This document shows, piece by piece, positions 1 to 64,000 of a DNA stretch of 64,000 bases. The DNA is from Winogradskya humida (GTDB lineage: Bacteria > Actinomycetota > Actinomycetes > Mycobacteriales > Micromonosporaceae). The notes under the pieces were generated by a model, which saw only the letters and a program-made list of their open reading frames with translations, was not told the DNA's origin and ran no database searches. Numbering within the stretch: position 1 is the stretch's first letter; each line of letters begins with the position of its first letter. The translations under genes were made by a program, and so were the position numbers. Location of the stretch: contig NZ_BOMN01000057.1 of the NCBI RefSeq assembly GCF_016862215.1, positions 62,001 through 126,000 of the forward strand. The letters are read 5' to 3'.

Positions 1-725
1 TCGAGCAGGTGGTCGCGCATTGCGGCCACCTGCTCGCCGGTCACCCCGAGCTCCTTCACGTACGCCTCGACCGAGCCGTGCCGCGCCCGCAGGTCGTCGA
101 GGAACAGCAGCATGGCGTCCCTCGGGCAATTGAACATGTGGTACTTGTCGTTGATCACGTGCGGCCTGGTCCTGGTCAGGTATTCGGTCAGCGATGCCAT
201 GGACGCCTCGGTGAGCGCGTAGTCCTCGGCGATGTCGGTGTCCGAGACCCCGAGCAGCTCGAGGGTCAGCGCGCAGACCACGCCGGTGCGGTCCTTGCCG
301 GCCATGCAGTGCACGACCATCGGGGCGGCCTCGGGGCTCGCGATCAATGACAGTGCCGCAGCCAGCCCGTCCCGGCCGTCCTCCGCGAAGTTCAGGTAGC
401 GATCGGCCAGCCACCGCTCGTGCGGCGTGCCCGCGGGCTCCGGCACGGTCGCCCAGTCCACGTGCTCGATCACCAGGTTGTGATAGTCGAGCCCCTCCGA
501 CTCCGGCACCCGGCCGATCTCCTCGACCTCGTGCGCGCGGCGCAGGTCGATCACGCTGCGGATCCCCAGCGCGTCCCAGGTGACCAGGTCGTCACCCTTG
601 AGCCGGTGCAGCGAGTCGGAGCGGAACAGCCGCCGCCAGCGGACCGTCCGGCCATCGAGCCCGGCGTATCCGCCGACGTCCCGGAAGTTGTAGTTCGTGG
701 TGAATGCAAGACTCCGCGAGGTCAT
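1..725 (-). CDS. Tyrosine-protein phosphatase, PtpB-like (3' end cut by window edge)
   Basis: This gene reads leftward off the window edge, so its last residues are missing. The start region has the NFRDVGGY motif near residue 14. The catalytic loop HCMAGKDRTG lies at about residues 139-148, with the nucleophile Cys140 and the Cys-x5-Arg phosphate loop intact. This pairing is typical of the Y_phosphatase3 family, which includes mycobacterial PtpB and removes phosphate from phosphotyrosine or phosphoinositides. About 241 codons are visible, close to the usual 240-270, so little is missing. The ATG at 723-725 is followed directly by the family motif. It diverges from the cimA leader region. The substrate cannot be inferred from context. 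Confidence 0.88.
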   Translation of the reverse strand, partial: MTSRSLAFTTNYNFRDVGGYAGLDGRTVRWRRLFRSDSLHRLKGDDLVTWDALGIRSVIDLRRAHEVEEIGRVPESEGLDYHNLVIEHVDWATVPEPAGTPHERWLADRYLNFAEDGRDGLAAALSLIASPEAAPMVVHCMAGKDRTGVVCALTLELLGVSDTDIAEDYALTEASMASLTEYLTRTRPHVINDKYHMFNCPRDAMLLFLDDLRARHGSVEAYVKELGVTGEQVAAMRDHLL

Positions 726-798
726 GGACCCAACCTAATGTCTGCCGGCTCGCGTCCCGGAGTCTGGACTTCTGTCCCACAAAGCGGCAAGCAGTGGC

Positions 799-858
799 AT
801 GCTTCCGTACGTGACCCACCACTACGTGCTGATTATTCGCACCTTGCGCGCCGGCTGA
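799..858 (+). CDS. Candidate leader peptide with Val-Leu-Ile-Ile run
   Basis: This short open frame reads MLPYVTHHYVLIIRTLRAG and stops with TGA at 856-858. An in-frame GTG at 811 is an alternative start and would give 15 residues. The run Val-Leu-Ile-Ile (826-837) lies just upstream of mutually exclusive hairpins and an intrinsic terminator that precede cimA. Branched-chain residues in such a position are the hallmark of ribosome-mediated attenuation in ilv/leu operons. No strong Shine-Dalgarno is visible before either start, so translation could be leaderless. The coding claim is an inference from position and codon content. Confidence 0.6.
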   Translation: MLPYVTHHYVLIIRTLRAG

Positions 859-910
859 CGCTCCCCGCCGACGCGCAGACCTCCCGCATCCGCGGGGGGT
901 CTTTTGTTTT
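845..910 (+). promoter_or_regulatory. Attenuator: competing hairpins and intrinsic terminator before cimA
   Basis: Three pairings are visible. Bases 845-855 pair with 867-877 (10 of 11 positions). Bases 878-887 pair with 892-901 (9 Watson-Crick pairs plus one wobble) and are followed by TTTTGTTTT, which is a terminator. Bases 861-868 can instead pair with 892-899, which destroys the terminator. A ribosome stalled on the Ile codons at 832-837 would cover the start of the first hairpin and favour the antiterminator. This is the classical amino-acid attenuation layout. Confidence 0.65.
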
Positions 911-943
911 GGGTCTAAACAGTCCTCCGAAAGGAAGCTCGGC

Positions 944-2530
944 ATGGTCTACCAGGTGTTCGACACGACGCTGCGAGACGGCGGTCAACGCGAGGGCATC
1001 AGCTACTCGGTCGTCGACAAACTGGCCGTCGCGCGGCTGCTGGACGAGTTCGGCGTGGGCTTCATCGAGGGCGGCTGGCCGGGTGCGATGCCCAAGGACA
1101 CCGAGTTCTTCGAGCGGGCCAAGACCGAGCTGGACCTCAAGAACGCGCTGCTCGTCGCGTTCGGCGCCACCCGCAAGGCCGGCGTCGACGTCGCCACCGA
1201 CCCGCAGGTCAAGGCACTGCTCGACGCCGAGACCCCGGTGGTCTGCGTGGTCGCCAAGTCCGACATCCGGCACGTCGAGCGGGCCCTGCGCACGACCGGC
1301 GAGGAAAATCTCGCCATGGTCCGCGACACCGTCGCCCACCTGGTCGCCAACGGCCGCCGCGCGTTCGTCGACTGCGAACACTTCTTCGACGGCTTCCGCT
1401 ACGACCCCGATTACGCCGCCTCCGTGGTCCGCGCGGCCTTCGACGCCGGCGCTGAGCGCGTTGTCATGTGCGACACCAACGGCGGCATGCTCCCGTCGAT
1501 GATCACCGCGGCGATCAACGACGTGGTCGAGCGCGCCGGGGTCAGCCCCGACCAGCTCGGCATCCACTGCCAGAACGACACGTCCTGCGCGGTGGCGAAC
1601 ACCATCGCCGCCGTCGAGGCGGGCGTCGAGCACTTCCAGTGCACGGCCAACGGCTACGGCGAGCGTCCCGGCAACGCCGACCTCTTCGCCGTCGTCAGCA
1701 ACCTGCAACTCAAGCTCGGGCTGAAGGTCCTACCGGACGGATGCCTCGAGAAGGCGACGCGGGTGTCCACCGCGCTCGCCGAGATCGCCAACATCGCCCC
1801 CGACACCCACCAGGCCTATGTCGGGGCCGCTGCCTTCGCTCACAAGGCGGGGCTGCACGCGAGCGCGATCAAGGTGGATCCGCTGCTCTACAACCACGTC
1901 GACCCGTCGGTTGTCGGCAATGACATGCGGATCCTGGTGACCGAGATGGCCGGCCGCGCCAGCATCGAGCTCAAGAGCCGCGAGCTCGGGCTGGACCTGG
2001 CCGGCCATCCGGAAACCCTCACCGAGGTGACCCGCAAGGTCAAGGATCTCGAGGCGGGCGGGTGGTCCTTCGAGGCCGCCGACGCCTCCTTCGAGCTGCT
2101 GGTCCGCGACGTCCTGCCGGGCGCGGCCCTGGTGCGGCCGTTCACCCTGGAGTCCTACCGGGCGCAGGTCGAGCACCGCGAGGACGGCACGGTCGTGTCA
2201 GAGGCAACGGTCAAGGTACGCGTACGAGGCGAGCGCGTGATCGCCACCGCCGAGGGCAACGGCCCGGTCAACGCCCTCGACGAGGCCCTGCGCGTAGCCC
2301 TCTCCCAGCACTACCCGGAGCTCAAGGACTTCCAGCTCGCCGATTACAAGGTGCGCATCCTCGAAGGCTCCCACGGCTCCAACGCCATCACCCGCGTCCT
2401 CGTCGAGACCAGCGACGGCGCGCGCGACTGGACCACGGTGGGCGTACACGAGAATGTCGTCGAAGCCAGCTGGCGCGCCCTCACCGACGCCCTCACCTAC
2501 GGCCTCGCCCCCGCGCGAGCGAAGGTCTGA
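944..2530 (+). CDS. cimA: Citramalate synthase
   Basis: CimA condenses pyruvate and acetyl-CoA to (R)-citramalate, the first step of the threonine-independent route to 2-oxobutyrate and isoleucine. The 528-residue length fits. The HMGL-like barrel begins with FDTTLRDGGQREG at residues 6-18. A metal-binding stretch, AHKAGLHASA, lies near residue 305. The last ~130 residues form the LeuA-type allosteric domain, where isoleucine usually gives feedback inhibition. GAAAGGAA precedes the ATG at good spacing. It is transcribed alone behind the attenuator. A LeuA or homocitrate-synthase assignment is less likely because the N-terminus and the IEGGWPGAMPKD segment match the CimA branch. Confidence 0.92.
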   Translation: MVYQVFDTTLRDGGQREGISYSVVDKLAVARLLDEFGVGFIEGGWPGAMPKDTEFFERAKTELDLKNALLVAFGATRKAGVDVATDPQVKALLDAETPVVCVVAKSDIRHVERALRTTGEENLAMVRDTVAHLVANGRRAFVDCEHFFDGFRYDPDYAASVVRAAFDAGAERVVMCDTNGGMLPSMITAAINDVVERAGVSPDQLGIHCQNDTSCAVANTIAAVEAGVEHFQCTANGYGERPGNADLFAVVSNLQLKLGLKVLPDGCLEKATRVSTALAEIANIAPDTHQAYVGAAAFAHKAGLHASAIKVDPLLYNHVDPSVVGNDMRILVTEMAGRASIELKSRELGLDLAGHPETLTEVTRKVKDLEAGGWSFEAADASFELLVRDVLPGAALVRPFTLESYRAQVEHREDGTVVSEATVKVRVRGERVIATAEGNGPVNALDEALRVALSQHYPELKDFQLADYKVRILEGSHGSNAITRVLVETSDGARDWTTVGVHENVVEASWRALTDALTYGLAPARAKV

Positions 2531-2533
2531 CCG

Positions 2534-3271
2534 TCAGTCCCGCCTGGTCATCACTCGCAGGGTGATGGCCAGGCCGGCGACGCACCACACGCCGAGCACG
2601 GCGAAGGACAGTGCGGGAGCGCCCCCGGCCGGCGAGGTCAGGGTGTCGCGGACGGCGTTGGCCATGTGCTCGAAGGGCAGGAAGTGGTGTATCGCCTGGA
2701 GCCAGCCCGGCAGGCGGTCGGCCGGGAAGTTGATCGGTGAGAACATCAGCGAGATGAAGATGAGAGCCTGGCTGACCAGGTTGGTGATGGCCGGGGGCAG
2801 CGCGTAGGCCAGGGCGAAGCCGACCGTCGTCGACGTGAGCGCGACGAGCAGCATCGCGGGAACCACGAGCCAGCTGACGTGCAGGTGCAGGTCGAAGCGG
2901 AACACCGCCGTCACCAGCCCGAGGACCAGACCGGGCAGGCCCGTGACCAGCCACGTCGTCAGGTCGGCGGCGAGCACCGCGGTCCGGGGCACCGGCAGCG
3001 TCCGGTTGTAGGCGAACGTACCCTCGGACTTGGCCTCCGCCACGAGCTGCGGGGCCATGACCATCCCGATGGTGATGAGGCCGAGGGTGGGTGCGCCGGT
3101 GGAGAGGTACAGCGCGGTCGCCGGGTCCACCTCGGGCATCAGGTAGGCGAAGCCGATGACTATGCCCACGGCGAGGAACGTCTGGATGATCAGGAAGAGC
3201 GGGAGCAGGAAGCGCATGCGCAGCGCGGTCCAGCGTACGAGCAGCAGGTAGCTACGGAACCAGGACCGCAT
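2534..3271 (-). CDS. ABC-2 type transporter permease
   Basis: This 245-residue protein has about six hydrophobic segments, starting with one at residues 20-45 and ending with one near residues 215-238, as in ABC-2 exporter permeases. It overlaps the upstream ATPase gene by 20 bp and so is translationally coupled to it. With that ATPase and the divergent TetR regulator it forms a typical export module for a drug, lipid or peptide. Nothing in the sequence identifies the cargo. The gene ends 4 bp from the convergent stop of cimA. Confidence 0.85.
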   Translation of the reverse strand: MRSWFRSYLLLVRWTALRMRFLLPLFLIIQTFLAVGIVIGFAYLMPEVDPATALYLSTGAPTLGLITIGMVMAPQLVAEAKSEGTFAYNRTLPVPRTAVLAADLTTWLVTGLPGLVLGLVTAVFRFDLHLHVSWLVVPAMLLVALTSTTVGFALAYALPPAITNLVSQALIFISLMFSPINFPADRLPGWLQAIHHFLPFEHMANAVRDTLTSPAGGAPALSFAVLGVWCVAGLAITLRVMTRRD

Positions 3272-4154
3272 CGTGATTCCCTTCGGTGAGGCCGACGTAG
3301 ACGTCTTCGAGGCTTGCGGGGTTGAGCGAATAGCGGTCGGTGTGCTGCCCGGCCCAGGTCACGGCCGCCGCGGCGTCGGCGGCGGCGAGGGTGACGGTCA
3401 GCCGATCGCCTTCGCGCCGCGGGGTGTGCGCCCAGCCGGGGAGCGCCGGATCGGCCGGCGTGGACAGCGAGAGGTGCATCTCGCGCCCGGCGGCCAGCGC
3501 GGCCGGGGTGCCGGTGGCCACCACCCTGCCGTGGTCGAGGACGACGACGTGGTCGATGGTGCGTTCGGCCTCGGCGATGTTGTGGGTGACCAGGACAACC
3601 GCGTGCCCGGTCGCGGACAGTGCGCGGACCTGCTCCCACAGCAGACGGCGGCGCACCGGGTCGACGTCGTTGGTCGGCTCGTCGAGCATCACGAGCCGGC
3701 CCGGGACGACCACCGCCATGCAGAACGCCGTCAGCCGGCGGACCCCACCGGAGAGGCGCTCGGCGGGGGAGTCCGCCCACTCCTCGATGTCGAGAGCCGC
3801 GAGCAACTCCTTCGTGCGCCCGCGGACCTGTTTGCGGCCGCCCCCGCGCAACCGCCCGACGATCTCGATGGCCTGTCGCGCGGTGACGCCGGTCAGGGGT
3901 GCCTGGGCCTGGGGCTGGAACGAGCACACGGTCCGGGCCCAGGCGGCCTCGGCCACCGGGTCGCGACCGAGCAGCGTGATGCGCCCGGAGGTCGGGCGGA
4001 CCAGGCCGACAACCTGGCTGAGCAGCGTGGTCTTGCCCGCGCCGTTGTGCCCGAGCAGCCCGATCACCTGTCCCTCGCCGACGTCGAAACCGATGCCGTC
4101 GTTGGCCCGTACGCCCCGCCGGTAGGTCTTGGTCAGGTTCTCGATCGTCAGCAT
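3252..4154 (-). CDS. ABC transporter ATP-binding protein
   Basis: This 300-residue nucleotide-binding subunit has Walker A GHNGAGKT at residues 35-42, the signature LSGGVRR (Val replaces the usual Gln), Walker B LVMLDEPTNDVDP and the H-loop VTHN. It powers the permease encoded immediately downstream. The ATG at 4152-4154 is preceded by GAGGAG at about 7 nt. Two palindromes in the divergent intergenic region (4168-4199) suggest control by the neighbouring TetR protein. The C-terminal ~75 residues after the ATPase core are a typical DrrA-like extension. Confidence 0.92.
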   Translation of the reverse strand: MLTIENLTKTYRRGVRANDGIGFDVGEGQVIGLLGHNGAGKTTLLSQVVGLVRPTSGRITLLGRDPVAEAAWARTVCSFQPQAQAPLTGVTARQAIEIVGRLRGGGRKQVRGRTKELLAALDIEEWADSPAERLSGGVRRLTAFCMAVVVPGRLVMLDEPTNDVDPVRRRLLWEQVRALSATGHAVVLVTHNIAEAERTIDHVVVLDHGRVVATGTPAALAAGREMHLSLSTPADPALPGWAHTPRREGDRLTVTLAAADAAAAVTWAGQHTDRYSLNPASLEDVYVGLTEGNHDAVLVP

Positions 4155-4167
4155 TCACATACTCCTC

Positions 4168-4199
4168 GGTATTCGAATACCACTCAGTATCTGGATACT
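4168..4199. promoter_or_regulatory. Two adjacent palindromic operators
   Basis: GGTATTCGAATACC (4168-4181) is a perfect 14-bp palindrome. AGTATCTGGATACT (4186-4199) is a perfect 6+6 inverted repeat around TG. Both share GTAT(T/C)C half-sites and their centres are 18 bp apart. They lie between the ABC ATPase gene and the divergent TetR gene and are the obvious candidate operator. Confidence 0.7.
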
Positions 4200-4229
4200 C
4201 GGAAGAATGTCAACGGGTACGCTGGCCAC

Positions 4230-4814
4230 GTGACAGAGCGACTGACCCGGGCCGAGCAGCAGGCGCGGACACGCGAGAAGCTGCTGGACAGCGCGGAGAC
4301 GCTCTTCGGCGACAAGGGGATCCACCAGACGACGCTCGACGAGATCGCCGCGGCGGCCGGGCTCACCAAGGGCGCGATCTACGCGAACTTCGGCGGCAAG
4401 AAGGACCTGATCGCCGGGATCATGGCGCGCAAACTCGCCGAGGACGTGCCGATGCGGCCGCCGGCCTCGACGCAGGAGTGGATCCGCCGGCTCGGCGACG
4501 ACTGGGAGACCAACGCGCCCACGCCGGAGGTCCGCCGGTTCGCGATGGCGTTCCTGGAGCTGCTGCTGCACGGCCTGCGTGACCAGGACAGCCAGGACAC
4601 CCTGCAAAAATGGCTACAGACCGTCCGCGACTTCCACGTGCGTGACCTCGCGAGCTTCGACCTGCCGCTGCCGCCCGAGCAGATCGCCGCGCTGCTGGTG
4701 GCCCTCGACATCGGCGTCGCCGTGCAACACCTCGTCGACCCGGACAAGGTTCCGGTGCAGACCTACACCCGCGGCGTCGAAGCGGTGCTGCGAGAGGTCA
4801 AGCTGCGGGAATGA
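4230..4814 (+). CDS. TetR-family transcriptional regulator
   Basis: This 194-residue regulator has an N-terminal TetR helix-turn-helix at about residues 14-60, ending GAIYANFGGKKDLI, which is the classic recognition-helix region. The C-terminal ligand domain is diverged, as is usual. I chose the GTG at 4230 because the fold begins right after it and because a TACGCT -10 element ends exactly 6 nt upstream, which suggests a leaderless mRNA. It is divergent from the ABC exporter genes with twin palindromes between them, so it probably represses both. Its 3' end overlaps the convergent downstream gene by 17 bp. Confidence 0.88.
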   Translation: MTERLTRAEQQARTREKLLDSAETLFGDKGIHQTTLDEIAAAAGLTKGAIYANFGGKKDLIAGIMARKLAEDVPMRPPASTQEWIRRLGDDWETNAPTPEVRRFAMAFLELLLHGLRDQDSQDTLQKWLQTVRDFHVRDLASFDLPLPPEQIAALLVALDIGVAVQHLVDPDKVPVQTYTRGVEAVLREVKLRE

Positions 4815-5799
4815 CGATCGAGGCGATGACCGCGCGGTGATCGCTGTGCCGGGTGGTGTGCACGGAGACGTCGCTCACGCCGAGCCGCTTGTCGACAAGG
4901 ACGTGGTCGATGGTCACCGGCGGGATCGGATCGCCGTCGTACGGTCCCCACGTCCCGATCAGCCCCTCGCCGGTCGCCGCCGCCGCGTCGCGGTAGCCGT
5001 CCCCGATCAGGTCACGCAGCGGCTTGTGGTCCAGCGTCGAGTTGAAGTCACCGAGCACGATGCGCGCCGTGCCGTTCGCGTCAGGCCGCGGCTCGGCGGC
5101 CAGATCGGCACGCCAGTTGTTCTCCGCGGAGAGCGCGGACGGCGCTGCCGGGTGCGCGGACTCGACGATGAACGCGCGGCCGCCGGGCGGCTGGACGGTG
5201 CCGTGCGCCTGGTTGAAGCCACCGGCCACGTTGCGCTTGACGCCCGGGTCGGTGATCGGGAACCGCGAGTAGAGCCCCGACCCGCTCGCACCCCACTCAG
5301 CACCGAGCACGGAGTAGGGCAGCAGGTCGCCGAGCCCGGCTTTGGCCAGCGAGTCCACCGCCCCCGGGCTGAACTCCTGCAGCGCCAGCACGGACACGTC
5401 GTTGTCCCGGACGTAGGACACGATCTCCGCCGCGTCCGCCGTACCGAAAAGCATGTTCTGTGTCATGACCTGCAGCTTCACGCCGCTCTGCGGCCCGCGG
5501 TCATTGTCGGCGATCGCCCGTGGCAGCACGGAAAGCGCAAACAAAGCCGCCGTCACGACAGCTACGGCCCCCACCAGCCACCGCCGGGTCGCCAGCGCAA
5601 GCACCGCCGGCAACACCGACCAAGCCGCTATGTACGGCGTGAACGCGAACAGCTGCACCAGCGGCCCCCGCTCCCACCCACCCAGCCGGACCGCCGCCCA
5701 GCCGGCCCCGGGCAGCACCAGCACCCAGAGCACCACGAGCCAGAGGGTCCGCCGAACCCGCGCCGGCCTGGCCACAGGATCCGAACTGGTGATGGTCAT
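4798..5799 (-). CDS. Endonuclease/exonuclease/phosphatase-fold protein with N-terminal membrane segments
   Basis: This protein has 333 residues. Residues ~17-95 contain about three hydrophobic segments, so it is probably membrane anchored with the catalytic domain outside. The remainder is the DNase I-like fold: MTQNMLFG near residue 112, LALQEFSP, GDFNSTLDH near residue 248, IDHVLVD and the terminal SDHRAV. All the metal and catalytic Asn, Glu, Asp and His positions are present. Family members cleave nucleic acids, phosphoinositides or sphingomyelin, and the substrate here is unknown. It overlaps the convergent TetR gene by 17 bp, and its own downstream partner is not evident. Confidence 0.85.
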   Translation of the reverse strand: MTITSSDPVARPARVRRTLWLVVLWVLVLPGAGWAAVRLGGWERGPLVQLFAFTPYIAAWSVLPAVLALATRRWLVGAVAVVTAALFALSVLPRAIADNDRGPQSGVKLQVMTQNMLFGTADAAEIVSYVRDNDVSVLALQEFSPGAVDSLAKAGLGDLLPYSVLGAEWGASGSGLYSRFPITDPGVKRNVAGGFNQAHGTVQPPGGRAFIVESAHPAAPSALSAENNWRADLAAEPRPDANGTARIVLGDFNSTLDHKPLRDLIGDGYRDAAAATGEGLIGTWGPYDGDPIPPVTIDHVLVDKRLGVSDVSVHTTRHSDHRAVIASIVIPAA

Positions 5800-5852
5800 G
5801 GCGGCGACGGTATCCGCCCAGGGCCACCGTCACCGAGTAATCACGGCACAGG

Positions 5853-7262
5853 TCACATCAACCGGTACGGGTTGAAGTCCTGGGCCGCCATCAGGAACCA
5901 GGCCGTCGTGCCGACGTGCTGGCGGGGGAAATAGCCGAAGGCGAAGCCGGTGTCGAGGGGGCTCGTGGCCGCGACGATTCCGCCGTTGGTGGGCAGCGGG
6001 GTGCCGGTCCAGGAGCCGCCCTCGCCCGGCTGGGAGAGCTTGCCGTCCTGGGGGTCGCTGGTCCGGCCGACCGTCTGCCCCGCGCCGAGGGACTCCTGGG
6101 CCCGGACGGTATCGCGCAGCAGGTTGCGGGCACGGGCGGCGTCTCCCGGCTTGTCGCGCTGTCGCAGGGCAAGGGCGGTGTGGGCGTTTCCCTCCAGCCA
6201 GACCGCGTCGGTCTCGCCGCGGGCGTGGCTGCTGTAGGTGACGCCTGATACGTCGCGGTCGGTGGTCGAGAGGTTGGTGATCGCCCAGTCGACGGCCGTG
6301 TCGAAGCGTGGGTCGCCGAGGCCGAGAAGCTCCCAGGCCTGGACGTCCTCGGGGACGTTGCCGGTGTTGACCTCGTTCGGGTCCTCGTCGTCGAGGCCGC
6401 CGAGCGTGCCGGACCAGAAGTGGCCGGCGCTGCGGTTCCACATGGTGCGGACGAAGGTGGCGGCGACCTCACGGCGTACGGCCCAGGTCTTGTCCTTGGT
6501 GAGCTTCAGGAGCAGGTCGAAGAGGGCGTACGCGTCGATGTTGTGCTCGGTCGACGCCCAGCGCTGCACCGTCTCGCCGTCGGCCTGCACCCCGCCGTGG
6601 TAGCCGCCGCAGCGGTACGGCGAGCGCTGCTCCGCGATCCACCGGCCCAGGGCGATCGCGCCGTCGAGGTACTTGGCGATCCGGGTGTCGACGTAGAGCT
6701 GCGCGAGCGCCAGCCCGGCCCAGGCCTGGTCGCCCGTGGACGAGCCGCTGAAGCCGAACGGCCACAGGTGTGCCGCCTTGCCGTCCGCGCGTTTGAGGCC
6801 GGGGAAGTACGCGCCGTCGTCGCCGTAGAAACGCATCGGGCCGGCGGCGTACGCCTGGCGCAGCCGCCCGTCCTCGTACGTTTCATCATGGTCCTGGGCC
6901 CACAGCAGTGCGTCGCCGACCAGCCGGGCCCGGCGAACGTTGGCGACCGTCGGGTTGGCCAGGTAGGCGAGCACCGTCAGCGCGTTGTCGTAGACGAACG
7001 CGGTGGTCAGCAGCTCGGATTCGTTGTTGTAGCTCTGCAGCAGCCGCGGTTCGCCACCCGTGACGTACGCGTCCTGCACGACGTCGAGGTAGTGGTAGGC
7101 CCGCCCGACCGGCTCGGTGAGCACGGCGTCGGTGACGTTGCGGGGGGCGTACGCGTTGAGCGCCGCGGCCTCCGGGGCCAGCCTGGGTGCCGCCGCGGTC
7201 CGGGGCGCGGGAAGTGCGCGGCGGTCGAACGTGGCGGCGGAGGCGGTGAGATTCGTGGGCAT
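5853..7262 (-). CDS. (alpha/alpha)-barrel, six-hairpin glycosidase-like protein of unknown specificity
   Basis: I do not recognise a named enzyme. The 469 residues have repeated helical-hairpin motifs typical of the (alpha/alpha)6 toroid superfamily: LLTTAFVYDNALTVLAYL, STEHNIDAYALFDLLLKL and AVWLEGNAHTALAL. Acidic and aromatic residues sit at the barrel rim. No convincing signal peptide is visible. Residues 1-50 are low-complexity Ala/Pro-rich, so a twin-arginine or other signal is unlikely and the protein may be cytoplasmic. It lies alone downstream of the M16 peptidase pair and is separated from it by a terminator. It may hydrolyse or bind a carbohydrate, but this is only inferred from the fold. 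Confidence 0.6.
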   Translation of the reverse strand: MPTNLTASAATFDRRALPAPRTAAAPRLAPEAAALNAYAPRNVTDAVLTEPVGRAYHYLDVVQDAYVTGGEPRLLQSYNNESELLTTAFVYDNALTVLAYLANPTVANVRRARLVGDALLWAQDHDETYEDGRLRQAYAAGPMRFYGDDGAYFPGLKRADGKAAHLWPFGFSGSSTGDQAWAGLALAQLYVDTRIAKYLDGAIALGRWIAEQRSPYRCGGYHGGVQADGETVQRWASTEHNIDAYALFDLLLKLTKDKTWAVRREVAATFVRTMWNRSAGHFWSGTLGGLDDEDPNEVNTGNVPEDVQAWELLGLGDPRFDTAVDWAITNLSTTDRDVSGVTYSSHARGETDAVWLEGNAHTALALRQRDKPGDAARARNLLRDTVRAQESLGAGQTVGRTSDPQDGKLSQPGEGGSWTGTPLPTNGGIVAATSPLDTGFAFGYFPRQHVGTTAWFLMAAQDFNPYRLM

Positions 7263-7273
7263 GAGGCCGTCCC

Positions 7274-7316
7274 AAAACTGCGGGGGCCACCGCCGATCCC
7301 GACGGTGGCCCCGCAG
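7274..7316 (-). terminator. Intrinsic terminator of the M16 peptidase operon
   Basis: Read on the minus strand, a 14-bp GC-rich stem with one bulged base (arms at about 7303-7316 and 7278-7292) is followed by TTTT and GGGAC. It lies between the end of the second M16 gene and the next minus-strand gene. Confidence 0.7.
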
Positions 7317-7332
7317 CTTAACCCACCTTCTT

Positions 7333-8679
7333 CTACACCTCGGAGGTGATGATCTCGCCCAGCTTCGCGGCGGCGAGCTCGTCGCGGATCAATGCGGCGT
7401 CGCCCTCGACGACCAGCGTCAGGGCGTCCGGGTGCAGGTGCTGCGCGGCCGCGGCCGACACCTCCTCGGCCGTCGTCTCCAGCAGCCGCTTGCGCAGCGT
7501 CGGGTAGTAGTCGTCGGGCAGCCCATGGATGACCAGGGTGGCGAGCGCCCCGGCGATCGAGCCCGGCGTCTGCATGTCGACCGAGAGCGAACCCGCCCGC
7601 CAGGTACGCGCGACCGACAGCTCCTCCTCGGTGACCCCGTCGAGCCGGGTCCGGGCGATCTCGCCGATGGTGTCGGTCAGCGCCGGGGCGGTCACCGCGG
7701 TCTGCACCGAGGAGCTGACCCCGAACCGGCCGAACCGGCGGGTCATCGCGAAGTCCGCGCGGATGCCGTACGTGTAGCCCTTGACCTCGCGGATCAGGTG
7801 GTTGAGCCGGGACGTGAAGGCCCCGCCCAGCACCGTCGCCGCCAGCGTGATCGGCACGTAGTCGGGGTGGGCGCGTTCCGGTGCCCGGTGCCCGAGCCGC
7901 AGCGTCGACTGCACCGAGCCGGGCCGGTCGACGAGCAGCAAGCGGCGCGCGCCCGCGATCGGCACGCCGAGCGGACCCTCGACCGGCAGCGGGTCGCCGC
8001 CGGAGCCCGCGAATGCGGCCGCGCCGAGCTCCTCGAGGTCGAGCCGGTCGAGGTCACCCGCGACCAGCAGCACCCCGGGGCGCTTGAGCCAGGACTCGTG
8101 GAACGTCGTCACGTCCTCGACGGTCACCGCCGCGGTGGACGCCGGGTCGCCGTTCAGCGGGCGGCCGTAACGCTCCCCGGCACCGAACAGGTCGGCGCGC
8201 AGGGCGGCATCCGCTCGCGGGCCGGGCTGCGCCCAGTCCATCCGCAGCGCGGTCGCCTCGTCGTCGCGGACCCGTTCGACGTCGGCCGGGTCGAGCCGCG
8301 GTGCCCGGGCAGCCTCAGCCATCAGGGCGACCGCGCGGGACAGGACCCCGACGGGCACCGACAGGCCGACCCGGAACGAGTCCCAGTCGACCGAGGTGCT
8401 CAGTTCGGCGCCCAGACCCTCGAGCGCCAGCGCGTACGCCGCGGAGTCCCGGGTCGTCGTGCCCTCCTCCAGGCACTTGGCGAGCACACCGGCCGTGCCC
8501 TCGCGGCCGGCGGTCTCCCGGGAGGCACCCGCGTCGAGCAGCAGCGACGCGGAGGCGAGCAGGTGCCCGGGCATATGCGCGGCGACGATCTCGCCCCCGG
8601 CCACACTCGCGCGGCGGATCTCCGGGAACGCGTACGGCCGGGCTTCGCCGGTTTCGGGCCGCGTAGCGACGAGGCTCAT
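7333..8679 (-). CDS. M16-family peptidase-like subunit lacking the zinc motif
   Basis: This 448-residue protein has the M16 (insulinase/pitrilysin) two-domain fold but no HxxEH. The equivalent segment reads GVLAKCLEEGT. The C-terminal half keeps motifs such as RLGHRAP and FTSRLNHLIREVKGYTYG. In this family such a subunit is the non-catalytic half of a heterodimer whose partner carries the zinc. The ATG at 8677-8679 overlaps the stop of the upstream catalytic partner (ATGA), so the two are translationally coupled. A longer upstream frame in the same phase runs inside the partner gene and was rejected. Confidence 0.88.
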   Translation of the reverse strand: MSLVATRPETGEARPYAFPEIRRASVAGGEIVAAHMPGHLLASASLLLDAGASRETAGREGTAGVLAKCLEEGTTTRDSAAYALALEGLGAELSTSVDWDSFRVGLSVPVGVLSRAVALMAEAARAPRLDPADVERVRDDEATALRMDWAQPGPRADAALRADLFGAGERYGRPLNGDPASTAAVTVEDVTTFHESWLKRPGVLLVAGDLDRLDLEELGAAAFAGSGGDPLPVEGPLGVPIAGARRLLLVDRPGSVQSTLRLGHRAPERAHPDYVPITLAATVLGGAFTSRLNHLIREVKGYTYGIRADFAMTRRFGRFGVSSSVQTAVTAPALTDTIGEIARTRLDGVTEEELSVARTWRAGSLSVDMQTPGSIAGALATLVIHGLPDDYYPTLRKRLLETTAEEVSAAAAQHLHPDALTLVVEGDAALIRDELAAAKLGEIITSEV

Positions 8680-9989
8680 GCTTCGGTCCCTTCCGGGAGG
8701 TACGTGAGAGTGACTCGGGATTCCGGGTTCAAAGTGCGAGCAGCGTCGGCGATGTCCTCCGACGTGACGGACTGCCACTGCGGCAGGCGGTACGCCGCGC
8801 TCGCCGGGTCGCCGAACTGGGTCGCGTAGCGGCTCAGCGTGTCGGCGCGGCCGGCGACCGTGGACATCTGCCGCCACCACGCGGTGGTCAGCAGCGCCTT
8901 GGCCCGTTCCAGCTCGGCCTCGGTGACGGGTTCGGTGGCCATCGACGCGACCACCTCGGCGACACCCTCGGTCAGCGTGGCGATGTCGACGCCGTCCTTG
9001 GCCGTGGCGGTGACGATCAGCGGCGCGGGTGCGTGCGCCAGGTCGACGCCGTACGAGCCGATGTAGTCCGGCTGCGCGATCCGGGCACCGTCGGCGAGCC
9101 GCTGGTAGAGCCGCGAACCACGGCCGCTGCCCAGCACCGTGGCAAGCACGGTGATCGCGTCGTACCCGGCTGTGCCGAACGGGTGCGTGCGGTGCGCGAG
9201 GTAGACGCGCGGCGCGGGCACGGTGCCGGTGACGGTCTCACTGACCGGGCTGGTCGCCGGGCCGGGAAGGTGTCCCGAGGGCGCGGCCGGGATGTTGGCG
9301 ACCGTCTCGATCGCCCCGAAGTACTTCTCCGCGAGCGCGAAGACCTCGACCGGGGTCACGTCGCCGGCCACGGTCAGCACCGCGTTGTTGGGCGCGTAGT
9401 ACTTCGCGTGGAACGCCTGGAACGTCTCGAGCCCCGCGGCGTTCAGGTCCTCCATCGACCCGATCGTCGCGTGGTGGTACGGATGCCCCGCCGGGTACAG
9501 CAGCTCCAGCATCCGCAGCCAGGCATCGCCGTACGGCACGTTGTCGTACCGCTGCCGGCGCTCGTTCTTCACCACCTCGCGCTGGTTGTCCAGCGTCTCC
9601 TGGGTGAGCGCGGGCACCAGGCCACCCATCCGGTCCGCCTCGAGCCAGAGCGCGAGCTCGAGGTGCTCGGCGGGCAGCGTCTCGAAATAGTTGGTCCGGT
9701 CGGGGTTGGTGGTCGCGTTGAGGGAACCACCGGCGCCCTGCACGTACCGCATGTGCTCGGTCTTGGCGACGTTCTGCGAGCCCTCGAACATCAGATGCTC
9801 GAAGAGGTGCGCGAATCCGGTCTGACCGGCCGGTTCGTGCCTTGATCCGACGTCGTACCAAAGGTTGACCGCCACCACCGGAGCGGTGCGGTCCTCACTG
9901 ACGACGACCCGTAGCCCGTTGTCCAGGCGTGCGGTTTCGATTGGCCACGGATAACCGGTCTCGGCGACCGGCGCGGGCTGAGCAGACAC
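8676..9989 (-). CDS. M16-family zinc metallopeptidase, catalytic subunit
   Basis: This 437-residue protease has the inverted zinc motif HLFEH at residues 61-65 and the downstream third-ligand Glu in the KNERRQRYDNVPYG segment, as in mitochondrial-processing-peptidase-like M16B enzymes. It degrades small peptides or processes precursors in the cytoplasm together with the inactive subunit encoded next. The start is a GTG at 9987-9989 preceded by AGGGAGG. The pair forms a two-gene operon ending in the terminator at 7274-7316. Confidence 0.93.
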   Translation of the reverse strand: MSAQPAPVAETGYPWPIETARLDNGLRVVVSEDRTAPVVAVNLWYDVGSRHEPAGQTGFAHLFEHLMFEGSQNVAKTEHMRYVQGAGGSLNATTNPDRTNYFETLPAEHLELALWLEADRMGGLVPALTQETLDNQREVVKNERRQRYDNVPYGDAWLRMLELLYPAGHPYHHATIGSMEDLNAAGLETFQAFHAKYYAPNNAVLTVAGDVTPVEVFALAEKYFGAIETVANIPAAPSGHLPGPATSPVSETVTGTVPAPRVYLAHRTHPFGTAGYDAITVLATVLGSGRGSRLYQRLADGARIAQPDYIGSYGVDLAHAPAPLIVTATAKDGVDIATLTEGVAEVVASMATEPVTEAELERAKALLTTAWWRQMSTVAGRADTLSRYATQFGDPASAAYRLPQWQSVTSEDIADAARTLNPESRVTLTYLPEGTEA

Positions 9990-10068
9990 GCAACCTCCCT
10001 TGTCGGATTCCAGTATCCCGTCTCACGCACCTTCGGCAGGTTTTCGGTGCGGGTTGCATAGTCGAAGG

Positions 10069-10749
10069 ATGCGGTTGCTGGTGGTGGAGGACGAGGAAGA
10101 CCTGGCCGAGGGGCTGCGGGTCGGGCTTTCCCGAGGGGGGTACGCCGTGGACGTCGCGGGCACCTGCGCGCGGGCCGGTGACCTGCTGGCGGTCAACGAG
10201 TACGACCTGATGCTGCTCGACATCAACCTGCCGGACGGTGACGGCTTCGCGCTGTGCCGTGCTCTGCGTGACGGGTCGCTCGTGACGCCGGGTGACAACG
10301 ACGTGCGGGTCCTGATGCTCACCGCCCGGGGCCGGGTGGACGACCGGGTCCGCGGTCTCGACGAGGGCGCCGACGACTACCTGGTCAAGCCGTTCGCGCT
10401 CGCCGAGCTCCAGGCCCGGATCAGGGCGTTGCTGCGCCGCGACACCAACGGCGGGTCGGCCGTCCTGCGCGTCGGTGACCTCGTGCTCGACCAGCCCCGG
10501 CACACCGCCACCCGGGCCGGGACCCGGCTCCCCCTGACGCCGAAGGAGTTCGGCGTCCTGGAATATCTGATGCTGCGGCCCGAGCACGTCGTGTCGAGCG
10601 AGGAGCTGCTCGAACACGTCTGGGACGCCAACGCCGACCCGTTCACCCAGACCGTACGCGTCACGGTGGGCACGCTGCGCCGCAAGCTCGGCGAGGGCTC
10701 GATCGAGACCGTGGTCGGCCGCGGATACCGCTTGCGGGTGCCGGCGTGA
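10069..10749 (+). CDS. OmpR/PhoB-family response regulator
   Basis: This 226-residue regulator has a receiver domain with the acidic pair near residues 8-9, phospho-acceptor Asp51 (LLDINLPDGDGF), Thr85 and Lys107 (VKPF), followed by a winged-helix DNA-binding domain (about residues 130-225). The ATG at 10069 begins MRLLVVEDEEDL, the normal family N-terminus. A CATAGT -10-like element ends 6 nt before it, which suggests a leaderless transcript. It overlaps the sensor kinase gene by 4 bp (GTGA), so the two form a two-component system. The signal and regulon are unknown. Confidence 0.93.
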   Translation: MRLLVVEDEEDLAEGLRVGLSRGGYAVDVAGTCARAGDLLAVNEYDLMLLDINLPDGDGFALCRALRDGSLVTPGDNDVRVLMLTARGRVDDRVRGLDEGADDYLVKPFALAELQARIRALLRRDTNGGSAVLRVGDLVLDQPRHTATRAGTRLPLTPKEFGVLEYLMLRPEHVVSSEELLEHVWDANADPFTQTVRVTVGTLRRKLGEGSIETVVGRGYRLRVPA

Positions 10750-11933
10750 AGCCGCCGCGGGTGCTGCGGTCGATCCGGTTCCGGCTCACGGTGCTCTACT
10801 CGACGCTGCTCTTCGCCCTGGCCGGGGCAGCGCTTGCAATCACGTACTTCGCGGTCGCCCAGACCACCGAGGCGCGGCCGTTGACCACCCGGGACGCGAA
10901 GCTCTACGAGGGGCACTCGTTCGTCCGCCGGGTCAGCTACGCCGATATCTCGGACATCGAGGCGGCGGTCAACTACGACACGCTGCAGTATCTGCGTACC
11001 TACTCGTTGATCGCGCTCGGCGGGCTCTTCGTCGCCAGTCTCGGCATCGGCTGGGTGCTCTCCGGGCGCGCCTTGCGGCCGGTCGGTGCGATCGCGCGGA
11101 CCGCACGGGAGATCCAGGCGACCGACCTCACCCGGCGGATCCGGCTCGAGGGACCCCGCGACGAGCTGCGCGACCTGGCGGACACCATCGACTCGATGCT
11201 GGACCGTCTCGACCGCGCTTTCCAGGGGCAGCGGCAGCTCATCGACGACGCGTCGCACGAGCTGCGGAGTCCGCTCGCGATCATCCGTACCAATATCGAC
11301 GCGTCCTTGAATGCTCCTGAGGCCACGATCGAGGAGCGCGAGCGGGCGGTCGCCGTGGTCGATCGGGCCACCACGCGGATGTCGCGGCTGGTGGAGGATC
11401 TGCTCGCTACGGCCCGCCGGGATGCCAGCGAGCTGACCGACGCCGATGTGGACCTGTCGGAGCTGGCCCGTGAGGCCGGTGAGGAGTCGTTCCTGCCGGA
11501 CAGGCCGCTGCACCTGCGGTTTGTCACGGCCGAGGACCTGCAGCTCATCGGGGATGCGGACGCGTTGCGGCGGGCGGTGGGCAATTTGCTGTCCAACGCC
11601 GTACGCCTCGCGCCCGTGTCCTCGACCGTGACCGTCGCGACCGGCCGGACCGGATCATGGTTGTGGCTGGCGGTCGCCGACGAGGGCCCCGGCATCGCAC
11701 CGGACGACCTGCCCCGGGTCTTCGACCGCTTCTGGCGCGGGTCGTCCCCGTCGAAGGAACGCCGCACGGGGCTGGGGCTGGCCATCGTGCGCCAGATCGT
11801 TGAGTCGCACGGGGGACAGGTCGCCGCATACTCCGAACTGGGCGTCGGCAGCACCTTCGTGCTGTGGCTGCCGGCGCTGGACCGCTCCGACGACAGCTCG
11901 CCGCCCGCGGACGACCCCTACCCGCGCACCTGA
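10746..11933 (+). CDS. Sensor histidine kinase
   Basis: This 395-residue membrane kinase has transmembrane segments at about residues 13-35 and 86-106 enclosing a short extracellular loop of ~50 residues. A HAMP domain (~107-160) follows, then the H-box DDASHELRSPLAII with phospho-acceptor His171, and a HATPase domain with an N-box (RRAVGNLLSNAV), G1 box (VADEGPGI) and F/G2 boxes. It phosphorylates the response regulator encoded upstream, with which it overlaps by 4 bp. The small sensor loop gives no clue to the stimulus. The C-terminal 25 residues are acidic and low complexity. Its 3' end overlaps the convergent LysR gene by 16 bp. Confidence 0.93.
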   Translation: MKPPRVLRSIRFRLTVLYSTLLFALAGAALAITYFAVAQTTEARPLTTRDAKLYEGHSFVRRVSYADISDIEAAVNYDTLQYLRTYSLIALGGLFVASLGIGWVLSGRALRPVGAIARTAREIQATDLTRRIRLEGPRDELRDLADTIDSMLDRLDRAFQGQRQLIDDASHELRSPLAIIRTNIDASLNAPEATIEERERAVAVVDRATTRMSRLVEDLLATARRDASELTDADVDLSELAREAGEESFLPDRPLHLRFVTAEDLQLIGDADALRRAVGNLLSNAVRLAPVSSTVTVATGRTGSWLWLAVADEGPGIAPDDLPRVFDRFWRGSSPSKERRTGLGLAIVRQIVESHGGQVAAYSELGVGSTFVLWLPALDRSDDSSPPADDPYPRT

Positions 11934-12808
11934 TCCTGCAACGCTTTCCGGAACGCGCGGATGGCGGGCTGCTCGGCCGAACCGCTGCGCACCGCGGTGA
12001 AGAGCCGCCGTCGCGGTCGTCCCGGCAGCGGATGCAGCTCCACCCTGCCGTGGGCACGGTCGGTCCAGAGCAAGTCGGGTAGGAACGCCACGGCGTGCCC
12101 GGTCTCCACGAGCCGCACCTGGAGCAGCAGGTCACCGCTCACGAACCGCACGTCGGGCTCGAAGCCGGCGGAACGGCACTGGGTCCGCGCCCACTGGCCG
12201 GGCTCGATGTCGCCGGGATCGAAGACGAACGGCGCCCCGTTCATCTCGGCGAGGTCGCTCTGGTGCCACGGCCCGTCGACGGGCACGGCCATCCGGATCT
12301 CGTCGTGGACCAGGTCCTCCTCGTCCACACCGGGATTGCGGGGCTGGGCGAGACCGGGGTATTCCTCGCCGAGCACCACGTCGAACTCGTGCGCGAGCAG
12401 TCCCGCGAACGCGGGCCCGGCCTCCAGCTGGGTCACGCGGATCCGCAGCCCGGGATGCGCCGCGACGAGGCCGGACAGCACGCCGGGGACGAGCGCCAGC
12501 AGCACCGACTGGAACGACGCGACCCGGATCGTGCCGGTGACTTCCGTCATGCTCGTCGCCAGTTCCGCCTCGGCGAGCTCCAGCCGCTCCAGGATCGCGT
12601 CAGCGTGGCGTACCAGAATCCTGGCCTGCGGGGTGAGCCGGACCCCGCGCCCCACATGCTCGAGCAGAGTCGCCCCGGTCTCCGACTCCAGCAGGCTGAG
12701 CTGCTGCGATATGGCCGAAGGGCTGTAGTTGAGGGCCTTCGCGACGGCGGCCAGGGTGCCGCGTCGATCGAGCTCACGCAGCAGTCGCAAACGGTGAACG
12801 TCCAACAT
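11918..12808 (-). CDS. LysR-family transcriptional regulator
   Basis: This 296-residue protein has an N-terminal LysR helix-turn-helix (AAVAKALNYSPSAISQQLSLLESETGA is split over about residues 20-46) and a periplasmic-binding-like effector domain to the C-terminus. It diverges from an EamA exporter gene across 66 bp, a common pairing in which the LysR protein activates the exporter in response to its substrate. The intergenic region contains AT-rich sequence around 12812-12830 that would suit a LysR box. The start ATG at 12806-12808 immediately precedes the family N-terminal LDVHRLRLLREL. Confidence 0.9.
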   Translation of the reverse strand: MLDVHRLRLLRELDRRGTLAAVAKALNYSPSAISQQLSLLESETGATLLEHVGRGVRLTPQARILVRHADAILERLELAEAELATSMTEVTGTIRVASFQSVLLALVPGVLSGLVAAHPGLRIRVTQLEAGPAFAGLLAHEFDVVLGEEYPGLAQPRNPGVDEEDLVHDEIRMAVPVDGPWHQSDLAEMNGAPFVFDPGDIEPGQWARTQCRSAGFEPDVRFVSGDLLLQVRLVETGHAVAFLPDLLWTDRAHGRVELHPLPGRPRRRLFTAVRSGSAEQPAIRAFRKALQDQVRG

Positions 12809-12874
12809 CGCTAATGATTATTGCTCAGAAACGTTCGCTGGACGAAATGATCGCCGGTCGGCGATGGTCAAGCC

Positions 12875-13744
12875 ATGAACCGCCCCGCCGTCTTCATGGT
12901 CCTCGGCTCCTGCGCATCCCTGCAGGTCGGCGCCGCCCTCGCCGCCGGGCTCTTCCCCGTCGCGGGCAGCTCGGGCGCGACAGCGCTACGCCTCGGCCTG
13001 GCAGCGATCATCCTGGTCCTGCTCGCCCGCCCCGCGCTGCGCACCTGGACCGGCGGCCAGTGGCGAGCGGCCGCCCTGCTCGGCCTGGCGATGGCGGGCA
13101 TGAACTCCTTCTTCTACGCCGCGATCGCCCGCATCCCGCTCGGCCCGGCCGTCACGATCGAATTCCTCGGCCCGCTCGTGCTCGCCGCCGTCCTCTCCCG
13201 GCGCCTCCGCGACATCGCCTGGGTGCTGCTCGCCGGCCTGGGCGTCGCGATCCTCGGCTTCGGCGACGGCGCCACCGCCCTCGACCCGCTCGGTGTCCTG
13301 TTCGTCCTGGTGGCGGCGGCGTTCTGGGCGCTCTACATCCTGGCGGGCAAGCGGGCCGGCGCGGCCATCCCCGGTCTCGGCGGCCTGGCGGTGGCGCTTT
13401 CGGTGGCCGCGCTGGCCGTGCTGCCGTTCGGTATCACCGGCGCCGCCAAGGTGGTCGTGTCGCCGCACCTGCTGCTCGTCGCAGTGGGCACGGCCGTGCT
13501 GGCCTCGGTGATTCCGTACTCGCTGGAGCTCTCCGCCCTGCGCCGCCTCCCGCACGGCGTCTTCAGCATCCTGCTCAGCCTTGAACCAGCGGTCGCAGCC
13601 ATCGCCGGCTGGCTCCTGCTGTCCCAGGCCCTCTCCTGGACCACCGCGCTGGCCATCGTCGTGGTCATCCTGGCCAGCATCGGCTCAACCACCACGGCTC
13701 CCGCCCCGGCCGCTGAGGATGCCGTGTCGATCACAACTGGATAG
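12875..13744 (+). CDS. EamA-family (RhtA-like) metabolite exporter
   Basis: This 289-residue, highly hydrophobic protein has about ten transmembrane helices in two EamA repeats, the second starting near residue 145. Family members such as RhtA and YdcZ-like proteins export amino acids and related metabolites. The second repeat ends with SILLSLEPAVAAIAGWLLL, a conserved EamA motif. It is divergent from the LysR regulator at 11918-12808, which probably controls it. The exported compound cannot be deduced. Confidence 0.88.
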   Translation: MNRPAVFMVLGSCASLQVGAALAAGLFPVAGSSGATALRLGLAAIILVLLARPALRTWTGGQWRAAALLGLAMAGMNSFFYAAIARIPLGPAVTIEFLGPLVLAAVLSRRLRDIAWVLLAGLGVAILGFGDGATALDPLGVLFVLVAAAFWALYILAGKRAGAAIPGLGGLAVALSVAALAVLPFGITGAAKVVVSPHLLLVAVGTAVLASVIPYSLELSALRRLPHGVFSILLSLEPAVAAIAGWLLLSQALSWTTALAIVVVILASIGSTTTAPAPAAEDAVSITTG

Positions 13745-13797
13745 CGACGAGGCGCCGGTGATGGAATGCTGTCGTCCGTGGCCGAAAGGGGGATCTC

Positions 13798-14220
13798 ATG
13801 GCCGATGTAGTCGTCCGGCCGGGGATGGTCATCCCGGAAGCCGAACTGACCTGGCGTTTCTCGCGCTCCAGTGGCCCCGGCGGGCAGGGCGTCAACACGA
13901 CCGACTCACGGGTTGAGCTGTCGTGGAACCTGCTCGCGTCGAGCCTGCTTTCGCCCGCGTTGAAGGAACGAGCGGTCGAGCGGCTCGGCAGCCGGCTGAT
14001 CGACGGCGTCATCACCATCGCGGCCTCCGAGCACCGTTCCCAGCTCCGCAACCGCGAGGCTGCCGAAGCCCGCCTCGCCATGCGGGTCGGCGAGGCCATC
14101 GCCGCCCCACCCCGCCAGCGCCGCGCGACCAAACCGACCCGCGGCTCGGTCGAACGCCGCATCGGCGAAAAGAAGCGCCGGGCCCAGATCAAACGCAACC
14201 GCCGCAGCGACGAAGACTGA
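13798..14220 (+). CDS. arfB: Alternative ribosome-rescue factor, peptidyl-tRNA hydrolase ArfB
   Basis: ArfB (YaeJ) enters stalled ribosomes that lack a stop codon and hydrolyses the peptidyl-tRNA. The 140-residue protein has the catalytic GGQ at residues 28-30 inside SRSSGPGGQGVN. The C-terminus is a long basic tail (about residues 105-140, with RRATKPTRGS and KKRRAQIKRNRR) that occupies the empty mRNA channel. The length matches the family rather than full release factors, which need a codon-recognition domain. The ATG is preceded by GGGGGA. It follows the exporter gene by 53 bp but is functionally unrelated. Confidence 0.93.
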   Translation: MADVVVRPGMVIPEAELTWRFSRSSGPGGQGVNTTDSRVELSWNLLASSLLSPALKERAVERLGSRLIDGVITIAASEHRSQLRNREAAEARLAMRVGEAIAAPPRQRRATKPTRGSVERRIGEKKRRAQIKRNRRSDED

Positions 14221-14245
14221 CCACCCGACCAGGCGGCCCCGGCGA

Positions 14246-14863
14246 CTAACGCTCCAACGGAATGGCGATCGCGCCCGGGTAGGTCGGGTTTTCGGCCTCG
14301 TCGAGCATGGCTGCGGCGACCGTTGCCCGGCTGACGCGGGCGGGGAAGAACCGTGCCGGTGCGTCGTTGAGGCCGACTGTGCGGCGGGTTTCGCTGAGCG
14401 GGCCGGTCGACAAGGGGCCCGCGTGGAAGACGGTGCCGCCGGCCGCGAGGATGGCGGCGTCCGAGGCGACCTTGTCGGTCAGTTTGTCGCCCATCAGTTT
14501 CAGCAGGGTGCGGGTAGCGGGGCCGGCCGCGTGGGCGGACGGGCCCGTGCCGAATGCGCCGAGCCAGATGATGCGCTGCGGTAGGGCGGCGACGACCGAT
14601 CGGGCTCCGGCGGTGAGGGCACCCGGCTTGTCGCCGCTGGCGATGCCGAGGCCGGAGAGCACGATCTTCTGGCCGTCCAGAGCCGCCGCGATCGACTCCG
14701 GGTCGCGTACGTCGGCGGTCAACCGGATCAGCCGCGGCGAATCCGCGACGGTGATGTTGGCGGGGGTGCGGGCGATCGCCGTGACCGTGTGGCCGCGCAG
14801 CAGCGCCTGGCGGGTGAGTTCAAGACCGGTCGCGCCGGAGGCGGCGAGGATGGTGAGTTCCAT
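14246..14863 (-). CDS. NAD(P)-binding Rossmann-fold protein (atypical SDR/NmrA-like)
   Basis: This 205-residue protein starts MELTILAASGATGLELTR, a nucleotide-binding motif of the atypical SDR/NmrA group, and then has a typical split of beta strands and helices (IARTPANITV, IIWLGAFGTG). There is no obvious Tyr-x3-Lys catalytic pair, so it may be a redox sensor or a reductase of the NAD(P)H-binding group. I chose the ATG at 14861-14863, which leaves 1 nt after the upstream stop. An ATG 12 nt earlier is possible. It is the last gene of the three-gene operon with two inositol-phosphatase-like proteins. Confidence 0.8.
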   Translation of the reverse strand: MELTILAASGATGLELTRQALLRGHTVTAIARTPANITVADSPRLIRLTADVRDPESIAAALDGQKIVLSGLGIASGDKPGALTAGARSVVAALPQRIIWLGAFGTGPSAHAAGPATRTLLKLMGDKLTDKVASDAAILAAGGTVFHAGPLSTGPLSETRRTVGLNDAPARFFPARVSRATVAAAMLDEAENPTYPGAIAIPLER

Positions 14864-14864
14864 G

Positions 14865-15641
14865 TCAGTGCACATCTCCCGCTTGCAGCAGAGCCAACAA
14901 TTCTTTGTGTACGCCCGGAGCACCGGCAACGATGTCGCAGTGCCCCGGCCGCCAGGGTTCTCCCCGTAGATCGGTGACCACGCCGCCTGCCTCGCTGACG
15001 AGCAGGGCGCCCGCGGCCACGCCGACCAGGTCGCACTCGTACTGCCAGTAGGCGTCGGCGTGACCCGCGGCCACGTCCAGTTGCGGGAACGTGCTCGGCA
15101 CCGTGGACCGGACGAACAGCACCTTGTCGAGCAGGGTCGCCACGGCGTCACCGAAGCGGCGGTTCGAAGTGCGGGGCTGGGTCATGGTGACGATCGCCGC
15201 GCCCAGCTCCGTCTTCGCTGACACGGTCAGTGGTTTGCCGTTGAGGAAGGCGCCGCCACCGCGCACCGCGGTCCAGGTGCGGTTGCCGACCGGCTGGTGG
15301 ACGACGGTCAGGACCGGGACGTTGTCGCTGATCAGGGCCACGGTCACCGCCCATTCGTCCATGCCGTGCACGTAGTTGACGGCGCCCTCGGTCGGGTCGA
15401 CGGCCCACCACTCGCCCGGGGGCAGGGCCGTCATCTCCTGGTCGTCGCCGGCCCAGCGGGCTTCGGGCCGGAGGTCGGCGAGGGCGGGTTGCAGGATGGC
15501 GGTGACGAGCTCGTCCAGGCGTCTGCCGGCTCGAGCCATGTCCGCTTTGGTCGCTGGTCGCGCCGTGGTGGCGTACCCGTCGAGCAGTTTCTCGCCGGCC
15601 TGGATGACAACGGCCCTGACCTGCTCCAGAAGCTGTTCCAT
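14865..15641 (-). CDS. Inositol-monophosphatase-family protein with altered metal motif (1)
   Basis: This 258-residue protein is clearly in the IMPase/FBPase fold: GGGAFLNGKPL, the motif-A region AVDPTEGAVNYVHG near residue 83, and a C-terminal VAAGALLVSEAGG. Motif A normally reads DPxDGTxN; here the second Asp is Glu and Thr is Ala. The first metal motif (usually GEE) reads GDDQE. Activity on inositol phosphates or PAP is therefore uncertain, though acidic ligands remain. It lies 12 bp downstream of a close paralogue in the same operon, and a LysR regulator diverges from the cluster. Confidence 0.82.
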   Translation of the reverse strand: MEQLLEQVRAVVIQAGEKLLDGYATTARPATKADMARAGRRLDELVTAILQPALADLRPEARWAGDDQEMTALPPGEWWAVDPTEGAVNYVHGMDEWAVTVALISDNVPVLTVVHQPVGNRTWTAVRGGGAFLNGKPLTVSAKTELGAAIVTMTQPRTSNRRFGDAVATLLDKVLFVRSTVPSTFPQLDVAAGHADAYWQYECDLVGVAAGALLVSEAGGVVTDLRGEPWRPGHCDIVAGAPGVHKELLALLQAGDVH

Positions 15642-15653
15642 CGGGATTTCCTT

Positions 15654-16430
15654 TCAGCTCGCGAGGCGGAGGATGACGAGCGCGGCCGCGTGGAGTCCCG
15701 GGGCGGCGGCGAGGTAACCGGCGCTGGAGATCTCCCACGGCTTGCCGTCGAGGTCGGTGACGGTCGCGCCGGCCTCCCGCGCGATGAGCACGGGGGCGAT
15801 GTGCGAGCGCAGGTTCTCGAACTGCCAGTGCAGATCCATGCGGCCCGCGGCGACCTGGGTGAGCTGGTGACCGACCGGCACCGACGCGCGTACGTAGAGG
15901 GCGTGGCGCATCATCGCCGCGATGGCGGCACCGACCCGTTGCACGTGCGCCGGGTCGCGGTTGGGCTGGGCCTGGCCGGTGCCGGTCAGCGCCACGGACA
16001 GGTCGGTCTTCCCGGAGACGTGGATCGGCTCGCCGTTGAGGAACGCCCCCTCGCCGGCGAACGCGGTGAACGTCTCACCAACCGCCGGTGCGTGCAGGAC
16101 CGCCAGCACGGGCCGGCCGTCGCGCACCAGGCTGACGCCGATGTTCCAGTCGGGCATGCCGTAGATGGCGTTGAGGTTGCCGCCGACCGGGTCGACGACC
16201 CACCAGTCGCCGCCGGGCATCGGGCCGGAGCCGTGCTCGTCGGTGTTCCAGCCGGAGCCGGGCAGCGCCGCGGTCAGAGCGGGTCGGAGCACCTCGGTGA
16301 CGGCGTCGTCGTTGGCCTTGAGCGCGGCCATCAGGGCCTCGGAGTTCACGGGCCTGGAGTTGATGAAGCGCAGGTGTTGCCCGGCTTCCTGGACGGCTGT
16401 TGTTGCTGCTTCGAGCAGTTCGTGTGGCAT
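15654..16430 (-). CDS. Inositol-monophosphatase-family protein, probably catalytically degenerate (2)
   Basis: This is a 258-residue paralogue of the downstream gene with the same length and architecture (GEGAFLNGEPI, then IAREAGATVTDLDG). The metal site is more eroded: motif A reads VVDPVGGNLN, so the second Asp is Gly, and the C-terminal WDxAAG motif is replaced by LRSHIAP. It may be a pseudo-enzyme, a binding subunit for the paralogue, or an enzyme with changed chemistry. It is the first gene of the minus-strand operon and starts 66 bp from a divergent LysR gene. Confidence 0.8.
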   Translation of the reverse strand: MPHELLEAATTAVQEAGQHLRFINSRPVNSEALMAALKANDDAVTEVLRPALTAALPGSGWNTDEHGSGPMPGGDWWVVDPVGGNLNAIYGMPDWNIGVSLVRDGRPVLAVLHAPAVGETFTAFAGEGAFLNGEPIHVSGKTDLSVALTGTGQAQPNRDPAHVQRVGAAIAAMMRHALYVRASVPVGHQLTQVAAGRMDLHWQFENLRSHIAPVLIAREAGATVTDLDGKPWEISSAGYLAAAPGLHAAALVILRLAS

Positions 16431-16496
16431 GCATCAACCATCGAGCCCGCCGACGATTAAGTCCAGTGCACTCTCGTTACGCTAAGATTTACCACC

Positions 16497-17381
16497 ATGC
16501 AATTGGATCTGAATCTGCTGACGGTGCTCGACGCGCTCCTGGAAGAGGGCAGCGTGCTCGGCGCCGCCGACCGGTTGCGGCTGTCCTCGCCGGCGGTCAG
16601 CCGTTCGCTGGGGCGGATCCGGCGGCTGACCGGCGACGACATTCTTGTGCGAACCGGCCGCACGATGACCCCGACGCCGTACGCGCTGGGTGTCCGCGAG
16701 CAGGTCGGCGATCTCGTGCGGCAGGCGCGGGACGTGCTCGCCCCCAGCCGGGAATTCGACCCCGCGGAGCTCGACCGCACGTTCACGCTGCAGTGCCACG
16801 ACGCCCTCGCCACCTCGCTGGCGCCGCCGCTGCTGGACGCCATCGCCCGGCTCGCGCCCGGTGTGCGGCTGCGCTTCCTGGCGGAGCCCGCTTCCGACAA
16901 CGACGATCTGCGTCACGGCCGCATCGACCTGGCGATCGGTTCGGCCGCCCCCGACCTGCCCGAGTTCCGCTCCGACAACCTGGGTCACGATCGGGTCGTC
17001 GCGATCCTGCGCCGCGATCATCCGTACGCGGGGAGGCTCGACCTGGCCGCCTACGCCGCGCAGCCGCACATCCTGGTCTCCCGCCGCGGCCGCCTCACCG
17101 ACCCGATCGACGAGATGCTCGCCACGCACGGCCTGCGCCGCCGCGTCCTCGCCTCGGTCGGCACCGCCGCGAGCGCCCTGCTCGTCGTCAGCCGCAGCGA
17201 CGCCGTCCTGACCGCCCCCGAAGCGACCTGGCTTCCCCTGATCGAGACGTTCGGCCTGAGGACCGAGCCGCTCCCGCTGCCCGTGCCGCCCCCGCCGATG
17301 ATCTGCAGCTGGCACCAGCGCTATGACACCGACCCCGCCCACGCCTGGCTCCGCGCCCAGGTGCGCACAGCCCTCGGTTAG
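16497..17381 (+). CDS. LysR-family transcriptional regulator
   Basis: This 294-residue regulator has an N-terminal winged helix-turn-helix (AADRLRLSSPAVSRSLGRIR near residues 23-42) and a LysR substrate-binding domain. The N-terminal DLNLLTVLDALLEEGSV and the short linker resemble the NodD/NahR-like subgroup. It diverges from the inositol-phosphatase-like operon and is its probable regulator. The TAAGAT about 8 nt before the ATG and the absence of a Shine-Dalgarno suggest a very short or absent leader. Its 3' end overlaps the convergent gene by 4 bp. Confidence 0.9.
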   Translation: MQLDLNLLTVLDALLEEGSVLGAADRLRLSSPAVSRSLGRIRRLTGDDILVRTGRTMTPTPYALGVREQVGDLVRQARDVLAPSREFDPAELDRTFTLQCHDALATSLAPPLLDAIARLAPGVRLRFLAEPASDNDDLRHGRIDLAIGSAAPDLPEFRSDNLGHDRVVAILRRDHPYAGRLDLAAYAAQPHILVSRRGRLTDPIDEMLATHGLRRRVLASVGTAASALLVVSRSDAVLTAPEATWLPLIETFGLRTEPLPLPVPPPPMICSWHQRYDTDPAHAWLRAQVRTALG

Positions 17382-18319
17382 GCGTTGTTGGGGGCGACGG
17401 CTTCCCTGTTCTCGGCGGCCAGAGCAGGGCCGAGGAGCTCTTCGCAGACGCGGATCAGGCGGGCGCGCAGGGCTGACGCGCGCCGGGCGAACTCGCGCTG
17501 GCGGGCTACGTACTCCTGCTTGCCCTCCGGGGTTTCGATCTTTACCGCGGGCTCGTCGTAGGAGGTGAGGTCGTAGGGGCTGGCCTGCATGTCGAGCAGG
17601 CGGATGTCGCCGGCCAGGGCGAAGCAGTCCAGGGCGAGGGCGCCCGGGACCGCGGGGCCGAGCTTGGTCGCCCACTTGTGGCAGTCCATGGCCGCGTGCA
17701 GGCAGCCCGGTTGGTCCAGGTCGACCTGGGTGGCGCGGGTGGGCTGCAGCCGGTTGAGGCCGACCGCCTCCGGGGTGAAGAAGCGGAACGCGTCGAAGTG
17801 GGTGCAGCGGATCGGGTGCTGCTCGACGACCTTGTCCGTCTCGGCCTGTCCCAGCCGCAGCGGCAGCTGGTGGCGGCGGTGCTCCGGCTGGCGGTAGACC
17901 ATCGCCCACTCGTGCAGGCCGAAGCAGCCCGAGAACGCCGGGCGGGACTCGGTCGCCGTGAGCAGGCCGTGGATGTAGCGGACGCTCTCGCCGCGGACCT
18001 GCATGTAGGCCTCGACGTTGAGCGTGACCACGCCGTCGGGCAGCGTCGCGTAGAACTTCCACGCCGCCTGCTCGGCCAGGCCGTCGGGTGCCTGGCCCAG
18101 CCCGGTGCCGACGCCGGGGTGCCAGCGGCGCAGCTGAGCCGGGCGGGTGCCGTAGTAGTCGTAGAGGAAATCCTCTATGGCGTGCTTCTCGCCGACCGAT
18201 TTGCGCGCGCGATGACCTGCCGTCATCTCGTCAGCACGGTCCGCATGGGCGTGGGCCAGCGGGATCCAGCTGACGCTGGGCAGCACGGTAGCCAGCGCCT
18301 GCCTCTCGCTGATCCCCAT
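17378..18319 (-). CDS. Conserved actinobacterial protein, often labelled 3-methyladenine DNA glycosylase
   Basis: This 313-residue protein belongs to a family common in actinomycetes and marked by HAIEDFLYDYYGTRPAQLRR near residue 48 followed by WHPGVG. Databases often call it 3-methyladenine DNA glycosylase, but I see no helix-hairpin-helix/Asp motif of a known glycosylase and know of no experimental proof. Conserved His, Trp and Asp clusters (for example MDCHKWATKLGPA) suggest an enzyme. The ATG at 18317-18319 was chosen because the family start follows it and a TACGCT -10 element ends 6 nt upstream. A longer frame upstream is unsupported. Confidence 0.75.
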   Translation of the reverse strand: MGISERQALATVLPSVSWIPLAHAHADRADEMTAGHRARKSVGEKHAIEDFLYDYYGTRPAQLRRWHPGVGTGLGQAPDGLAEQAAWKFYATLPDGVVTLNVEAYMQVRGESVRYIHGLLTATESRPAFSGCFGLHEWAMVYRQPEHRRHQLPLRLGQAETDKVVEQHPIRCTHFDAFRFFTPEAVGLNRLQPTRATQVDLDQPGCLHAAMDCHKWATKLGPAVPGALALDCFALAGDIRLLDMQASPYDLTSYDEPAVKIETPEGKQEYVARQREFARRASALRARLIRVCEELLGPALAAENREAVAPNNA

Positions 18320-18347
18320 CGCACCAGCGTATCCAGCAAGTCCAGTC

Positions 18348-19172
18348 CTATCGAGCCCTGGCGCCGCCGGTTGTGAGGAACGCCCGAACGAGGTCCGCCA
18401 CCGCCGCGGGCGCCTTCTCGTCCGGCGCGTTGTGGTCGAGCCCCGGCGAGACCGTGTACGCCGCCTTGGGAATGAGCGCGGCCAGCTCCGACTGCACCTC
18501 ACGAAGCCACTGCGGGCTCCGGCCACCGGCCAGGATCAGCGTGGGCGCGGTTATGGCGGCGTACTCGCCGCCGTTCGAGTCCAGGGCGAGGACTTCCCGC
18601 AGCTCGGAGGGGAGGGTGCCGAGCAGGGCGCGGGTCTCCCGGCCGTCCGCCGTGTGCAGCATGAGCCACGCGAACGCGGTGAACACCGGCATGGGCAGCA
18701 GCCCGATCGGCGCCAGGCCCAGACCGCTGATGAACGTCGTCATCGCCCTCGCCTCGCGCCCGGCGGCCAGCTTGCGCTCCATGTCGGACAGGATCACGGG
18801 GTTGATCCGGCCGTCGAGATTGAGGCCGGCCTCATAGATCACGAGCTTGTCCAGCCGGCGGCCGAGGGCGAGCCGCAACGCGATCAGCCCGCCGTAGCTG
18901 TGCCCGAAGACCTCGGCGGCACCGGTGGCGTCGAGCACGGCCGCGGCATCCTCGACCTCACGATCCATCGAGTACGCGGGACCTTGCGGCCCGCTGTCCC
19001 CGCGCCCGCGACGGTTGACGAGGTGGACCGTGCGCACCTCGGCGAGTGCCGCCGCGAACCGCGTGTAGTGGTGCGCCATTCTCAGCCCGCCCGGGATCAG
19101 GACCAGCCCCGGGCCGGTGCCGGTGGTTGTCACGGAGATCGGGGTGCCGTCCCTGCTTTGGATAGTTGGCAT
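18348..19172 (-). CDS. Alpha/beta hydrolase
   Basis: This 274-residue alpha/beta-hydrolase-fold enzyme has an oxyanion-region motif PGLVLIPGG, the nucleophile elbow GHSYGG (Ser near residue 95), an acid in the C-terminal half and the catalytic His in GLDHNAPDEKAP. The substrate is unknown; esterase or lactonase activity is plausible. The ATG at 19170-19172 is followed at once by the fold's first strand. It diverges from an ABC exporter operon across 47 bp that contain a perfect inverted repeat (19181-19200), so the two units may be co-regulated. Confidence 0.88.
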   Translation of the reverse strand: MPTIQSRDGTPISVTTTGTGPGLVLIPGGLRMAHHYTRFAAALAEVRTVHLVNRRGRGDSGPQGPAYSMDREVEDAAAVLDATGAAEVFGHSYGGLIALRLALGRRLDKLVIYEAGLNLDGRINPVILSDMERKLAAGREARAMTTFISGLGLAPIGLLPMPVFTAFAWLMLHTADGRETRALLGTLPSELREVLALDSNGGEYAAITAPTLILAGGRSPQWLREVQSELAALIPKAAYTVSPGLDHNAPDEKAPAAVADLVRAFLTTGGARAR

Positions 19173-19180
19173 GCTGAGGA

Positions 19181-19200
19181 ATGTAGTACATCTGCTACAT
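19181..19200. promoter_or_regulatory. Inverted-repeat operator between hydrolase and ABC operon
   Basis: ATGTAG (19181-19186) and CTACAT (19195-19200) form a perfect 6-bp inverted repeat with an 8-nt spacer. It lies between the two divergent starts and overlaps the probable hydrolase -10 (TACATT on the minus strand, 7 nt before its ATG). Confidence 0.5.
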
Positions 19201-19219
19201 AGTTGATAAGGTGCTGGAC

Positions 19220-20182
19220 ATGACGACAGTGACGGGGGCGCTCGAGACCGGCATGCCGATACCGGTTGACGAGCGCGTGCTGGACGTCCGTGACCTGCGG
19301 ATGCGTTACGGCACGACAGACGTGCTCCACGGCGTGACATTCTCGGCCCGGCGCGGCGAGGTCATCGCCCTGCTCGGCCCGAACGGCGCCGGCAAGACCA
19401 CGACCATCGAGATCCTCGAGGGTTTCCGGCGGCGCTCCGCCGGCGACGTGTCCGTGCTCGGCGAGGATCCGGGGGTCGCGGGGGAGAAGTGGCGGGCCCG
19501 GCTCGGTGTCGTGCTGCAGTCCTGGCGTGACCACGGGAAGTGGCGTGTCCGCGAGCTGCTCCACCATCTCGGCACCTACTACGCCGACTACTCGACGCCG
19601 GCGATCCCGCGGCCGTGGCCGGTCGACGACCTGATCGAGGCGGTCGGGCTGACCGCTCAGGCCCGCCAGCGGGTCGGCAGGCTCTCCGGTGGCCAGCGCC
19701 GGCGGCTCGACGTCGCCATCGGCATCGTCGGGCGCCCCGAGCTGCTCTTCCTCGACGAGCCCACGGTCGGCTTCGACCCCGCCGCGCGCCGCGAGTTCCA
19801 CGACCTCGTGCACCGGCTGGCCGATGTGGACGACACCACGATCCTGCTCACCACGCACGACCTCGACGAGGCCGAGAAGCTCGCCGACCGGATCCTCATC
19901 CTCGCCGGCGGCCGGATCATCGCCGACGGCTCGGCCGACCAGCTCTCGCTGCTGGTGGCGGGGGAGTCGGAGATCCGCTGGACCCGCGACGGCTCGCGCT
20001 ACGTGCATGCGGCCGCCGACGCCACCGCGTTCGTGCGCGAGCTGTTCCGGCAGTACGGCGACGGCATCGCCGACCTGGAAGTGCGCCGCGCCAGCCTGGA
20101 GGAGACCTACATGACCCTCGTCCGCGAGTCCGAGGCCGGCCGCGCCGCCGCGGCGGCCAGCACCTTCGAGGAGGCGTTGTGA
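19220..20182 (+). CDS. ABC transporter ATP-binding protein
   Basis: This 320-residue ATPase has Walker A GPNGAGKT at residues 53-60, signature LSGGQRRR, Walker B LLFLDEPTVGFDP and H-loop TTHD. The ~75-residue C-terminal extension is typical of multidrug/lantibiotic ABC-2 exporters. The ATG at 19220 is preferred over an in-frame GTG at 19211 because AAGG at 19208-19211 then gives normal spacing. It overlaps the permease gene by 4 bp and heads a three-gene operon with the permease and a small XRE regulator. Confidence 0.92.
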   Translation: MTTVTGALETGMPIPVDERVLDVRDLRMRYGTTDVLHGVTFSARRGEVIALLGPNGAGKTTTIEILEGFRRRSAGDVSVLGEDPGVAGEKWRARLGVVLQSWRDHGKWRVRELLHHLGTYYADYSTPAIPRPWPVDDLIEAVGLTAQARQRVGRLSGGQRRRLDVAIGIVGRPELLFLDEPTVGFDPAARREFHDLVHRLADVDDTTILLTTHDLDEAEKLADRILILAGGRIIADGSADQLSLLVAGESEIRWTRDGSRYVHAAADATAFVRELFRQYGDGIADLEVRRASLEETYMTLVRESEAGRAAAAASTFEEAL

Positions 20183-21027
20183 GCAGCATCTCCACGGCCG
20201 CGCGCACGGGTTTCGCCCGCGGTGGTTACGAGTTCCGGCACACCCTGACAACCCCCGCCGACCTCTGGCAGTACATCTTCCCGACCATCGCGCTCTACGC
20301 CACGGTGTTCTTCATGCGCGGCGCGACCGTGCCCGGCACGGACATCGCGCTCGGCGCCCGCACCCTGCCCAGCGCGTTCGGCATGGGGATCGCGTTCACC
20401 GGGCTGATGACGGTGGCGATGCTGCTGGTGACCGATCGCGAGGACGGCACGCTGCTGCGGGCCAAGGCCACCCCCAACGGCATGTCCGGATATCTGGTCG
20501 GCAAGATCGTGCTGGTCGGCGGGATGACCGCGATCAGCTTCCTGCTCCAGCTCCTGCCGGGGTTGTTCCTCATCGACGGGCTGCACGTCGACGCGGTCGG
20601 CTGGTTCACGCTGCTCTGGCTCGTGCCGCTCGGGTTCGTCGCGACCATGCCGATCGGCGCGGTGCTCGGGTCACTGTTCGACGGGCCGCGCAACATCGGG
20701 CTGCTGATGCTCCCACTGGTCGGCCTCGTCGCCATCTCCGGCATCTTCTACCCGATCATGTCTCTGCCCGGGTGGGTGCAGGGCGTTGCACAGGTCTTCC
20801 CGATCTACTGGCTAGGGTTGGGTATGCGCTCCGTCTTCCTGCCCGACGCCCTCACGGCGGCCGAGCTGGGCCACTCCTGGCGGCACCTGGAGACCGTCGG
20901 GATGCTGGGCCTCTGGGCCGTCGCCGGGCTGGTCGTCGCGCCGATGATCCTGCGCCGGATGGCCCGCCGCGAGTCGGGCAGCGCGGTCGCCGCCCGGCGC
21001 GAGAAGGCCATGCAGCGGATCAGCTGA
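20179..21027 (+). CDS. ABC-2 type transporter permease
   Basis: This 282-residue membrane protein has about six transmembrane helices, spanning roughly residues 28-45, 65-85, 110-135, 145-168, 175-195 and 248-268, as in the ABC-2 permease family. The start is a GTG at 20179 overlapping the ATPase stop (GTGA), so translation is coupled. It exports an unknown substrate with the preceding ATPase. A long frame that begins at 19540 in the same phase is an artefact of high GC3 and lies inside the ATPase gene. Confidence 0.9.
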   Translation: MSSISTAARTGFARGGYEFRHTLTTPADLWQYIFPTIALYATVFFMRGATVPGTDIALGARTLPSAFGMGIAFTGLMTVAMLLVTDREDGTLLRAKATPNGMSGYLVGKIVLVGGMTAISFLLQLLPGLFLIDGLHVDAVGWFTLLWLVPLGFVATMPIGAVLGSLFDGPRNIGLLMLPLVGLVAISGIFYPIMSLPGWVQGVAQVFPIYWLGLGMRSVFLPDALTAAELGHSWRHLETVGMLGLWAVAGLVVAPMILRRMARRESGSAVAARREKAMQRIS

Positions 21028-21037
21028 GAGACGGCAC

Positions 21038-21286
21038 ATGAGCTCCGAGATCACGTACAACCGCATCGCCATGCTGCGCGCCGAGCGGGGCATCTCCCGG
21101 CGGCAGCTGGCCGATGCCCTGGGTGTGCACTACCAGACCGTCGGTTATCTGGAGCGCGGCGAGTTCAGCCCGTCGCTGCACCTCGCGCTCCGGATCTCCA
21201 CGTATTTCGAGGTGCCGGTCGAGATCGTCTTCGCGCTGGAGCCCTTCCCCCGGCTCGGGACGGATCCGGTGTCCCGCAGCGCGTAG
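21038..21286 (+). CDS. Small XRE-family DNA-binding protein
   Basis: This 82-residue protein is essentially one Cro/CI helix-turn-helix (residues 8-62): RIAMLRAERGISRRQLADAL then TVGYLERGEFSP. Such short XRE regulators (YozG type) often follow ABC exporter genes and control them. It starts 10 bp after the permease stop and is the third gene of the operon. It could bind the inverted repeat at 19181-19200, but this is untested. Confidence 0.88.
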   Translation: MSSEITYNRIAMLRAERGISRRQLADALGVHYQTVGYLERGEFSPSLHLALRISTYFEVPVEIVFALEPFPRLGTDPVSRSA

Positions 21287-21330
21287 CCTCGTCCCTGCGT
21301 ACAAGCAAGTTCAAGGGATGGGGTTCACCC

Positions 21331-22125
21331 GTGCGTTTCGCTCGTTTTGTTCATGCCGGTGGCGTCTCCTTCGGGATCGTCGAGGGAGAGGCGCAGTCGG
21401 GTCTCACGATCGCCGAGATCGACAGCATCCCGTTCCAGAACGTCCGCCCGACCGGGAACCGCTGGGCCCTGGCCGACGTGCGGCTGCTCGCGCCGATCTT
21501 CTCCAGCAAGGTGATCGGCATCGGCCGCAACTACGCCGACCACGCCGCGGAGCTCGGCAACGAGCTGCCCAAGGAGCCGCTGATCTTCATCAAGCCGTCC
21601 ACCTCGGTGATCGGCCCCAACGACGCGATCCGGATCCCCTCGGTCGCCAAGCAGGTCGAGCACGAGGCCGAGCTCGCGGTCGTGATCGGCGCCAGCGGTG
21701 CCCGCCGGGTCGACCGCGCCGGCGCCCAGAAGGCCATCTTCGGCTACACGGTCGGCAACGACGTGACCGCCCGTGACCTGCAGCGCAGCGACCCGCAGTG
21801 GACCCGGGCCAAGGGCTTCGACTCGTTCTGCCCGCTCGGCCCGTGGATCGAGACGGACCTCGACGTCAGCGATCTCGAGGTGCGCTGCGAGGTGGGCCGC
21901 AACCCCGACGCGATGGAGGTCCGTCAGCTCGGCCGCACCAAGGACATGGTCTTCGACGTCGCGACCCTGGTCTCCTACGTCTCCCACGTCATGACGCTGC
22001 TGCCCGGCGACGTCATCCTCACCGGCACCCCCGCCGGGGTCAGCCAGATCGTCCCGGGCGAGACCGTCTCGGTCAGCGTCCAGGGCATCGGCGAGCTGCG
22101 CAACCCGGTCGTCTCGCTCGACTAG
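21331..22125 (+). CDS. Fumarylacetoacetate hydrolase-family protein
   Basis: This 264-residue enzyme has the FAH fold: GIGRNYADHAAELGNE, the metal-binding EHEAELAVVIG, GYTVGNDVTARDLQ and the C-terminal LLPGDVILTGTPAGV. Family members hydrolyse or decarboxylate 2-oxo acids (for example oxaloacetate decarboxylase, acylpyruvase, 5-oxopent-3-ene-1,2,5-tricarboxylate decarboxylase). The subgroup with a ~45-residue N-terminal lid and ~260 residues is most often acylpyruvase-like. The start is GTG at 21331. In many actinomycetes this gene sits just upstream of gltX, but that gene is absent here. Confidence 0.85.
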   Translation: MRFARFVHAGGVSFGIVEGEAQSGLTIAEIDSIPFQNVRPTGNRWALADVRLLAPIFSSKVIGIGRNYADHAAELGNELPKEPLIFIKPSTSVIGPNDAIRIPSVAKQVEHEAELAVVIGASGARRVDRAGAQKAIFGYTVGNDVTARDLQRSDPQWTRAKGFDSFCPLGPWIETDLDVSDLEVRCEVGRNPDAMEVRQLGRTKDMVFDVATLVSYVSHVMTLLPGDVILTGTPAGVSQIVPGETVSVSVQGIGELRNPVVSLD

Positions 22126-22985
22126 TCCGTTGCACCAGGGCCCTCACTCCTTGCCGCAGGAGTGGGGGCCATCAATTTCTCCAGTGCCGTTCGATCACCG
22201 TCGGCGGCGGGGCGGAAGATCAGCAACCACTGGTCCGGGTCGTGCGCCGGCGTGAGCACCTCGAAGTTCAGGGTGATCTCCCCCACGTCGGGATGACGCA
22301 TCACCTTGCAGCCCCGCCCGTTGATCGTGACGTCCGGCTCGGCCCACAGCCGCGCGAAATCGGCGTCGCGGGCGAGAAACTCGGCGATGAGCTCGTTGAG
22401 CGCCTGATCCTCGGGGTGCGCGGCCCAGGCGGTGCGCAGGTGGGCGATCCCGTCCCGGACAACGCTTTCGCGGTCGACGTAGTGCGCCCGGACCTGCGGA
22501 TGCAGCAGGCACAGCCACACCAGGTTGCGCTGCGCCGGCGGCAGCGCGCCAAAATCCACCAGCAGCGCTGCCATGCCGTCGTTCCAGGCGAGGATGTCGA
22601 AGCGGTGGTTGAGCAGCATGGCCGGCATCGGCGACAGATCAGCGACGAGCCGGGCCAGGGGTGGCGACGCGGTGGCGGCGGGCTTGTCCGCGGTGCGGGG
22701 GCGTTGCTGGGCCAGGTCGAAGAGGTAGGCGCGTTCGTTGGGGGCCAGACGCAGGGCCCCTGCCAGGGCTTCCACCACGTCCGCTGACGGGCGCAGGCCA
22801 CGGGCCTGCTCAAGCCGTACGACGTAATCGGTGCTGACCCCGGCCAGTTCGGCGACCTCCTCGCGGCGCAGGCCGGGGGTTCGCCTGGATTGCCGGCGCA
22901 GGGGCAGGTCGTCGAAGTCGCGCGGGTCCAGGCGTTCGCGCCGGGACCGCAGGAACGTGGCCAGCTCCCGCGTCCTGTTCGTCAT
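22122..22985 (-). CDS. MmyB-like XRE transcriptional regulator
   Basis: This 287-residue regulator has an N-terminal helix-turn-helix (RRTPGLRREEVAELAGVS near residues 34-51, then YVVRLEQARG) and a C-terminal MmyB-like ligand domain with NLVWLCLLHPQVR and HPDVGEITLNFEVL, which resemble PAS-type domains that bind fatty acids in relatives. It diverges from an aldo/keto reductase gene, a frequent pairing in actinomycetes. The ATG at 22983-22985 starts the family N-terminus MTNRTRELATFL. Its stop overlaps the convergent FAH gene by 4 bp. Confidence 0.9.
   Translation of the reverse strand: MTNRTRELATFLRSRRERLDPRDFDDLPLRRQSRRTPGLRREEVAELAGVSTDYVVRLEQARGLRPSADVVEALAGALRLAPNERAYLFDLAQQRPRTADKPAATASPPLARLVADLSPMPAMLLNHRFDILAWNDGMAALLVDFGALPPAQRNLVWLCLLHPQVRAHYVDRESVVRDGIAHLRTAWAAHPEDQALNELIAEFLARDADFARLWAEPDVTINGRGCKVMRHPDVGEITLNFEVLTPAHDPDQWLLIFRPAADGDRTALEKLMAPTPAARSEGPGATD
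22139..22170 (+). terminator. Hairpin after the FAH-family gene
   Basis: Thirteen consecutive pairs (22139-22151 with 22158-22170, one of them G-U) enclose a 6-nt loop, and ATCAATTTCT follows. It lies inside the 3' end of the convergent MmyB-like gene, so it probably terminates the FAH-family transcript. Confidence 0.5.
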
Positions 22986-23100
22986 GTCCGGTCCAACCGG
23001 AGGGTAGGACCGGTATTCCCAGGAACTTTCTTCCCTGACCCCGGCCGCCCCGCGATCGCAGACTCGAGTCCGCAAGGTTCTGCGACCACAGGAGGACACG

Positions 23101-24150
23101 ATGGCACTCACCCTCGACACCTACCGGCTGCTGGGGCGCTCCGGGCTGCGGGTCTCGCCGCTGGCGCTGGGGGCCGCCACCTTCGGCACCGACTGGGGCT
23201 GGGGCGCCGACCGGGACGAGGCACGCAAGCTGTTCGACCTCTACGTCGGGCGCGGCGGCAACTTCATCGACACCGCCACCACGTACACCAACGGCAGTTC
23301 TGAGCGGTTGCTGGGCGAATTCAGCAAAGAGAACCGCGACAGCCTCGTGCTGGCGACGAAATACACGACACTGCGCCGGCCCGGGGACCCGAACTCCGGC
23401 GGCAGCCAGCGCAAGAGCCTGACCGGCTCGGTGGAAACCAGCCTGCGCCAGCTCAACACGGACTACCTCGACCTGCTCTACCTGCACGTGTGGGACTTCC
23501 GGACCCCGGTCGAGGAGATCCTGCGCGGCCTGGACGACCTGGTCCGGCAGGGCAAGGTGCTCTATGTCGCGATCTCCAACACACCCGCCTGGGAGGTGTC
23601 GCGGATGCAGGCGATCGCGGACCTGCGTGGGTGGTCACCGTTGGTCGCACTGCAGATGGAATACAACCTCATTGAGCGTACGGGCGAACGCGACCTGATC
23701 CCGATGGCACGCGAGATGGGCCTCGGGGTGGTCCCGTGGTCACCGCTGGCAGGCGGGGTGCTCACGGGCAAGTACAGCCGCGAGGACCTGACGGCGTCCC
23801 ACGACGGCACCCGCAGAGGTTTCACCATCGCCAACGGCGGCCTCACCGAACGCAACTTCGCCATCGCGGACGTCGTGAAGCAGGTCGCCGCGGAACTCGG
23901 GCACACCCCCGCCCAGGTCGGGCTGGCGTGGGTACTGCAGCAGCCGGGCGTGACGGCTCCGATCATCGGCGCCCGTACGCCCGCGCAGCTGGAGGACAAC
24001 CTCGGCGCCCTGGACGTCGAATTCACCGCCGCCCAGCTCGCCCGGCTCGACGAGGCCAGCGCGATCGACCTCGGCTTCCCGCACGCCATGCTCGCCGGCG
24101 ACCACATCCGCGCGGTGACCCTGGGCGACCTGAAAGTCGGGACCCGCTAA
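23101..24150 (+). CDS. Aldo/keto reductase
   Basis: This 349-residue NADPH-dependent oxidoreductase is an (alpha/beta)8 barrel with the catalytic tetrad visible: Asp57 and Tyr62 (FIDTATTYTNG), Lys87 (LATKY) and His129 (LLYLHVWD). The closing GVTAPIIGARTPAQLEDNLG is the cofactor-binding segment of the YajO/Tas-like group. It reduces unknown aldehydes or ketones. AGGAGG precedes the ATG. The divergent MmyB-like regulator probably controls it. Its stop overlaps the convergent TetR gene by 4 bp. Confidence 0.92.
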   Translation: MALTLDTYRLLGRSGLRVSPLALGAATFGTDWGWGADRDEARKLFDLYVGRGGNFIDTATTYTNGSSERLLGEFSKENRDSLVLATKYTTLRRPGDPNSGGSQRKSLTGSVETSLRQLNTDYLDLLYLHVWDFRTPVEEILRGLDDLVRQGKVLYVAISNTPAWEVSRMQAIADLRGWSPLVALQMEYNLIERTGERDLIPMAREMGLGVVPWSPLAGGVLTGKYSREDLTASHDGTRRGFTIANGGLTERNFAIADVVKQVAAELGHTPAQVGLAWVLQQPGVTAPIIGARTPAQLEDNLGALDVEFTAAQLARLDEASAIDLGFPHAMLAGDHIRAVTLGDLKVGTR

Positions 24151-24881
24151 GCCCCGGCCTCGGCCGCGATGCCGTTCAGGAGCAACCGCAGACCGTACGC
24201 GAAAGCCGCCGCAGCCTGCTCCTCGGTGCCCCCGCCATACCCGTTTGCGTGCCACAGGCGGGTCATGGTGGGGTGCTCCTCCGCGTCGAACCACTCCTCC
24301 CAGAAACCGCTGCGCGCCAGCCACCACGCGTCGTTGGAGAGCCCGCTCTCGCGGCGCAGGATCTCGTTCTCGCCCTCCTGCCGGGCCGCCGACGTGACGA
24401 ACATCGCGATCGCGTTCGCCGCCTCGTTGACGCGGGCCAGGGGCAGGCCGGTGCTCGCCACCGCGGCGAGGACGAACTCCTTGCTCCGGAACGTGCCCGG
24501 GCCCAGCGGAGGGCGGACCGCCGGGACCTGGCTCAGCCAGGGGTGCGTCCGGTACGTCGTCAGGGTGCTCCGGGCGTACCCGAGAATGCGGTCCTGCCAG
24601 GATCCTTCGCCGGACAGCTCGGGGCTTCGCAGGACCTGGTCGACCATGAGATCCACGAGCTCGGTGCGGGACGGCACATAGGTGTAGAGCGTCATCGTGC
24701 CCACACCGAGCCGGGCCGCGACCTTCGCCATCGAGGCCGCTGCCAGGCCCTCGGCGTCAGCGATCGCGATGCCGGCCTGGATCACCGCGTCCACGCTCAG
24801 GCCCGGGCGGCGGCCCGTGCGTGCGGTGTCCGGCGGGCGGCTGTCCCGCCACAGCAGCGGCAGGATCCGATCCGGGTCCAT
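24147..24881 (-). CDS. TetR/AcrR-family regulator with TetR_C domain
   Basis: This 244-residue regulator has a helix-turn-helix at about residues 30-75 (MAKVAARLGVGTMTLYTYVP) and a C-terminal domain of the tetracycline-repressor C type. The ATG at 24879-24881 is preceded by GAGGGGAG. It diverges from an NmrA-like gene across 34 bp containing an inverted repeat (24903-24917), so it probably represses that gene and itself. Confidence 0.88.
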   Translation of the reverse strand: MDPDRILPLLWRDSRPPDTARTGRRPGLSVDAVIQAGIAIADAEGLAAASMAKVAARLGVGTMTLYTYVPSRTELVDLMVDQVLRSPELSGEGSWQDRILGYARSTLTTYRTHPWLSQVPAVRPPLGPGTFRSKEFVLAAVASTGLPLARVNEAANAIAMFVTSAARQEGENEILRRESGLSNDAWWLARSGFWEEWFDAEEHPTMTRLWHANGYGGGTEEQAAAAFAYGLRLLLNGIAAEAGA

Positions 24882-24902
24882 GGTTCTCCCCTCAGTTCTC
24901 GT

Positions 24903-24917
24903 ATACCCTACGGGAAT
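24903..24917. promoter_or_regulatory. Candidate TetR operator overlapping the NmrA-like start
   Basis: ATACCC (24903-24908) and GGGAAT (24912-24917) form a 5-of-6 inverted repeat around TAC. It covers the TACCCT -10-like element (24905-24910 read as ACCCTA in part) and the start codon of the NmrA-like gene, a position where binding would block transcription. Confidence 0.45.
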
Positions 24918-25719
24918 GAAGATCCTGGTCACCGGGGCGACGGGTGGGGTCGGGCGGCTCGTTGTCGACGAGCTGGTAGCGCTCGGCGCGCAGGACATCC
25001 GGGCGCTGACCGTTGATCCGTCGAAGGCCCTGCTGCCCGACGGGGTCGAGGCCGTGCGGGGCTACCTCGGTCGTCCTTCGACGTTGCCCGCCGCGCTCGA
25101 CGGGGTCGACCGGATGTATCTCGCACCGCTGATCAAAACGAACGCGGAGGTCTGCCGGATGGCGGCTGCCGCCGGGGTGCGGCGCATCGTCGACCTGGCC
25201 GGCGCCAAAGGCGGTCACTGGCAGCCGATCGAGGACGGCGTCGAGGCCTGCGGTGTGCCGTACGTGCATCTCGAGCCGGGCGAGTTCATGAGCAACGCCG
25301 AGATGTGGGCACCGCAGATCCGGGCGGGAGACGTCGTGCGCGACGGCTACGGGAAGTCGGGTGACGCACCCATCGCGCATGAGGACATCGCCACGGTGGC
25401 GGCTCGCTGCCTGGTCGAGGAGGGTCACGAAGGCTTGTCGTACGAGCTGAGCGGCCCCGAAACCCTCACCCGCCAGGAACGCGTCGCGCAGCTCGGAGCA
25501 GCGCTGGGTCGCGACCTCACCTTCATCGACCTGCCCCACGACGAGTTCGTCGCCCACCTCGCGCAGACCATGGGCGACTTCGCCACCTGGTACGCAGGCG
25601 GCATGGCCGCGATGATCGACCACCCGCAACGCCCCGTCCCCGCGATGAGTTCACTCCTTGGCAGGTCAGGGACGACGTTCGCCTCGTGGGCCCGCGACCA
25701 CGTCGACGCCTTTCGGTGA
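24916..25719 (+). CDS. NmrA-like NAD(P)H-binding oxidoreductase
   Basis: This 267-residue protein opens with MKILVTGATGGVGRLV, the Rossmann GxxGxxG motif of the NmrA/atypical-SDR group (compare QorB, NAD(P)H:quinone oxidoreductase 2). It has ELSGPETLTRQERVAQLG near residue 180, a phrase shared by that group. A -10-like TACCCT ends about 6 nt before the ATG, again suggesting a leaderless mRNA. The divergent TetR gene is its likely regulator. The stop codon falls at the junction of a 13-bp tandem repeat (25705-25730). Confidence 0.85.
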   Translation: MKILVTGATGGVGRLVVDELVALGAQDIRALTVDPSKALLPDGVEAVRGYLGRPSTLPAALDGVDRMYLAPLIKTNAEVCRMAAAAGVRRIVDLAGAKGGHWQPIEDGVEACGVPYVHLEPGEFMSNAEMWAPQIRAGDVVRDGYGKSGDAPIAHEDIATVAARCLVEEGHEGLSYELSGPETLTRQERVAQLGAALGRDLTFIDLPHDEFVAHLAQTMGDFATWYAGGMAAMIDHPQRPVPAMSSLLGRSGTTFASWARDHVDAFR

Positions 25720-25730
25720 CGCCTTTCGGT
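25705..25730 (+). repeat. Two perfect 13-bp tandem copies across a stop codon
   Basis: GACGCCTTTCGGT occurs at 25705-25717 and again at 25718-25730. The TGA stop of the NmrA-like gene (25717-25719) is formed at the junction. Without the duplication the frame would read on. Confidence 0.85.
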
Positions 25731-25768
25731 AGTCGCGAGGTTACGAAAACGCGGGGTGGTGACCCGAT

Positions 25769-25797
25769 TTGGTGGGCACCATGGGCTCAGGTAGAGT
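25769..25797 (+). promoter_or_regulatory. Promoter of the tRNA-Gln/tRNA-Glu unit
   Basis: A -35 TTGGTG (25769-25774) and a -10 TAGAGT (25792-25797) are separated by exactly 17 nt, about 40 nt before tRNA-Gln. A second TAGAGT at 25949-25954 precedes tRNA-Glu but has no matching -35. Confidence 0.7.
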
Positions 25798-25836
25798 TTG
25801 TTCTCGGCGAGGCAAGCGCAAGCGGGCCTCACCAAA

Positions 25837-25908
25837 TGGGGTATGGGGTAATTGGCAGCCCGACTGGTTCTGGTCCAGTTAGTCTAGGTTCGAGTCCTGG
25901 TACCCCAG
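25837..25908 (+). tRNA. tRNA-Gln (CTG anticodon)
   Basis: The 72-nt cloverleaf has acceptor TGGGGTA paired with TACCCCA, anticodon arm ACTGG-TTCTGGT-CCAGT giving CTG, and a T-arm with GGTTCGAGTCC. The discriminator is G73. CCA is not encoded. It shares the promoter at 25769-25797 and is followed 125 nt later by tRNA-Glu. Confidence 0.95.
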
Positions 25909-26033
25909 CGCTACGATCTCCCAGGAGATCGAGGCGCTGGACTTCTGATAGAGTTCGGCACCGTTGCTCAAGCGGGAAGATCGCGCAAGAGCAACAAAGC
26001 AACAAAGCACCAAGCATCACCGGCAACAAACTG

Positions 26034-26109
26034 GGTCCCGTCGTCTAGCGGCCTAGGACGCCGCCCTCTCAAGGCGGTAGCGAGGGTTCGAATCCCTTCG
26101 GGACTACCA
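26034..26109 (+). tRNA. tRNA-Glu (CTC anticodon)
   Basis: The 76-nt gene has acceptor GGTCCCG pairing with CGGGACT (terminal G1-U72 wobble), anticodon stem CCGCC/GGCGG with loop CTCTCAA (anticodon CTC), and T-loop TTCGAAT. The discriminator is A73 and CCA is encoded. A strong terminator follows at 26114-26147. Confidence 0.95.
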
Positions 26110-26113
26110 GATT

Positions 26114-26147
26114 AAAACGGCTCGCCTCTTCGGAGGCGGGCCGTTTT
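26114..26147 (+). terminator. Intrinsic terminator of the tRNA unit
   Basis: A 15-bp stem (one G-U) with a TTCG tetraloop runs from AAAACGGC to GCCGTTTT, so the U-tract forms part of the stem's 3' side. It begins 5 nt after tRNA-Glu. Confidence 0.9.
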
Positions 26148-26204
26148 GCTGTAGGCAGAGTGGTGCGTCCCCCGCTGGGTCCCGTGAGCCGTGACACTGT
26201 CAGT

Positions 26205-26909
26205 GTGACGGATCACTTCGTGCGCCGCGTGGATTTTGGGTATTTCGTGCGGCCCGCTGAGGAGACGGAGACGGGGTCTCCGCGGGTGGAGCCCTGTCTC
26301 GGGTATCTCATCGGGCATCCGGAGGGGCTTGTGCTGGTGGATACCGGCATGGGGGTGCATCCCGGCGTTGATGCGCATTACCGGCCGCAGCGGGTTGGGT
26401 TGAACGAGGCGCTTGCGGCTGCCGGGACCCGGGTCGATGAGATTCGGTACGTGGTCAACTGCCATCTGCATTTCGATCACTGTGGCGGGAACGGGGAACT
26501 GCCCGGGCGGCCGAATTTCGCGCAGCGGGTGGAGTTGGAGCTGGCGCGGAGCAGTGATCAGTATCTGCCGGAGTTCGTCGACGTTCCCGGGGTCACCTAT
26601 GAGGAGCTCGACGGGGAGACGGAGATTCTGCCCGGGGTGGTGATCGTGCCCACCCCAGGCCACACCGCGGGGCACCAGTCGGTGGTGGTACGGCGTACGG
26701 ATGGCGCGGTCATCGTTGCCGGCCAGAGCCATGACCATGCGGTCGGATTCACCGGTGATGTGCTGGCGCATCGGGCCGTGGGCGAGAAGCTGGCGGAGCC
26801 GCTACCCGTCGCTCCCGCGTGGATCCCGCGGCTTCTGCAGTTCGATCCTGCGCGCGTGGTTTTCGCGCACGACAACGCGGTCTGGGAGCCGGCTGATACT
26901 CGGTGCTGA
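26205..26909 (+). CDS. Metallo-beta-lactamase-fold hydrolase (lactonase-like)
   Basis: This protein has about 234 residues. The metal motif HLHFDHCGG, the later PTPGHTAGHQ, and the AGQSHDH and FAHDNAVW segments are those of the AHL-lactonase-like MBL subgroup. It probably hydrolyses a lactone or ester with two metal ions. The start is uncertain: in-frame GTGs at 26160, 26184 and 26205 lack a good Shine-Dalgarno, and the fold begins at VTDHFVRRVDFGYF, so I give 26205. An inverted repeat ACACTG-T-CAGTGT covers 26194-26206. Codon choice is less GC3-biased than neighbours, which hints at later acquisition. It is convergent with ndgR. Confidence 0.82.
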   Translation: MTDHFVRRVDFGYFVRPAEETETGSPRVEPCLGYLIGHPEGLVLVDTGMGVHPGVDAHYRPQRVGLNEALAAAGTRVDEIRYVVNCHLHFDHCGGNGELPGRPNFAQRVELELARSSDQYLPEFVDVPGVTYEELDGETEILPGVVIVPTPGHTAGHQSVVVRRTDGAVIVAGQSHDHAVGFTGDVLAHRAVGEKLAEPLPVAPAWIPRLLQFDPARVVFAHDNAVWEPADTRC

Positions 26910-26948
26910 GGGAGCGCCATGAGTAACCGGCTGAGCCTTTGTTTCCAG

Positions 26949-26977
26949 GCGTCGCGGCTTGTTACGGGCCGCGACGC
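26949..26977. terminator. Hairpin between convergent MBL-fold gene and ndgR
   Basis: A perfect 10-bp stem (26949-26958 with 26968-26977) closes a 9-nt loop and abuts the ndgR stop codon. There is no clear U-tract on either strand, so its terminator role is inferred from position. Confidence 0.45.
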
Positions 26978-27664
26978 TTACAGGCCGCTGAGGCGCTGGC
27001 CGGCGCGGACGACGGCCATGGCGTGGCGTTCGCCGGGGCGGCGGCCGAGGCGTTCGATCGGACCGCTTATTGAGATGGCGGCGATGACCCGGCCCGTCCG
27101 GTCGCGGATCGGAGCGGAGACGCTGGCCACGCCGGGCTCGCGTTCGGCCACGCTCTGGGCCCAGCCGCGGCGGCGGACCTCGGCCAGGGTGCGGCCGGTG
27201 AACTTGCAGCGGGGGAGTAGGGGCATGACGGCTTCCGGGGGCTCCCACGCGAGCAGGATCTGGGCCGCGGAGCCGGCGACCATCGGCAGGACCGAGCCGA
27301 CCGGCACGGTGTCGCGCAGGCCGCTGGCCCGCTCTGCCGCTGCCACGCAGATGCGCTCGTCGGCACGCCGGAGGTAGAGCTGGGCGCTCTCGCCTGTCGC
27401 GTCGCGCAACGCCGACAGCAACGGCTCTGCCGCGGTCAGCAGGACGTCGGGTGCTGCGTTCGCCAGCTCGCCCAGCCGGGGCCCGGGGCGCCAGCGGCCC
27501 TGGGTGTCCCGTACCAGCATTCGGTGGATCTCCAATGCCTGTGCGAGACGGTGTGCGGTCGCCCGGGGAAGCTTCGTCCGGTCGACCAATTCGGCCAGGC
27601 TCGCGCCGTCGACGCAGGCCGCGAGGATGACTACCGCCTTGTCGAGAACGCCTACGCCGCTCAT
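26978..27664 (-). CDS. ndgR: IclR-family regulator NdgR
   Basis: NdgR is the IclR-type regulator that sits divergent to leuCD in actinomycetes and is known in Streptomyces to control leucine and other amino-acid genes. The 228-residue protein has a winged helix-turn-helix near residues 18-50 (LAELVDRTKLPRATAHRL) and a C-terminal IclR effector domain with SVSAPIRDRTGRVIAAISI. The start MSGVGVLDKAVVIL matches the family; an upstream in-frame ATG would add 8 residues. The 49-bp gap to leuC must hold its binding site. Adjacency to leuC supports the assignment strongly. Confidence 0.9.
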   Translation of the reverse strand: MSGVGVLDKAVVILAACVDGASLAELVDRTKLPRATAHRLAQALEIHRMLVRDTQGRWRPGPRLGELANAAPDVLLTAAEPLLSALRDATGESAQLYLRRADERICVAAAERASGLRDTVPVGSVLPMVAGSAAQILLAWEPPEAVMPLLPRCKFTGRTLAEVRRRGWAQSVAEREPGVASVSAPIRDRTGRVIAAISISGPIERLGRRPGERHAMAVVRAGQRLSGL

Positions 27665-27713
27665 ACTGTGTCCCACAAGCCGAAACATACCTCCCAGAAT
27701 TTAGGATGTCCAG

Positions 27714-29174
27714 ATGGTGGGAGTCACTCCGAATCCCAAATCAGAGGAGCCCAGGACCCTGGCCCAAAAGGTGTGGTCCGACCACGAGGTGCGGACTGCC
27801 GAGGGCGAGCCTGATCTGCTCTACATCGACCTGCACCTGCTCCACGAGGTGACCAGCCCGCAGGCCTTCGACGGTCTGCGCGTGGCCGGCCGCCCGGTGC
27901 GGCGCACCGATCTCACGCTCGCGACCGAGGACCACAACACCCCCACGGGGTACGAGGACCCGTCGTTCAACACCCGGCGCGGCGACCTCTTCACGATCGC
28001 CGACACGACCTCGCGCACGCAGATCGAGACGCTGCGCAAGAACTGCGCCGAGTTCGGGGTGCAGATCCGCTCGCTCGGTGACGCGCAGCAGGGCATCGTC
28101 CACGTGATCGGCCCGCAGCTCGGTCTCACCCAGCCCGGCATGACGATCGTCTGCGGCGACTCGCACACCGCGACCCACGGCGCGTTCGGCGCGCTGGCCT
28201 TCGGCATCGGCACCAGCGAGGTCGAGCACGTGCTCGCCACCCAGACGCTGCCGCAGTCCAAGCCGAAGACGATGGCGGTCACGGTCGTCGGCGACCTGCG
28301 CCCCGGCGTCAGCGCCAAGGACCTGATCCTGGCCCTCATCACGCAGGTCGGCACCGGCGGCGGCAACGGCCACATCGTGGAGTATCGCGGCGAGGCCATC
28401 CGCAAGCTCTCCATGGAGGGCCGGATGACCATCTGCAACATGTCCATCGAGTGGGGTGCCAAGGCCGGCATGATCGCGCCCGACGAGACCACGTTCGCCT
28501 ACCTGAAGGGCCGCGAGCACGCGCCCAAGGGCGCGGAGTGGGACGCGGCCGTCGATTACTGGCGTTCGCTCGCGACCGACGAGGGCGCGGAATACGACAC
28601 CGAGGTCATCCTCGACGCCGCCGCGATCAGCCCGTTCGTCACCTGGGGCACCAACCCGGGCCAGGGCGCCCCGCTGAACGCGGCCGTGCCGGACCCGGAG
28701 GAGTTCATCGACGAGTCGGAGCGCAACGCCGCCCGCCGTGCGCTGGACTACATGGGTCTCGAGGCGGGGACCCCGCTCAAGGACGTGCCGGTCGACGTGG
28801 TGTTCGTGGGTTCCTGTACCAACGGGCGGCTCGAGGACCTGCGCGCCGCCGCCGAGGTGATCCGTGGTCACAAGGTGCACCAGGACGTCCGCATGATGAT
28901 CGTGCCGGGGTCCTACCAGGTGCGCGAGGCCGCCGAGCTGGAAGGCCTGGACAAGATCTTCGTCGACGCGGGGGCCGAGTGGCGCTTCGCGGGCTGCTCC
29001 ATGTGCCTGGGCATGAACCCCGACACGCTCAGCCCCGGCCAGCGGGCCGCCTCCACGTCGAACCGTAACTTCGAGGGCCGGCAGGGCCGTGGTGGGCGTA
29101 CCCATCTGGTCTCGCCCGAGGTCGCCGCCGCCACCGCCGTGGTCGGCAAGCTGGCCGCGCCCGCCGACCTGTAA
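27714..29174 (+). CDS. leuC: 3-isopropylmalate dehydratase large subunit
   Basis: LeuC carries the [4Fe-4S] cluster of isopropylmalate isomerase, which interconverts 2- and 3-isopropylmalate in leucine synthesis and can act on citramalate in the CimA route. The 486-residue aconitase-fold protein has [20 protein letters not shown], cluster cysteines in VGSCTNGR and in [11 protein letters not shown], and family length. The N-terminus is about 10-15 residues longer than usual. A TAGGAT -10-like element ends 6 nt before the ATG at 27714, so the mRNA may be leaderless. leuD follows after 16 bp. Confidence 0.97.
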
Positions 29175-29190
29175 AGACGGAGCCATCGCC

Positions 29191-29778
29191 ATGGACAAGT
29201 TCACCACCCACAGCGGCACCGTGATGCCGCTGCGCCGTTCCGATGTGGACACGGACCAGATCATCCCGGCCGTCTATCTGAAGCGGGTCACCCGGACCGG
29301 TTTCGAGGACGGGCTCTTCAGCGCCTGGCGCGACGACCCGTCGTTCGTGCTCAACAACCCCGCGCACAACGGTGCCACCATCCTGGTCGCCGGGCCCAAT
29401 TTCGGCACCGGCTCCTCGCGCCAGCACGCCGTCTGGGCGCTGCGCGACTGGGGTTTCAAGGTGGTCATCGCCGCGCGATTCGGCGACATCTTCCGCGGCA
29501 ATGCCCTCAAGGAGGGTCTGCTGCCGGTCCAGCTCGACCAGAAAGCTGTAGAAGCGCTGTGGGATCTGGCCGACAGCGAGCCGGACAAGCAGATCACCGT
29601 GGACCTCGCGGAGCGCCAGGTGCGTCTGGACGACGCCGTCTGGCACTTCCCGATCGACGACTTCAGCCGCTGGCGCCTCATGGAGGGCCTCGACGACATC
29701 GGACTCACCTTGCGCCATGAGAGTGACATCACCTCGTACGAGGAAAGGCGTCCCGGCTTCAAGCCGGCCGTGATCTGA
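29191..29778 (+). CDS. leuD: 3-isopropylmalate dehydratase small subunit
   Basis: This is the swivel-domain partner of LeuC in the isomerase heterodimer. The 195-residue protein begins [20 protein letters not shown] and has [18 protein letters not shown] and [17 protein letters not shown], the substrate-binding signature. The ATG at 29191 is 16 bp from the leuC stop and is preceded by ACGGAG. The leuCD operon ends in the hairpin region 29798-29864. Confidence 0.97.
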
Positions 29779-29797
29779 GCGCAAAACCCTTCTAGCA

Positions 29798-29864
29798 CAA
29801 CGAATTTCGCCCTCGCCGGTTCTCCGGCGGGGGCGAATTCCGTTGCGACACAACGATTTTTTTT
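29798..29864 (+). terminator. leuCD terminator region with two competing hairpins
   Basis: A long stem (29798-29819 with 29824-29845; 20 of 22 positions paired, loop TTCT) shares its last strand CGTTG (29841-29845) with a second, short hairpin CGTTG-CGACA-CAACG (29841-29855) that is followed by A and eight T. The pairings are mutually exclusive. Confidence 0.75.
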
Positions 29865-29874
29865 GAGGGAATGT

Positions 29875-29903
29875 TTGTGTCTGCTGGTCAGAGGGCATAC
29901 GGT
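29875..29903 (+). promoter_or_regulatory. Promoter of the HU gene
   Basis: A -35 TTGTGT (29875-29880) and a -10 TACGGT (29898-29903) are separated by 17 nt. Transcription would begin near 29910, giving a 5' UTR of about 45 nt that includes the strong GGAGGAA ribosome-binding site at 29944-29950. Confidence 0.6.
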
Positions 29904-29954
29904 GCGCGCAGAATGGCTCGCATTGGGCCAGTTCTCACGTCCGGGAGGAAAACC

Positions 29955-30824
29955 GTGAACAAGGCCGAGCTCATTGAGGCGCTCGCCGCCCGACTGGGGG
30001 ACCGGAAGACGGCGACAGCGGCGCTGGATGCGGTCATCAGTGAGGTGCAGACCGCCGTCACCAAGGGCGACCGTGTTGCCATTACCGGTTTCGGTGTCTT
30101 CGAGAAGCGGGCGCGAAATGCGCGCACCGCTCGGAATCCACGCACCGGCGAACCAGTCAAGGTGAAGAAGACGTCCGTCCCCGCATTCAAGCCCGGTACG
30201 GGCTTCCGGGAGATGGTCGCGAGCGGCAAGGTCGCGAAGGCGACAACCGCCAAGAAGACCACCGCGGCGGCGAAATCCACTACGGCGACCAAGGCCACTC
30301 CGGCCAAGGCGACCGCGACAAAGACAGCGGCGGCAAAGAAGACCACCGCTACCAAGGCAGCGCCGGCGGCCACCAAGGCCACCGCTACCAAGGCGACTGC
30401 CACCAAGGCGACGGCGACCAAGACCGCCACCGCCACGAAGGCCGCGCCTGCGAAGACGACGGCCACCAAGGCGACGGCAACGAAGGCGACCGCCACCAAG
30501 GCCACCGCGGCGAAGTCCACTGCGGCAAAGAAGACCACGGCGACCAAGGCCACGGCCGCCACCAGCACGCCGGCGAAGTCGGCCGCCACCAAGACGGCGC
30601 CGGCCAAGAAGACTGCGACGGCTACGAAGACGGCGGCGGCCACCAAGACCGCCCCCGCCAAGAAGGCGACCGCCACCAAGACGGCGGCCACCAAGGCGGC
30701 TCCGGCCACCAAGGCGGCTCCGGCGAAGAAGGCGACCGCCACCAAGACCGCGGCGGCCACCAAGGCCACTCCGGCCACGAAGGCCACCACGGCACGCACC
30801 AGCGCGGCTCGTAAGACCCGCTGA
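29955..30824 (+). CDS. hup: HU-family nucleoid protein with long Lys/Ala/Thr tail
   Basis: The N-terminal ~95 residues are a canonical HU domain ([54 protein letters not shown]). From about residue 100 to 289 the chain is an H1-like tail made of AKKTTA/ATKA/PAKK repeats. HupB of mycobacteria and HupS of Streptomyces have the same plan, but their tails are usually ~90-120 residues, so this ~190-residue tail is long. The GTG at 29955 follows GGAGGAA. The protein compacts DNA and may be modified on tail lysines, as in HupB. The DNA of the tail is a degenerate repeat. Confidence 0.93.
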
Positions 30825-30853
30825 GGCACGCTCAACGGCTCGTAGCAGCGAAG

Positions 30854-30884
30854 AAAGGCGTCCACCCTAAAGGTGGACGCCTTT
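30854..30884 (+). terminator. Intrinsic terminator after hup
   Basis: A perfect 13-bp stem AAAGGCGTCCACC / GGTGGACGCCTTT (30854-30866 with 30872-30884) encloses CTAAA. The A- and T-tracts in the stem let it work for transcripts from either side. Confidence 0.85.
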
Positions 30885-30930
30885 CGCGTGTTCCGGCGCT
30901 GTGCGGGCCGCTGAGCCTACGGTCCGCAGC

Positions 30931-31395
30931 ATGGAGCGTTATCGCGGCCGCAGTTTCCGGGCAAGGCCGCGCGGGCTCGTCGCGCGGGCGCTTATCGCCG
31001 CCGCCGTCTTCGCCGCCACCGTGGTGCCGAGCTGGACCCTGGGCGACGCGGCCGAACGCTGGACCGGCTGGGCGTTGCTGGACTGGGTGGTGACCTGTGC
31101 GCTGTCCGGCCTGGTCGTCTTCGCGCTCGCGCCCTACGGCTCCTATCGCCGCCGTGACGCGGTGCTCGGGCTCGTACCGTTCTACGGCTGGTATCTGACC
31201 AGCGTGCTGTCGTGGCGGGTGGCTCTGCTGCCGTTGCGTGACTGGGAGCCCCGTGAGGACGAGCTGTGGCGGGCCCGCTGGCTCACCGGCGACCTCATCG
31301 GTTTCTGGCGGATGGACCCGCTGCCGCCGCCGTCGCCGCGGCGGCAGGGGGTCAGATCCGGCTCAGCGCCACGAGTTCCACGCCCGACCAGGTGA
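30931..31395 (+). CDS. Small membrane protein of unknown function
   Basis: I do not recognise this 154-residue protein. It has a basic N-terminus, hydrophobic segments at about residues 22-40, 50-70 and 85-108, and a cytoplasmic C-terminus rich in Arg, Trp and Pro (EDELWRARWLTGDLIGFWRM). Its location next to hup and the MutT1/ppk operon is common to relatives in this group. TACGGT ends 7 nt before the ATG, which suggests a short or absent leader. The last 44 bp overlap the convergent NUDIX gene tail to tail. It could be a small integral-membrane regulator, but that is a guess. Confidence 0.65.
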   Translation: MERYRGRSFRARPRGLVARALIAAAVFAATVVPSWTLGDAAERWTGWALLDWVVTCALSGLVVFALAPYGSYRRRDAVLGLVPFYGWYLTSVLSWRVALLPLRDWEPREDELWRARWLTGDLIGFWRMDPLPPPSPRRQGVRSGSAPRVPRPTR

Positions 31396-32233
31396 GGACC
31401 CAGCCGTCGCCCTTGGCCGTCTTGTAGGGCTGGTCGTCGCCTGCGTTCTCGAGGAGCGCGAGCAGCCCCGGGATCACCTTGCCCTGACTGCAGACCGCCA
31501 CGGCCGGACCGTCGCGCAGCTCTGCCAGCCGGGCCGCCGCCAGCTTCACCCGGGCCGGCACCTGATCGGTGTCGTCGGTCTCGGCGAAGGAATTCTCCGT
31601 GACGATCGGCAGGCCGAGCCGTTCCGCGAGCGGTTCGAGGGTCTGCCGGCACCGAAGCGGGGTGGCCGCGACGAGCGACTCGGGATGGAACAGCTCGGCG
31701 ACCGTGGCCATCGTCTCCGCCTGGGCCCGGCCCTTCTCGTCGACCGGGCGCAGCGCGTCGTCACCGGAGAAATGCTTGCGCTTGCCCGCGTTCGCGTGGC
31801 GGATCAGCAACGTCACCGCGGTGACCGGCGGCAGGGCCGCGGCGTGCTCGACCAGCTGCCGGTCGTCCGGGTAGCTCAGCTTGGCCACCGCGTCGGGCGG
31901 CGACAACCACACCACCTCGTCGACCTCGGTGGGGTCCTGGGGATCGGCCGCCGGACCGTCGCCGGCCCGCATCAACCAGAAATCCACGGTCTTGGGTACG
32001 CCGTTGGCCATCGTGTAGGCGATACCGGGCAGCCGTAACTGCGGCTCGGCACGCACCCCGGTCTCCTCGTGGACCTCCCGGACGGCGGCGACGAGCGTGT
32101 GCTCGGAACCGTCGAGCTTGCCCTTGGGCAGACTCCAGTCGGAGAGGTACGGCCGGTGCACGACGCAGATCTCGATGCCGTCGCTGCCGGGGCGCCAGAC
32201 GACTCCACCGGCGGCGCGAACTGTCTTCGGCAC
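31352..32233 (-). CDS. MutT1-like NUDIX hydrolase with C-terminal histidine-phosphatase domain
   Basis: This 293-residue, two-domain protein matches mycobacterial MutT1. Residues ~3-135 form a NUDIX domain with the box beginning at GKLDGSEH and continuing REVHEETGV; residues ~145-293 form a histidine-phosphatase domain with the RHG-like motif LLIRHANAGKRKHF. MutT1 hydrolyses 8-oxo-GTP/8-oxo-dGTP and diadenosine polyphosphates to cleanse the nucleotide pool. The GTG start at 32233 lies 5 bp after the ppk stop and the VPKTVRAAGGVVW start fits. The pairing with ppk in one operon is conserved in actinomycetes. Confidence 0.9.
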   Translation of the reverse strand: MPKTVRAAGGVVWRPGSDGIEICVVHRPYLSDWSLPKGKLDGSEHTLVAAVREVHEETGVRAEPQLRLPGIAYTMANGVPKTVDFWLMRAGDGPAADPQDPTEVDEVVWLSPPDAVAKLSYPDDRQLVEHAAALPPVTAVTLLIRHANAGKRKHFSGDDALRPVDEKGRAQAETMATVAELFHPESLVAATPLRCRQTLEPLAERLGLPIVTENSFAETDDTDQVPARVKLAAARLAELRDGPAVAVCSQGKVIPGLLALLENAGDDQPYKTAKGDGWVLTWSGVELVALSRI

Positions 32234-32238
32234 CGGGG

Positions 32239-34479
32239 TCAGCCCGCCTTGCCGATGATGCGGCGCAGCAGCGCCTCCTGCAGGTGGACATGGGGGCTGG
32301 CGGGCGTCGACGCGCGCCGGTGCCAGGTGCCGTCGCCGGCGAGATCCCAGCCCTCGCTCTGCTCGCTCATCGACAGCTCGAAGACGTTCCGCAGATCCTG
32401 CTGCGCCGACGGCAGGGTCACGCGGACCAGCGCCTCGACGCGGCGGTCGAGGTTGCGGTGCATGAGGTCGGCCGAGCCGATCCAATACTCCGCGGTGTCG
32501 CCGACGCCGAATCGGAAGACCCGCGAGTGCTCCAGGAAACGGCCCACGATCGAGCGGACCCGGATGTTCTCCGAGAGCCCGGCGACCCCGGGACGCAGCG
32601 CGCACATGCCCCGGATCACCAGGTCGACCTGCACACCGTCGTGCGAGGCGCGGTAGAGCGCGTCGATGGTCTCCTCGTCGACCAGGGAGTTCACCTTGAA
32701 CTGCACCAGGGCCTCGCCGCCCTCCCGGGCGATCTGCGCCTGCTCCTCGATGCGTTCGATCAACCCTTTGCGTACGCCGTGCGGCGCGACCAGCAGCCGC
32801 CGGAACGCGGTCTGGCGGCTGTAGCCGGTGAGCACGTTGAACAGGTCGGTGACGTCGGCACCCACCTCGGGGTCGGCCGTCAGCATGCCGAAGTCCTCGT
32901 ACAGCCGGGCGGTCTTGGGGTGGTAGTTGCCCGTCCCGATGTGGCAGTAGCGGCGGATCTGATTGCCCTCCTGGCGTACGACGAGGGCGGTCTTGCAGTG
33001 GGTCTTGAGCCCGACCAGGCCGTAGACGACGTGGCAGCCGGCCCGTTCCAGGGTGCGCGCCCAGCCGATGTTGGCGACCTCGTCGAAGCGGGCCTTGACC
33101 TCGACCAGCACCACGACCTGCTTGCCGGCGGCGGCCGCGTCGACCAGCGCGTCGACTATCGGGGAGTCGCCGCTGGTGCGATAGAGGGTCTGCTTGATGG
33201 CCAGCACGTTGGGGTCCGCGGCGGCCTGCTCGATGAAGCGCTGCACGCTCGTCGAGAACGAGTGGTAGGGGTGGTGCACGAGGATGTCGGCCTCACGCAG
33301 CCGGTTGAAGACGCTGCGCGGGACCTCGCCGTCGGCCAGCTGCGGGTGTGTCGCCGGGACGAACGGGCGGTCCTTGAGATCGTCGCGGTCGCACTCGCCG
33401 AAGACCTGCCACAGCGAGGACAGGTCGAGCAGGCCCGGCACGCGCAGGACGTCCTCGTCGTACATGTCGAGCTCGCGGGCGAGCAGGTCGAGGACGTGAT
33501 CGCTGATGGAGGCGGCGACCTCGAGACGCACGGGCGGACCGAACCGGCGCTGCGCCAGCTCGCGCTCCAGGGCCTGCAGCAGGTCCTCGTCGCGGTCCTC
33601 GTCGACCTCGACCTCGGCGTTGCGGGTGACCCGGAACAGGTGCCACTCGAGGATCTGCATCCCCGGGAAGAGCTGGTCCAGCTGCTCGGCGATGAGCTCC
33701 TCGACCGGCAGGAAGCGCGCGCCCCGGCTGTCGTTCTGCACCGTCACGTAACGCGGGACGTTGTTGGGGACCTTTATCCGGGCGAAGAGCTCGCCGCTGC
33801 TGTCCTGCGGGTCACGCAGCACCACGGCCAGGTTGAGCGACCGGCTCGAGATGTAGGGGAACGGGTGCGCCGGGTCGACCGCCAGCGGCGTGAGGACCGG
33901 GAAGACCTGCTCCCGGAAGTACGTGCGGAGCCGCTCGCGCTCCGGGGCGTTCAGATCCGTCCAGCTGACCAGCTCGATGCTCTCGGCCGACAGCTTGGGC
34001 CGGACCTCGTCGGCGAAGCACGCGGCGTGCCGGGTGACCAGGTCCGCGGCGCGTTCGGTGATCATCTCGAGCTGGTTGCGCAGCGAGCTGCGGTCACCGC
34101 CGCGCATCGGCAGGCCGGCCTTGAGCCGCCGCTTCAGGCCGGCGACCCGGACCATGTAGAACTCGTCGAGGTTGCTGGCGAAGATCGCGAGAAACTTGGC
34201 CCGTTCCAGCAGGGGTGTGCCGGGGTCCTCGGCCAGGGCGAGCACCCGGGCGTTGAAGTCCAGCCAGGAGAGCTCGCGGTTCAGGAAGCGGTCGTCGGGC
34301 AGTTCGAGCACGTCGTCCTCCTCCTCGTTATCGATGGTCGGGGTTGTCTCATCGATGATGGGTGCCACCTCCGCGGTGCCGGAGCTCTCCCCACGACGGA
34401 GGAATCGCCCGTTGGGGCCGCGTCGGCGAGAGGCCGCCGCGGGCACGGTTGTCTCGGGTGTCCGGTGCGGGGTGGTCAT
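32239..34479 (-). CDS. ppk: Polyphosphate kinase 1
   Basis: PPK1 reversibly makes polyphosphate from ATP. The 746-residue length fits. The N-terminal domain opens with [18 protein letters not shown], a PPK1 hallmark. The catalytic domain contains [33 protein letters not shown] and [20 protein letters not shown], which hold the autophosphorylated and second essential histidines. Residues 1-60 are an acidic, low-complexity extension absent from short homologues. It is the first gene of a two-gene operon with the MutT1-like NUDIX gene, and a small OB-fold gene lies upstream in the same direction. Confidence 0.96.
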
Positions 34480-34524
34480 GAGTCCATCATTGCCCGTCGT
34501 AGGTGAACGGGAAATGAATGTGGC

Positions 34525-34722
34525 TCATGAGATTCCAGGAATTTGGACCTTGGTCACACCGCCGTCGTCACCGGTGGCGATGTCGACGCGCTGACCGAGG
34601 CGGAGCAGGCGCAACCCCGAGGCCCGGAAGGCCTCGGCGGGGAACGCCAGCTCGCTGCCGTCATCGAGCAGCAACGTGCCGGAATGGGCCTGGGGGTCGA
34701 AGGTCGCGACGGTGCCCTGCAT
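34525..34722 (-). CDS. Small cold-shock-like (OB-fold) protein
   Basis: This 65-residue protein resembles a minimal cold-shock domain: GTVATFDPQAHSGTLLLDDG followed by SELAFPAEAF and LRLGQRVDI. The nucleic-acid-binding aromatic motifs of CspA (KGFGFI, VFVH) are replaced by SGTLLL and LAFP, so RNA binding is uncertain. It is conserved in position next to ppk and cofC in this group. A TAGCGT element ends 7 nt before the ATG. It is probably a small regulator, but the role is unknown. Confidence 0.75.
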   Translation of the reverse strand: MQGTVATFDPQAHSGTLLLDDGSELAFPAEAFRASGLRLLRLGQRVDIATGDDGGVTKVQIPGIS

Positions 34723-34732
34723 GACCCAGACG

Positions 34733-35401
34733 CTACCGGGGCCGTCCGGCCGTCATGCGCGAAGCATCACACTCCGCTGTGAGTCCGACGTCACGCAGTA
34801 GCCTGCAGGTGTGGTCGCCGGGACCGAGGATCAACACGGCTCGCAGGTCGGCGGCCGTGTCGACGTCCTGCCGCAGGCCCGGCCATCCGCCGGGAAGTGC
34901 GGCGGCGCCCGAGGCGGCGTGTGCGGCCGCCGACCCGACACCGAAATGCGGGGCGAGCGCGATGCCCGGAGCGGCTGCGAGCAGGACCGTCCCCGAACCG
35001 GCCTCGTCCGCGACGAAGTGGCGGCCCCGCCCGGCGGCGAGCAGCGCGGCTCCCAGCTCGTCCGGCCGCAGCGCCGGTAGATCACCGGTCAGCACCGCCC
35101 GCGGCCGGCTCAGCCCCGCGACCGTGTCCGCGCCGAACCGCATCGCGGCGTTCAGGCCGCCACCCGGATCGGGCACCACCCGGGCGCCGAGCCCGGTCAT
35201 CGCCGAGGTCACGCCGGGGTCGTCGGTGACCACCATCACGTCGGCGACCTGCTCACACGCGCCGATCGCGGTCACCGTGTCCCGCAACATAGCCAGGACG
35301 AGCTCCTGGTGGCGGGCATCGGCCACCGCGCCGCGCAGCCGGCTCTTCGCCGTGCTGAGCTGCTTGACGGGCACGACCGCCGTCCAGTCCGCTGCTGACA
35401 C
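34733..35401 (-). CDS. cofC: 2-phospho-L-lactate / phosphoenolpyruvate guanylyltransferase
   Basis: CofC (FbiD) activates 2-phospholactate or PEP with GTP to give the precursor of coenzyme F420. The 222-residue nucleotidyltransferase has VVPVKQLSTAKSRLRG near residue 9, VVTDDPGV, an aspartate-bearing LTGDLPALRPDEL and FGVGSAAAHAASG. The GTG at 35399-35401 starts MSAADWTAVVPVK. In actinomycetes cofC regularly stands next to ppk and plsC/gpsA, as here. This shows that the organism makes F420. The last residues overlap nothing. Confidence 0.92.
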   Translation of the reverse strand: MSAADWTAVVPVKQLSTAKSRLRGAVADARHQELVLAMLRDTVTAIGACEQVADVMVVTDDPGVTSAMTGLGARVVPDPGGGLNAAMRFGADTVAGLSRPRAVLTGDLPALRPDELGAALLAAGRGRHFVADEAGSGTVLLAAAPGIALAPHFGVGSAAAHAASGAAALPGGWPGLRQDVDTAADLRAVLILGPGDHTCRLLRDVGLTAECDASRMTAGRPR

Positions 35402-35503
35402 GCGGACAATCCTGCCACCGACCCGGCGCGCCGGACCCGCCCTGGCTCCCGGGACCGGGAGCAGGCATGATTTCGTCGCAGGCGTGGGGAAGAAGGGGTA
35501 ACC

Positions 35504-36244
35504 GTGGCTCAGCGCAAGCTCGGGTTCTGGCGGCGGGTGGCGGTCGTGCTGGTCGTGTCGACGATGCGTGTCTGGACGAAGCGCACCTGGACGGGGATGG
35601 AGAACATGCCGCCCGGCGGTGGCTTCATCGTCACGCCCAATCACATGTCGCAGTCGGACCCGCTGGTGGTGGCCCACTACCTCTACGCGTCGGGACGCTG
35701 GCCGCGCTTCCTCGCCAAGGCGAGCATCTGGAAGATCCCGGTGCTCGGCTTCCTGCTCACGAAGACCCTGCAGATCCCGGTCGTACGGGGCAGCGTCGAG
35801 GCGGCCCGGTCGCTGGACACCCTGGTGCACGCCATCCAGCAGGGCGCGGTGGTGGTGATCTACCCGGAGGGCACCACGACCCGCGAGCCCGACCTGTGGC
35901 CGATGCGCGGCAAGACCGGCGCCGCCCGCCTGGCCCTGGTGACCGGCGCGCCCGTCGTGCCGATGGCGACCTGGGGCACCCAGGGCCTGCACGACGTGCG
36001 TACCAACAAGGTCTCGCTGAAGCCCCGCCGCGAGATCAGCGTGACCGTGGGCAAGCCGGTCGACCTGGCCCGTTTTTCGGGTGAGGCGCCTACCCGCTCG
36101 GTCCTGGAGCAGATGACCGAGCAGATCCAGCTCGCGACCCAGGACCTGCTCGCCGACCTGCGCCACGAGCCGGCTCCGACGGGGATCTACAACGCGCCGG
36201 CCGCACGCCGCCACGACAACGGAACGACGGGAAACCCCTTATGA
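35504..36244 (+). CDS. plsC: 1-acyl-sn-glycerol-3-phosphate acyltransferase
   Basis: PlsC adds the second acyl chain to make phosphatidic acid at the membrane. The 246-residue protein has the acceptor motif NHMSQSD (NHxSxxD) near residue 47, [11 protein letters not shown]-like [11 protein letters not shown] (motif III) near residue 123, and an N-terminal hydrophobic helix. The GTG at 35504 is preceded by AAGAAGGGG. It overlaps gpsA by 4 bp (ATGA), so the two glycerolipid genes form an operon. Confidence 0.93.
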
Positions 36245-37236
36245 GCAAGGCCGCGATGCTGGGGGCCGGGGCGTGGGGGACGGCGTTCGCCAAGATCCTC
36301 GCCGAGGCCGGCGCCGATGTCACGATGTGGGCGCGCCGCGAACCCGTGGCGGCCGCGATCCGGGAGTCCCACGTCAACGAGGCCTCGCTGCCCGGTGTGA
36401 AGCTGCCCGCCCGGGTGACCGCGACCAGCGACCTAGCCGCGGCCGTCGCCGACGCCGAGCTGGTGTTTCTCGCCGTGCCGTCGCAGACGTTGCGCGGCAA
36501 CCTCGCCGACTGGGCCCCGCACCTGCCGCCCGACTCGACGCTCATCTCACTGATGAAGGGCATCGAGCTGGGTACGACCAAGCGGATGAGCCAGGTCATC
36601 GTGGAGACCGCGCGCGTCGACCCGAGCCGGGTGGTGGTCGTCTCCGGGCCCAACCTGGCCCCCGAGATCGCCGCCGAGCAGCCCGCGGCGACCGTGATCG
36701 CCGGCACCGACCCGGGCCGCGCCCAGCAGGTCCAGCAGGCGGTGGCGCTGCCCTATCTGCGGCCCTACACGAGCGACGACGTGATCGGGTGCGAGATCGG
36801 CGGCGCGGTCAAGAACGTGATCGCCCTCGCGTACGGCATGGCTTCCGCGATGGGCATGGGTGACAACACCAAGGCGTCGCTGATCACCCGGGGGCTCGCC
36901 GAGACCACCCGGCTGGGCGTGGCGCTGGGCGCCGACCCGATGACCTTCGCCGGGCTCGCGGGCCTGGGCGACCTGGTGGCGACCTGCTCGTCGCCGCTGT
37001 CGCGCAACCACACGTTCGGCGAGCACCTGGGCCGCGGCGAGTCGCTGGAGGAAGCGCAGCGCGCCACCAAGCAGACCGCCGAGGGCGTGAAGAGCTGCCT
37101 CGCGATCCGGGACCTCGCCCGGGCGCACGGCGTCGAGATGCCGATCACCGAGCAGGTCGAGCGGGTGTGCCACGAGGGTGTGGACCCGCGGGTCGCGGTG
37201 AAACTGCTGATGGGCCGGGAGATGAAGCCGGAATGA
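36241..37236 (+). CDS. gpsA: NAD(P)-dependent glycerol-3-phosphate dehydrogenase
   Basis: GpsA reduces dihydroxyacetone phosphate to sn-glycerol 3-phosphate, the backbone for phospholipids. The 331-residue protein has the Rossmann [10 protein letters not shown] at residues 8-17, catalytic-domain [18 protein letters not shown] with the essential Lys, and ITRGLAE. It is translationally coupled to plsC upstream and to the PLP enzyme downstream (ATGA overlap at 37233-37236). Confidence 0.96.
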
Positions 37237-38339
37237 GCATCAACAAGGGTGACGGCACGCTAGTCGTGCACGCGGGACTGCCGGCGCCGGTGCCGGGGGA
37301 GCCGTTCTTGCCGGGGCCGGTCTTCGCGGCGCCCTACCACCTCGACCCGGTGACGGGACCGACCGAGAACGGCTACGGCCGCCCGGACAACCCGACCCGG
37401 CGCGCGCTGGAAGGCGCCATCGGCGAGCTCGAAGGCGGTTCGGTCCGCGCCTTCGCCACCGGTCAGGCCGCCATCACCGCGCTGCTGCTGTCGGTGCTGC
37501 GCAGCGGCGACACGGTGGCGCTGCCCTCGGACGGCTACTTCACCGTCCGCGCGTTCGCCGAGGGCACGCTGCGCGACCTCGGGGTCAAGACGATCCTGGT
37601 GCCGACGGCGGGGCCCTACCCGTCGTTCGAGGGCGTACGCCTCGTCCTGCTCGAAACCCCGGCCAACCCCGGCCTGGACGTCTGCGACCTCGCCTCGGTC
37701 TCCGCCCTCGCGCACGCGGCCGGCGCCCTGGTGGCCGTGGACAACACCACGGCCACGCCGCTGGGCCAGCGCCCCCTGTCGCTCGGCGCGGACCTCGTCG
37801 TCGCTTCCGGCACGAAGGCCCTGACCGGGCACTCCGACGTCCTGCTCGGCTATGTCGCCGGCAACGACGACGACCTGCTCGCCAAGGTCACCACCTGGCG
37901 GGCCCAGACCGGCGGCGTCCCCGGAGCGTTCGACTGCTGGCTCGCCCACCGCTCGCTGGCCACCCTGGACCTGCGCCTCGCCCGCCAGACCACCAATGCC
38001 GCCGCGGTCGCCGGCTTCCTGGCCACCCGCGCCGACGTGACCGGGCTGCGCTGGCCCGGCCTGCCCACGGATCCCTCCTACGCCGTGGCGACCGCCCAGA
38101 TGCGCCGCATCCCCGGCGTCGTGTCGTTCGACCTGGGCAGCGCCGAACGGGTCGCCCGCTTCCTCGCCGCCTCCGAGCTGGTCTTCGCGGCCACGTCCTT
38201 CGGCGGGCTGCACACCACGGCCGACCGGCGCGCACAGTGGGGCGACGACACCCCGCCCGGCTTCCTGCGTCTCTCCTGCGGCATCGAGGACACCCCCGAC
38301 CTCCTCGCCGACCTGACAGCGGCCCTCGACGCGGCCTGA
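37233..38339 (+). CDS. Cystathionine gamma-lyase-like PLP enzyme
   Basis: This 368-residue fold-type I PLP enzyme of the Cys/Met-metabolism family has [25 protein letters not shown], the cofactor Asp in [13 protein letters not shown], and the PLP lysine in [12 protein letters not shown]. Lyases and synthases of cystathionine and methionine gamma-lyase share these motifs, and the cystathionine gamma-lyase label is the usual annotation. It overlaps gpsA by 4 bp, although the pathways are unrelated. The gene's end is the first unit of a 44-bp tandem repeat. Confidence 0.82.
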
Positions 38340-38446
38340 CCGGCCGGACCACGACCCGGCCGGCGGCGCTCGATGCGGCCTGATCGGCCGGACTGCGATC
38401 CGGCCGGCGGTGCTCGATGCGGCCTCACCGGCCGGGCCGCGACCTG
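38325..38446 (+). repeat. 44-bp tandem repeat, about 2.7 copies, starting in a stop codon region
   Basis: The units start at 38325, 38369 and 38413 with CTCGA(C/T)GCGGCCT, an exact 44-bp period. The first unit includes the final codons and TGA of the PLP-enzyme gene. Each unit contains CGGCCGGA...CCGGCCG, which can form a hairpin, so the array also multiplies a terminator-like structure. Confidence 0.8.
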
Positions 38447-38484
38447 ACGATCGCCTTCAGCGCCGCCTGATCTACGTTTTTGGC

Positions 38485-38844
38485 ATGGAGTGGAGCAGTT
38501 TCACCGGCAACGAGGTCACCGCGCTCGCGCAGGGGGAGAGCTTCTTCCTCGCCCCGGGGGAACGGGAGTGCCCCGCGTGCGGTAGTCGCAGCGTCCGGGC
38601 GTACGTGAATGCTCCGGAGAACGCCCGCCGCCCCACCCTGGTGAGCTACGTCTGGTGCTCGGCCTGCCACAGGTTCGTCGGCACGCGGGCCAAGCACCCC
38701 GAGGGCCTGGTCTTCTCCGACCCGCTGGCCATGCTGGACGCGACGCAGCGCCGTGAGCTGGAGCGCAGCCTCGTGGGGTTCCTCGACCACCTGGACCAGC
38801 TGTGGAACGACGGCGTCCTTCCGCAGTCCTTCGCGGCCGCGTAG
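38485..38844 (+). CDS. Small zinc-ribbon-like protein of unknown function
   Basis: This 119-residue protein has two Cys pairs, CPAC (near residue 32) and CSAC (near residue 59), suited to bind one zinc as a ribbon. The C-terminal helix pair (DATQRRELERSLVGFLDHLD) looks dimeric or protein-binding. I do not recognise the family. A TACGTT element ends exactly 6 nt before the ATG, which supports this start and a leaderless mRNA. It is separated from the neighbours by the repeat array and by the GntR operator. Confidence 0.72.
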   Translation: MEWSSFTGNEVTALAQGESFFLAPGERECPACGSRSVRAYVNAPENARRPTLVSYVWCSACHRFVGTRAKHPEGLVFSDPLAMLDATQRRELERSLVGFLDHLDQLWNDGVLPQSFAAA

Positions 38845-38883
38845 AGCACTGACCGCTTGCGATCATGGCAGCATTGGCTCTAT

Positions 38884-38907
38884 GGTTCGTTACATGAGTA
38901 ATGAACC
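38884..38907. promoter_or_regulatory. Palindromic operator upstream of the GntR gene
   Basis: GGTTCGTTAC (38884-38893) and GTAATGAACC (38898-38907) form a 9-of-10 inverted repeat around ATGA. It lies 23 nt before the start of the GntR/YtrA regulator, where self-regulation by that protein would be expected. Confidence 0.65.
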
Positions 38908-38929
38908 ACTGAAGTAGGGAGGCGGAGAG

Positions 38930-39286
38930 GTGTTCGACGACCGCAGCCCGATCTATCAGCAGATCGCCGAGAGCATCAAGGACGACGTCCTGCGCGGGAC
39001 GCTCAAGGAGGACGACCAGGTCATGTCCACCAATCAGTACGCCGCCTTCTTCCAGATCAACCCGGCGACCGCGGCGAAGGGGTTCGCCCAGCTGGTCGAG
39101 GAGGGCGTGCTCTACAAGAAGCGGGGCATCGGGATGTTCGTCAGCCCCGATGCGCGGGCCAGGCTGCGCGGTCAGCGGCAGGAGCGGTTCTTCACCGACG
39201 TGGTGGACCGGATGCTCGACGAGGCCCGGGTCATCGGGGTCTCGGTGGAGGAGATCAAGAAGCACATCGACGGGGGCAACCGATGA
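38930..39286 (+). CDS. GntR-family regulator, YtrA subfamily
   Basis: This 118-residue regulator is a single winged helix-turn-helix (FDDRSPIYQQIAESIKDDVL, then FFQINPATAAKGFAQLVEEG) plus a short C-terminal helical dimer segment, as in YtrA. YtrA-type proteins repress the ABC exporter genes that follow them. The GTG at 38930 has GGGAGG upstream. It overlaps the ATPase gene by 4 bp (ATGA) and lies just after a palindromic operator, so autoregulation of the whole operon is likely. Confidence 0.92.
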   Translation: MFDDRSPIYQQIAESIKDDVLRGTLKEDDQVMSTNQYAAFFQINPATAAKGFAQLVEEGVLYKKRGIGMFVSPDARARLRGQRQERFFTDVVDRMLDEARVIGVSVEEIKKHIDGGNR

Positions 39287-40164
39287 TCTCGCTGCGTGAC
39301 CTGACCGTGCGGTACGGCGCGACGACCGCCGTCGAATCGATCAGCGTGGACCTGGCGCCCGGCAAGATCTACGGGTTGCTGGGGCGGAACGGGTCGGGCA
39401 AGACGAGCCTGCTCAGCGTGCTTTCCGCGTACCGTAAGCCCTCCTCGGGAAGCGTGACCATCGACGGCTCGGACCCTTTCGAGAACCGTGCGCTGATGCG
39501 GGACATCGTTTTTGTCCGTGACGCCCTGGACGCGGTCGAGGGTGACCGGGCCGGCACGCTGCTCGACCTGCACGCCCGGATGCGGCCCTGCTGGGACGCG
39601 GAGCTCGCGGCGAAGCTGGTCGCGACGTTCGAGCTCGACCCGCGCAAGCGCATCGGAGCGCTGTCACGGGGGCAGCGCTCCAGCCTTGGCGTGGTCATCG
39701 GGCTCGCCTCCCGGGCGCCGCTGACCATCCTGGACGAGGCCTACCTCGGCATGGACGCGGCCGCCCGCATGGCCTTCTACCGCGAGATGCTCGCCGACTA
39801 CCTGGAGCACCCGCGCACGATCATTCTCTCCACCCACCTCATCCAGGAGGTGGCCGACCTGCTCGAAGAGGTCGTCATCATCGACCGCGGGCGGCTGGTC
39901 GTGCACGAGGACACCGACACGTTCCGCTCGCGTGGTGTGGCGGTGACCGGGGCCGCCGAGACGGTGGACGCGTTCGCCGCCGGGCGTGCTGTGCTCGCCG
40001 AGCAGAGCCTTGGTGGCACCCGCCAGGTCACCCTCTACGGCGCTCTGGACGCCGATGAGCGGCGGCAGGCCGAGTCCGCGGGGCTGAGCCTCTCCCCGGT
40101 CGGCATCCAGGATCTCTTCGTCCACCTCACCTCGCCCGAGCGCACCCTGGAGGCAGCCCGATGA
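39283..40164 (+). CDS. ABC transporter ATP-binding protein (YtrB-like)
   Basis: This 293-residue ATPase has Walker A GRNGSGKT (residues 34-41), signature LSRGQR (the usual LSGGQ altered), Walker B LTILDEAYLGMDA in place of the common DEPT, and H-loop LSTHLIQE. The DEAYLGMD variant is typical of the YtrB/antibiotic-stress subgroup. It is coupled by 4-bp overlaps to the YtrA-like regulator and to the membrane subunit. Confidence 0.92.
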   Translation: MISLRDLTVRYGATTAVESISVDLAPGKIYGLLGRNGSGKTSLLSVLSAYRKPSSGSVTIDGSDPFENRALMRDIVFVRDALDAVEGDRAGTLLDLHARMRPCWDAELAAKLVATFELDPRKRIGALSRGQRSSLGVVIGLASRAPLTILDEAYLGMDAAARMAFYREMLADYLEHPRTIILSTHLIQEVADLLEEVVIIDRGRLVVHEDTDTFRSRGVAVTGAAETVDAFAAGRAVLAEQSLGGTRQVTLYGALDADERRQAESAGLSLSPVGIQDLFVHLTSPERTLEAAR

Positions 40165-40832
40165 ATGCCCGACGTCAGGTGACCGAGCATCTGCTGCGGA
40201 CGTACCGGCCGGTCCTGATCTGGTTCACCGGCATCTTCGTCGTCGGCGTCGTGATCGCCGACATCGTCGCCGCCCGGGTCGCGGATCCGGCACCCGGGAT
40301 CTGGATGTACGTCGCCATCGCGTTCCGCTACTGGATCGGGATCATCGCCGTCATCTTCATCGCCAACAACCTGCGCCAGTTCGTCGCCGTCGGCGTGACC
40401 CGGCGCGACTTCATGGCCGGCGCGCTGGTCGTCGGCGTCCTCGCGTCGGTGGCGTTCGCGGTGCTCGTGCCGCTGGGTCACGGCATCGAGTACGCGATCC
40501 ACGGCGGCTCCGGCTTTTCGGCGGCGACGGGCTTCCGGGAGTTCGCGGTGACCCTGGTGGCCTGTCTCGCGTCCTTCATCGCGGGGTCGGCGGCCTGCTC
40601 GGGCATCTATCGTTTCGGGGCCTGGGGCGGTCTCGCGCTGATCATCCCGGCGCTGCTGCCGGCGGCGGCCACCACGATTTTCCTGCCCACGGACAGCGAC
40701 GGTCAGCTCATCGCCCAGTACCTGCCGCTGTCCCTGGCGCTGACGGTCAGCCTCGTGGCGACGGCGGCTGTCACGGTGCTCAGCCACTGGGAGCTCAAGG
40801 ACGCGACGATCCGGCGCTCGGCGCTTGGTTAG
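40161..40832 (+). CDS. ABC transporter membrane subunit
   Basis: This 223-residue protein has about six hydrophobic segments (near residues 15-37, 45-68, 85-107, 122-145, 150-172 and 185-208). It overlaps the ATPase by 4 bp and is the third gene of the YtrA-like operon, so it is the cognate permease. Cell-envelope stress or peptide export is typical for such systems; the cargo is unknown. Its 3' end overlaps the convergent phosphatase-like gene by 38 bp. Confidence 0.82.
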   Translation: MNARRQVTEHLLRTYRPVLIWFTGIFVVGVVIADIVAARVADPAPGIWMYVAIAFRYWIGIIAVIFIANNLRQFVAVGVTRRDFMAGALVVGVLASVAFAVLVPLGHGIEYAIHGGSGFSAATGFREFAVTLVACLASFIAGSAACSGIYRFGAWGGLALIIPALLPAAATTIFLPTDSDGQLIAQYLPLSLALTVSLVATAAVTVLSHWELKDATIRRSALG

Positions 40833-41307
40833 CTATCGCAAACTTCATGAGCCAGACCCGCTGGGCCTCGTTGTCGGGCACGGGTAGCCCCCGTGCCTCG
40901 GCGACGAGCTCCAGCGAACGTTCCGGACCCACCCCGAGCAGCAGCAGCGTCACGCAGGCCAGCAGCGTCGACCGGCCGATCCCCGCGAAGCACTGCGTCA
41001 CCACGAAGCGGCCCGCCCGGATGTGCGCGGACAGCCGTATGCCCAGCTCCAGGACGTCGCCCGGGACACCCCGGTCGGGAATCGGCACCGAGAGGTATTC
41101 GATCCCGGCCGCAGCGGCTGCGTCCGCGACCCCGATGAGGCCGAGCCGGAGCTCCTCGCCCGGCGTCAGCGCGGAGACCAGGACGTCGACGCCCGCCTCG
41201 GCCAGGCCGGCCATCTCATCCTTCAGCCGGTCGCCGCCACGGGGGTGCGCCATGGTCGCGAGCCGGCCCGGCCCACCCCAAGCGACTACATGCAGTGCTG
41301 GTTTCAT
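40795..41307 (-). CDS. Dual-specificity/tyrosine phosphatase-like protein
   Basis: This 170-residue protein is a compact Cys-based phosphatase. The phosphate loop reads TQCFAGIGRST, giving Cys-x5-Arg-Ser, but the usual His before Cys is Gln. The general acid Asp may be in PIPDRGVPGD. The start has a family-like AHPRGGDRLKDEMAGLAEAG, as in small DSP-like proteins. It could remove phosphate from protein tyrosines or from a small molecule. It overlaps the convergent ABC permease gene by 38 bp. The upstream ddl gene diverges from it. Confidence 0.78.
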   Translation of the reverse strand: MKPALHVVAWGGPGRLATMAHPRGGDRLKDEMAGLAEAGVDVLVSALTPGEELRLGLIGVADAAAAAGIEYLSVPIPDRGVPGDVLELGIRLSAHIRAGRFVVTQCFAGIGRSTLLACVTLLLLGVGPERSLELVAEARGLPVPDNEAQRVWLMKFAIANQAPSAGSSRP

Positions 41308-41431
41308 CGACTCCCTGTCTCGTTACCCCGTGCTGGCGCCTGCCGCCACCGCAAACTTGTCTACGGAGAGTAGGGTCACCCCCGTCGCGAACCGCGGCCC
41401 TGCAGAAGTCCGGCAACGAGAGGCCATTTCC

Positions 41432-42535
41432 ATGACGACCCCTCGCAAAACCCGTGTGGCGATCGTGTTCGGCGGCCGCAGCACCGAACACGCCATCTCG
41501 GCGGTCAGTGCCGGCAGCCTCATCGCCGCCCTCGACCCCGACGAGTACGAGGTGGTGCCGGTCGGCATCACGCGTGACGGCGCCTGGGTCCTGGCGGACG
41601 GCGACCAGCAGAACCTCGCCATCGAGGGCGGCAAGCTCCCCGAGATCACCAGCGCGTCCGGGAAGTCCGTGGTGCTTCCGGCCGACCCGACCGCCAACGG
41701 CCTGATGGTCGTCGACCCGGCCGGCGGGGTTGCCGCACTCTCCGGCGTGGACGTCGTCTTCCCGGTGCTGCACGGTGCGTACGGCGAGGACGGCACGATC
41801 CAGGGCATGCTCGAGATGGCCGGGATCCCGTACGTCGGCGCCAACGTCTTCGCCTCCGCGGCCGGCATGGACAAGGAGTTCACCAAGAAGCTCGCCGCCG
41901 CCGAGGGCATCCCCACCGGGCCCTATGTGGTGCTGCGGGCCGGTGTCTCGCTGAGCGAGGCAGACAAGGAGCGGCTCGGCCTGCCGGTCTTCGTGAAGCC
42001 GTCCCGGGCCGGCTCGTCCTACGGCATCAGCAAGGTCTCCGACTGGGCCGACCTGGACGACGCGATCGCCGAGGCCCGTCAGATCGACCCCAAGGTGCTC
42101 GTCGAGGCCGCCGTCGTGGGCCGCGAGATCGAGTGCGGCGTGCTCGAGGGCGAAGCCGGTGGTGCCCCCGAGGCGTCCCTGGTCGCCGAGATCCTGGTCA
42201 ACGCGACCGGCGACGACTTCTACGACTTCGAGGCCAAGTATCTCGGCGCGGGCACGCCCTACCAGCTCCCCGCCGACCTCAAGCCCGAGGTCGCGGACAA
42301 GGTCCGGGAGTACGCCTGCCGCACCTTCACCGCGCTCGACTGCGCCGGCCTGGCCCGCGTCGACTTCTTCGTCACGGCCGACGACGAGATCTACCTGAAC
42401 GAGATCAACACGATGCCCGGCTTCACGCCGACCTCGATGTTCCCGCTGATGTGGGCCGCGACCGGCCTGGAATACCCCAAGGTCGTCGACCGGCTGATCC
42501 GCAACGCGCTGCGTCGCGGCGTCGGCCTGCACTAG
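41432..42535 (+). CDS. ddl: D-alanine--D-alanine ligase
   Basis: Ddl makes the D-Ala-D-Ala dipeptide for peptidoglycan precursors. The 367-residue ATP-grasp protein has IVFGGRSTEHAISAVSAGSL, PVLHGAYGEDGTIQGMLEMA, VKPSRAGSSYG, and the metal-binding YLNEINTMPGFTPTSMFP. The ATG at 41432 starts MTTPRKTRVAIVFGG; a far longer upstream frame in phase runs through the convergent gene and is not real. There is no nearby sign of D-Ala-D-Lac (vancomycin-resistance) genes. Confidence 0.97.
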   Translation: MTTPRKTRVAIVFGGRSTEHAISAVSAGSLIAALDPDEYEVVPVGITRDGAWVLADGDQQNLAIEGGKLPEITSASGKSVVLPADPTANGLMVVDPAGGVAALSGVDVVFPVLHGAYGEDGTIQGMLEMAGIPYVGANVFASAAGMDKEFTKKLAAAEGIPTGPYVVLRAGVSLSEADKERLGLPVFVKPSRAGSSYGISKVSDWADLDDAIAEARQIDPKVLVEAAVVGREIECGVLEGEAGGAPEASLVAEILVNATGDDFYDFEAKYLGAGTPYQLPADLKPEVADKVREYACRTFTALDCAGLARVDFFVTADDEIYLNEINTMPGFTPTSMFPLMWAATGLEYPKVVDRLIRNALRRGVGLH

Positions 42536-42538
42536 GCG

Positions 42539-43174
42539 CTAGACGCACCCGTTAGGGACGCCCTGGGCGAGCGACTTGTCCGTCTCCACGACGATGTCGG
42601 AGAACTCGTTCGCCCACTGGGCCGCCTGGTCGTACTGCTTCGGCACCGTCACGGTCACCGGGACCTCGCGGTCCATGGTGGTGAATGCGGTGACCTCGGC
42701 CCGCTGATCGGCGTACCAGCAGACCCTGTTCATGTTCATCAGCTCGGAGTCCATCGGCACGCAGCCGGAACCCGCCGCGTCCATGGTCTCGCACGTCTTC
42801 GGCTGCGTGCCGCCGCAGGCGACGGTGATCGCCGGCTCGCCGTAGGCGGCGTTCTGCTCCGGCCCGGCGCTGACCTTGCGGCTTACCAGGTCGCGCACCT
42901 TCGCCGGCAGCTGCGAGGTCACCGCGAGACAGACCTCCGCCTGCCGGGCCGAGAGTTTGGGCGCGGCCATTTCAACAGCAGCACTGGGTACGACGGCGGG
43001 CTGCGACGCCACCGGATCGGCAGCCTTCTTCGCATCCGGAACGAGCTGCGAGAAGATTCCGAACGCGACAAGAGCCGCCACCGGCACGGCGACGACCGTG
43101 GCCCAGAGCGCGGCCTTTTTCGTCGTCCTGTCCTCTGCGGGGCTTTCCTCGGTGCGGGACTCCACGTCGACCAT
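42539..43174 (-). CDS. DUF3515-family membrane-anchored protein
   Basis: This 211-residue protein has a short acidic cytoplasmic N-terminus, one transmembrane helix (about residues 22-44) and an extracytoplasmic domain with five or six cysteines (VCLAVTSQLP, VACGGTQPKTCETMDAAGSG, VCWYADQRAEV, NGCV). This matches the actinobacterial DUF3515 family, which is regularly found between ddl and thiL. The function is unknown, but the position near peptidoglycan and thiamine genes is conserved. It ends 4 bp from the convergent ddl stop. Confidence 0.85.
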   Translation of the reverse strand: MVDVESRTEESPAEDRTTKKAALWATVVAVPVAALVAFGIFSQLVPDAKKAADPVASQPAVVPSAAVEMAAPKLSARQAEVCLAVTSQLPAKVRDLVSRKVSAGPEQNAAYGEPAITVACGGTQPKTCETMDAAGSGCVPMDSELMNMNRVCWYADQRAEVTAFTTMDREVPVTVTVPKQYDQAAQWANEFSDIVVETDKSLAQGVPNGCV

Positions 43175-43177
43175 GGG

Positions 43178-43411
43178 TCAGAGATTTACCACGGAGCAGG
43201 TCACCGTCCGGGTGATACCCGGCACCAACTGGATGTTGCTCACAATCATCCGGCCGAGCTCGTCGACCGTGTGCCCCTCGGCGAGCACCACGACGTCATA
43301 GGGACCCGTCACCGCGTCCACCCGGACGACACCCTGAATTTTGTCGATCGCGGCGGCCACGTCACGGGCCTTTCCGACCTCCGTCTGGATGAGGATGTAT
43401 GCCTGGACCAC
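43178..43411 (-). CDS. Lrp/AsnC ligand-binding domain protein (no DNA-binding domain)
   Basis: This 77-residue protein is only the RAM/Lrp effector domain: VVQAYILIQTEVGKA, GVVRVDAVTGPYDVVVLAEG. It lacks the helix-turn-helix of Lrp, so it may bind an amino acid and modulate other Lrp proteins or form octamers. The GTG at 43409-43411 is chosen because AGGAG lies 7 nt upstream; an in-frame GTG at 43432 lacks this. It is 3 bp upstream of the DUF3515 gene, in one operon, and diverges from thiL. Confidence 0.9.
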   Translation of the reverse strand: MVQAYILIQTEVGKARDVAAAIDKIQGVVRVDAVTGPYDVVVLAEGHTVDELGRMIVSNIQLVPGITRTVTCSVVNL

Positions 43412-43537
43412 GATTCGACTCCTATCCGCCACACCGGCGACTCGAACGTGAAACTACAGTACGGAGCGCGGTCCTTGCGGGGCGCATCGCTGGCACCGCT
43501 CACCTGAGCACCTGATCACGAAGGGGACGGTAGACAG

Positions 43538-44476
43538 TTGAGCATCGCGGAGGCCGGAGAATTCGGACTCATCGCCCGGATAACCGCGCGCCTGGAGTCC
43601 GGCCCGGCGAGCCTGCTCGGGCCCGGTGACGACGCGGCCGTGGTCGCCTCGCCCGACGGCCGGACGGTGGCGTCCACCGACGTTCTGGTCGAGGGCCGGC
43701 ACTTCCGCCGCGACTGGTGCAGCGCCGCCGACGTGGGACACCGCGCCGCCGCCGCCAACCTCGCCGACATCGCCGCGATGGGCGCGCGTCCCACAGCGCT
43801 GCTGGTCGCGCTCTGCGTGCCGCCGGATCTGGACGTCGCCTGGGCCGAGGACCTCGCCGGTGGGCTGTCGGCCGAGGCCGCCCGGGTCGGCGCGAGCGTG
43901 GTCGGCGGGGACATGTCGTCGAGCCCCACCCTGACGATCGCGGTCACGGCGCTCGGCGACCTCGGTGGTCAGGCCCCGGTGGTCCGCAGCGGCGCCCAGC
44001 CGGGAGACGTGGTGGCGCTGGCGGGGCGTACGGGCTACGGCGCGGCCGGCTACACGGTGCTCTCGCGCGGGTTCCGTACGCCCAAGGTGCTGGTCGAGGC
44101 CTACCGCCGCCCGGAAGTCCCGTATGCGGCCGGCCCCGAGGCGGCCCGGCTCGGCGCGACGTCGCTGATCGACATCTCGGACGGCCTCCTGCAGGACCTC
44201 GGCCACGTGGCGACCGCCAGCGTGGTCGGCATCGACATCAACCGCGACGCGTTCGAGGTGCCCGGGCAGATGCGGGACGCGGCGTCGGCGCTCGGCGTGG
44301 ACCCGTACGTCTGGCTGCTCGCCGGTGGTGATGATCATGCTCTGGCCGCGACCTTCCCACCCGGGGTGACCCTGCCCGACACCTGGCGGATCATCGGCAG
44401 CGTGCACGAGGGCACCGGCGTCACCGTCGACCGTAAGCCCTGGCAGGGCGGCATGGGATGGGATCACTTCCGCTGA
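43538..44476 (+). CDS. thiL: Thiamine-monophosphate kinase
   Basis: ThiL phosphorylates thiamine monophosphate to the active diphosphate with ATP. The 312-residue PurM-like protein has LLGPGDDAAVV near residue 28, STDVLVEGRHFRRDWCSAAD, NLADIAAMGARP, and ISDGLLQDLGH, all ThiL metal and substrate motifs. The start is a TTG at 43538, with AAGGGGACGG upstream; no ATG or GTG is closer. No TPP riboswitch is visible in the leader. The next gene (GNAT) begins 14 bp after its stop. Confidence 0.95.
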   Translation: MSIAEAGEFGLIARITARLESGPASLLGPGDDAAVVASPDGRTVASTDVLVEGRHFRRDWCSAADVGHRAAAANLADIAAMGARPTALLVALCVPPDLDVAWAEDLAGGLSAEAARVGASVVGGDMSSSPTLTIAVTALGDLGGQAPVVRSGAQPGDVVALAGRTGYGAAGYTVLSRGFRTPKVLVEAYRRPEVPYAAGPEAARLGATSLIDISDGLLQDLGHVATASVVGIDINRDAFEVPGQMRDAASALGVDPYVWLLAGGDDHALAATFPPGVTLPDTWRIIGSVHEGTGVTVDRKPWQGGMGWDHFR

Positions 44477-44490
44477 GATAGTTTTTCCCC

Positions 44491-44949
44491 GTGGAAGAGA
44501 TGGAGATCCGCGAGGCTCGCTTCGACGAGCCCGCGGTGCAGGCGCTCATCGCCCTGGCGATGGCAGAGCTCAGCAAAAGGTACGGCGGCAGCGGCGACGA
44601 CACCCCGGTGGCACCCTCGGACTTCGCGCCGCCGAACGGGTCGTTCTGGGTGGCGGCGGCGTCCGGGCGGCTGGTCGGGTGCGCGGGGTGGCGTTCGCAC
44701 GAGGACGACGCGGAGCTCAAGCGGATGTTCACGATCGCCGCGGCCCGGGGTCAGGGCGTCGCGCGACGGGTGCTCACGGCGATCGAGGAATCGGCACGGG
44801 CTCAGGGGCGTAAGCGGGTGATCCTCGAGACCGGGGACAAGCAGCCCGAGGCGATCGCGCTCTACGAGAAGTGCGGGTATGTCCGGATCGAGGACTTCGG
44901 GTTCTACAAGGGCGAAGAGGGCGTGCTGTCGTACGCGAAAGTCCTGTAA
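44491..44949 (+). CDS. GNAT-family N-acetyltransferase
   Basis: This 152-residue acetyltransferase has the acetyl-CoA motif ARGQGVARRVLTAIEESA (motif A, Q/RxxGxG/A) and a C-terminal EKCGYVRIEDFGFYKGEE. The substrate is unknown. The GTG start at 44491 has a TAGTTT -10-like element ending 6 nt upstream, so it may be a leaderless gene with its own promoter inside the thiL 3' region. A bidirectional terminator separates it from rpmB. Confidence 0.9.
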   Translation: MEEMEIREARFDEPAVQALIALAMAELSKRYGGSGDDTPVAPSDFAPPNGSFWVAAASGRLVGCAGWRSHEDDAELKRMFTIAAARGQGVARRVLTAIEESARAQGRKRVILETGDKQPEAIALYEKCGYVRIEDFGFYKGEEGVLSYAKVL

Positions 44950-44950
44950 C

Positions 44951-44995
44951 GCACTTAACCCCCGGGTCGTGGTGACCCGGGGGTTAGGAAAGTGC
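44951..44995. terminator. Bidirectional terminator between GNAT gene and rpmB
   Basis: A perfect 13-bp stem TAACCCCCGGGTC / GACCCGGGGGTTA (44956-44968 with 44974-44986) has loop GTGGT, and outer bases GCACTT and AAGTGC pair further. It lies between two convergent stops. Confidence 0.85.
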
Positions 44996-45000
44996 GGAAC

Positions 45001-45192
45001 TTAGGCGCGGACGACCTTGCCGGCCTTGATGCACGAGGTGCAAACCTTGAGCTTCTTGGTGTTGCCACCACCGGCAGGGGTGCGCACCGACTGGATGTTC
45101 GGGTTCCAGCGGCGGTTGGTCCGCCGGTGCGAGTGGGACACGTTGTGGCCGAAGCCCGGTCCCTTGCCACAGACGTCGCACACGCTAGCCAC
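45001..45192 (-). CDS. rpmB: 50S ribosomal protein L28, zinc-binding form
   Basis: L28 is a late-assembled 50S protein. The 63-residue sequence has [20 protein letters not shown] and [10 protein letters not shown]. The two CxxC pairs (residues 5-8 and about 51-54) make it the C+ (zinc-ribbon) paralogue; a C- paralogue is often induced by zinc starvation elsewhere in actinomycete genomes. The GTG at 45190-45192 has GGAG at good spacing. It is transcribed alone and diverges from the DAK2 gene. Confidence 0.95.
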
Positions 45193-45392
45193 GGGGTACT
45201 CCAAGGATTGATACGCCAGCATCGAAATTTCACACCGGCTGCGAACTGAGGGTGCTACGAATCAAAGGTGCCTGGGACAGATTGCGCCCGGGCAACCCAG
45301 CCAGGCTACCTGATGTCCCGGGCTCGCTGCCAATCGGCCCTTGTCAGCAGCGCGACCCGGCAAATGTCAGAGGTGGTTAGTAGGCTTTTCGC

Positions 45393-47168
45393 GTGCTGGA
45401 GACGCTGGATGCCGCCGCCGTACGCCGCTGGTGCGGCGCTGGGCTGGCCGCGCTCCGGGCCCACCAGCACGAGATCGACGAGCTGAACGTCTACCCGGTC
45501 CCGGACGGCGACACCGGCACCAACCTCGTCCTGACGCTCGCCTCCGCCGAGCAGGCCCTCTCCGAGCCCGACTCCCTGGCCCTCACTTCGGACGCCGGCC
45601 GCGAGACGCTGGTGGGGCGGATGATGCGGCGGATGGCCCGCGGGGCGCTGCTGGGTGCCCGCGGGAATTCCGGGGTGATCGTCTCGCAGATCCTGCGGGG
45701 GATGGCCGACGCGTTCTCGACCACGGTCTCGGTTCGCGGCAGCGAGCTGGCGCGGGCGTTGAAGACGGCGAGTGAGGCGGCTTATGCGGCGGTTGCCCGG
45801 CCGGTGGAGGGGACTGTTCTCTCTGTCGTGGCCGCGGCGGCCGAGGGGGCCGGGCGGCTCAAGTCCGACGACCTGCTCGCTGTCGCCCGCGAGGCAGCCC
45901 GGTCGGCGGCCGAGGCGCTCGCCCGCACCCCTCAGCAACTACCGATCCTGGCCCGCGCCGGCGTGGTCGACGCGGGTGGCCGCGGCCTCGTCGTCCTGCT
46001 CGACGCCCTGGTCGAGTCGCTCGGCGGCTCCCCCGACACCCCACCCTCCCGGCCCGCGATCACCGCCGGCCCCTCCGCTACGCCTGGCTCGCCCGGGGTT
46101 TCGAGTGAGCGGGGGGCCGCGCTCGATTTGGCGGGGCCGGGAGAGGCGCCAGGGCCGCAGGGGGTGGCGCTGGACTTTGTCGGGCCTGCTGTGGGGTCGG
46201 ACGCCACCTTTACCTATGGGCCGTCCGCCGGGCCTGCGGTGGAGCCGCCGGATCTGGGCTTCGGGTATGAGGTGCAGTATCTGCTGGATGCCGAGGCGGA
46301 GGCGGTGGACCGGCTTCGGGTGACGCTTGACGAGCTGGGGGATTCGCTGGTCGTGGTGGGGGCCGGTGAGGGTGACCCGCCGACCTGGAACGTCCACGTC
46401 CACGTCGACGACATCGGTGCGGCGCTGGAGGCGGGCGTGGTCGCCGGGCGGCCGCACCGCATCACCGTGACCCGGCTGGCCGACCAGCTCCACGCGCATG
46501 AGCCGCCGCCCGCGTCGTCCGAGCGCGGCACGGTGGTCGTCGCGGCGGGGGAGGGGCTTGCCGAGTTGTTCGCCGCGGAGGGCGCGGTGGTCGTCGGGCG
46601 TAATCCGTCGATCGCCGAGATGCTCGCCGCGATCAGGAGTGCCCGGGCGCGGGAGGTTGTGCTGCTGCCCAATGACGCGAACACGCTGGCGGTGGCCGGG
46701 ACGGCTGCTCAGGAGGCGGCTTCCGGGGGTGTGCGGGTGAGTGTCGTGCCCACCCGTTCGCCGGTGCAGGCGCTGGCGGCGCTGGCGGTGCGGGATCCGC
46801 GGCGGCGGTTCGACGACGAGGTCATCGGTATGGCCGAGGCGGCCGGGGCATGCCGTTACGGCGAGGTGACGACCGCCGCCCGAGAGGCGCTGACCGTTGC
46901 CGGGTGGTGCCGGCCCGGTGAGTTGATCGGGCTGGTGGACGGCGAGGTCAATGTGATCGGCGGGGTGCTCGACGAGGTGTGCCGGCGGCTGCTCGACCGG
47001 ATGCTCGGCGGCGGCGGGGAGCTGGTGACCCTGGTGCTGGGTGCCGACGCCCCCACCGATCTGGAAGAAGCGTTGCGCGGCCACCTCGCCCAGACGTGGC
47101 CGTTTGTCGAGTTGCAGTGTTATGCGGGCGGACAGCCTCGTTACCACCTGCTGGTTGGAGTGGAATGA
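45393..47168 (+). CDS. DAK2/FakA-like kinase-domain protein
   Basis: This 591-residue protein is the YloV/FakA type: N-terminal DAK2 (DhaL-like) ATP-binding domain (LNVYPVPDGDTGTNLVLTL near residue 34, GARGNSGVIVSQILRG near residue 87), a central ~100-residue domain with Cys/His possible zinc ligands, and a C-terminal DegV-like-related region. In firmicutes FakA phosphorylates fatty acids bound to FakB. A variable Pro/Gly/Ala linker lies at about residues 208-270. The GTG at 45393 has a TAGGCT -10 6 nt upstream, so it may be leaderless. Its stop overlaps recG by 4 bp. This linkage to recG is conserved in actinomycetes. Confidence 0.9.
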   Translation: MLETLDAAAVRRWCGAGLAALRAHQHEIDELNVYPVPDGDTGTNLVLTLASAEQALSEPDSLALTSDAGRETLVGRMMRRMARGALLGARGNSGVIVSQILRGMADAFSTTVSVRGSELARALKTASEAAYAAVARPVEGTVLSVVAAAAEGAGRLKSDDLLAVAREAARSAAEALARTPQQLPILARAGVVDAGGRGLVVLLDALVESLGGSPDTPPSRPAITAGPSATPGSPGVSSERGAALDLAGPGEAPGPQGVALDFVGPAVGSDATFTYGPSAGPAVEPPDLGFGYEVQYLLDAEAEAVDRLRVTLDELGDSLVVVGAGEGDPPTWNVHVHVDDIGAALEAGVVAGRPHRITVTRLADQLHAHEPPPASSERGTVVVAAGEGLAELFAAEGAVVVGRNPSIAEMLAAIRSARAREVVLLPNDANTLAVAGTAAQEAASGGVRVSVVPTRSPVQALAALAVRDPRRRFDDEVIGMAEAAGACRYGEVTTAAREALTVAGWCRPGELIGLVDGEVNVIGGVLDEVCRRLLDRMLGGGGELVTLVLGADAPTDLEEALRGHLAQTWPFVELQCYAGGQPRYHLLVGVE

Positions 47169-49399
47169 CCGACACGACCACCGAAGCCGGGCCAACCGAA
47201 GCGGCGCCCACCGTGACGACGACCAGCACGCCGCTGGCCAAGGTGCTCGGGGCGCGGGCTGCGAAGGCACTCGATACCCACCTCGACCTGAAAACGGCCG
47301 GGGATCTGATTTACCACTTCCCGCGCCGTTACGACGAGCGGGGCGAACACACCGATCTGCGGGAGCTCCAGGTGGGCGAGCAGGTCACCCTCCTGGCCCA
47401 GGTGAAGAGCCTTACCGTACGACCCATGCGTCAGCGCCGTGGCACCATGCTGGAGATCACCATCGGGGACGGTTCCGGGGCGACGCTGACCTGCACGTTC
47501 TTCAACCAGGCGTGGCGGGAGCGGGAGCTGCTGAAGGGCCGGTGGGGGCTGTTCGCGGGCAAGGTCACCGACTTCCGCGGCAAGCGTCAGCTCAACGGGC
47601 CCGCGTACCAGCTGCTCAAGGCCGACGCGACGCAGGACGAGGCGGCGGAGGAGATCGAGGAGTTCGCCGGGGCGCTGATCCCGGTCTACCCGGCGGCGGC
47701 CGCGATGCCGACGTGGACGATCGCCAAGCACGTGCGGACGGTGCTCGAGAATTTCCAGGCGCCCGATGATCCGCTGCCGGGCACGGTGCGGGCCAACCGC
47801 AACCTGGTCGGCATCGGTAAGGCGCTGCACGAGATCCACCGGCCGACGTCGCAGGAGGAGTTGTACAAGGCTAAATACCGGCTCAAGTGGGACGAGGCTT
47901 TCGCCGTACAGCTGACTCTGGTGCAGCGCAAGGCTCGCGCAGCCGAGTCTCCCGGACGGTCCCGGCCCCGCAGCGACACCGGGCTTCTGACGGCTTTTGA
48001 CGCGTCGCTGCCCTACGAGCTGACCGAGGGCCAGGCGCGGGTGGGTGAGGAGATCGCCGCGGATCTGGCGCGCTCGCATCCCATGCACCGGCTGCTGCAG
48101 GGCGAGGTCGGTTCCGGCAAGACCCTCGTCGCGGTGCGGGCCATGCTCCAGGTTGTCGACGCGGGCGGGCAGGCGGCGCTGCTGGCACCGACCGAGGTGC
48201 TCGCCACCCAGCACCATCGCAGCATCGGCGCGCAGCTCGGGGCGCTCGGCCGGGCCGGGGAGATCGACGGCGACCCCGAAGGCACCCAGCTCACCCTGGT
48301 GACCGGGTCGCTCGGGGCTGCCGCTCGCCGGGCCGCGCTGGCCAAGGTCGCGGACGGCACCGCAGGGATCGTCGTCGGCACGCACGCGCTGCTCTACGAG
48401 GGTGTCGACTTCAAGGATCTCGGCCTGGTGGTCGTCGACGAGCAGCACCGGTTCGGCGTGGAGCAGCGGGACGCGTTGCGGGCCAAGGCCGCCCAGCCGC
48501 CGCATGTGCTGGTCATGACGGCTACGCCGATTCCGCGTACGGTCGCCATGACCGTCTACGGCGACCTGGAGACGTCCACCCTGTCGCAGCTGCCGCGGGG
48601 GCGGTCGCCGATCGCCTCGCACGTCGTGCCCCCCGAGCGGCCCGCGTTCCTCGACCGGGCCTGGAAACGGGTCCTGGAGGAGGTGAAGGCCGGCCATCAG
48701 GCCTACGTGGTGTGCCCGCGGATCGGGGACGCGGCCGGCACCGAGGAGGACGGCGAGCCACCGAGCGACAACGAGCCCGCCCGCCGCCCGCCGCTCGCGG
48801 TCATGGACGTGGCGCCCATCCTCGAGGAGGGGCCGCTGCACGGGCTGCGCATCGGGATCCTGCACGGCCGGCTGCCGGCTGACGAGAAGGACGCGGTGAT
48901 GCGCCGGTTCGCTGCCGGTGACCTGGACGTGCTGGTGGCGACCACGGTCATCGAGGTCGGCGTGGACGTGCCGAACTCCACCGTCATGATCATCATGGAC
49001 GCCGACCGGTTCGGGGTCTCCCAGCTGCACCAGCTCCGCGGCCGGGTCGGCCGGGGTTCGGCGCCGGGGATCTGCCTGCTCGTCACCGAGGCCATGGAGG
49101 GCACCCCGGCCCGCGAGCGGCTCGACGCGGTGGCCTCCACGACGGACGGCTTCAAGCTGGCCGAGCTCGACCTGGAGCAGCGCCGCGAGGGTGACGTGCT
49201 GGGCGCGTCGCAGTCCGGCAAGCTCAGCCACCTGCGCCTGCTGTCGCTGCTGCGGGACAGCAAACTGATCCACGAGGCCCGGGCGGAAGCGATGGAGCTG
49301 GTCGGCGACGACCCGGCCCTCGCCAGGTTCCCGGCGCTGGCAGCCTCGGTGGCCCTGCTGGTCAACGAGGAACGAGCCGAGTATTTGGAGAAGGGTTGA
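47165..49399 (+). CDS. recG: ATP-dependent DNA helicase RecG
   Basis: RecG regresses stalled replication forks and migrates Holliday junctions. The 744-residue protein has an N-terminal wedge/OB domain (VTLLAQVKSLTVRPM near residue 75), Walker A GEVGSGKT at residues 313-320, motif II DEQH at 425-428, TATPIPRT (motif III) and the RecG-specific QLRGRVGRG (motif VI). The ATG at 47165 overlaps the DAK2 gene stop, so the two are coupled. It overlaps the DUF952 gene by 4 bp at its end. Confidence 0.97.
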   Translation: MTDTTTEAGPTEAAPTVTTTSTPLAKVLGARAAKALDTHLDLKTAGDLIYHFPRRYDERGEHTDLRELQVGEQVTLLAQVKSLTVRPMRQRRGTMLEITIGDGSGATLTCTFFNQAWRERELLKGRWGLFAGKVTDFRGKRQLNGPAYQLLKADATQDEAAEEIEEFAGALIPVYPAAAAMPTWTIAKHVRTVLENFQAPDDPLPGTVRANRNLVGIGKALHEIHRPTSQEELYKAKYRLKWDEAFAVQLTLVQRKARAAESPGRSRPRSDTGLLTAFDASLPYELTEGQARVGEEIAADLARSHPMHRLLQGEVGSGKTLVAVRAMLQVVDAGGQAALLAPTEVLATQHHRSIGAQLGALGRAGEIDGDPEGTQLTLVTGSLGAAARRAALAKVADGTAGIVVGTHALLYEGVDFKDLGLVVVDEQHRFGVEQRDALRAKAAQPPHVLVMTATPIPRTVAMTVYGDLETSTLSQLPRGRSPIASHVVPPERPAFLDRAWKRVLEEVKAGHQAYVVCPRIGDAAGTEEDGEPPSDNEPARRPPLAVMDVAPILEEGPLHGLRIGILHGRLPADEKDAVMRRFAAGDLDVLVATTVIEVGVDVPNSTVMIIMDADRFGVSQLHQLRGRVGRGSAPGICLLVTEAMEGTPARERLDAVASTTDGFKLAELDLEQRREGDVLGASQSGKLSHLRLLSLLRDSKLIHEARAEAMELVGDDPALARFPALAASVALLVNEERAEYLEKG

Positions 49400-49746
49400 T
49401 CCTGCACTTCTGCCCGCGCGCCGACTGGGAAGCGGCGCTCGAGACGGGCACATATCGCGCAGAGTCCCTGGAGACACAGGGATTCATCCACTGCTCGACC
49501 CCGCAGCAGGTGCACATCCCGGCGACGCTTCTCGCCCGGGGACGCACGGATCTGCAGCTGCTGGTGCTGGACGAGGCGCTGCTACCCGTACCCGTCGTCT
49601 GGGAAGACGGTGACCCACCGGATCCTGGCGGCATGCAGTTCCCGCACCTGTACGCCCCGATCCCGGTCGCGGCCGTGACCTCGGTGCACGAATGGCTTCC
49701 CGAACCGGACGGCAGCTTCGAGCCGCCGACCCACCTGGAGGCATAA
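49396..49746 (+). CDS. DUF952-family protein
   Basis: This 116-residue protein is a DUF952 member: LHFCPRADWEAALETGTYRA, GFIHCSTPQQV, LQLLVLDEALLP, and QFPHLYAPIPVAAV. The family is a small fold related to ADP-ribosyl-binding proteins, with no settled function. The TTG start at 49396 overlaps the recG stop (TTGA), so it is in the same operon. It ends at a strong bidirectional terminator. Confidence 0.88.
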   Translation: MILHFCPRADWEAALETGTYRAESLETQGFIHCSTPQQVHIPATLLARGRTDLQLLVLDEALLPVPVVWEDGDPPDPGGMQFPHLYAPIPVAAVTSVHEWLPEPDGSFEPPTHLEA

Positions 49747-49778
49747 AAAAGCGGGGGGCACGCGCCCCCCGCTTTTTC
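49745..49778. terminator. Bidirectional terminator after DUF952 gene and LPXTG gene 1
   Basis: A perfect 13-bp stem with A5GCG6 (49746-49758) and C6GCT5 (49765-49777) encloses CACGCG. It separates convergent genes and has T-tracts on both strands. Confidence 0.9.
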
Positions 49779-49787
49779 GATGCTGCC

Positions 49788-51347
49788 CTACGCGGTGAAC
49801 TTCACCTTGCGGCGCCGGGCCACGAAGAAGAGCACCCCGCCCGCGACCAGCAGCGCGAGCGCGCCGGCCGCGATGCCACCGACTGCCGCACCGGTGACCG
49901 GAAGGCCGCCACCGTCGTCGTCGCCACCTCCGGTGCCGCCGTCGCCGTTGTCACCACCGTTGTCGCCGTTGTCGTCGCCACCGCTACCGCCGCCGTTCTC
50001 GTCGCATTCCTGCTTCGGGACGGACACGGTCACCGGCTCCTCGCCGTCGAACGCGACGGTCGCCTCGGTGGCGTCGTCAGCCGGGAAGGTGACCTTCTCG
50101 GACGACCCCGGAGCAACCTTCACGGTCTTGGTCTCGCCGTTGTAGGCCACGGTGGCCGTGGCCGGCGTGACGCCCTCGGGGTTGGTCACCGTGACGGTTA
50201 CCGTCCGGCAGTCGTTCTCCACGGTCAGCGTCGGACGCGGGCAGTCGGCGGGCCGCTGCCACTCGTACTTCACGTCGTCCATGCCGTCCGCGGTGACCGT
50301 GATCGGGCCGGCACCAGCCGGGACCGTCACCGTGTCGCCCTTGCCCGGTGCGACGGTCACCGTCTTGCTGAAGTCACCGGCCTTGACCGTGAAGTCCACC
50401 GGGTACTTGCTCAGGTCGCCGGTGTTGCTCAGGTTGATGGTGACCGTGCCGTCGCAGCTGGACAGCGGTTCGACGGCCGGGGTCTGACAGGCCTTGCTGC
50501 CGCCGTTGTACCAGCCCTGCGGGCCCTTCGACCGGCTACCGGGCTTGCCGGCGCTGCCGAGCTTCTTGTCGTTGTAGCGGGCGCCACCCTCGGTGATCTC
50601 CGGGATGATGTCGCCCTCGTCGCCGAAGAAGAGGTCCACCTGGGCGTTACAGGCGGGCAGATCGGCGGTGAGCTCCACCGAGCGGTTCTCGTTGGTGATG
50701 GTGCCGCTCTCGTGGGCGAACGCGTACTGCGGGACCGAGAAGTTCGGCTTCGGCGCGAAGTAGGTGACCAGCGTGACCGGCTCGGCGTCACAGAGCTTGA
50801 TGTCGTCGTCGAGCGTCACCGTCGCGGTCGACCTGCCGTCAGCGACAGCGAACGTGTGGTGGAACTTCGCGTCGTCGGCGCCGACACACGGCGTCTCGGC
50901 CGGCTTGCAGTCGCCGAGCTGCACGCTCGCCTTGTTGTCGGCGTCCTTGGTGTTGTCGGCCCAGATGCCGACGAAGGAGACCGTGGCCGCGGCGACTCCG
51001 CCGTCGACGGTCTGCTTGAAGATCTGCTTGCCGTCGACCCCACTGGGATTGCGGCGCGGGATCAGGGTGCCGTTGGTCAGCTCAGGAACCGGGACGGGCG
51101 AGGTCTGCAGCTTGTCGACCCGCGCGAGGGAGTCACCGCTGTTCGTGACCGTCCAGGTGACCAGCCACTGACCGGCCGCGGGGTTGCACTCGGCCGAGCC
51201 GGTGATCGTGATCTGGGGACCGGCGGCGCTGGCCGGCGCGGCGATCGCCACGAGGCCGGTCAGGCCGACAAGGGCGCCGGCGGCGATCGCCGCGACGCGA
51301 TGGAGCAGCGTTTTCAACAGAGCCGCCTTCACGGACCGAAGAAGCAA
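49788..51347 (-). CDS. LPXTG-anchored surface protein (1)
   Basis: This 519-residue protein has a Sec signal (hydrophobic residues ~17-38, cleavage after APASA near 41) and a sortase signal LPVTG at residues 482-486, followed by a hydrophobic helix and the tail ARRRKVKFTA. The mature part is Thr/Val/Asp-rich beta structure with several Cys pairs, and a Gly/Asp-rich linker (about residues 445-480). It is probably covalently attached to peptidoglycan by a sortase not encoded here. No enzyme motif is visible; an adhesin or cell-surface fibre is plausible. It is a paralogue in architecture of the next gene, and shares its upstream element (51370-51425). Confidence 0.85.
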   Translation of the reverse strand: MLLRSVKAALLKTLLHRVAAIAAGALVGLTGLVAIAAPASAAGPQITITGSAECNPAAGQWLVTWTVTNSGDSLARVDKLQTSPVPVPELTNGTLIPRRNPSGVDGKQIFKQTVDGGVAAATVSFVGIWADNTKDADNKASVQLGDCKPAETPCVGADDAKFHHTFAVADGRSTATVTLDDDIKLCDAEPVTLVTYFAPKPNFSVPQYAFAHESGTITNENRSVELTADLPACNAQVDLFFGDEGDIIPEITEGGARYNDKKLGSAGKPGSRSKGPQGWYNGGSKACQTPAVEPLSSCDGTVTINLSNTGDLSKYPVDFTVKAGDFSKTVTVAPGKGDTVTVPAGAGPITVTADGMDDVKYEWQRPADCPRPTLTVENDCRTVTVTVTNPEGVTPATATVAYNGETKTVKVAPGSSEKVTFPADDATEATVAFDGEEPVTVSVPKQECDENGGGSGGDDNGDNGGDNGDGGTGGGDDDGGGLPVTGAAVGGIAAGALALLVAGGVLFFVARRRKVKFTA

Positions 51348-51369
51348 GATTGAGCAGCAGGAGAAGCGA

Positions 51370-51425
51370 CGTCGAGCCGATGGCGTCTCGTCGGCTCGCC
51401 GACCTTATCGAGACAGGGGAATCTG
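51370..51425 (-). promoter_or_regulatory. Promoter and 5'-UTR stem-loop of LPXTG gene 1 (shared element)
   Basis: On the minus strand a -10 TAAGGT (plus 51402-51407) is preceded by CAGATTC and followed by a stem GAGCCGA/TCGGCTC (51373-51398). The same layout occurs at 52700-52758. About 20 of 27 bases match across the promoter and 26 bases across the stem-loop differ at few positions. Confidence 0.55.
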
Positions 51426-51491
51426 TGGAATCCCTCGGCGGTACCAAAGGTCGATGTTGCGAATTCGAGATCATCGACTGTGGAAAGCCGG

Positions 51492-51522
51492 AGGGCGCGC
51501 CGACCGATGGTCGACGCGCCCT
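51492..51522 (-). terminator. Terminator-like hairpin after LPXTG gene 2
   Basis: A 14-bp stem with 13 Watson-Crick pairs (AGGGCGCG arms, 51492-51505 with 51509-51522) closes a 3-nt loop. It lies 35 nt beyond the stop of LPXTG gene 2. The T-tract is weak, so the termination role is inferred. Confidence 0.55.
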
Positions 51523-51557
51523 CGTTGTTCAGGCGTTACGCGCTAGGCGCGGCCGGG

Positions 51558-52586
51558 TCAGGCGGTGAACTTGACCTTGCGGCGACGGGCGATGATGAAG
51601 AGCGCGATACCGGCACCGAGCAGGACAACCGCACCGGCGGCGATGCTGCCGGCAGCCGCACCGGTCAGCGGCAGCGAGCCACCGTCCTCGTCGCCACCGG
51701 CACCACCGGCGGAGCAACCGTCAGGGGCTTCCCAGGCGACGGTCTCGGAGTCGTCCTCGTAGCCCTGCAGGTAGATCTTGACCGAGAAGCCCTCGGACGC
51801 GTCGAACGTGTGGCTCTTCTTCTCGCCCGGCTTGACGTCGAGCGTGACCTTGTCGCCCTTGCTGGGCTCGAGGACCAGCGGGATCTCGACACCGTCGGCC
51901 GGGTTGTCCAGGCCGATCGTCATCGAGTCACAGGTGAGGTCGAAGATCGGCTGGGCCTCGCCGTAGCTGGGGGTCGGCTCCGGGGTGGGCTCGCCGGACG
52001 GCTCGGTCGACGGCGGGGTGCTCGGCTCGTCCGAGGGCGGGGTCGACGGCTCGTCCGACGGCGGGGTGCTGGGCTCGTCCGACGGCGGGGTCGACGGCTC
52101 GTCCGACGGCGGCGTGCTCGGCTCGTCCGACGGCGTCGGCTGGGTCGTCGGGGGCTCGGTCGTCGGCGGGACGACGACGCTGCACTCGCCCGGCTTCGCG
52201 ATGGTCTTGGTGAGCCCACCGATGTAGTTGTCGGTCCACTTCAGCGTGACCTTGAGGCTGGCGGACTGGTCGCCGGCGCCGTAGGTGGTGCTGCCGAGCA
52301 GCGGGTTGCTGTAGTTCGGGGCGACCTGAGCGCCGTTCTTGATGGCGCCGATCTCGGTGGCGCCGTTCGAGGACTCGACGCCGCGGACGGTGGCCCACAG
52401 GCGGAAGTCGTTGGCGACCGACCAGTCGACCTTCCACTTGCCCCCTTCGACACAGGAGGTCGTGCCCTTGATTTCAGGCGCGTGCGCGCTGGCGGGACCG
52501 GTGATGGCCACAGTGCCGATCAGGCCGAGGAAGGCACCGGCCGCAATGGCCGTTGTGCGCCTAAGCGGGGACTTGAACAGGTTCAC
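51558..52586 (-). CDS. LPXTG-anchored surface protein (2) with Pro/Ser/Glu repeats
   Basis: This 342-residue protein has a signal peptide (residues ~8-34, PASA cleavage), a ~110-residue beta-rich domain, a stalk of five perfect SDEPSTPP octapeptides with flanking variants, a second ~75-residue domain, then LPLTG at residues 305-309, a transmembrane helix and ARRRKVKFTA, identical to the tail of the neighbouring paralogue. The start is the GTG at 52584-52586, with AGGAG 7 nt upstream; a longer frame is unlikely. It is probably sortase-anchored. The stalk may lift the domain off the wall. Confidence 0.85.
   Translation of the reverse strand: MNLFKSPLRRTTAIAAGAFLGLIGTVAITGPASAHAPEIKGTTSCVEGGKWKVDWSVANDFRLWATVRGVESSNGATEIGAIKNGAQVAPNYSNPLLGSTTYGAGDQSASLKVTLKWTDNYIGGLTKTIAKPGECSVVVPPTTEPPTTQPTPSDEPSTPPSDEPSTPPSDEPSTPPSDEPSTPPSDEPSTPPSTEPSGEPTPEPTPSYGEAQPIFDLTCDSMTIGLDNPADGVEIPLVLEPSKGDKVTLDVKPGEKKSHTFDASEGFSVKIYLQGYEDDSETVAWEAPDGCSAGGAGGDEDGGSLPLTGAAAGSIAAGAVVLLGAGIALFIIARRRKVKFTA
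52021..52140 (-). repeat. Five 24-bp tandem repeats encoding SDEPSTPP
   Basis: Units repeat every 24 bp within LPXTG gene 2. Serine codons alternate between TCG and AGC, making a 48-bp higher-order period. This is the expected outcome of pairwise duplication and a hotspot for length change. Confidence 0.85.
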
Positions 52587-52948
52587 GCCAAAACTCCTGT
52601 GGTGAGGACCGAGGGGGACTACACAGGAAGGCGGTTCTGCAGACGATCGCGTCGTGACATGGGGTGTCCGCGAAGGCCTACGACGACACCTCCCCGCATC
52701 GTCGAGCCGACAGCGTTTCGTCGGCGGCGGACCGACCATAGCGACTGTGGCGAATCTGAAAAACATCTCAGCGCGCGCAAAGGTGACTGATGCATATCTG
52801 TGATCTTCGTTGAACGCAGAGCATCGATATCAATGCTCACGGTGGTTGATCCGGACGGAAGAGGAGGTAAAAGTTCACTCCGCAGTGGTCGGTCGGAGGT
52901 GTTGGCGTAGCGTCGGATCGTGCTACTTCGACAGCCGGACAGGGTCGG
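52587..52948. other. Gap between divergent LPXTG gene 2 and rsmD
   Basis: These 362 bp hold no supportable gene. They contain the ribosome-binding site and long (~120 nt) 5' UTR of LPXTG gene 2, its shared promoter element at 52700-52758, an AT-richer stretch near 52755-52840, and the upstream region of rsmD. Confidence 0.7.
52700..52758 (-). promoter_or_regulatory. Promoter and 5'-UTR stem-loop of LPXTG gene 2 (shared element)
   Basis: On the minus strand CAGATTC is followed by the -10 TATGGT (plus 52735-52740) and by the stem-loop CGACGAAACGCTGTCG with GCCGA/TCGGC arms. It is the counterpart of 51370-51425. The UTR after it runs ~110 nt to the GTG start. Confidence 0.55.
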
Positions 52949-53524
52949 ATGACCAGGATCATCGCCGGGGCGCACGGTGGACGGCGGTTGGCCGCTCCCC
53001 CGGGGGACAAGACGCGACCCACCTCGGATCGGGTGCGTGAGGCGTACTTCAGCGCGCTCGACACCATGATCGATCTGAGTGGCGCCCGATTCGCTGACCT
53101 TTATTCCGGTTCGGGCGCGGTCGGGCTCGAGGCACTGTCGCGCGGTGCCGCGTACACATTGCTCGTGGAGGCCGACGCCAAGGCGGCCCGGGCTATTCGT
53201 GACAACATCGTCACACTGCGGGTCGGAAATGCTGCGCGGTTGATCACCGGAAAAGTCGCTCAGGTGCTCGCCGCTCCACCCGAGGGCGGACCCTTCGACG
53301 TGATCTTCGCCGACCCGCCCTACGCCGTCACCGACGACGAGGTTGAGCAGGTCCAGCAGGCCCTGGTGGCCAACGGCTGGCTCGCCGGCGACGCGGTCGT
53401 GACCTTCGAGCGGTCGTCGCGCACGGCGGTGCGGGGCGAGCCGATGGGCTGGGTCGAAGGGATCACCGCGGATCGCAGCAGGCGTTACGGGGAGACCACT
53501 CTTTGGTACGGTCGCCGCTCATGA
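52949..53524 (+). CDS. rsmD: 16S rRNA (guanine966-N2)-methyltransferase
   Basis: RsmD methylates G966 of 16S rRNA using SAM. The 191-residue protein has RIIAGAHGGRRLAAPPG, TRPTSDRVREAYFSAL, the SAM loop DLYSGSGAVGLEALSRGA and the catalytic (D/N)PPY in ADPPYAV. It overlaps coaD by 4 bp (ATGA). The rsmD-coaD pair is conserved across bacteria. Confidence 0.96.
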   Translation: MTRIIAGAHGGRRLAAPPGDKTRPTSDRVREAYFSALDTMIDLSGARFADLYSGSGAVGLEALSRGAAYTLLVEADAKAARAIRDNIVTLRVGNAARLITGKVAQVLAAPPEGGPFDVIFADPPYAVTDDEVEQVQQALVANGWLAGDAVVTFERSSRTAVRGEPMGWVEGITADRSRRYGETTLWYGRRS

Positions 53525-54000
53525 GGCGTGCGGTCTGTCCCGGTTCCTTCGATCCGGTCACCAATGGTCATCTCGACATCGTCGGGCGGGCCAGCCATCT
53601 CTTCGACGAGGTCATCGTCGGCGTGCTGATCAACAACTCGAAGACGGGGCTCTTCACGGTCGAAGAGCGCATCGAGATGCTGCGGCAGGCCACGGCCGTG
53701 TACGGCAACGTACGCGTCGAATCCTTCCACGGCCTGCTGGTCGACTTCTGCCGGGCCCAGGGCGCCGCGGTGGTGATCAAGGGTCTCCGGGCGGTCAGCG
53801 ACTTCGACTACGAGCTGCAGATGGCGCAGATGAACATCGGGCTCTCCGGTGTGGAGACCCTGTTCATGCCCACGAACCCGACGTATTCGTTCCTCTCGTC
53901 CAGTCTCGTGAAGGACGTCGTGAAGTGGGGCGGCGACGCGTCGCCCTATGTGCCCGACTTCGTCCGGGAGCGGCTTGTTACGAGGTTGCGGCAAAACTGA
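53521..54000 (+). CDS. coaD: Phosphopantetheine adenylyltransferase
   Basis: CoaD makes dephospho-CoA from 4'-phosphopantetheine and ATP in coenzyme A synthesis. The 159-residue protein has GSFDPVTNGHLDIV with the TxGH nucleotide motif (residues 14-17), KGLRAVSDFDYELQMA, and SFLSSSLVKDV. The ATG at 53521 overlaps the rsmD stop; earlier in-frame starts lie inside rsmD. Confidence 0.97.
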   Translation: MRRAVCPGSFDPVTNGHLDIVGRASHLFDEVIVGVLINNSKTGLFTVEERIEMLRQATAVYGNVRVESFHGLLVDFCRAQGAAVVIKGLRAVSDFDYELQMAQMNIGLSGVETLFMPTNPTYSFLSSSLVKDVVKWGGDASPYVPDFVRERLVTRLRQN

Positions 54001-54093
54001 CGGCGTGGCCTATGCGGCTGCGCCGGGGGGCTCGGCAGTAACGTGATCGCACCACTCAGCGTGAGTGCGAGCTGTGACAGGAGTGAGGCGCCG

Positions 54094-54591
54094 GTGGATC
54101 CGCTCGACCGCATCGACGAGATCATCTCCCTGGTGGAGCAGGCACGGTCGGTCCCGATGTCCCGGACCAACTTCATGTTCGAGCGTGCCGAGATGGTCGC
54201 CCTCCTCGACGAGTTGCGCTCGGAGCTTCCGGGCGACCTGCGCCGGGCTGTCGCGCTCCTGGAGGAGCGCGACAAGATCATTGACGCCGGGAAGCGTGAG
54301 GCCGACCGGATCGTCAGTGAGGGTGAGACCGAGCATGCCCGGCTCGTGTCGGTGAACGAGATCACGGTCTCGGCCGAACACGAGGGGGCCCGGATCATCT
54401 CCGAGGCCCGGGCGGAGGCTCAGCGCCTGCGTGAGGAGGTCGACGATTACGTCGACACCGCGCTGGCCAACTTCGAGCAGTTCCTCACCAGGGCGCTATC
54501 GTCGATAGAGCGCGGCCGCGACAAGATGCACGCGCTGCGGGAAATTGGGACTTTCCAGGGCGAAGAGAACGAGCGACCCCTGCCGTTCTGA
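54094..54591 (+). CDS. Coiled-coil protein of the DivIVA-like/cell-division-initiation type
   Basis: This 165-residue protein is mostly helical with a long heptad-like stretch (about residues 45-135: LLDELRSELP, LEERDKIIDAGKREADRI, ARIISEARAEAQRLREEV). The N-terminal DPLDRIDEIISLVEQARSVPM is a conserved signature in actinomycetes, in the gene that separates coaD from yceD. It is often called DivIVA-like or ATP-synthase-b-like, with no clear activity. The GTG at 54094 is chosen because AGGAG is upstream and family homology begins there. Confidence 0.8.
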   Translation: MDPLDRIDEIISLVEQARSVPMSRTNFMFERAEMVALLDELRSELPGDLRRAVALLEERDKIIDAGKREADRIVSEGETEHARLVSVNEITVSAEHEGARIISEARAEAQRLREEVDDYVDTALANFEQFLTRALSSIERGRDKMHALREIGTFQGEENERPLPF

Positions 54592-54668
54592 CTGCCCCAG
54601 GCCCGATTCGACGCTACGCCCGCTGCTCAGGTAACCTTTCCTGTCGGCCTTCCCATGGCTGAGAGTTC

Positions 54669-55235
54669 ATGATGCCCAAGATTTCGCAGAACCACCTCGA
54701 TCCCAGGAAGCCGCTGGTCGTCGACACGACGAAGCTCCCGCGGCAGCCTGGTGCGACGCGTGCCCTGAAGCGGGTCATTCCGGCACCGAAGGACCTCGGC
54801 CTTGAGTTGATCTCGGTTCCTGAGGGTTCCGACGTCGAGCTCGATCTGAGCCTTACGTCGGTCTCCGAGGGCGTCTATGTCAACGGCAACGTGCGTGGCT
54901 CACTCACGGGTGAGTGCGGGCGCTGCCTCGACGAGATCGATCAGTCGTTCGACGTCACGATCGCGGAGCTGTTCGCCTACGAGGACAGCACCACGGAAGA
55001 GACGACGGACGAGGACGAGGTCGGCCGGATGCACGGCGACCTGTTCGACCTGGAACCGGCAGTGCGGGACGCAGTGGTCCTGACTCTGCCGACCAACCCG
55101 GTCTGCCGGCCGGACTGCCCAGGGTTGTGCCCCGACTGCGGGGTGCATCTCGACGATCTTCCGGCTGACCACAGCCACGAGGTCGTCGATGCTCGCTGGG
55201 CCGCTTTGCGCAACATTTCGAACACTGAGGAGTAG
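54669..55235 (+). CDS. YceD/DUF177-family protein
   Basis: This 188-residue protein matches YceD (DUF177), the gene found upstream of rpmF and plsX in most bacteria. Motifs are [14 protein letters not shown] near residue 83, the acidic [19 protein letters not shown] region, and [13 protein letters not shown] with a cysteine cluster able to bind zinc. YceD is linked to 23S rRNA accumulation in plants and bacteria. It ends 5 bp from rpmF. Confidence 0.9.
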
Positions 55236-55240
55236 GTACC

Positions 55241-55414
55241 GTGGCTGTCCCCAAGCGCAAGATGTCGCGCAGCAACACCCGGTCCCGCCGGGCGAACTGG
55301 AAGGCGACCGTGGTGCAGACCGTGGCTTGCCCCCAGTGCAAGTCGCCGCACCTGCCGCACACTGCGTGCGGGGTCTGCGGCACCTACAACGGCCGTCAGG
55401 TCGTCGAGGTCTGA
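55241..55414 (+). CDS. rpmF: 50S ribosomal protein L32, zinc-binding form
   Basis: The 57-residue L32 begins [20 protein letters not shown] and has zinc cysteines CPQC and CGVC, so it is the C+ form. The GTG at 55241 is preceded by GAGGAG at 8-9 nt. It lies between yceD and plsX as in most bacteria, a ribosome and lipid operon. It is too short for many gene finders. Confidence 0.97.
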
Positions 55415-55424
55415 GCCTCGCGGA

Positions 55425-56456
55425 GTGACACGCCCGATTATCGGGCAGGTCGAGTCCGGGCAACGGCGATCGCCCGGTGCCCCGGATCCGGAGCGGAACG
55501 GCCAGCAGGCCGGCACCGCCCCGGTTCCGGGCACCGCGCGGATCGCCGTCGACCTCCTCGGCGGGGACCAAGCTCCCGCCGTCGTGGTTGACGGCGCTCT
55601 GCGCGCCTGTCAGACCGACCCTGCCCTTACGCTGCTGCTGGTCGGCCCGGTCGAGGCCGTCGGCACCGTTCTTGCTGCCCTGCCACCGGACGAGCATCAC
55701 CGCGTGCGGTCGCTGCCGGGCCCATATCCGAGAGACACGACCCGCGCGGCAGTTCACGCCGTCGCCGAGGGCCTGGCCGATGCCGTCGTGTCCGCGGGTG
55801 ACACCGGCGCCATCGTCACCTCAGCCGCGCTCGCCATGGGCCGCTGGCCCGGAGTGCGCCGCCCCCCTCTCGCCGCCGTGCTGCCGAGCGCGGCCGGCCG
55901 TCGCCTCCTGCTCGACGTGGGTTCCTCCGTCGACCCGGACGAGCGGACCCTCGCCATGCACGCCCACCTGGGCTCCGCGTACGCCGCCTCCGTGCACGGC
56001 GTCGCCGCCCCGCGAGTGGGCCTTCTCACCATCGGTACCGAGCCCGGCAAGGGTGACCGGCTGCGCCGTGCCGCGCCGGAGCTCCTCGCCGGGCTGGACC
56101 TGCCCGCGGGCGCCCGCTACGTCGGCCTGGTCGAGGGCGACGACGTCGTGTCCGGCGCGGTCGCCGACGTCGTGGTGACCGACGGCTTCAGCGGAAACAT
56201 CCTGCTCAAAGCGCTCGAAATGGCGTACGCGACGATCGGCGCCCCCGGCCCCGGCGAGCCGCCCCCGCGGGCCGCCGTGCTGCTCGGGGTGGGCGGCACC
56301 GTAGTGGTCTGTCACGGCGCCGCCTCCGGCCGGGACATCGCCGCCGGAATCGGGCTGGCCGCTAACCTGCACCGCCGAGGGGCCATACCGGTCATCGCCG
56401 GGCTGATCCAGGGCAAAGAGATTCCCCGAACGCAAGAGGTGGTTCATGAGCAGTAG
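55425..56456 (+). CDS. plsX: Phosphate acyltransferase PlsX
   Basis: PlsX converts acyl-ACP to acyl-phosphate for the PlsY/PlsC route to phosphatidic acid. The 343-residue protein has [20 protein letters not shown] (the family start motif, after a ~37-residue N-terminal extension here), [18 protein letters not shown] and [17 protein letters not shown]. The GTG at 55425 is not closely supported; a start near the AVDLLGGD motif is possible. It overlaps rnc by 11 bp. Confidence 0.92.
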
Positions 56457-57246
56457 CAACATGCGGCGGTATCGGCCCTCGACCGAGCCACTCGAGGAGG
56501 CGTTCGGCGTCCCCTTCGAACCTGATCTGCTCGAGCGCGCGCTCACCCACCGGTCGTACGCGTACGAGAACGGCGGCCTCCCCACCAACGAGCGCCTGGA
56601 ATTCCTGGGTGACTCCGTGCTCGGCGTCGTGATCACCTCGGCGCTGTTCCACAATCACCCCGACCTGCCCGAGGGCCAGCTCGCCAAGCTGCGCGCGAGC
56701 GTCGTCAACATGCACGCGCTGGCCGACGTGGCCCGCACGCTGGGCCCGCAGGGGCTCGGCCCGCACCTGCTGCTCGGCAAGGGCGAGGAGACGACGGGCG
56801 GCCGGGACAAGGCCAGCATCCTGGCGGACACCCTGGAGGCGCTGCTCGGGGCGATCTACCTGGAGCACGGCCTGGACATCGCGGGCGAGGTCATCCACCG
56901 GCTGTTCGACCCGCTGATGGCCGAGTCGGCGGGCCGCGGCGCGGCGCTGGACTGGAAGACGAGCCTGCAGGAGCTGACCGCCGCGCTGAGCCTTGGCGTG
57001 CCCGACTACGTGATCGACGACGCGGGCCCGGACCACGCCAAGACGTTCACCGCGTGGGTGGTCGTGGCCGGCGAGCGCTACGGCGGTTCCGACGGGCGCA
57101 GCAAGAAGCAGGCCGAGCAGCGCGCCGCCGCCGCGGCCTGGCGGATCCTCACCGATCGCGCGGAGGCCGCGACCCCGCCGCCCGCCGTTGCCGGTGGCGG
57201 GCACACGGACACCCCTGACGACGAGAAGCCGTCGGACGTCGAGTGA
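56446..57246 (+). CDS. rnc: Ribonuclease III
   Basis: RNase III cuts double-stranded RNA, including the rRNA precursor. The 266-residue protein has the catalytic signature [11 protein letters not shown] (residues 48-58), the second acidic cluster [13 protein letters not shown], and a C-terminal dsRNA-binding domain (about 165-240). A Pro/Ala/Thr-rich C-terminal tail follows. The ATG at 56446 lies inside the plsX 3' end, so the two are coupled. Confidence 0.96.
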
Positions 57247-58412
57247 GTGCGACGGCGCAGGAGACGAAAGCCCCTGCCGTTCGTCTCTGGGATCTCGCCG
57301 GGCGCTGGGAGGGCGTGGGCACCGCGGTCGGGCTGCTCGCGCTCACGCGTACGGTGCAGATCCTGTTGCTCGTCGTTCTGGACCGGTCGATCCCGGAGCC
57401 GGCCGGTCTGCGCAGCAACCTGCTGATCTGGGACGGTGGCTGGTTCCAGCGGGTCGCCGCCGGCTACCCGCACGGCTACACGTACGGGCAGAGCGGCGCA
57501 CTGGAAGGCAACGAGCTGGCCTTCTTCCCGCTCTACCCGATGCTGATCCGGCTGCTGTCCACGCTCGGGCTCGACCCGGGCACCGCGGCGCTCACGGTCA
57601 GCTGGGTCGCGTCGATCGGGGCGGCCGTGGCCCTGCACCTGCTCGGGACCAGCCTGTTCAGCAGCCGCCGGGCGGGCTGGGCGCTGGTGGCGATCTGCTG
57701 CAGCGCGCCGATGTCGGTGGTGCTGTCCATGGCGTATTCGGAGAGTCTCTTCCTGGCCCTGGTGGCGGGGATGTTCGTGGCCGCGCATCGCAGGGTGTGG
57801 TGGGCCGCCGGGCTGCTCGGCCTGGCGTGTTCACTGACCCGTCCCACGGGTGCCGCCGCCGCGGTGGGGCTCGCGGTCGCGGCGATCATGGCCGTCCGCG
57901 CGGACCGGTCCCGGATCTGGCCGCCGCTGGTCGCTGCGGTTGTGGCGCTGGCGGGCGTACCCGCGTATCTGGCCTGGGTCGGTCTGCGGGTCGGTGAGCC
58001 GGACGCCTGGTTCAAGATCCAGACGGCGGGGTGGGGTACGTCGTTCGACTACGGCAGCAGCACGATCAAGTTCCTCAAGGACACGCTGACCCTCGCGGAC
58101 GGGTGGGTGCCGATGAGTGTGGCGCTCATCCTGCTCGCCGCGCTGGCCGCTGCCGGTGTGGCGCTGGCGGGCCGGCCCTGGCTGCCGATCGCCGTCTACG
58201 GGCTGGTCGCCATGGTGCTCGTGTATGGACAGGCGGGGTATTACCACTCCAAGCCGCGGCTGCTGCTGCCCGTACTCTTGACGCTGCTGCCCGCGGTTGC
58301 CGCCGCGGCGAAAGCCCGCCCTCGCGTAGCCATCCTCGCGATCAGCGCCTGGGCCGCGTTCGGCCTCTGGTACGGCGCGTATCTCGTGGCCGTGTGGCCG
58401 TACACAATCTAA
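57243..58412 (+). CDS. PIG-V-like mannosyltransferase, membrane
   Basis: This 389-residue, polytopic protein (about nine membrane helices) carries the PIG-V/GT-C signature [17 protein letters not shown] near residue 62, [26 protein letters not shown] and the [14 protein letters not shown] motif. GT-C enzymes of this kind transfer mannose from dolichol- or polyprenyl-phosphate-mannose outside the membrane. In actinomycetes they act on glycolipids or glycoproteins. It overlaps rnc by 4 bp and is followed by mutM after 12 bp, so it is in the same operon. Confidence 0.88.
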
Positions 58413-58424
58413 GAGGGGTTTCTC

Positions 58425-59279
58425 GTGCCGGAGCTTCCCGAGGTCGAAACGGTCCGTCAGGGCCTGGCCAAATGGGTGACGGGCCGTCGCATCGAGGCGG
58501 TCGCCGTGCTGCACCCGCGGGCGATCCGCCGGCACCTGCCCGGTGACGTGCACTTCGCCGCGGTGCTGGCCGGTCGCACGATCACCGACGTCGCGCGCCG
58601 CGGCAAATACCTGTGGCTGCCGCTCGACTCCGGCGACGCGATCATCGGCCACCTCGGGATGAGCGGGCAGCTGCTGATGCAGCCCCCGGAGGCGCCCGAC
58701 GAGACCCACCTGCGGGTCCGGTTCGAGTTCGCCGACGACGGACCCGAGCTGCGCTTCGTCGACCAGCGCACGTTCGGGGGCCTGTCCGTCTCCGAGGACG
58801 GTGCCGAGCTGCCGCACGAGATCGCGCACATCGCCCGTGACCCGATCGACCCGCTCTTCGACGACGAGCTCTTCGTCACCGCGATGCGGCGCAAACACAC
58901 CGAGGTCAAGCGGGCCATCCTCGACCAGACCCTGATCTCCGGGGTGGGCAACATCTACGCGGACGAGGCGTTGTGGCGCGCTCAGCTGCACGGCACCAGG
59001 CCGACGGACGCGCTGACCAAGCCACAGGTACGCAGATTGCTCGCCGACATCCGCGATGTGCTCGGCGCGGCCATCGTGGCCGGTGGCACCAGCTTTGACG
59101 CGCTCTACGTCAACGTGAACGGGGAGAGCGGGTACTTCGACCGGTCGCTGGACGCGTACGGCCGGGAGGGCCAGCCCTGTCACCGATGCGGCACCGCGAT
59201 CCGCCGTGAGCAGTTCATGAACCGCTCGTCCTTCAGCTGCCCGCGCTGCCAGCCACGCCCTCGGAAACCTTTGCGCTGA
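58425..59279 (+). CDS. mutM: Formamidopyrimidine-DNA glycosylase
   Basis: MutM (Fpg) excises 8-oxoguanine and FapyG. The 284-residue protein begins [14 protein letters not shown], with catalytic Pro2 and Glu3, and has [33 protein letters not shown] and the zinc finger CHRC...CPRC at about residues 252-275. The GTG start lies 12 bp after the previous stop. Its 3' end overlaps the convergent spherulin-like gene by 47 bp. Confidence 0.97.
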
Positions 59280-59802
59280 CATACGGGCTGGTGTCGGTGG
59301 CCAGCCCGAACCCCGCGCCCCGCCGCCCCATCAGCCGGCGCGCGGCCGTCAGCATGTCCTGCGGCACGCCGTGCACCAGATGCCCGTCCCCCGCGACCAC
59401 CCCGTCCCCGGCCCACCCCTGGTACGCCGACCACGGCCCGTCGAACGTGCAGATCCGCACGCCCAGCTCGCGGTAGAGCGGATGGGTCGGCACGCCCGGG
59501 TTCAGCACGATCCGGTGCAGACCCCGCCGCGCCGCCAGCCGGACTGTCAGCGCCACCGGCCCGACACCGCCCGACCCGGCCGGCGCCCGGTCGAGGAAGA
59601 GCCCCTCGACGCCCTCCTCCCGCCACAGGTCGACGTCGGCGAGCACATCGGCGAGGGAGCGCCCGCCCCAGTCCAGATCGACGCGGCCCAGGATCTGGTG
59701 CTCGGTGCGGCGCGGGCCGGGGCGTTCCTGCACGACCCAGGTGTCCTGGTCGGCGGGCAGGTCGGGCGACGGGCAGGCGTACGGCGGGAACAGGGTCCTC
59801 AC
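59233..59802 (-). CDS. Spherulin-4 / GH135-like protein
   Basis: This 189-residue protein resembles the spherulation-specific family 4 (GH135), small TIM-barrel enzymes that cut alpha-1,4-galactosaminogalactan or Pel-type polymers. It has [43 protein letters not shown] and [12 protein letters not shown]. In characterised members the strand-end motif is FDE and the later one FEG; here they are LDR and FDG, so the usual catalytic Glu residues are Arg and Asp. No signal peptide is visible. The GTG at 59800-59802 overlaps the stop of the upstream glycosyltransferase gene by 4 bp (GTGA), so both are made together. Confidence 0.65.
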
Positions 59803-61187
59803 GGCGTCCTCCAAAGGTCGGTGTGGGCCAGGGCCAGTTCGTAGGAGGGAGCGGGCGGTGGCGCGGACAGGTCCTGGTAGAGCGCGCCGTACGCGCGTAC
59901 GACGTGATCGCTGGTGAAGTGGGCGAGTGCCCGGCGCCGTGCCGCGTCGCCCAGGGCGCGGCGGCGGGCGGGGGCCCTGAGCAGGGCGATGCAGGCGGCG
60001 GCGAGTGCTGCGGGGTCGTCCCGTGGCACGCACACCCCGCTGTCGCCCAGCGTCTCCGCGACCGGTCCGGTGTCGGCGCCGACCACCGCCCGGCCGGACA
60101 TCATGGCCTCCACCAGCCGGGACGGCGGGTCGGACGGGCCGGGCAGGTGCACGACGAGGTGCCCCGGTGCGTACCGGTCGCGGGCGTCGGCGGGCAGCGG
60201 GTGCAGCCGGATCGCGTGGCCCAGCCCGTCCCCGGCCGTGTGCTCGTCGCCGAACAGGTGCAACACCGTCTTCGGGAGCTCCTCCAGGATCCGGCCGAAC
60301 GCCTCCAGCAGGCACGTCAGCCCACTCTCCGGACCGCTGCCGCCGGCCCAGACAATCGCAGGAGGGGTACGCGCCTCAGGTGCCGCGGGAAAGTCCTGCG
60401 GATCAACACCGGCGGGTACGGGGACGAGCCGCTCCGGGGCAGCGCCGTGCCGCAGTGCCCAGGCGTGGTGGTAGTCGCTCAGCGGCGCGACCAGCCCGGC
60501 TTCTGCGTACCCGGTGCGGGCCACCGCGCGGCGGAATCTCCGCAGCACCGTGCGGACGGCCGGCGACAGCCGCTCCTCGCCGGCTCGTAGCCGCGCTATC
60601 GGCACCCGGGCCTCGGTCAGCAGCAGGGGAGTGCCGGTGCGCCGGCGGGTGGCGAGCGCGGTGAGCAACGGCGTGGTGCCACCGACGCAGTGCACGAGGT
60701 CGCTCGGCGGTAGCGGCACGGCGAGGGCGCGCATGGAGTGCCGGAGCAGCGTCGCCGCCGTGCGCGCATCCCGCAGGATCAGCCGCTTTTCTGCGCCGGC
60801 CCGCCATGCCTCCGAGAGGAGTTCGGCGAGCGGGACGGCGTTGAGCGGGGCTTCGGTCGTCGCGGTCAGCTTCACGAGTGCGCTGAGGCCCAGGGCGAAG
60901 TCGTCGCCGGTGTCGTCGATCAGCCCCTGGCAGAGCAGGACGGCCGCCAGCGTGGCCTGCTCGTCGCGGCCCTCACGCCGCGTGCTCTCCCGGGGCAGCG
61001 TGACGGCCTTCGCCGAGTCGACATGCTCAGGCAGCGGGTACGCGGGTCCGGACGCGGGTTCCCGGTCGCCGACCGCGACGAGCTCGAACCTGTGGGCGTC
61101 GAGGCCGTCGACGAGGGTGCGGCACCAGCCGCCGAGCGCGTCGCGCCGGAACGGGTAGCCGCCGCCGGTGAGCAGACAGATGCGCAT
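59799..61187 (-). CDS. PelF-like glycosyltransferase (GT4, DUF3492)
   Basis: This 462-residue GT-B glycosyltransferase has the PelF-type N-terminus RICLLTGGGYPFRRDALGGW, the LTEARVPIARLR segment that corresponds to the TEHGIYxRER motif, a donor-site region VPAGVDPQDFP, and the C-terminal VEAMMSGRAVVGADTGPVAE. PelF-like enzymes polymerise UDP-GalNAc/GlcNAc in Pel exopolysaccharide. It is first in a two-gene operon with a GH135-like protein, a mixture of polymerase and hydrolase seen in Pel and GAG systems. No PelD, E or G homologue is present within this window. Confidence 0.75.
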   Translation of the reverse strand: MRICLLTGGGYPFRRDALGGWCRTLVDGLDAHRFELVAVGDREPASGPAYPLPEHVDSAKAVTLPRESTRREGRDEQATLAAVLLCQGLIDDTGDDFALGLSALVKLTATTEAPLNAVPLAELLSEAWRAGAEKRLILRDARTAATLLRHSMRALAVPLPPSDLVHCVGGTTPLLTALATRRRTGTPLLLTEARVPIARLRAGEERLSPAVRTVLRRFRRAVARTGYAEAGLVAPLSDYHHAWALRHGAAPERLVPVPAGVDPQDFPAAPEARTPPAIVWAGGSGPESGLTCLLEAFGRILEELPKTVLHLFGDEHTAGDGLGHAIRLHPLPADARDRYAPGHLVVHLPGPSDPPSRLVEAMMSGRAVVGADTGPVAETLGDSGVCVPRDDPAALAAACIALLRAPARRRALGDAARRRALAHFTSDHVVRAYGALYQDLSAPPPAPSYELALAHTDLWRTP

Positions 61188-61931
61188 GCGGTCAGCACCG
61201 CGGGTGCGGCGGGGGCGAAATCACGTTGGCTGCAACGACGCAGGCGCGGAGAGTAGCGGGACGGTGTCACCTAGGCGACATAACTTCGACCTATTTGCGC
61301 GCTTTGGTGGCATTTTTTAGGACACCGCCCGGCGCCGGGTGCCCCGCCACCGGCACCCGGCGCCGGGACGGCGGCCCATGGTCGCCCGCTCGACCGACGC
61401 ATCGAGCGGCTTCGACGGGTCACGGTAAGCAGTCATGTGAATACGCGGCAAACCAGCTAAGCAAGACATAAGGCCCCGTTCAGGGAACCTGCCCCCGAAC
61501 CCTGCGCTACGTGGTCGTTAGGTAGCCGGAAGTACGTAAGTGGGTATTCCTCGTCATCTCAAGAGGGAATTAGCTTGATCCAATGGCGGTCCGCGTGCCA
61601 GGGTGGCGTGATTCACTGGCTGACGGGGGTCGGCGCGGTGGCCCACGGCTTGACGGAGCCTGGACATCGGCGCACCATAGAAGTGTCGCCAGTCGCGCCC
61701 GTCTGTGCTCAGTCCAAGCTTCCAAGTCCCGAGCTTCTCTTAAGTTGCCTAGCTCGCTTTGGTTGCGTAGCTGAGTTCGGATAAATCTGCATCTCGTGCA
61801 AGACCTTGAGGTCAGATCTTTGTGCCTACGCGTGTCCGTGGGTGCAGGTGTGCCTACCGCTGCGCGCGCGTCTGGTCCGGCTAGTCCGGCAGCGCTTTAC
61901 AAAGAGACCTGATGTCTCACAAGGAGAAGTC
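61188..61931. other. 744-bp intergenic region before the small coiled-coil gene
   Basis: I find no convincing protein gene here; short frames at 61575-61784 have no codon-bias or homology support. It contains a 16-bp near-palindrome TGTCACCTAGGCGACA (61265-61280), the long hairpin at 61328-61367, a candidate promoter TTGGTT-17-TAAATC (61759-61764 and 61782-61787), and a GAGAC/GTCTC hairpin just upstream of the next start. Confidence 0.6.
61328..61367. other. 16-bp perfect GC-rich inverted repeat
   Basis: Bases 61328-61343 are the exact reverse complement of 61352-61367, with an 8-nt loop. A TTTTTT tract (61313-61318) lies 9 nt before it on the plus strand, so it is not a standard terminator for either strand. 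It may be an RNA structure or a protein-binding cruciform. Confidence 0.7.
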
Positions 61932-62120
61932 ATGGCTAAGGCCCTCTATGGCCACGTAGGTGCAGCGCCCGATCGGCGGCTGCTCGACGAGGTCACCCGA
62001 CTGCGTTCCAGGGTGCAGGCTCTGGAGTTCGAGATCACCCGTCTGCGGGCGGAGAACGATCGTCTCGCGGCTGCCGAAGCCGACGATCTTCTGCGGCTGA
62101 CCGAGCCGGCGCTGACCTGA
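61932..62120 (+). CDS. Small coiled-coil protein
   Basis: This 62-residue protein is almost wholly helical, with a heptad run LLDEVTRLRSRVQALEFEI then TRLRAENDRLAAAEADDLL. The ATG at 61932 has AAGGAG directly upstream at good spacing, the best ribosome-binding site in the region. It is the only likely coding frame between the glycosyltransferase and smc. I do not recognise its function. The stop is included in the first of three 17-bp repeats. Confidence 0.78.
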   Translation: MAKALYGHVGAAPDRRLLDEVTRLRSRVQALEFEITRLRAENDRLAAAEADDLLRLTEPALT

Positions 62121-62161
62121 GCTTCACGCTGACCTGAGTCTCCCGCTGACCTGAGCTTTCC
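62111..62161 (+). repeat. Three 17-bp tandem copies across a stop codon
   Basis: GCTGACCTGAGYYTYMC-type units lie at 62111-62127, 62128-62144 and 62145-62161. Each contains TGACCTGA, so each copy carries stop codons. The first holds the true TGA of the small coiled-coil gene (62118-62120). Confidence 0.85.
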
Positions 62162-62284
62162 TTCCTGTTCTTCGGATCCGAGCGCTCGATATCCCCTCGC
62201 TTCCGACGTCTGGCACCGGAAGGCTCGGCACCAGAACGCCGCATCACCAAGCTCAGCACTGAAGACGATGCTCAGGATCACCAC

Positions 62285-62323
62285 GCGCGCCTCCACGTAA
62301 TCAGTGGTGGCGCGCATTTTTTT
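62285..62323 (+). terminator. Intrinsic terminator of the small coiled-coil gene
   Basis: A 12-position stem (62285-62296 with 62304-62315, one mismatch) with a 7-nt loop is followed by A and seven T. Confidence 0.9.
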
Positions 62324-62514
62324 GTCGGCTTAGGCGGTGCAATGCCGGTTTTTGCAGACTGAGCGTGTCAATTCTTTCGCTTTTGTATTGCTTGAGTACG
62401 CCGCGTATTGCTGACGGCGCTCGGCGTGTTGTGAAACGCGTGCCACTCGATGCCGATCGCGAACAAAAGCCCCAGCAGGTAAAATACGGGTTGTAACGGG
62501 ACGCGCGGCGTGCG

Positions 62515-62543
62515 CGGACATGGCGTGTGCGGACGGGTAACCT
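62515..62543 (+). promoter_or_regulatory. Candidate smc promoter
   Basis: CGGACA (62515-62520; matches -35 TTGACA at four positions) and TAACCT (62538-62543) are separated by 17 nt. Transcription would start near 62550, about 30 nt before the GTG, with GGAG as ribosome-binding site. Confidence 0.5.
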
Positions 62544-62578
62544 GCTGGCCAGAGCAAACCGCCGACCCTCGGAGATCC

Positions 62579-64000
62579 GTGCACCTCAAGAGCCTGACGG
62601 TCAAGGGCTTCAAGTCCTTCGCCTCCGCTACGACGCTGCGGCTGGAGCCGGGCATCACCTGTGTGGTGGGTCCGAACGGCTCCGGCAAGTCCAACGTCGT
62701 CGACGCCATCGCCTGGGTGCTCGGTGAGCAGGGAGCCAAGGCGCTGCGCGGCGGCAAGATGGAGGACGTCATCTTCGCCGGCACCGCCGGGCGGGCCCCG
62801 CTGGGTCGCGCCGAGGTGACCCTCACGATCGACAACGGCGACGGGGCTCTGCCCATCGACTACACCGAGGTGTCGATCACGCGCCGGATGTTCCGCGACG
62901 GCGCCAGCGAGTACGAGATCAACAACAACCAGTGCCGGCTGCTCGACATCCAGGAGCTGCTCTCCGACTCCGGCATCGGCCGCGAGATGCACATCATCGT
63001 CGGGCAGGGCCGGCTCGACGCGATGCTGCACGCGAAACCCGAGGACCGCCGCTCGTTCATCGAGGAGGCGGCCGGCGTACTCAAGCATCGCAAGCGCAAA
63101 GAGAAAGCCGTGCGCAAGCTCGACGCGATGCAGACCAACCTCAACCGGCTCAACGACCTCACCGCCGAGCTGCGCCGCCAGCTCAAGCCGCTCGGCAAGC
63201 AGGCCGAGGTCGCCCGGCGCGCCGCGGGCATCCAGTCCGACCTGCGCGACGCCCGGCTGCGGCTGCTCGCCGACGACCTCTACACGCTGCGCACCACGCT
63301 CGACAAGGAGATCGCCGACGAGTCGGCGATGCGGGACAGGCGCCAGCAGGTCGAAGCCGAGAACCGCGAGATCCAGCGGATGCTCGCCGACCTCGAGGCC
63401 CAGCACGCCGAGGACGCGCCGCTGCTGCAGGCCGCACAGGACACCTGGTACAAACTCTCCGCCCTGCAGGAGCGCTTCCGTTCCACCGAGCAACTCGCCT
63501 CCGAGCGGGCGCGGCACATGGCCGCCGCCCCCGAGGACGAGCGGCTCGGCCGCGACCCCGACCAGCTCGAAGCCGAGGCCGAGCGGGTCCGGGAGCAGGA
63601 AGAGGAGCTGCGCGAGGCCCTCACCGAGGACCAGATGCGTCTTGCCGAGGCCGTCGAGCACCGCCAGGAGCTGGAAAGGCAACTGCTTCAAGCCGAAGGC
63701 GCTCTGCGTACGGCGGCCAAGGCCATCGCCGACCGCCGCGAGGGCCTCGCCAAGCTGACCGGCAATGTGAACGCCGCCCGGGCACGCACGGGAAGCGCCG
63801 CCGAGGAGATCGAGCGCCTCGCCGCCGCCCACACCGACGCGCTGACCCGCGCCGAGGCAGCGCAGGCCGAGGTCGACGCGGTCTCCGCCGAGTCCACCGA
63901 GGCCGACCGCGACAACGTCGAGCTCGACGACCGGCACGCCGAAGCCGTCGCGCTGCACGACCAGGCCGCCGCCGTGGTCCGGGAGCTCTCCGACGCCGAG
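62579..64000 (+). CDS. smc: Chromosome segregation ATPase SMC (3' end cut by window edge)
   Basis: SMC, with ScpA and ScpB, loads at parS and compacts and separates chromosomes. The visible 474 codons start MHLKSLTVKGFKSFASATTL. Walker A GPNGSGKS is at residues 31-38 and the Q-loop HIIVGQGRLD holds Gln143. From about residue 170 on the chain is a long coiled coil, which will continue to the hinge outside this window. The GTG at 62579 is preceded by GGAG. The length and start fit; the end is beyond 64000. Confidence 0.97.
   Translation, partial: MHLKSLTVKGFKSFASATTLRLEPGITCVVGPNGSGKSNVVDAIAWVLGEQGAKALRGGKMEDVIFAGTAGRAPLGRAEVTLTIDNGDGALPIDYTEVSITRRMFRDGASEYEINNNQCRLLDIQELLSDSGIGREMHIIVGQGRLDAMLHAKPEDRRSFIEEAAGVLKHRKRKEKAVRKLDAMQTNLNRLNDLTAELRRQLKPLGKQAEVARRAAGIQSDLRDARLRLLADDLYTLRTTLDKEIADESAMRDRRQQVEAENREIQRMLADLEAQHAEDAPLLQAAQDTWYKLSALQERFRSTEQLASERARHMAAAPEDERLGRDPDQLEAEAERVREQEEELREALTEDQMRLAEAVEHRQELERQLLQAEGALRTAAKAIADRREGLAKLTGNVNAARARTGSAAEEIERLAAAHTDALTRAEAAQAEVDAVSAESTEADRDNVELDDRHAEAVALHDQAAAVVRELSDAE

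Follow-up and report, generated by a model that had tools for sequence, protein, structure and literature searches.

A candidate isoleucine-directed leader-peptide attenuator upstream of cimA in Winogradskya humida and other Actinomycetota

Citramalate synthase, the product of cimA, directs carbon into a route to isoleucine that does not pass through threonine. Upstream of cimA in Winogradskya humida, within the window of 64,000 nucleotides analysed here (part of a genome of 11.1 Mb), an initial annotation made from the letters alone had proposed a branched-chain amino-acid attenuation leader, and the locus raises the question of whether such an element exists, which amino acid it would sense and by what means. 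The gene itself was readily assigned, its product scoring 611.7 bits against the family model (cut-off 450). The proposed Val-Leu-Ile-Ile run was found in frame at 826–837, in a reading frame closing with the TGA at 856–858, and both the first hairpin (H1) and, by sequence, an intrinsic terminator (hairpin T) with its T-tract are present between the leader and cimA, at the positions collected in Table 1. The gap from the terminator to the cimA start is 33 nt, and the U-tract reads TTTTTGTT in most relatives of the same genus. The region 799–943 folded at −62 kcal/mol compared to −46.8 ± 3.5 kcal/mol for its shuffles, none of 200 of which was as good.

Table 1. Features of the cimA leader region in the window
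Feature	Position	Strand	Remarks
−10-like hexamer CATGCT	798..803	+	7 nt 5′ of GTG811; probable leaderless start
Leader frame GTG...TGA, 15 codons, V(M)THHYVLIIRTLRAG	811..858	+	sequence and same-genus comparison
Proposed regulatory codons ATT ATT (Ile-Ile)	832..837	+	codon use in leaders compared with cimA genes
Hairpin H1	845..877	+	arms 845–855 / 867–877; one mismatch, 851/871
H1 loop	856..866	+	length and sequence vary; contains most of the proposed antiterminator strand
Intrinsic terminator hairpin T	877..902	+	arms 877–887 / 892–902, loop ATCC; H1 adjoins
U-tract TTTTGTTTT	902..910	+	sequence
cimA, citramalate synthase, 528 aa	944..2530	+	TIGR00977

In 67 genomes of the same genus, cimA was located by protein family, independently of any RNA model; its match exceeded the family cut-off in all 67, and a leader followed by H1 and T stood upstream of the gene in every one of them. 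The leader started with GTG in 66 genomes and with ATG in one (L011), and a CANNNT hexamer lay 6–8 nt before the start in 67 of 67. Outside the genus, an xAxxxT motif was found 6–8 nt ahead of a start in 79 of 88 leaders. The frame drawn in the initial annotation stood, but the start at ATG799 that it had allowed is probably not the one used; the most likely start is the conserved GTG811. A counterpart of this in-frame ATG, 12 nt 5′ of the conserved start, exists in 53 of the 67 genomes, and in the window it overlaps the −10-like hexamer. Because the spacing from CANNNT to the start fits a leaderless transcript, transcription probably begins at GTG811, in which case the ribosome would load directly at the 5′ end.

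The peptide encoded in the genus follows VTHxVLIIRT-stop with small variations, such as VLLIST in place of VLIIRT at one locus (L068), and the differences in length between VTH and VLII amount to whole codons, indicating that the frame is conserved throughout the 67 regions. In 53 of these the stop falls just 5′ of H1, after 10–11 codons, and in the remaining 14, the window included, this stop is altered and the frame enters H1, with 11 of the 14 ending in ..RAG-stop. The TAG of most relatives is TTG in the window (844–846), so that its frame continues to the TGA. Further upstream, at 752–781 and 5′ of the −10-like hexamer, lie GTCCC...GGAC and GGAC-TTCT-GTCC blocks at which a GTCcC...gTGGA pattern is conserved in the genus, possibly a regulator site; by eye, other families (for example at L200) also have TGAGAC/GTCTCA half-sites in front of cimA and ilvB.

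To follow the element beyond the genus we used two covariance models, R1 built from the genus leaders and R2 built from 99 class-wide leaders. R1 matched in 298 of 300 genomes of the family Micromonosporaceae (E up to 0.01) and in all 40 single genomes of other genera (E up to 0.1). Of these 40, the match in G095 is unrelated and the other 39 stand upstream of CimA, which at L148 is reduced to a C-terminal portion. In the class sample, 124 of 197 genomes carried a match, some of them terminator-only. The surroundings were examined for 118 covariance-model matches (80 regions and 38 loci), a subset of all matches: 88 lie before cimA, 19 before ilvB as identified by tblastn, 2 before ilvA-like genes, and the last 9 (L149–L152, L154–L157 and L183) either consist of the terminator alone or are unrelated. 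The 88 include L148, where the downstream match covers only the C-terminal 202 CimA residues. In the W. humida genome R2 matched only once at E up to 1, in front of cimA, and in a phylum sample it matched in 68 of 296 genomes (E up to 0.001). At L331, a weak R2 match with a possible leader ending ..FVAIA-stop lies 40 nt before an isocitrate lyase gene and may be due to chance.

A further 80 named cimA loci were chosen by the CimA protein, without regard to the leader. R2 matched in 49 of these, 48 adjoining cimA and one (L294) about 2 kb off; the hosts include Streptomyces, Amycolatopsis, Kutzneria, Pseudonocardia, Nonomuraea, Cellulomonas and Kribbella and, more weakly, an Acidimicrobiaceae genome. 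Two of the 80 loci have almost no upstream sequence; of the 78 with 200 nt or more, 30 had no R2 leader adjoining cimA. At least three of the loci without a leader by the model (L260, L261 and L274) appear to have cimA directly 3′ of another gene, by eye the end of ilvE. Because ATTATT columns are part of both models, matches found with them lean towards Ile codons and towards their distance from H1. The bias does not touch the 67 genus loci or the selection of the 80 named loci, but it does affect which of the 80 are seen to have a leader.

The codons of the leader pointed to isoleucine. Every Ile codon in the same-genus leaders is ATT (133 of 133), compared to none of 548 Ile codons in the cimA genes of these genomes, counted over the gene start only for 37 of the 67. 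The ATT:ATC ratio in the other leaders was 118:44, as against 33:1293 (and 14 ATA) in their cimA genes. Outside the genus, Ile occurred in all 79 leaders with an assigned leaderless start (of 88), and Ile-Ile in 69, so that codons for the product of the pathway, one mark of a classical attenuator, are present in the leader by sequence comparison.

The position of these codons relative to H1 was more constant than that of the other parts of the frame. The distance was taken from 89 of the 99 aligned leaders, those with an assigned start and with Ile in the chosen frame. In 85 of them the last Ile codon begins 8–11 nt before H1 (s.d. 1.4), a spacing that the Ile columns of the models favour among matches. 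The stop codon, by comparison, ranges from 4 nt before to 23 nt past the first H1 base (s.d. 7.2), and the start codon lies 24–50 nt ahead of H1 (s.d. 4.2). The leading edge of a ribosome reaches some 12 nt beyond its A-site codon. We read this geometry to mean that a ribosome held up on the last Ile codon would just touch the base of H1 and, moving on, would enter it; in our reading the fixed distance is the main clue to the mechanism, H1 reporting the passage of the Ile codons.

Covariation of the three pairings had been named as a check on the proposal, and H1 and the terminator passed it. The alignment used for this purpose (A4; 99 of the 100 loci, E up to 1e-6, L148 left out) replaced an earlier one of 126 matches (A2), which was discarded for its spurious opposite-strand or partial matches. 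Of the pairs in the model, 8 of 9 in H1 and 7 of 10 in the terminator changed on both sides; 93–100% of the cells were paired in H1 and 99.7% in the terminator, and the whole-structure scores were reached by none of 500 shuffles. Since this alignment had been fitted to the model, we added a segment permutation test, in which 59 non-redundant leaders were cut into nine segments and the complementarity of native pairs was compared with that of cross-species pairs. Native complementarity clearly exceeded the cross-species level in just two of the 36 segment pairs, those of H1 (z −17) and of the terminator (z −12). The terminator stem contains a U-G wobble (882/897) that is kept in 78 of 97 sequences, with U-A in 12 and C-G in 7. 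In leaders outside the genus, constancy is confined to the pair of hairpins and the Ile codons.

The matches before other genes allowed a comparison of leader codons. With an amino-acid-blind leader rule, which picks some wrong starts (for example at L190) and misses 10 of the 88 cimA matches, Ile, Val and Leu made up 20.6, 5.2 and 9.8% of residues in cimA leaders (n = 78) and 6.3, 14.5 and 20.3% in ilvB leaders (n = 19, all of the ilvB matches). Two counts from the named loci, 41 and 39 of 49, were set aside because the script behind them had favoured Ile-containing candidates. In W. humida itself, ilvB sits on the same contig some 10 kb from cimA and is preceded by a leader MCSTFLVVLS-stop (Leu-Val-Val-Leu) and then, by eye, the two-hairpin layout. 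ilvB leaders seem by eye to prefer the rare codons GTA and CTT.

The best tblastn hit downstream of 20 matches outside the class was ilvB for 13, the CimA family for 4 and none for 3. Two of the four CimA-family genes are leuA by NCBIfam (L312 and L324), and their leaders read NLLLT-stop and GLLLR-stop; at the third locus (L328) leuB is the nearest gene and cimA follows some 2 kb downstream, and the fourth (L330) is cimA with a leader containing IIII. The two leuA genes differ in type, matching the leuA_bact and leuA_yeast models. Threonine ammonia-lyase (ilvA) provides the other route into isoleucine. Within one family, the hairpin-terminator layout precedes ilvA-like genes in two genomes (L216, 301–371; L217, 301–404), the leader of the latter ending, by eye, in Gly-Ile-Thr-stop; the NCBIfam scores of the L217 gene for threonine ammonia-lyase fall below the curated cut-offs (299.9 vs 496 and 285.8 vs 378.75). 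As far as sequence comparison can tell, the RNA design is retained from gene to gene, and the leader codons change to suit the amino acid that each gene helps to make.

The kind of element seen here is familiar from actinobacterial ilvB, and all four of its parts, a branched-chain frame, a hairpin, a terminator with a U-run and a branched-chain gene, are found at cimA. Leader peptides and terminators of actinobacterial ilvB were described in 2005 by Seliverstov et al. (PMC1262725), who called the mode of regulation unclear; shared with those leaders are a short reading frame holding stretches of Ile, Val and Leu codons and, behind it, a candidate terminator that ends in a U-run. The gene differs, ‘cimA’ being absent from the text of that paper, and so do the codons, which here are mainly Ile. 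Branched-chain ilvB leaders are reported to be backed by mutants or reporters in Corynebacterium glutamicum (PMC11857589) and Mycobacterium tuberculosis (PMC13236596). In C. glutamicum ilvBNC (MTIIRLVVVTARRLP, PMC11857589) the leader starts one nucleotide from the transcription start, much as is probable for cimA, and is followed by hairpins and a terminator; however, the three-hairpin model proposed there includes an antiterminator and an antiantiterminator with mutational support, whereas no conserved third helix was found in the cimA element. The M. tuberculosis ilvB1NC attenuator (LVVI), for which PMC13236596 gives reporter evidence, shares the short branched-chain frame and the terminator, with stalling proposed to raise readthrough, and differs in gene, codons and a predicted antiterminator drawn in that report. 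Among the leader peptides of Streptomyces lividans TK24 (PMC8079986, Table 4), which are likewise short, carry cognate codons, lie beside hairpins and in several cases are said to sit on leaderless transcripts, the eight genes listed are alaS, ilvB, thrS, trpS, leuS, leuA, trpE and metN; cimA is not in that table, yet R2 places the element before Streptomyces cimA genes among our named loci.

Two other leader types were compared with the cimA element. The LEU element of leuA (Seliverstov 2005) is a pseudoknot with a base stem to the Shine-Dalgarno box; cimA has a terminator in its place, and among the helices compared H1 and T were the only ones to covary. A T-box, with its tRNA-binding stem I and T-box sequence, was not recognized: no Rfam T-box was found in the window or in a permissive search of a locus holding the element (L019). 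The initial annotation had known of no attenuator at cimA, and in the literature naming cimA or citramalate, surveyed by titles and abstract openings, we also found none; the main texts of Streptomyces transcriptome studies lacked the words cimA and citramalate or, in one of them, citramalate and SCO5529. An RNA-seq study of Actinoplanes (Wolf et al. 2017, J Biotechnol 251:112), cited for attenuators in PMC8079986, may contain one. In our searches, the attenuator kind is known from actinobacterial ilvB, and its occurrence at cimA was not found described.

Taken together, these comparisons make the element a real, old and Ile-directed attenuator candidate. Our best reading, to which we assign a probability of roughly three in four, is that transcription of cimA is attenuated through an Ile-responsive leader peptide, in the manner of actinobacterial ilvB, according to the supply of charged isoleucyl-tRNA. 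The ribosome would translate a leader of about 7–18 codons in which Ile, mostly as Ile-Ile, comes just before H1. When isoleucine is ample, it would clear the Ile codons and most RNA polymerase would halt at the terminator, leaving little cimA expression; when isoleucine is short, it would pause on the ATT codons, just reaching the base of H1 with its leading edge, and readthrough by polymerase would increase. The claim of branched-chain leader control is well supported by these comparisons in the narrower form of mainly Ile control, carried by the frame, the Ile codons, the two covarying stems and the gene-matched codons, and the three-way switch that had been part of it is not.

The link between stalling and readthrough was sought in a third helix. 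In the classical trp/ilv type, an antiterminator excludes the terminator; no such helix was found among the conserved ones, and neither the helix scan (16 listed candidates), the permutation of 36 segment pairs nor folding with a masked ribosome footprint revealed any conserved helix beyond H1 and T. With or without the masked ribosome, the predicted terminator had a mean probability of 0.96–0.98, and the zero value at L212 arose because its terminator pairs sit in other columns. Two helices from the scan lacked a native excess and are not claimed, one between the terminator 3′ strand and the U-tract (GCGGGG/TTTTGT, 88% paired, z +0.4) and one between the leader start and the terminator 3′ strand (GACCC/GGGTC, 77%, z −0.7). 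A leader-internal hairpin, 71% paired in the scan, can be seen by eye in the majority of same-genus leaders; we leave this GTGC/GCAC hairpin around the Ile codons unclaimed because only 72–76% of its cells are paired class-wide and it sits in coding sequence. A small hairpin of the H1 3′ end with the terminator 5′ strand (GCGCAG/CTCGC), seen in some of the folds made before the terminator is complete, was rejected, being lost by eye when the strand changes. Since no conserved antiterminator was found, the step from stalling to readthrough is probably kinetic or steric, acting through H1, or relies on a pairing invisible to these tests.

The second of these options corresponds to a classical attenuator whose antiterminator is lineage-specific or co-transcriptional and is missed by alignments and equilibrium folding, as in C. 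glutamicum ilvBNC, where the antiterminator and terminator are described as sharing a short boundary trinucleotide (PMC11857589). In some species the bases just 5′ of H1 could, by eye, pair with the terminator 5′ strand. However, the end of the leader and this strand showed no native excess of complementarity (z +1.4), and shuffled sequences were at least as stable as the folds of leaders in which the terminator 3′ strand had yet to emerge (mean z about 0 to +0.7). We regard this alternative as unlikely.

Another alternative takes the codons to be inert, the structure being a plain terminator or belonging to a small RNA whose short frame is idle, and cimA being controlled at its promoter. The palindromic GGAC/GTCC block 5′ of the promoter would suit this, as would the account in PMC1262725 of earlier work on Streptomyces coelicolor ilvB, according to which changes of candidate regulatory codons had no effect on regulation, a result that counts against the attenuation reading. 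An idle frame is hard to reconcile with length changes in whole codons, the exchange of GTG and ATG, the retention of the rare ATT, codons matched to the gene and a fixed distance from Ile to H1, and we consider it improbable.

The specific switch of the initial annotation, in which 861–868 would pair with 892–899 once a stalled ribosome covers H1, fared worse. Both strands can pair in the window, and the inner five pairs of these columns form in about 71% of weighted sequences; nevertheless, 861–866 lie in the variable H1 loop, the covariation expected of the helix was missing, with no native excess between the H1 loop and the terminator 3′ strand (native −6.61, permuted −6.74, z +0.8), and the window with H1 blocked still folded into the terminator (0.97) rather than the antiterminator. 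This three-strand arrangement is very improbable. A ligand- or protein-binding RNA reading Ile-Ile by chance, which strong sequence conservation within the genus might suggest, is scarcely credible, given that no Rfam family was found at the element at gathering level in the window (only two tRNAs elsewhere) or in a permissive search of 11 loci, and that outside the genus nothing but the hairpins and the Ile codons is constant.

Returning to the Ile-responsive attenuator, we also consider, tentatively and as a possibility on which we would not yet bet, that it belongs to an antiterminator-free chassis spread across the phylum Actinomycetota, composed of a leaderless leader, a ribosome-gauging hairpin and an abutting terminator, with the codons swapped according to the gene (Val/Leu at ilvB, Leu at leuA, Ile at cimA and ilvA). 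A ribosome stalled 8–11 nt before H1 would then block termination sterically or kinetically, without an alternative fold. The covariation of two hairpins and not of a third makes testable the question of whether a stalled ribosome can block an intrinsic terminator without a competing fold.

If the reading is right, an Ile-specific attenuator at cimA together with the Val/Leu type at ilvB of the same genome would explain separate control of isoleucine and of valine and leucine by one RNA design. Antibiotic producers use branched-chain precursors, and the leader would offer a small target for tuning their isoleucine supply.
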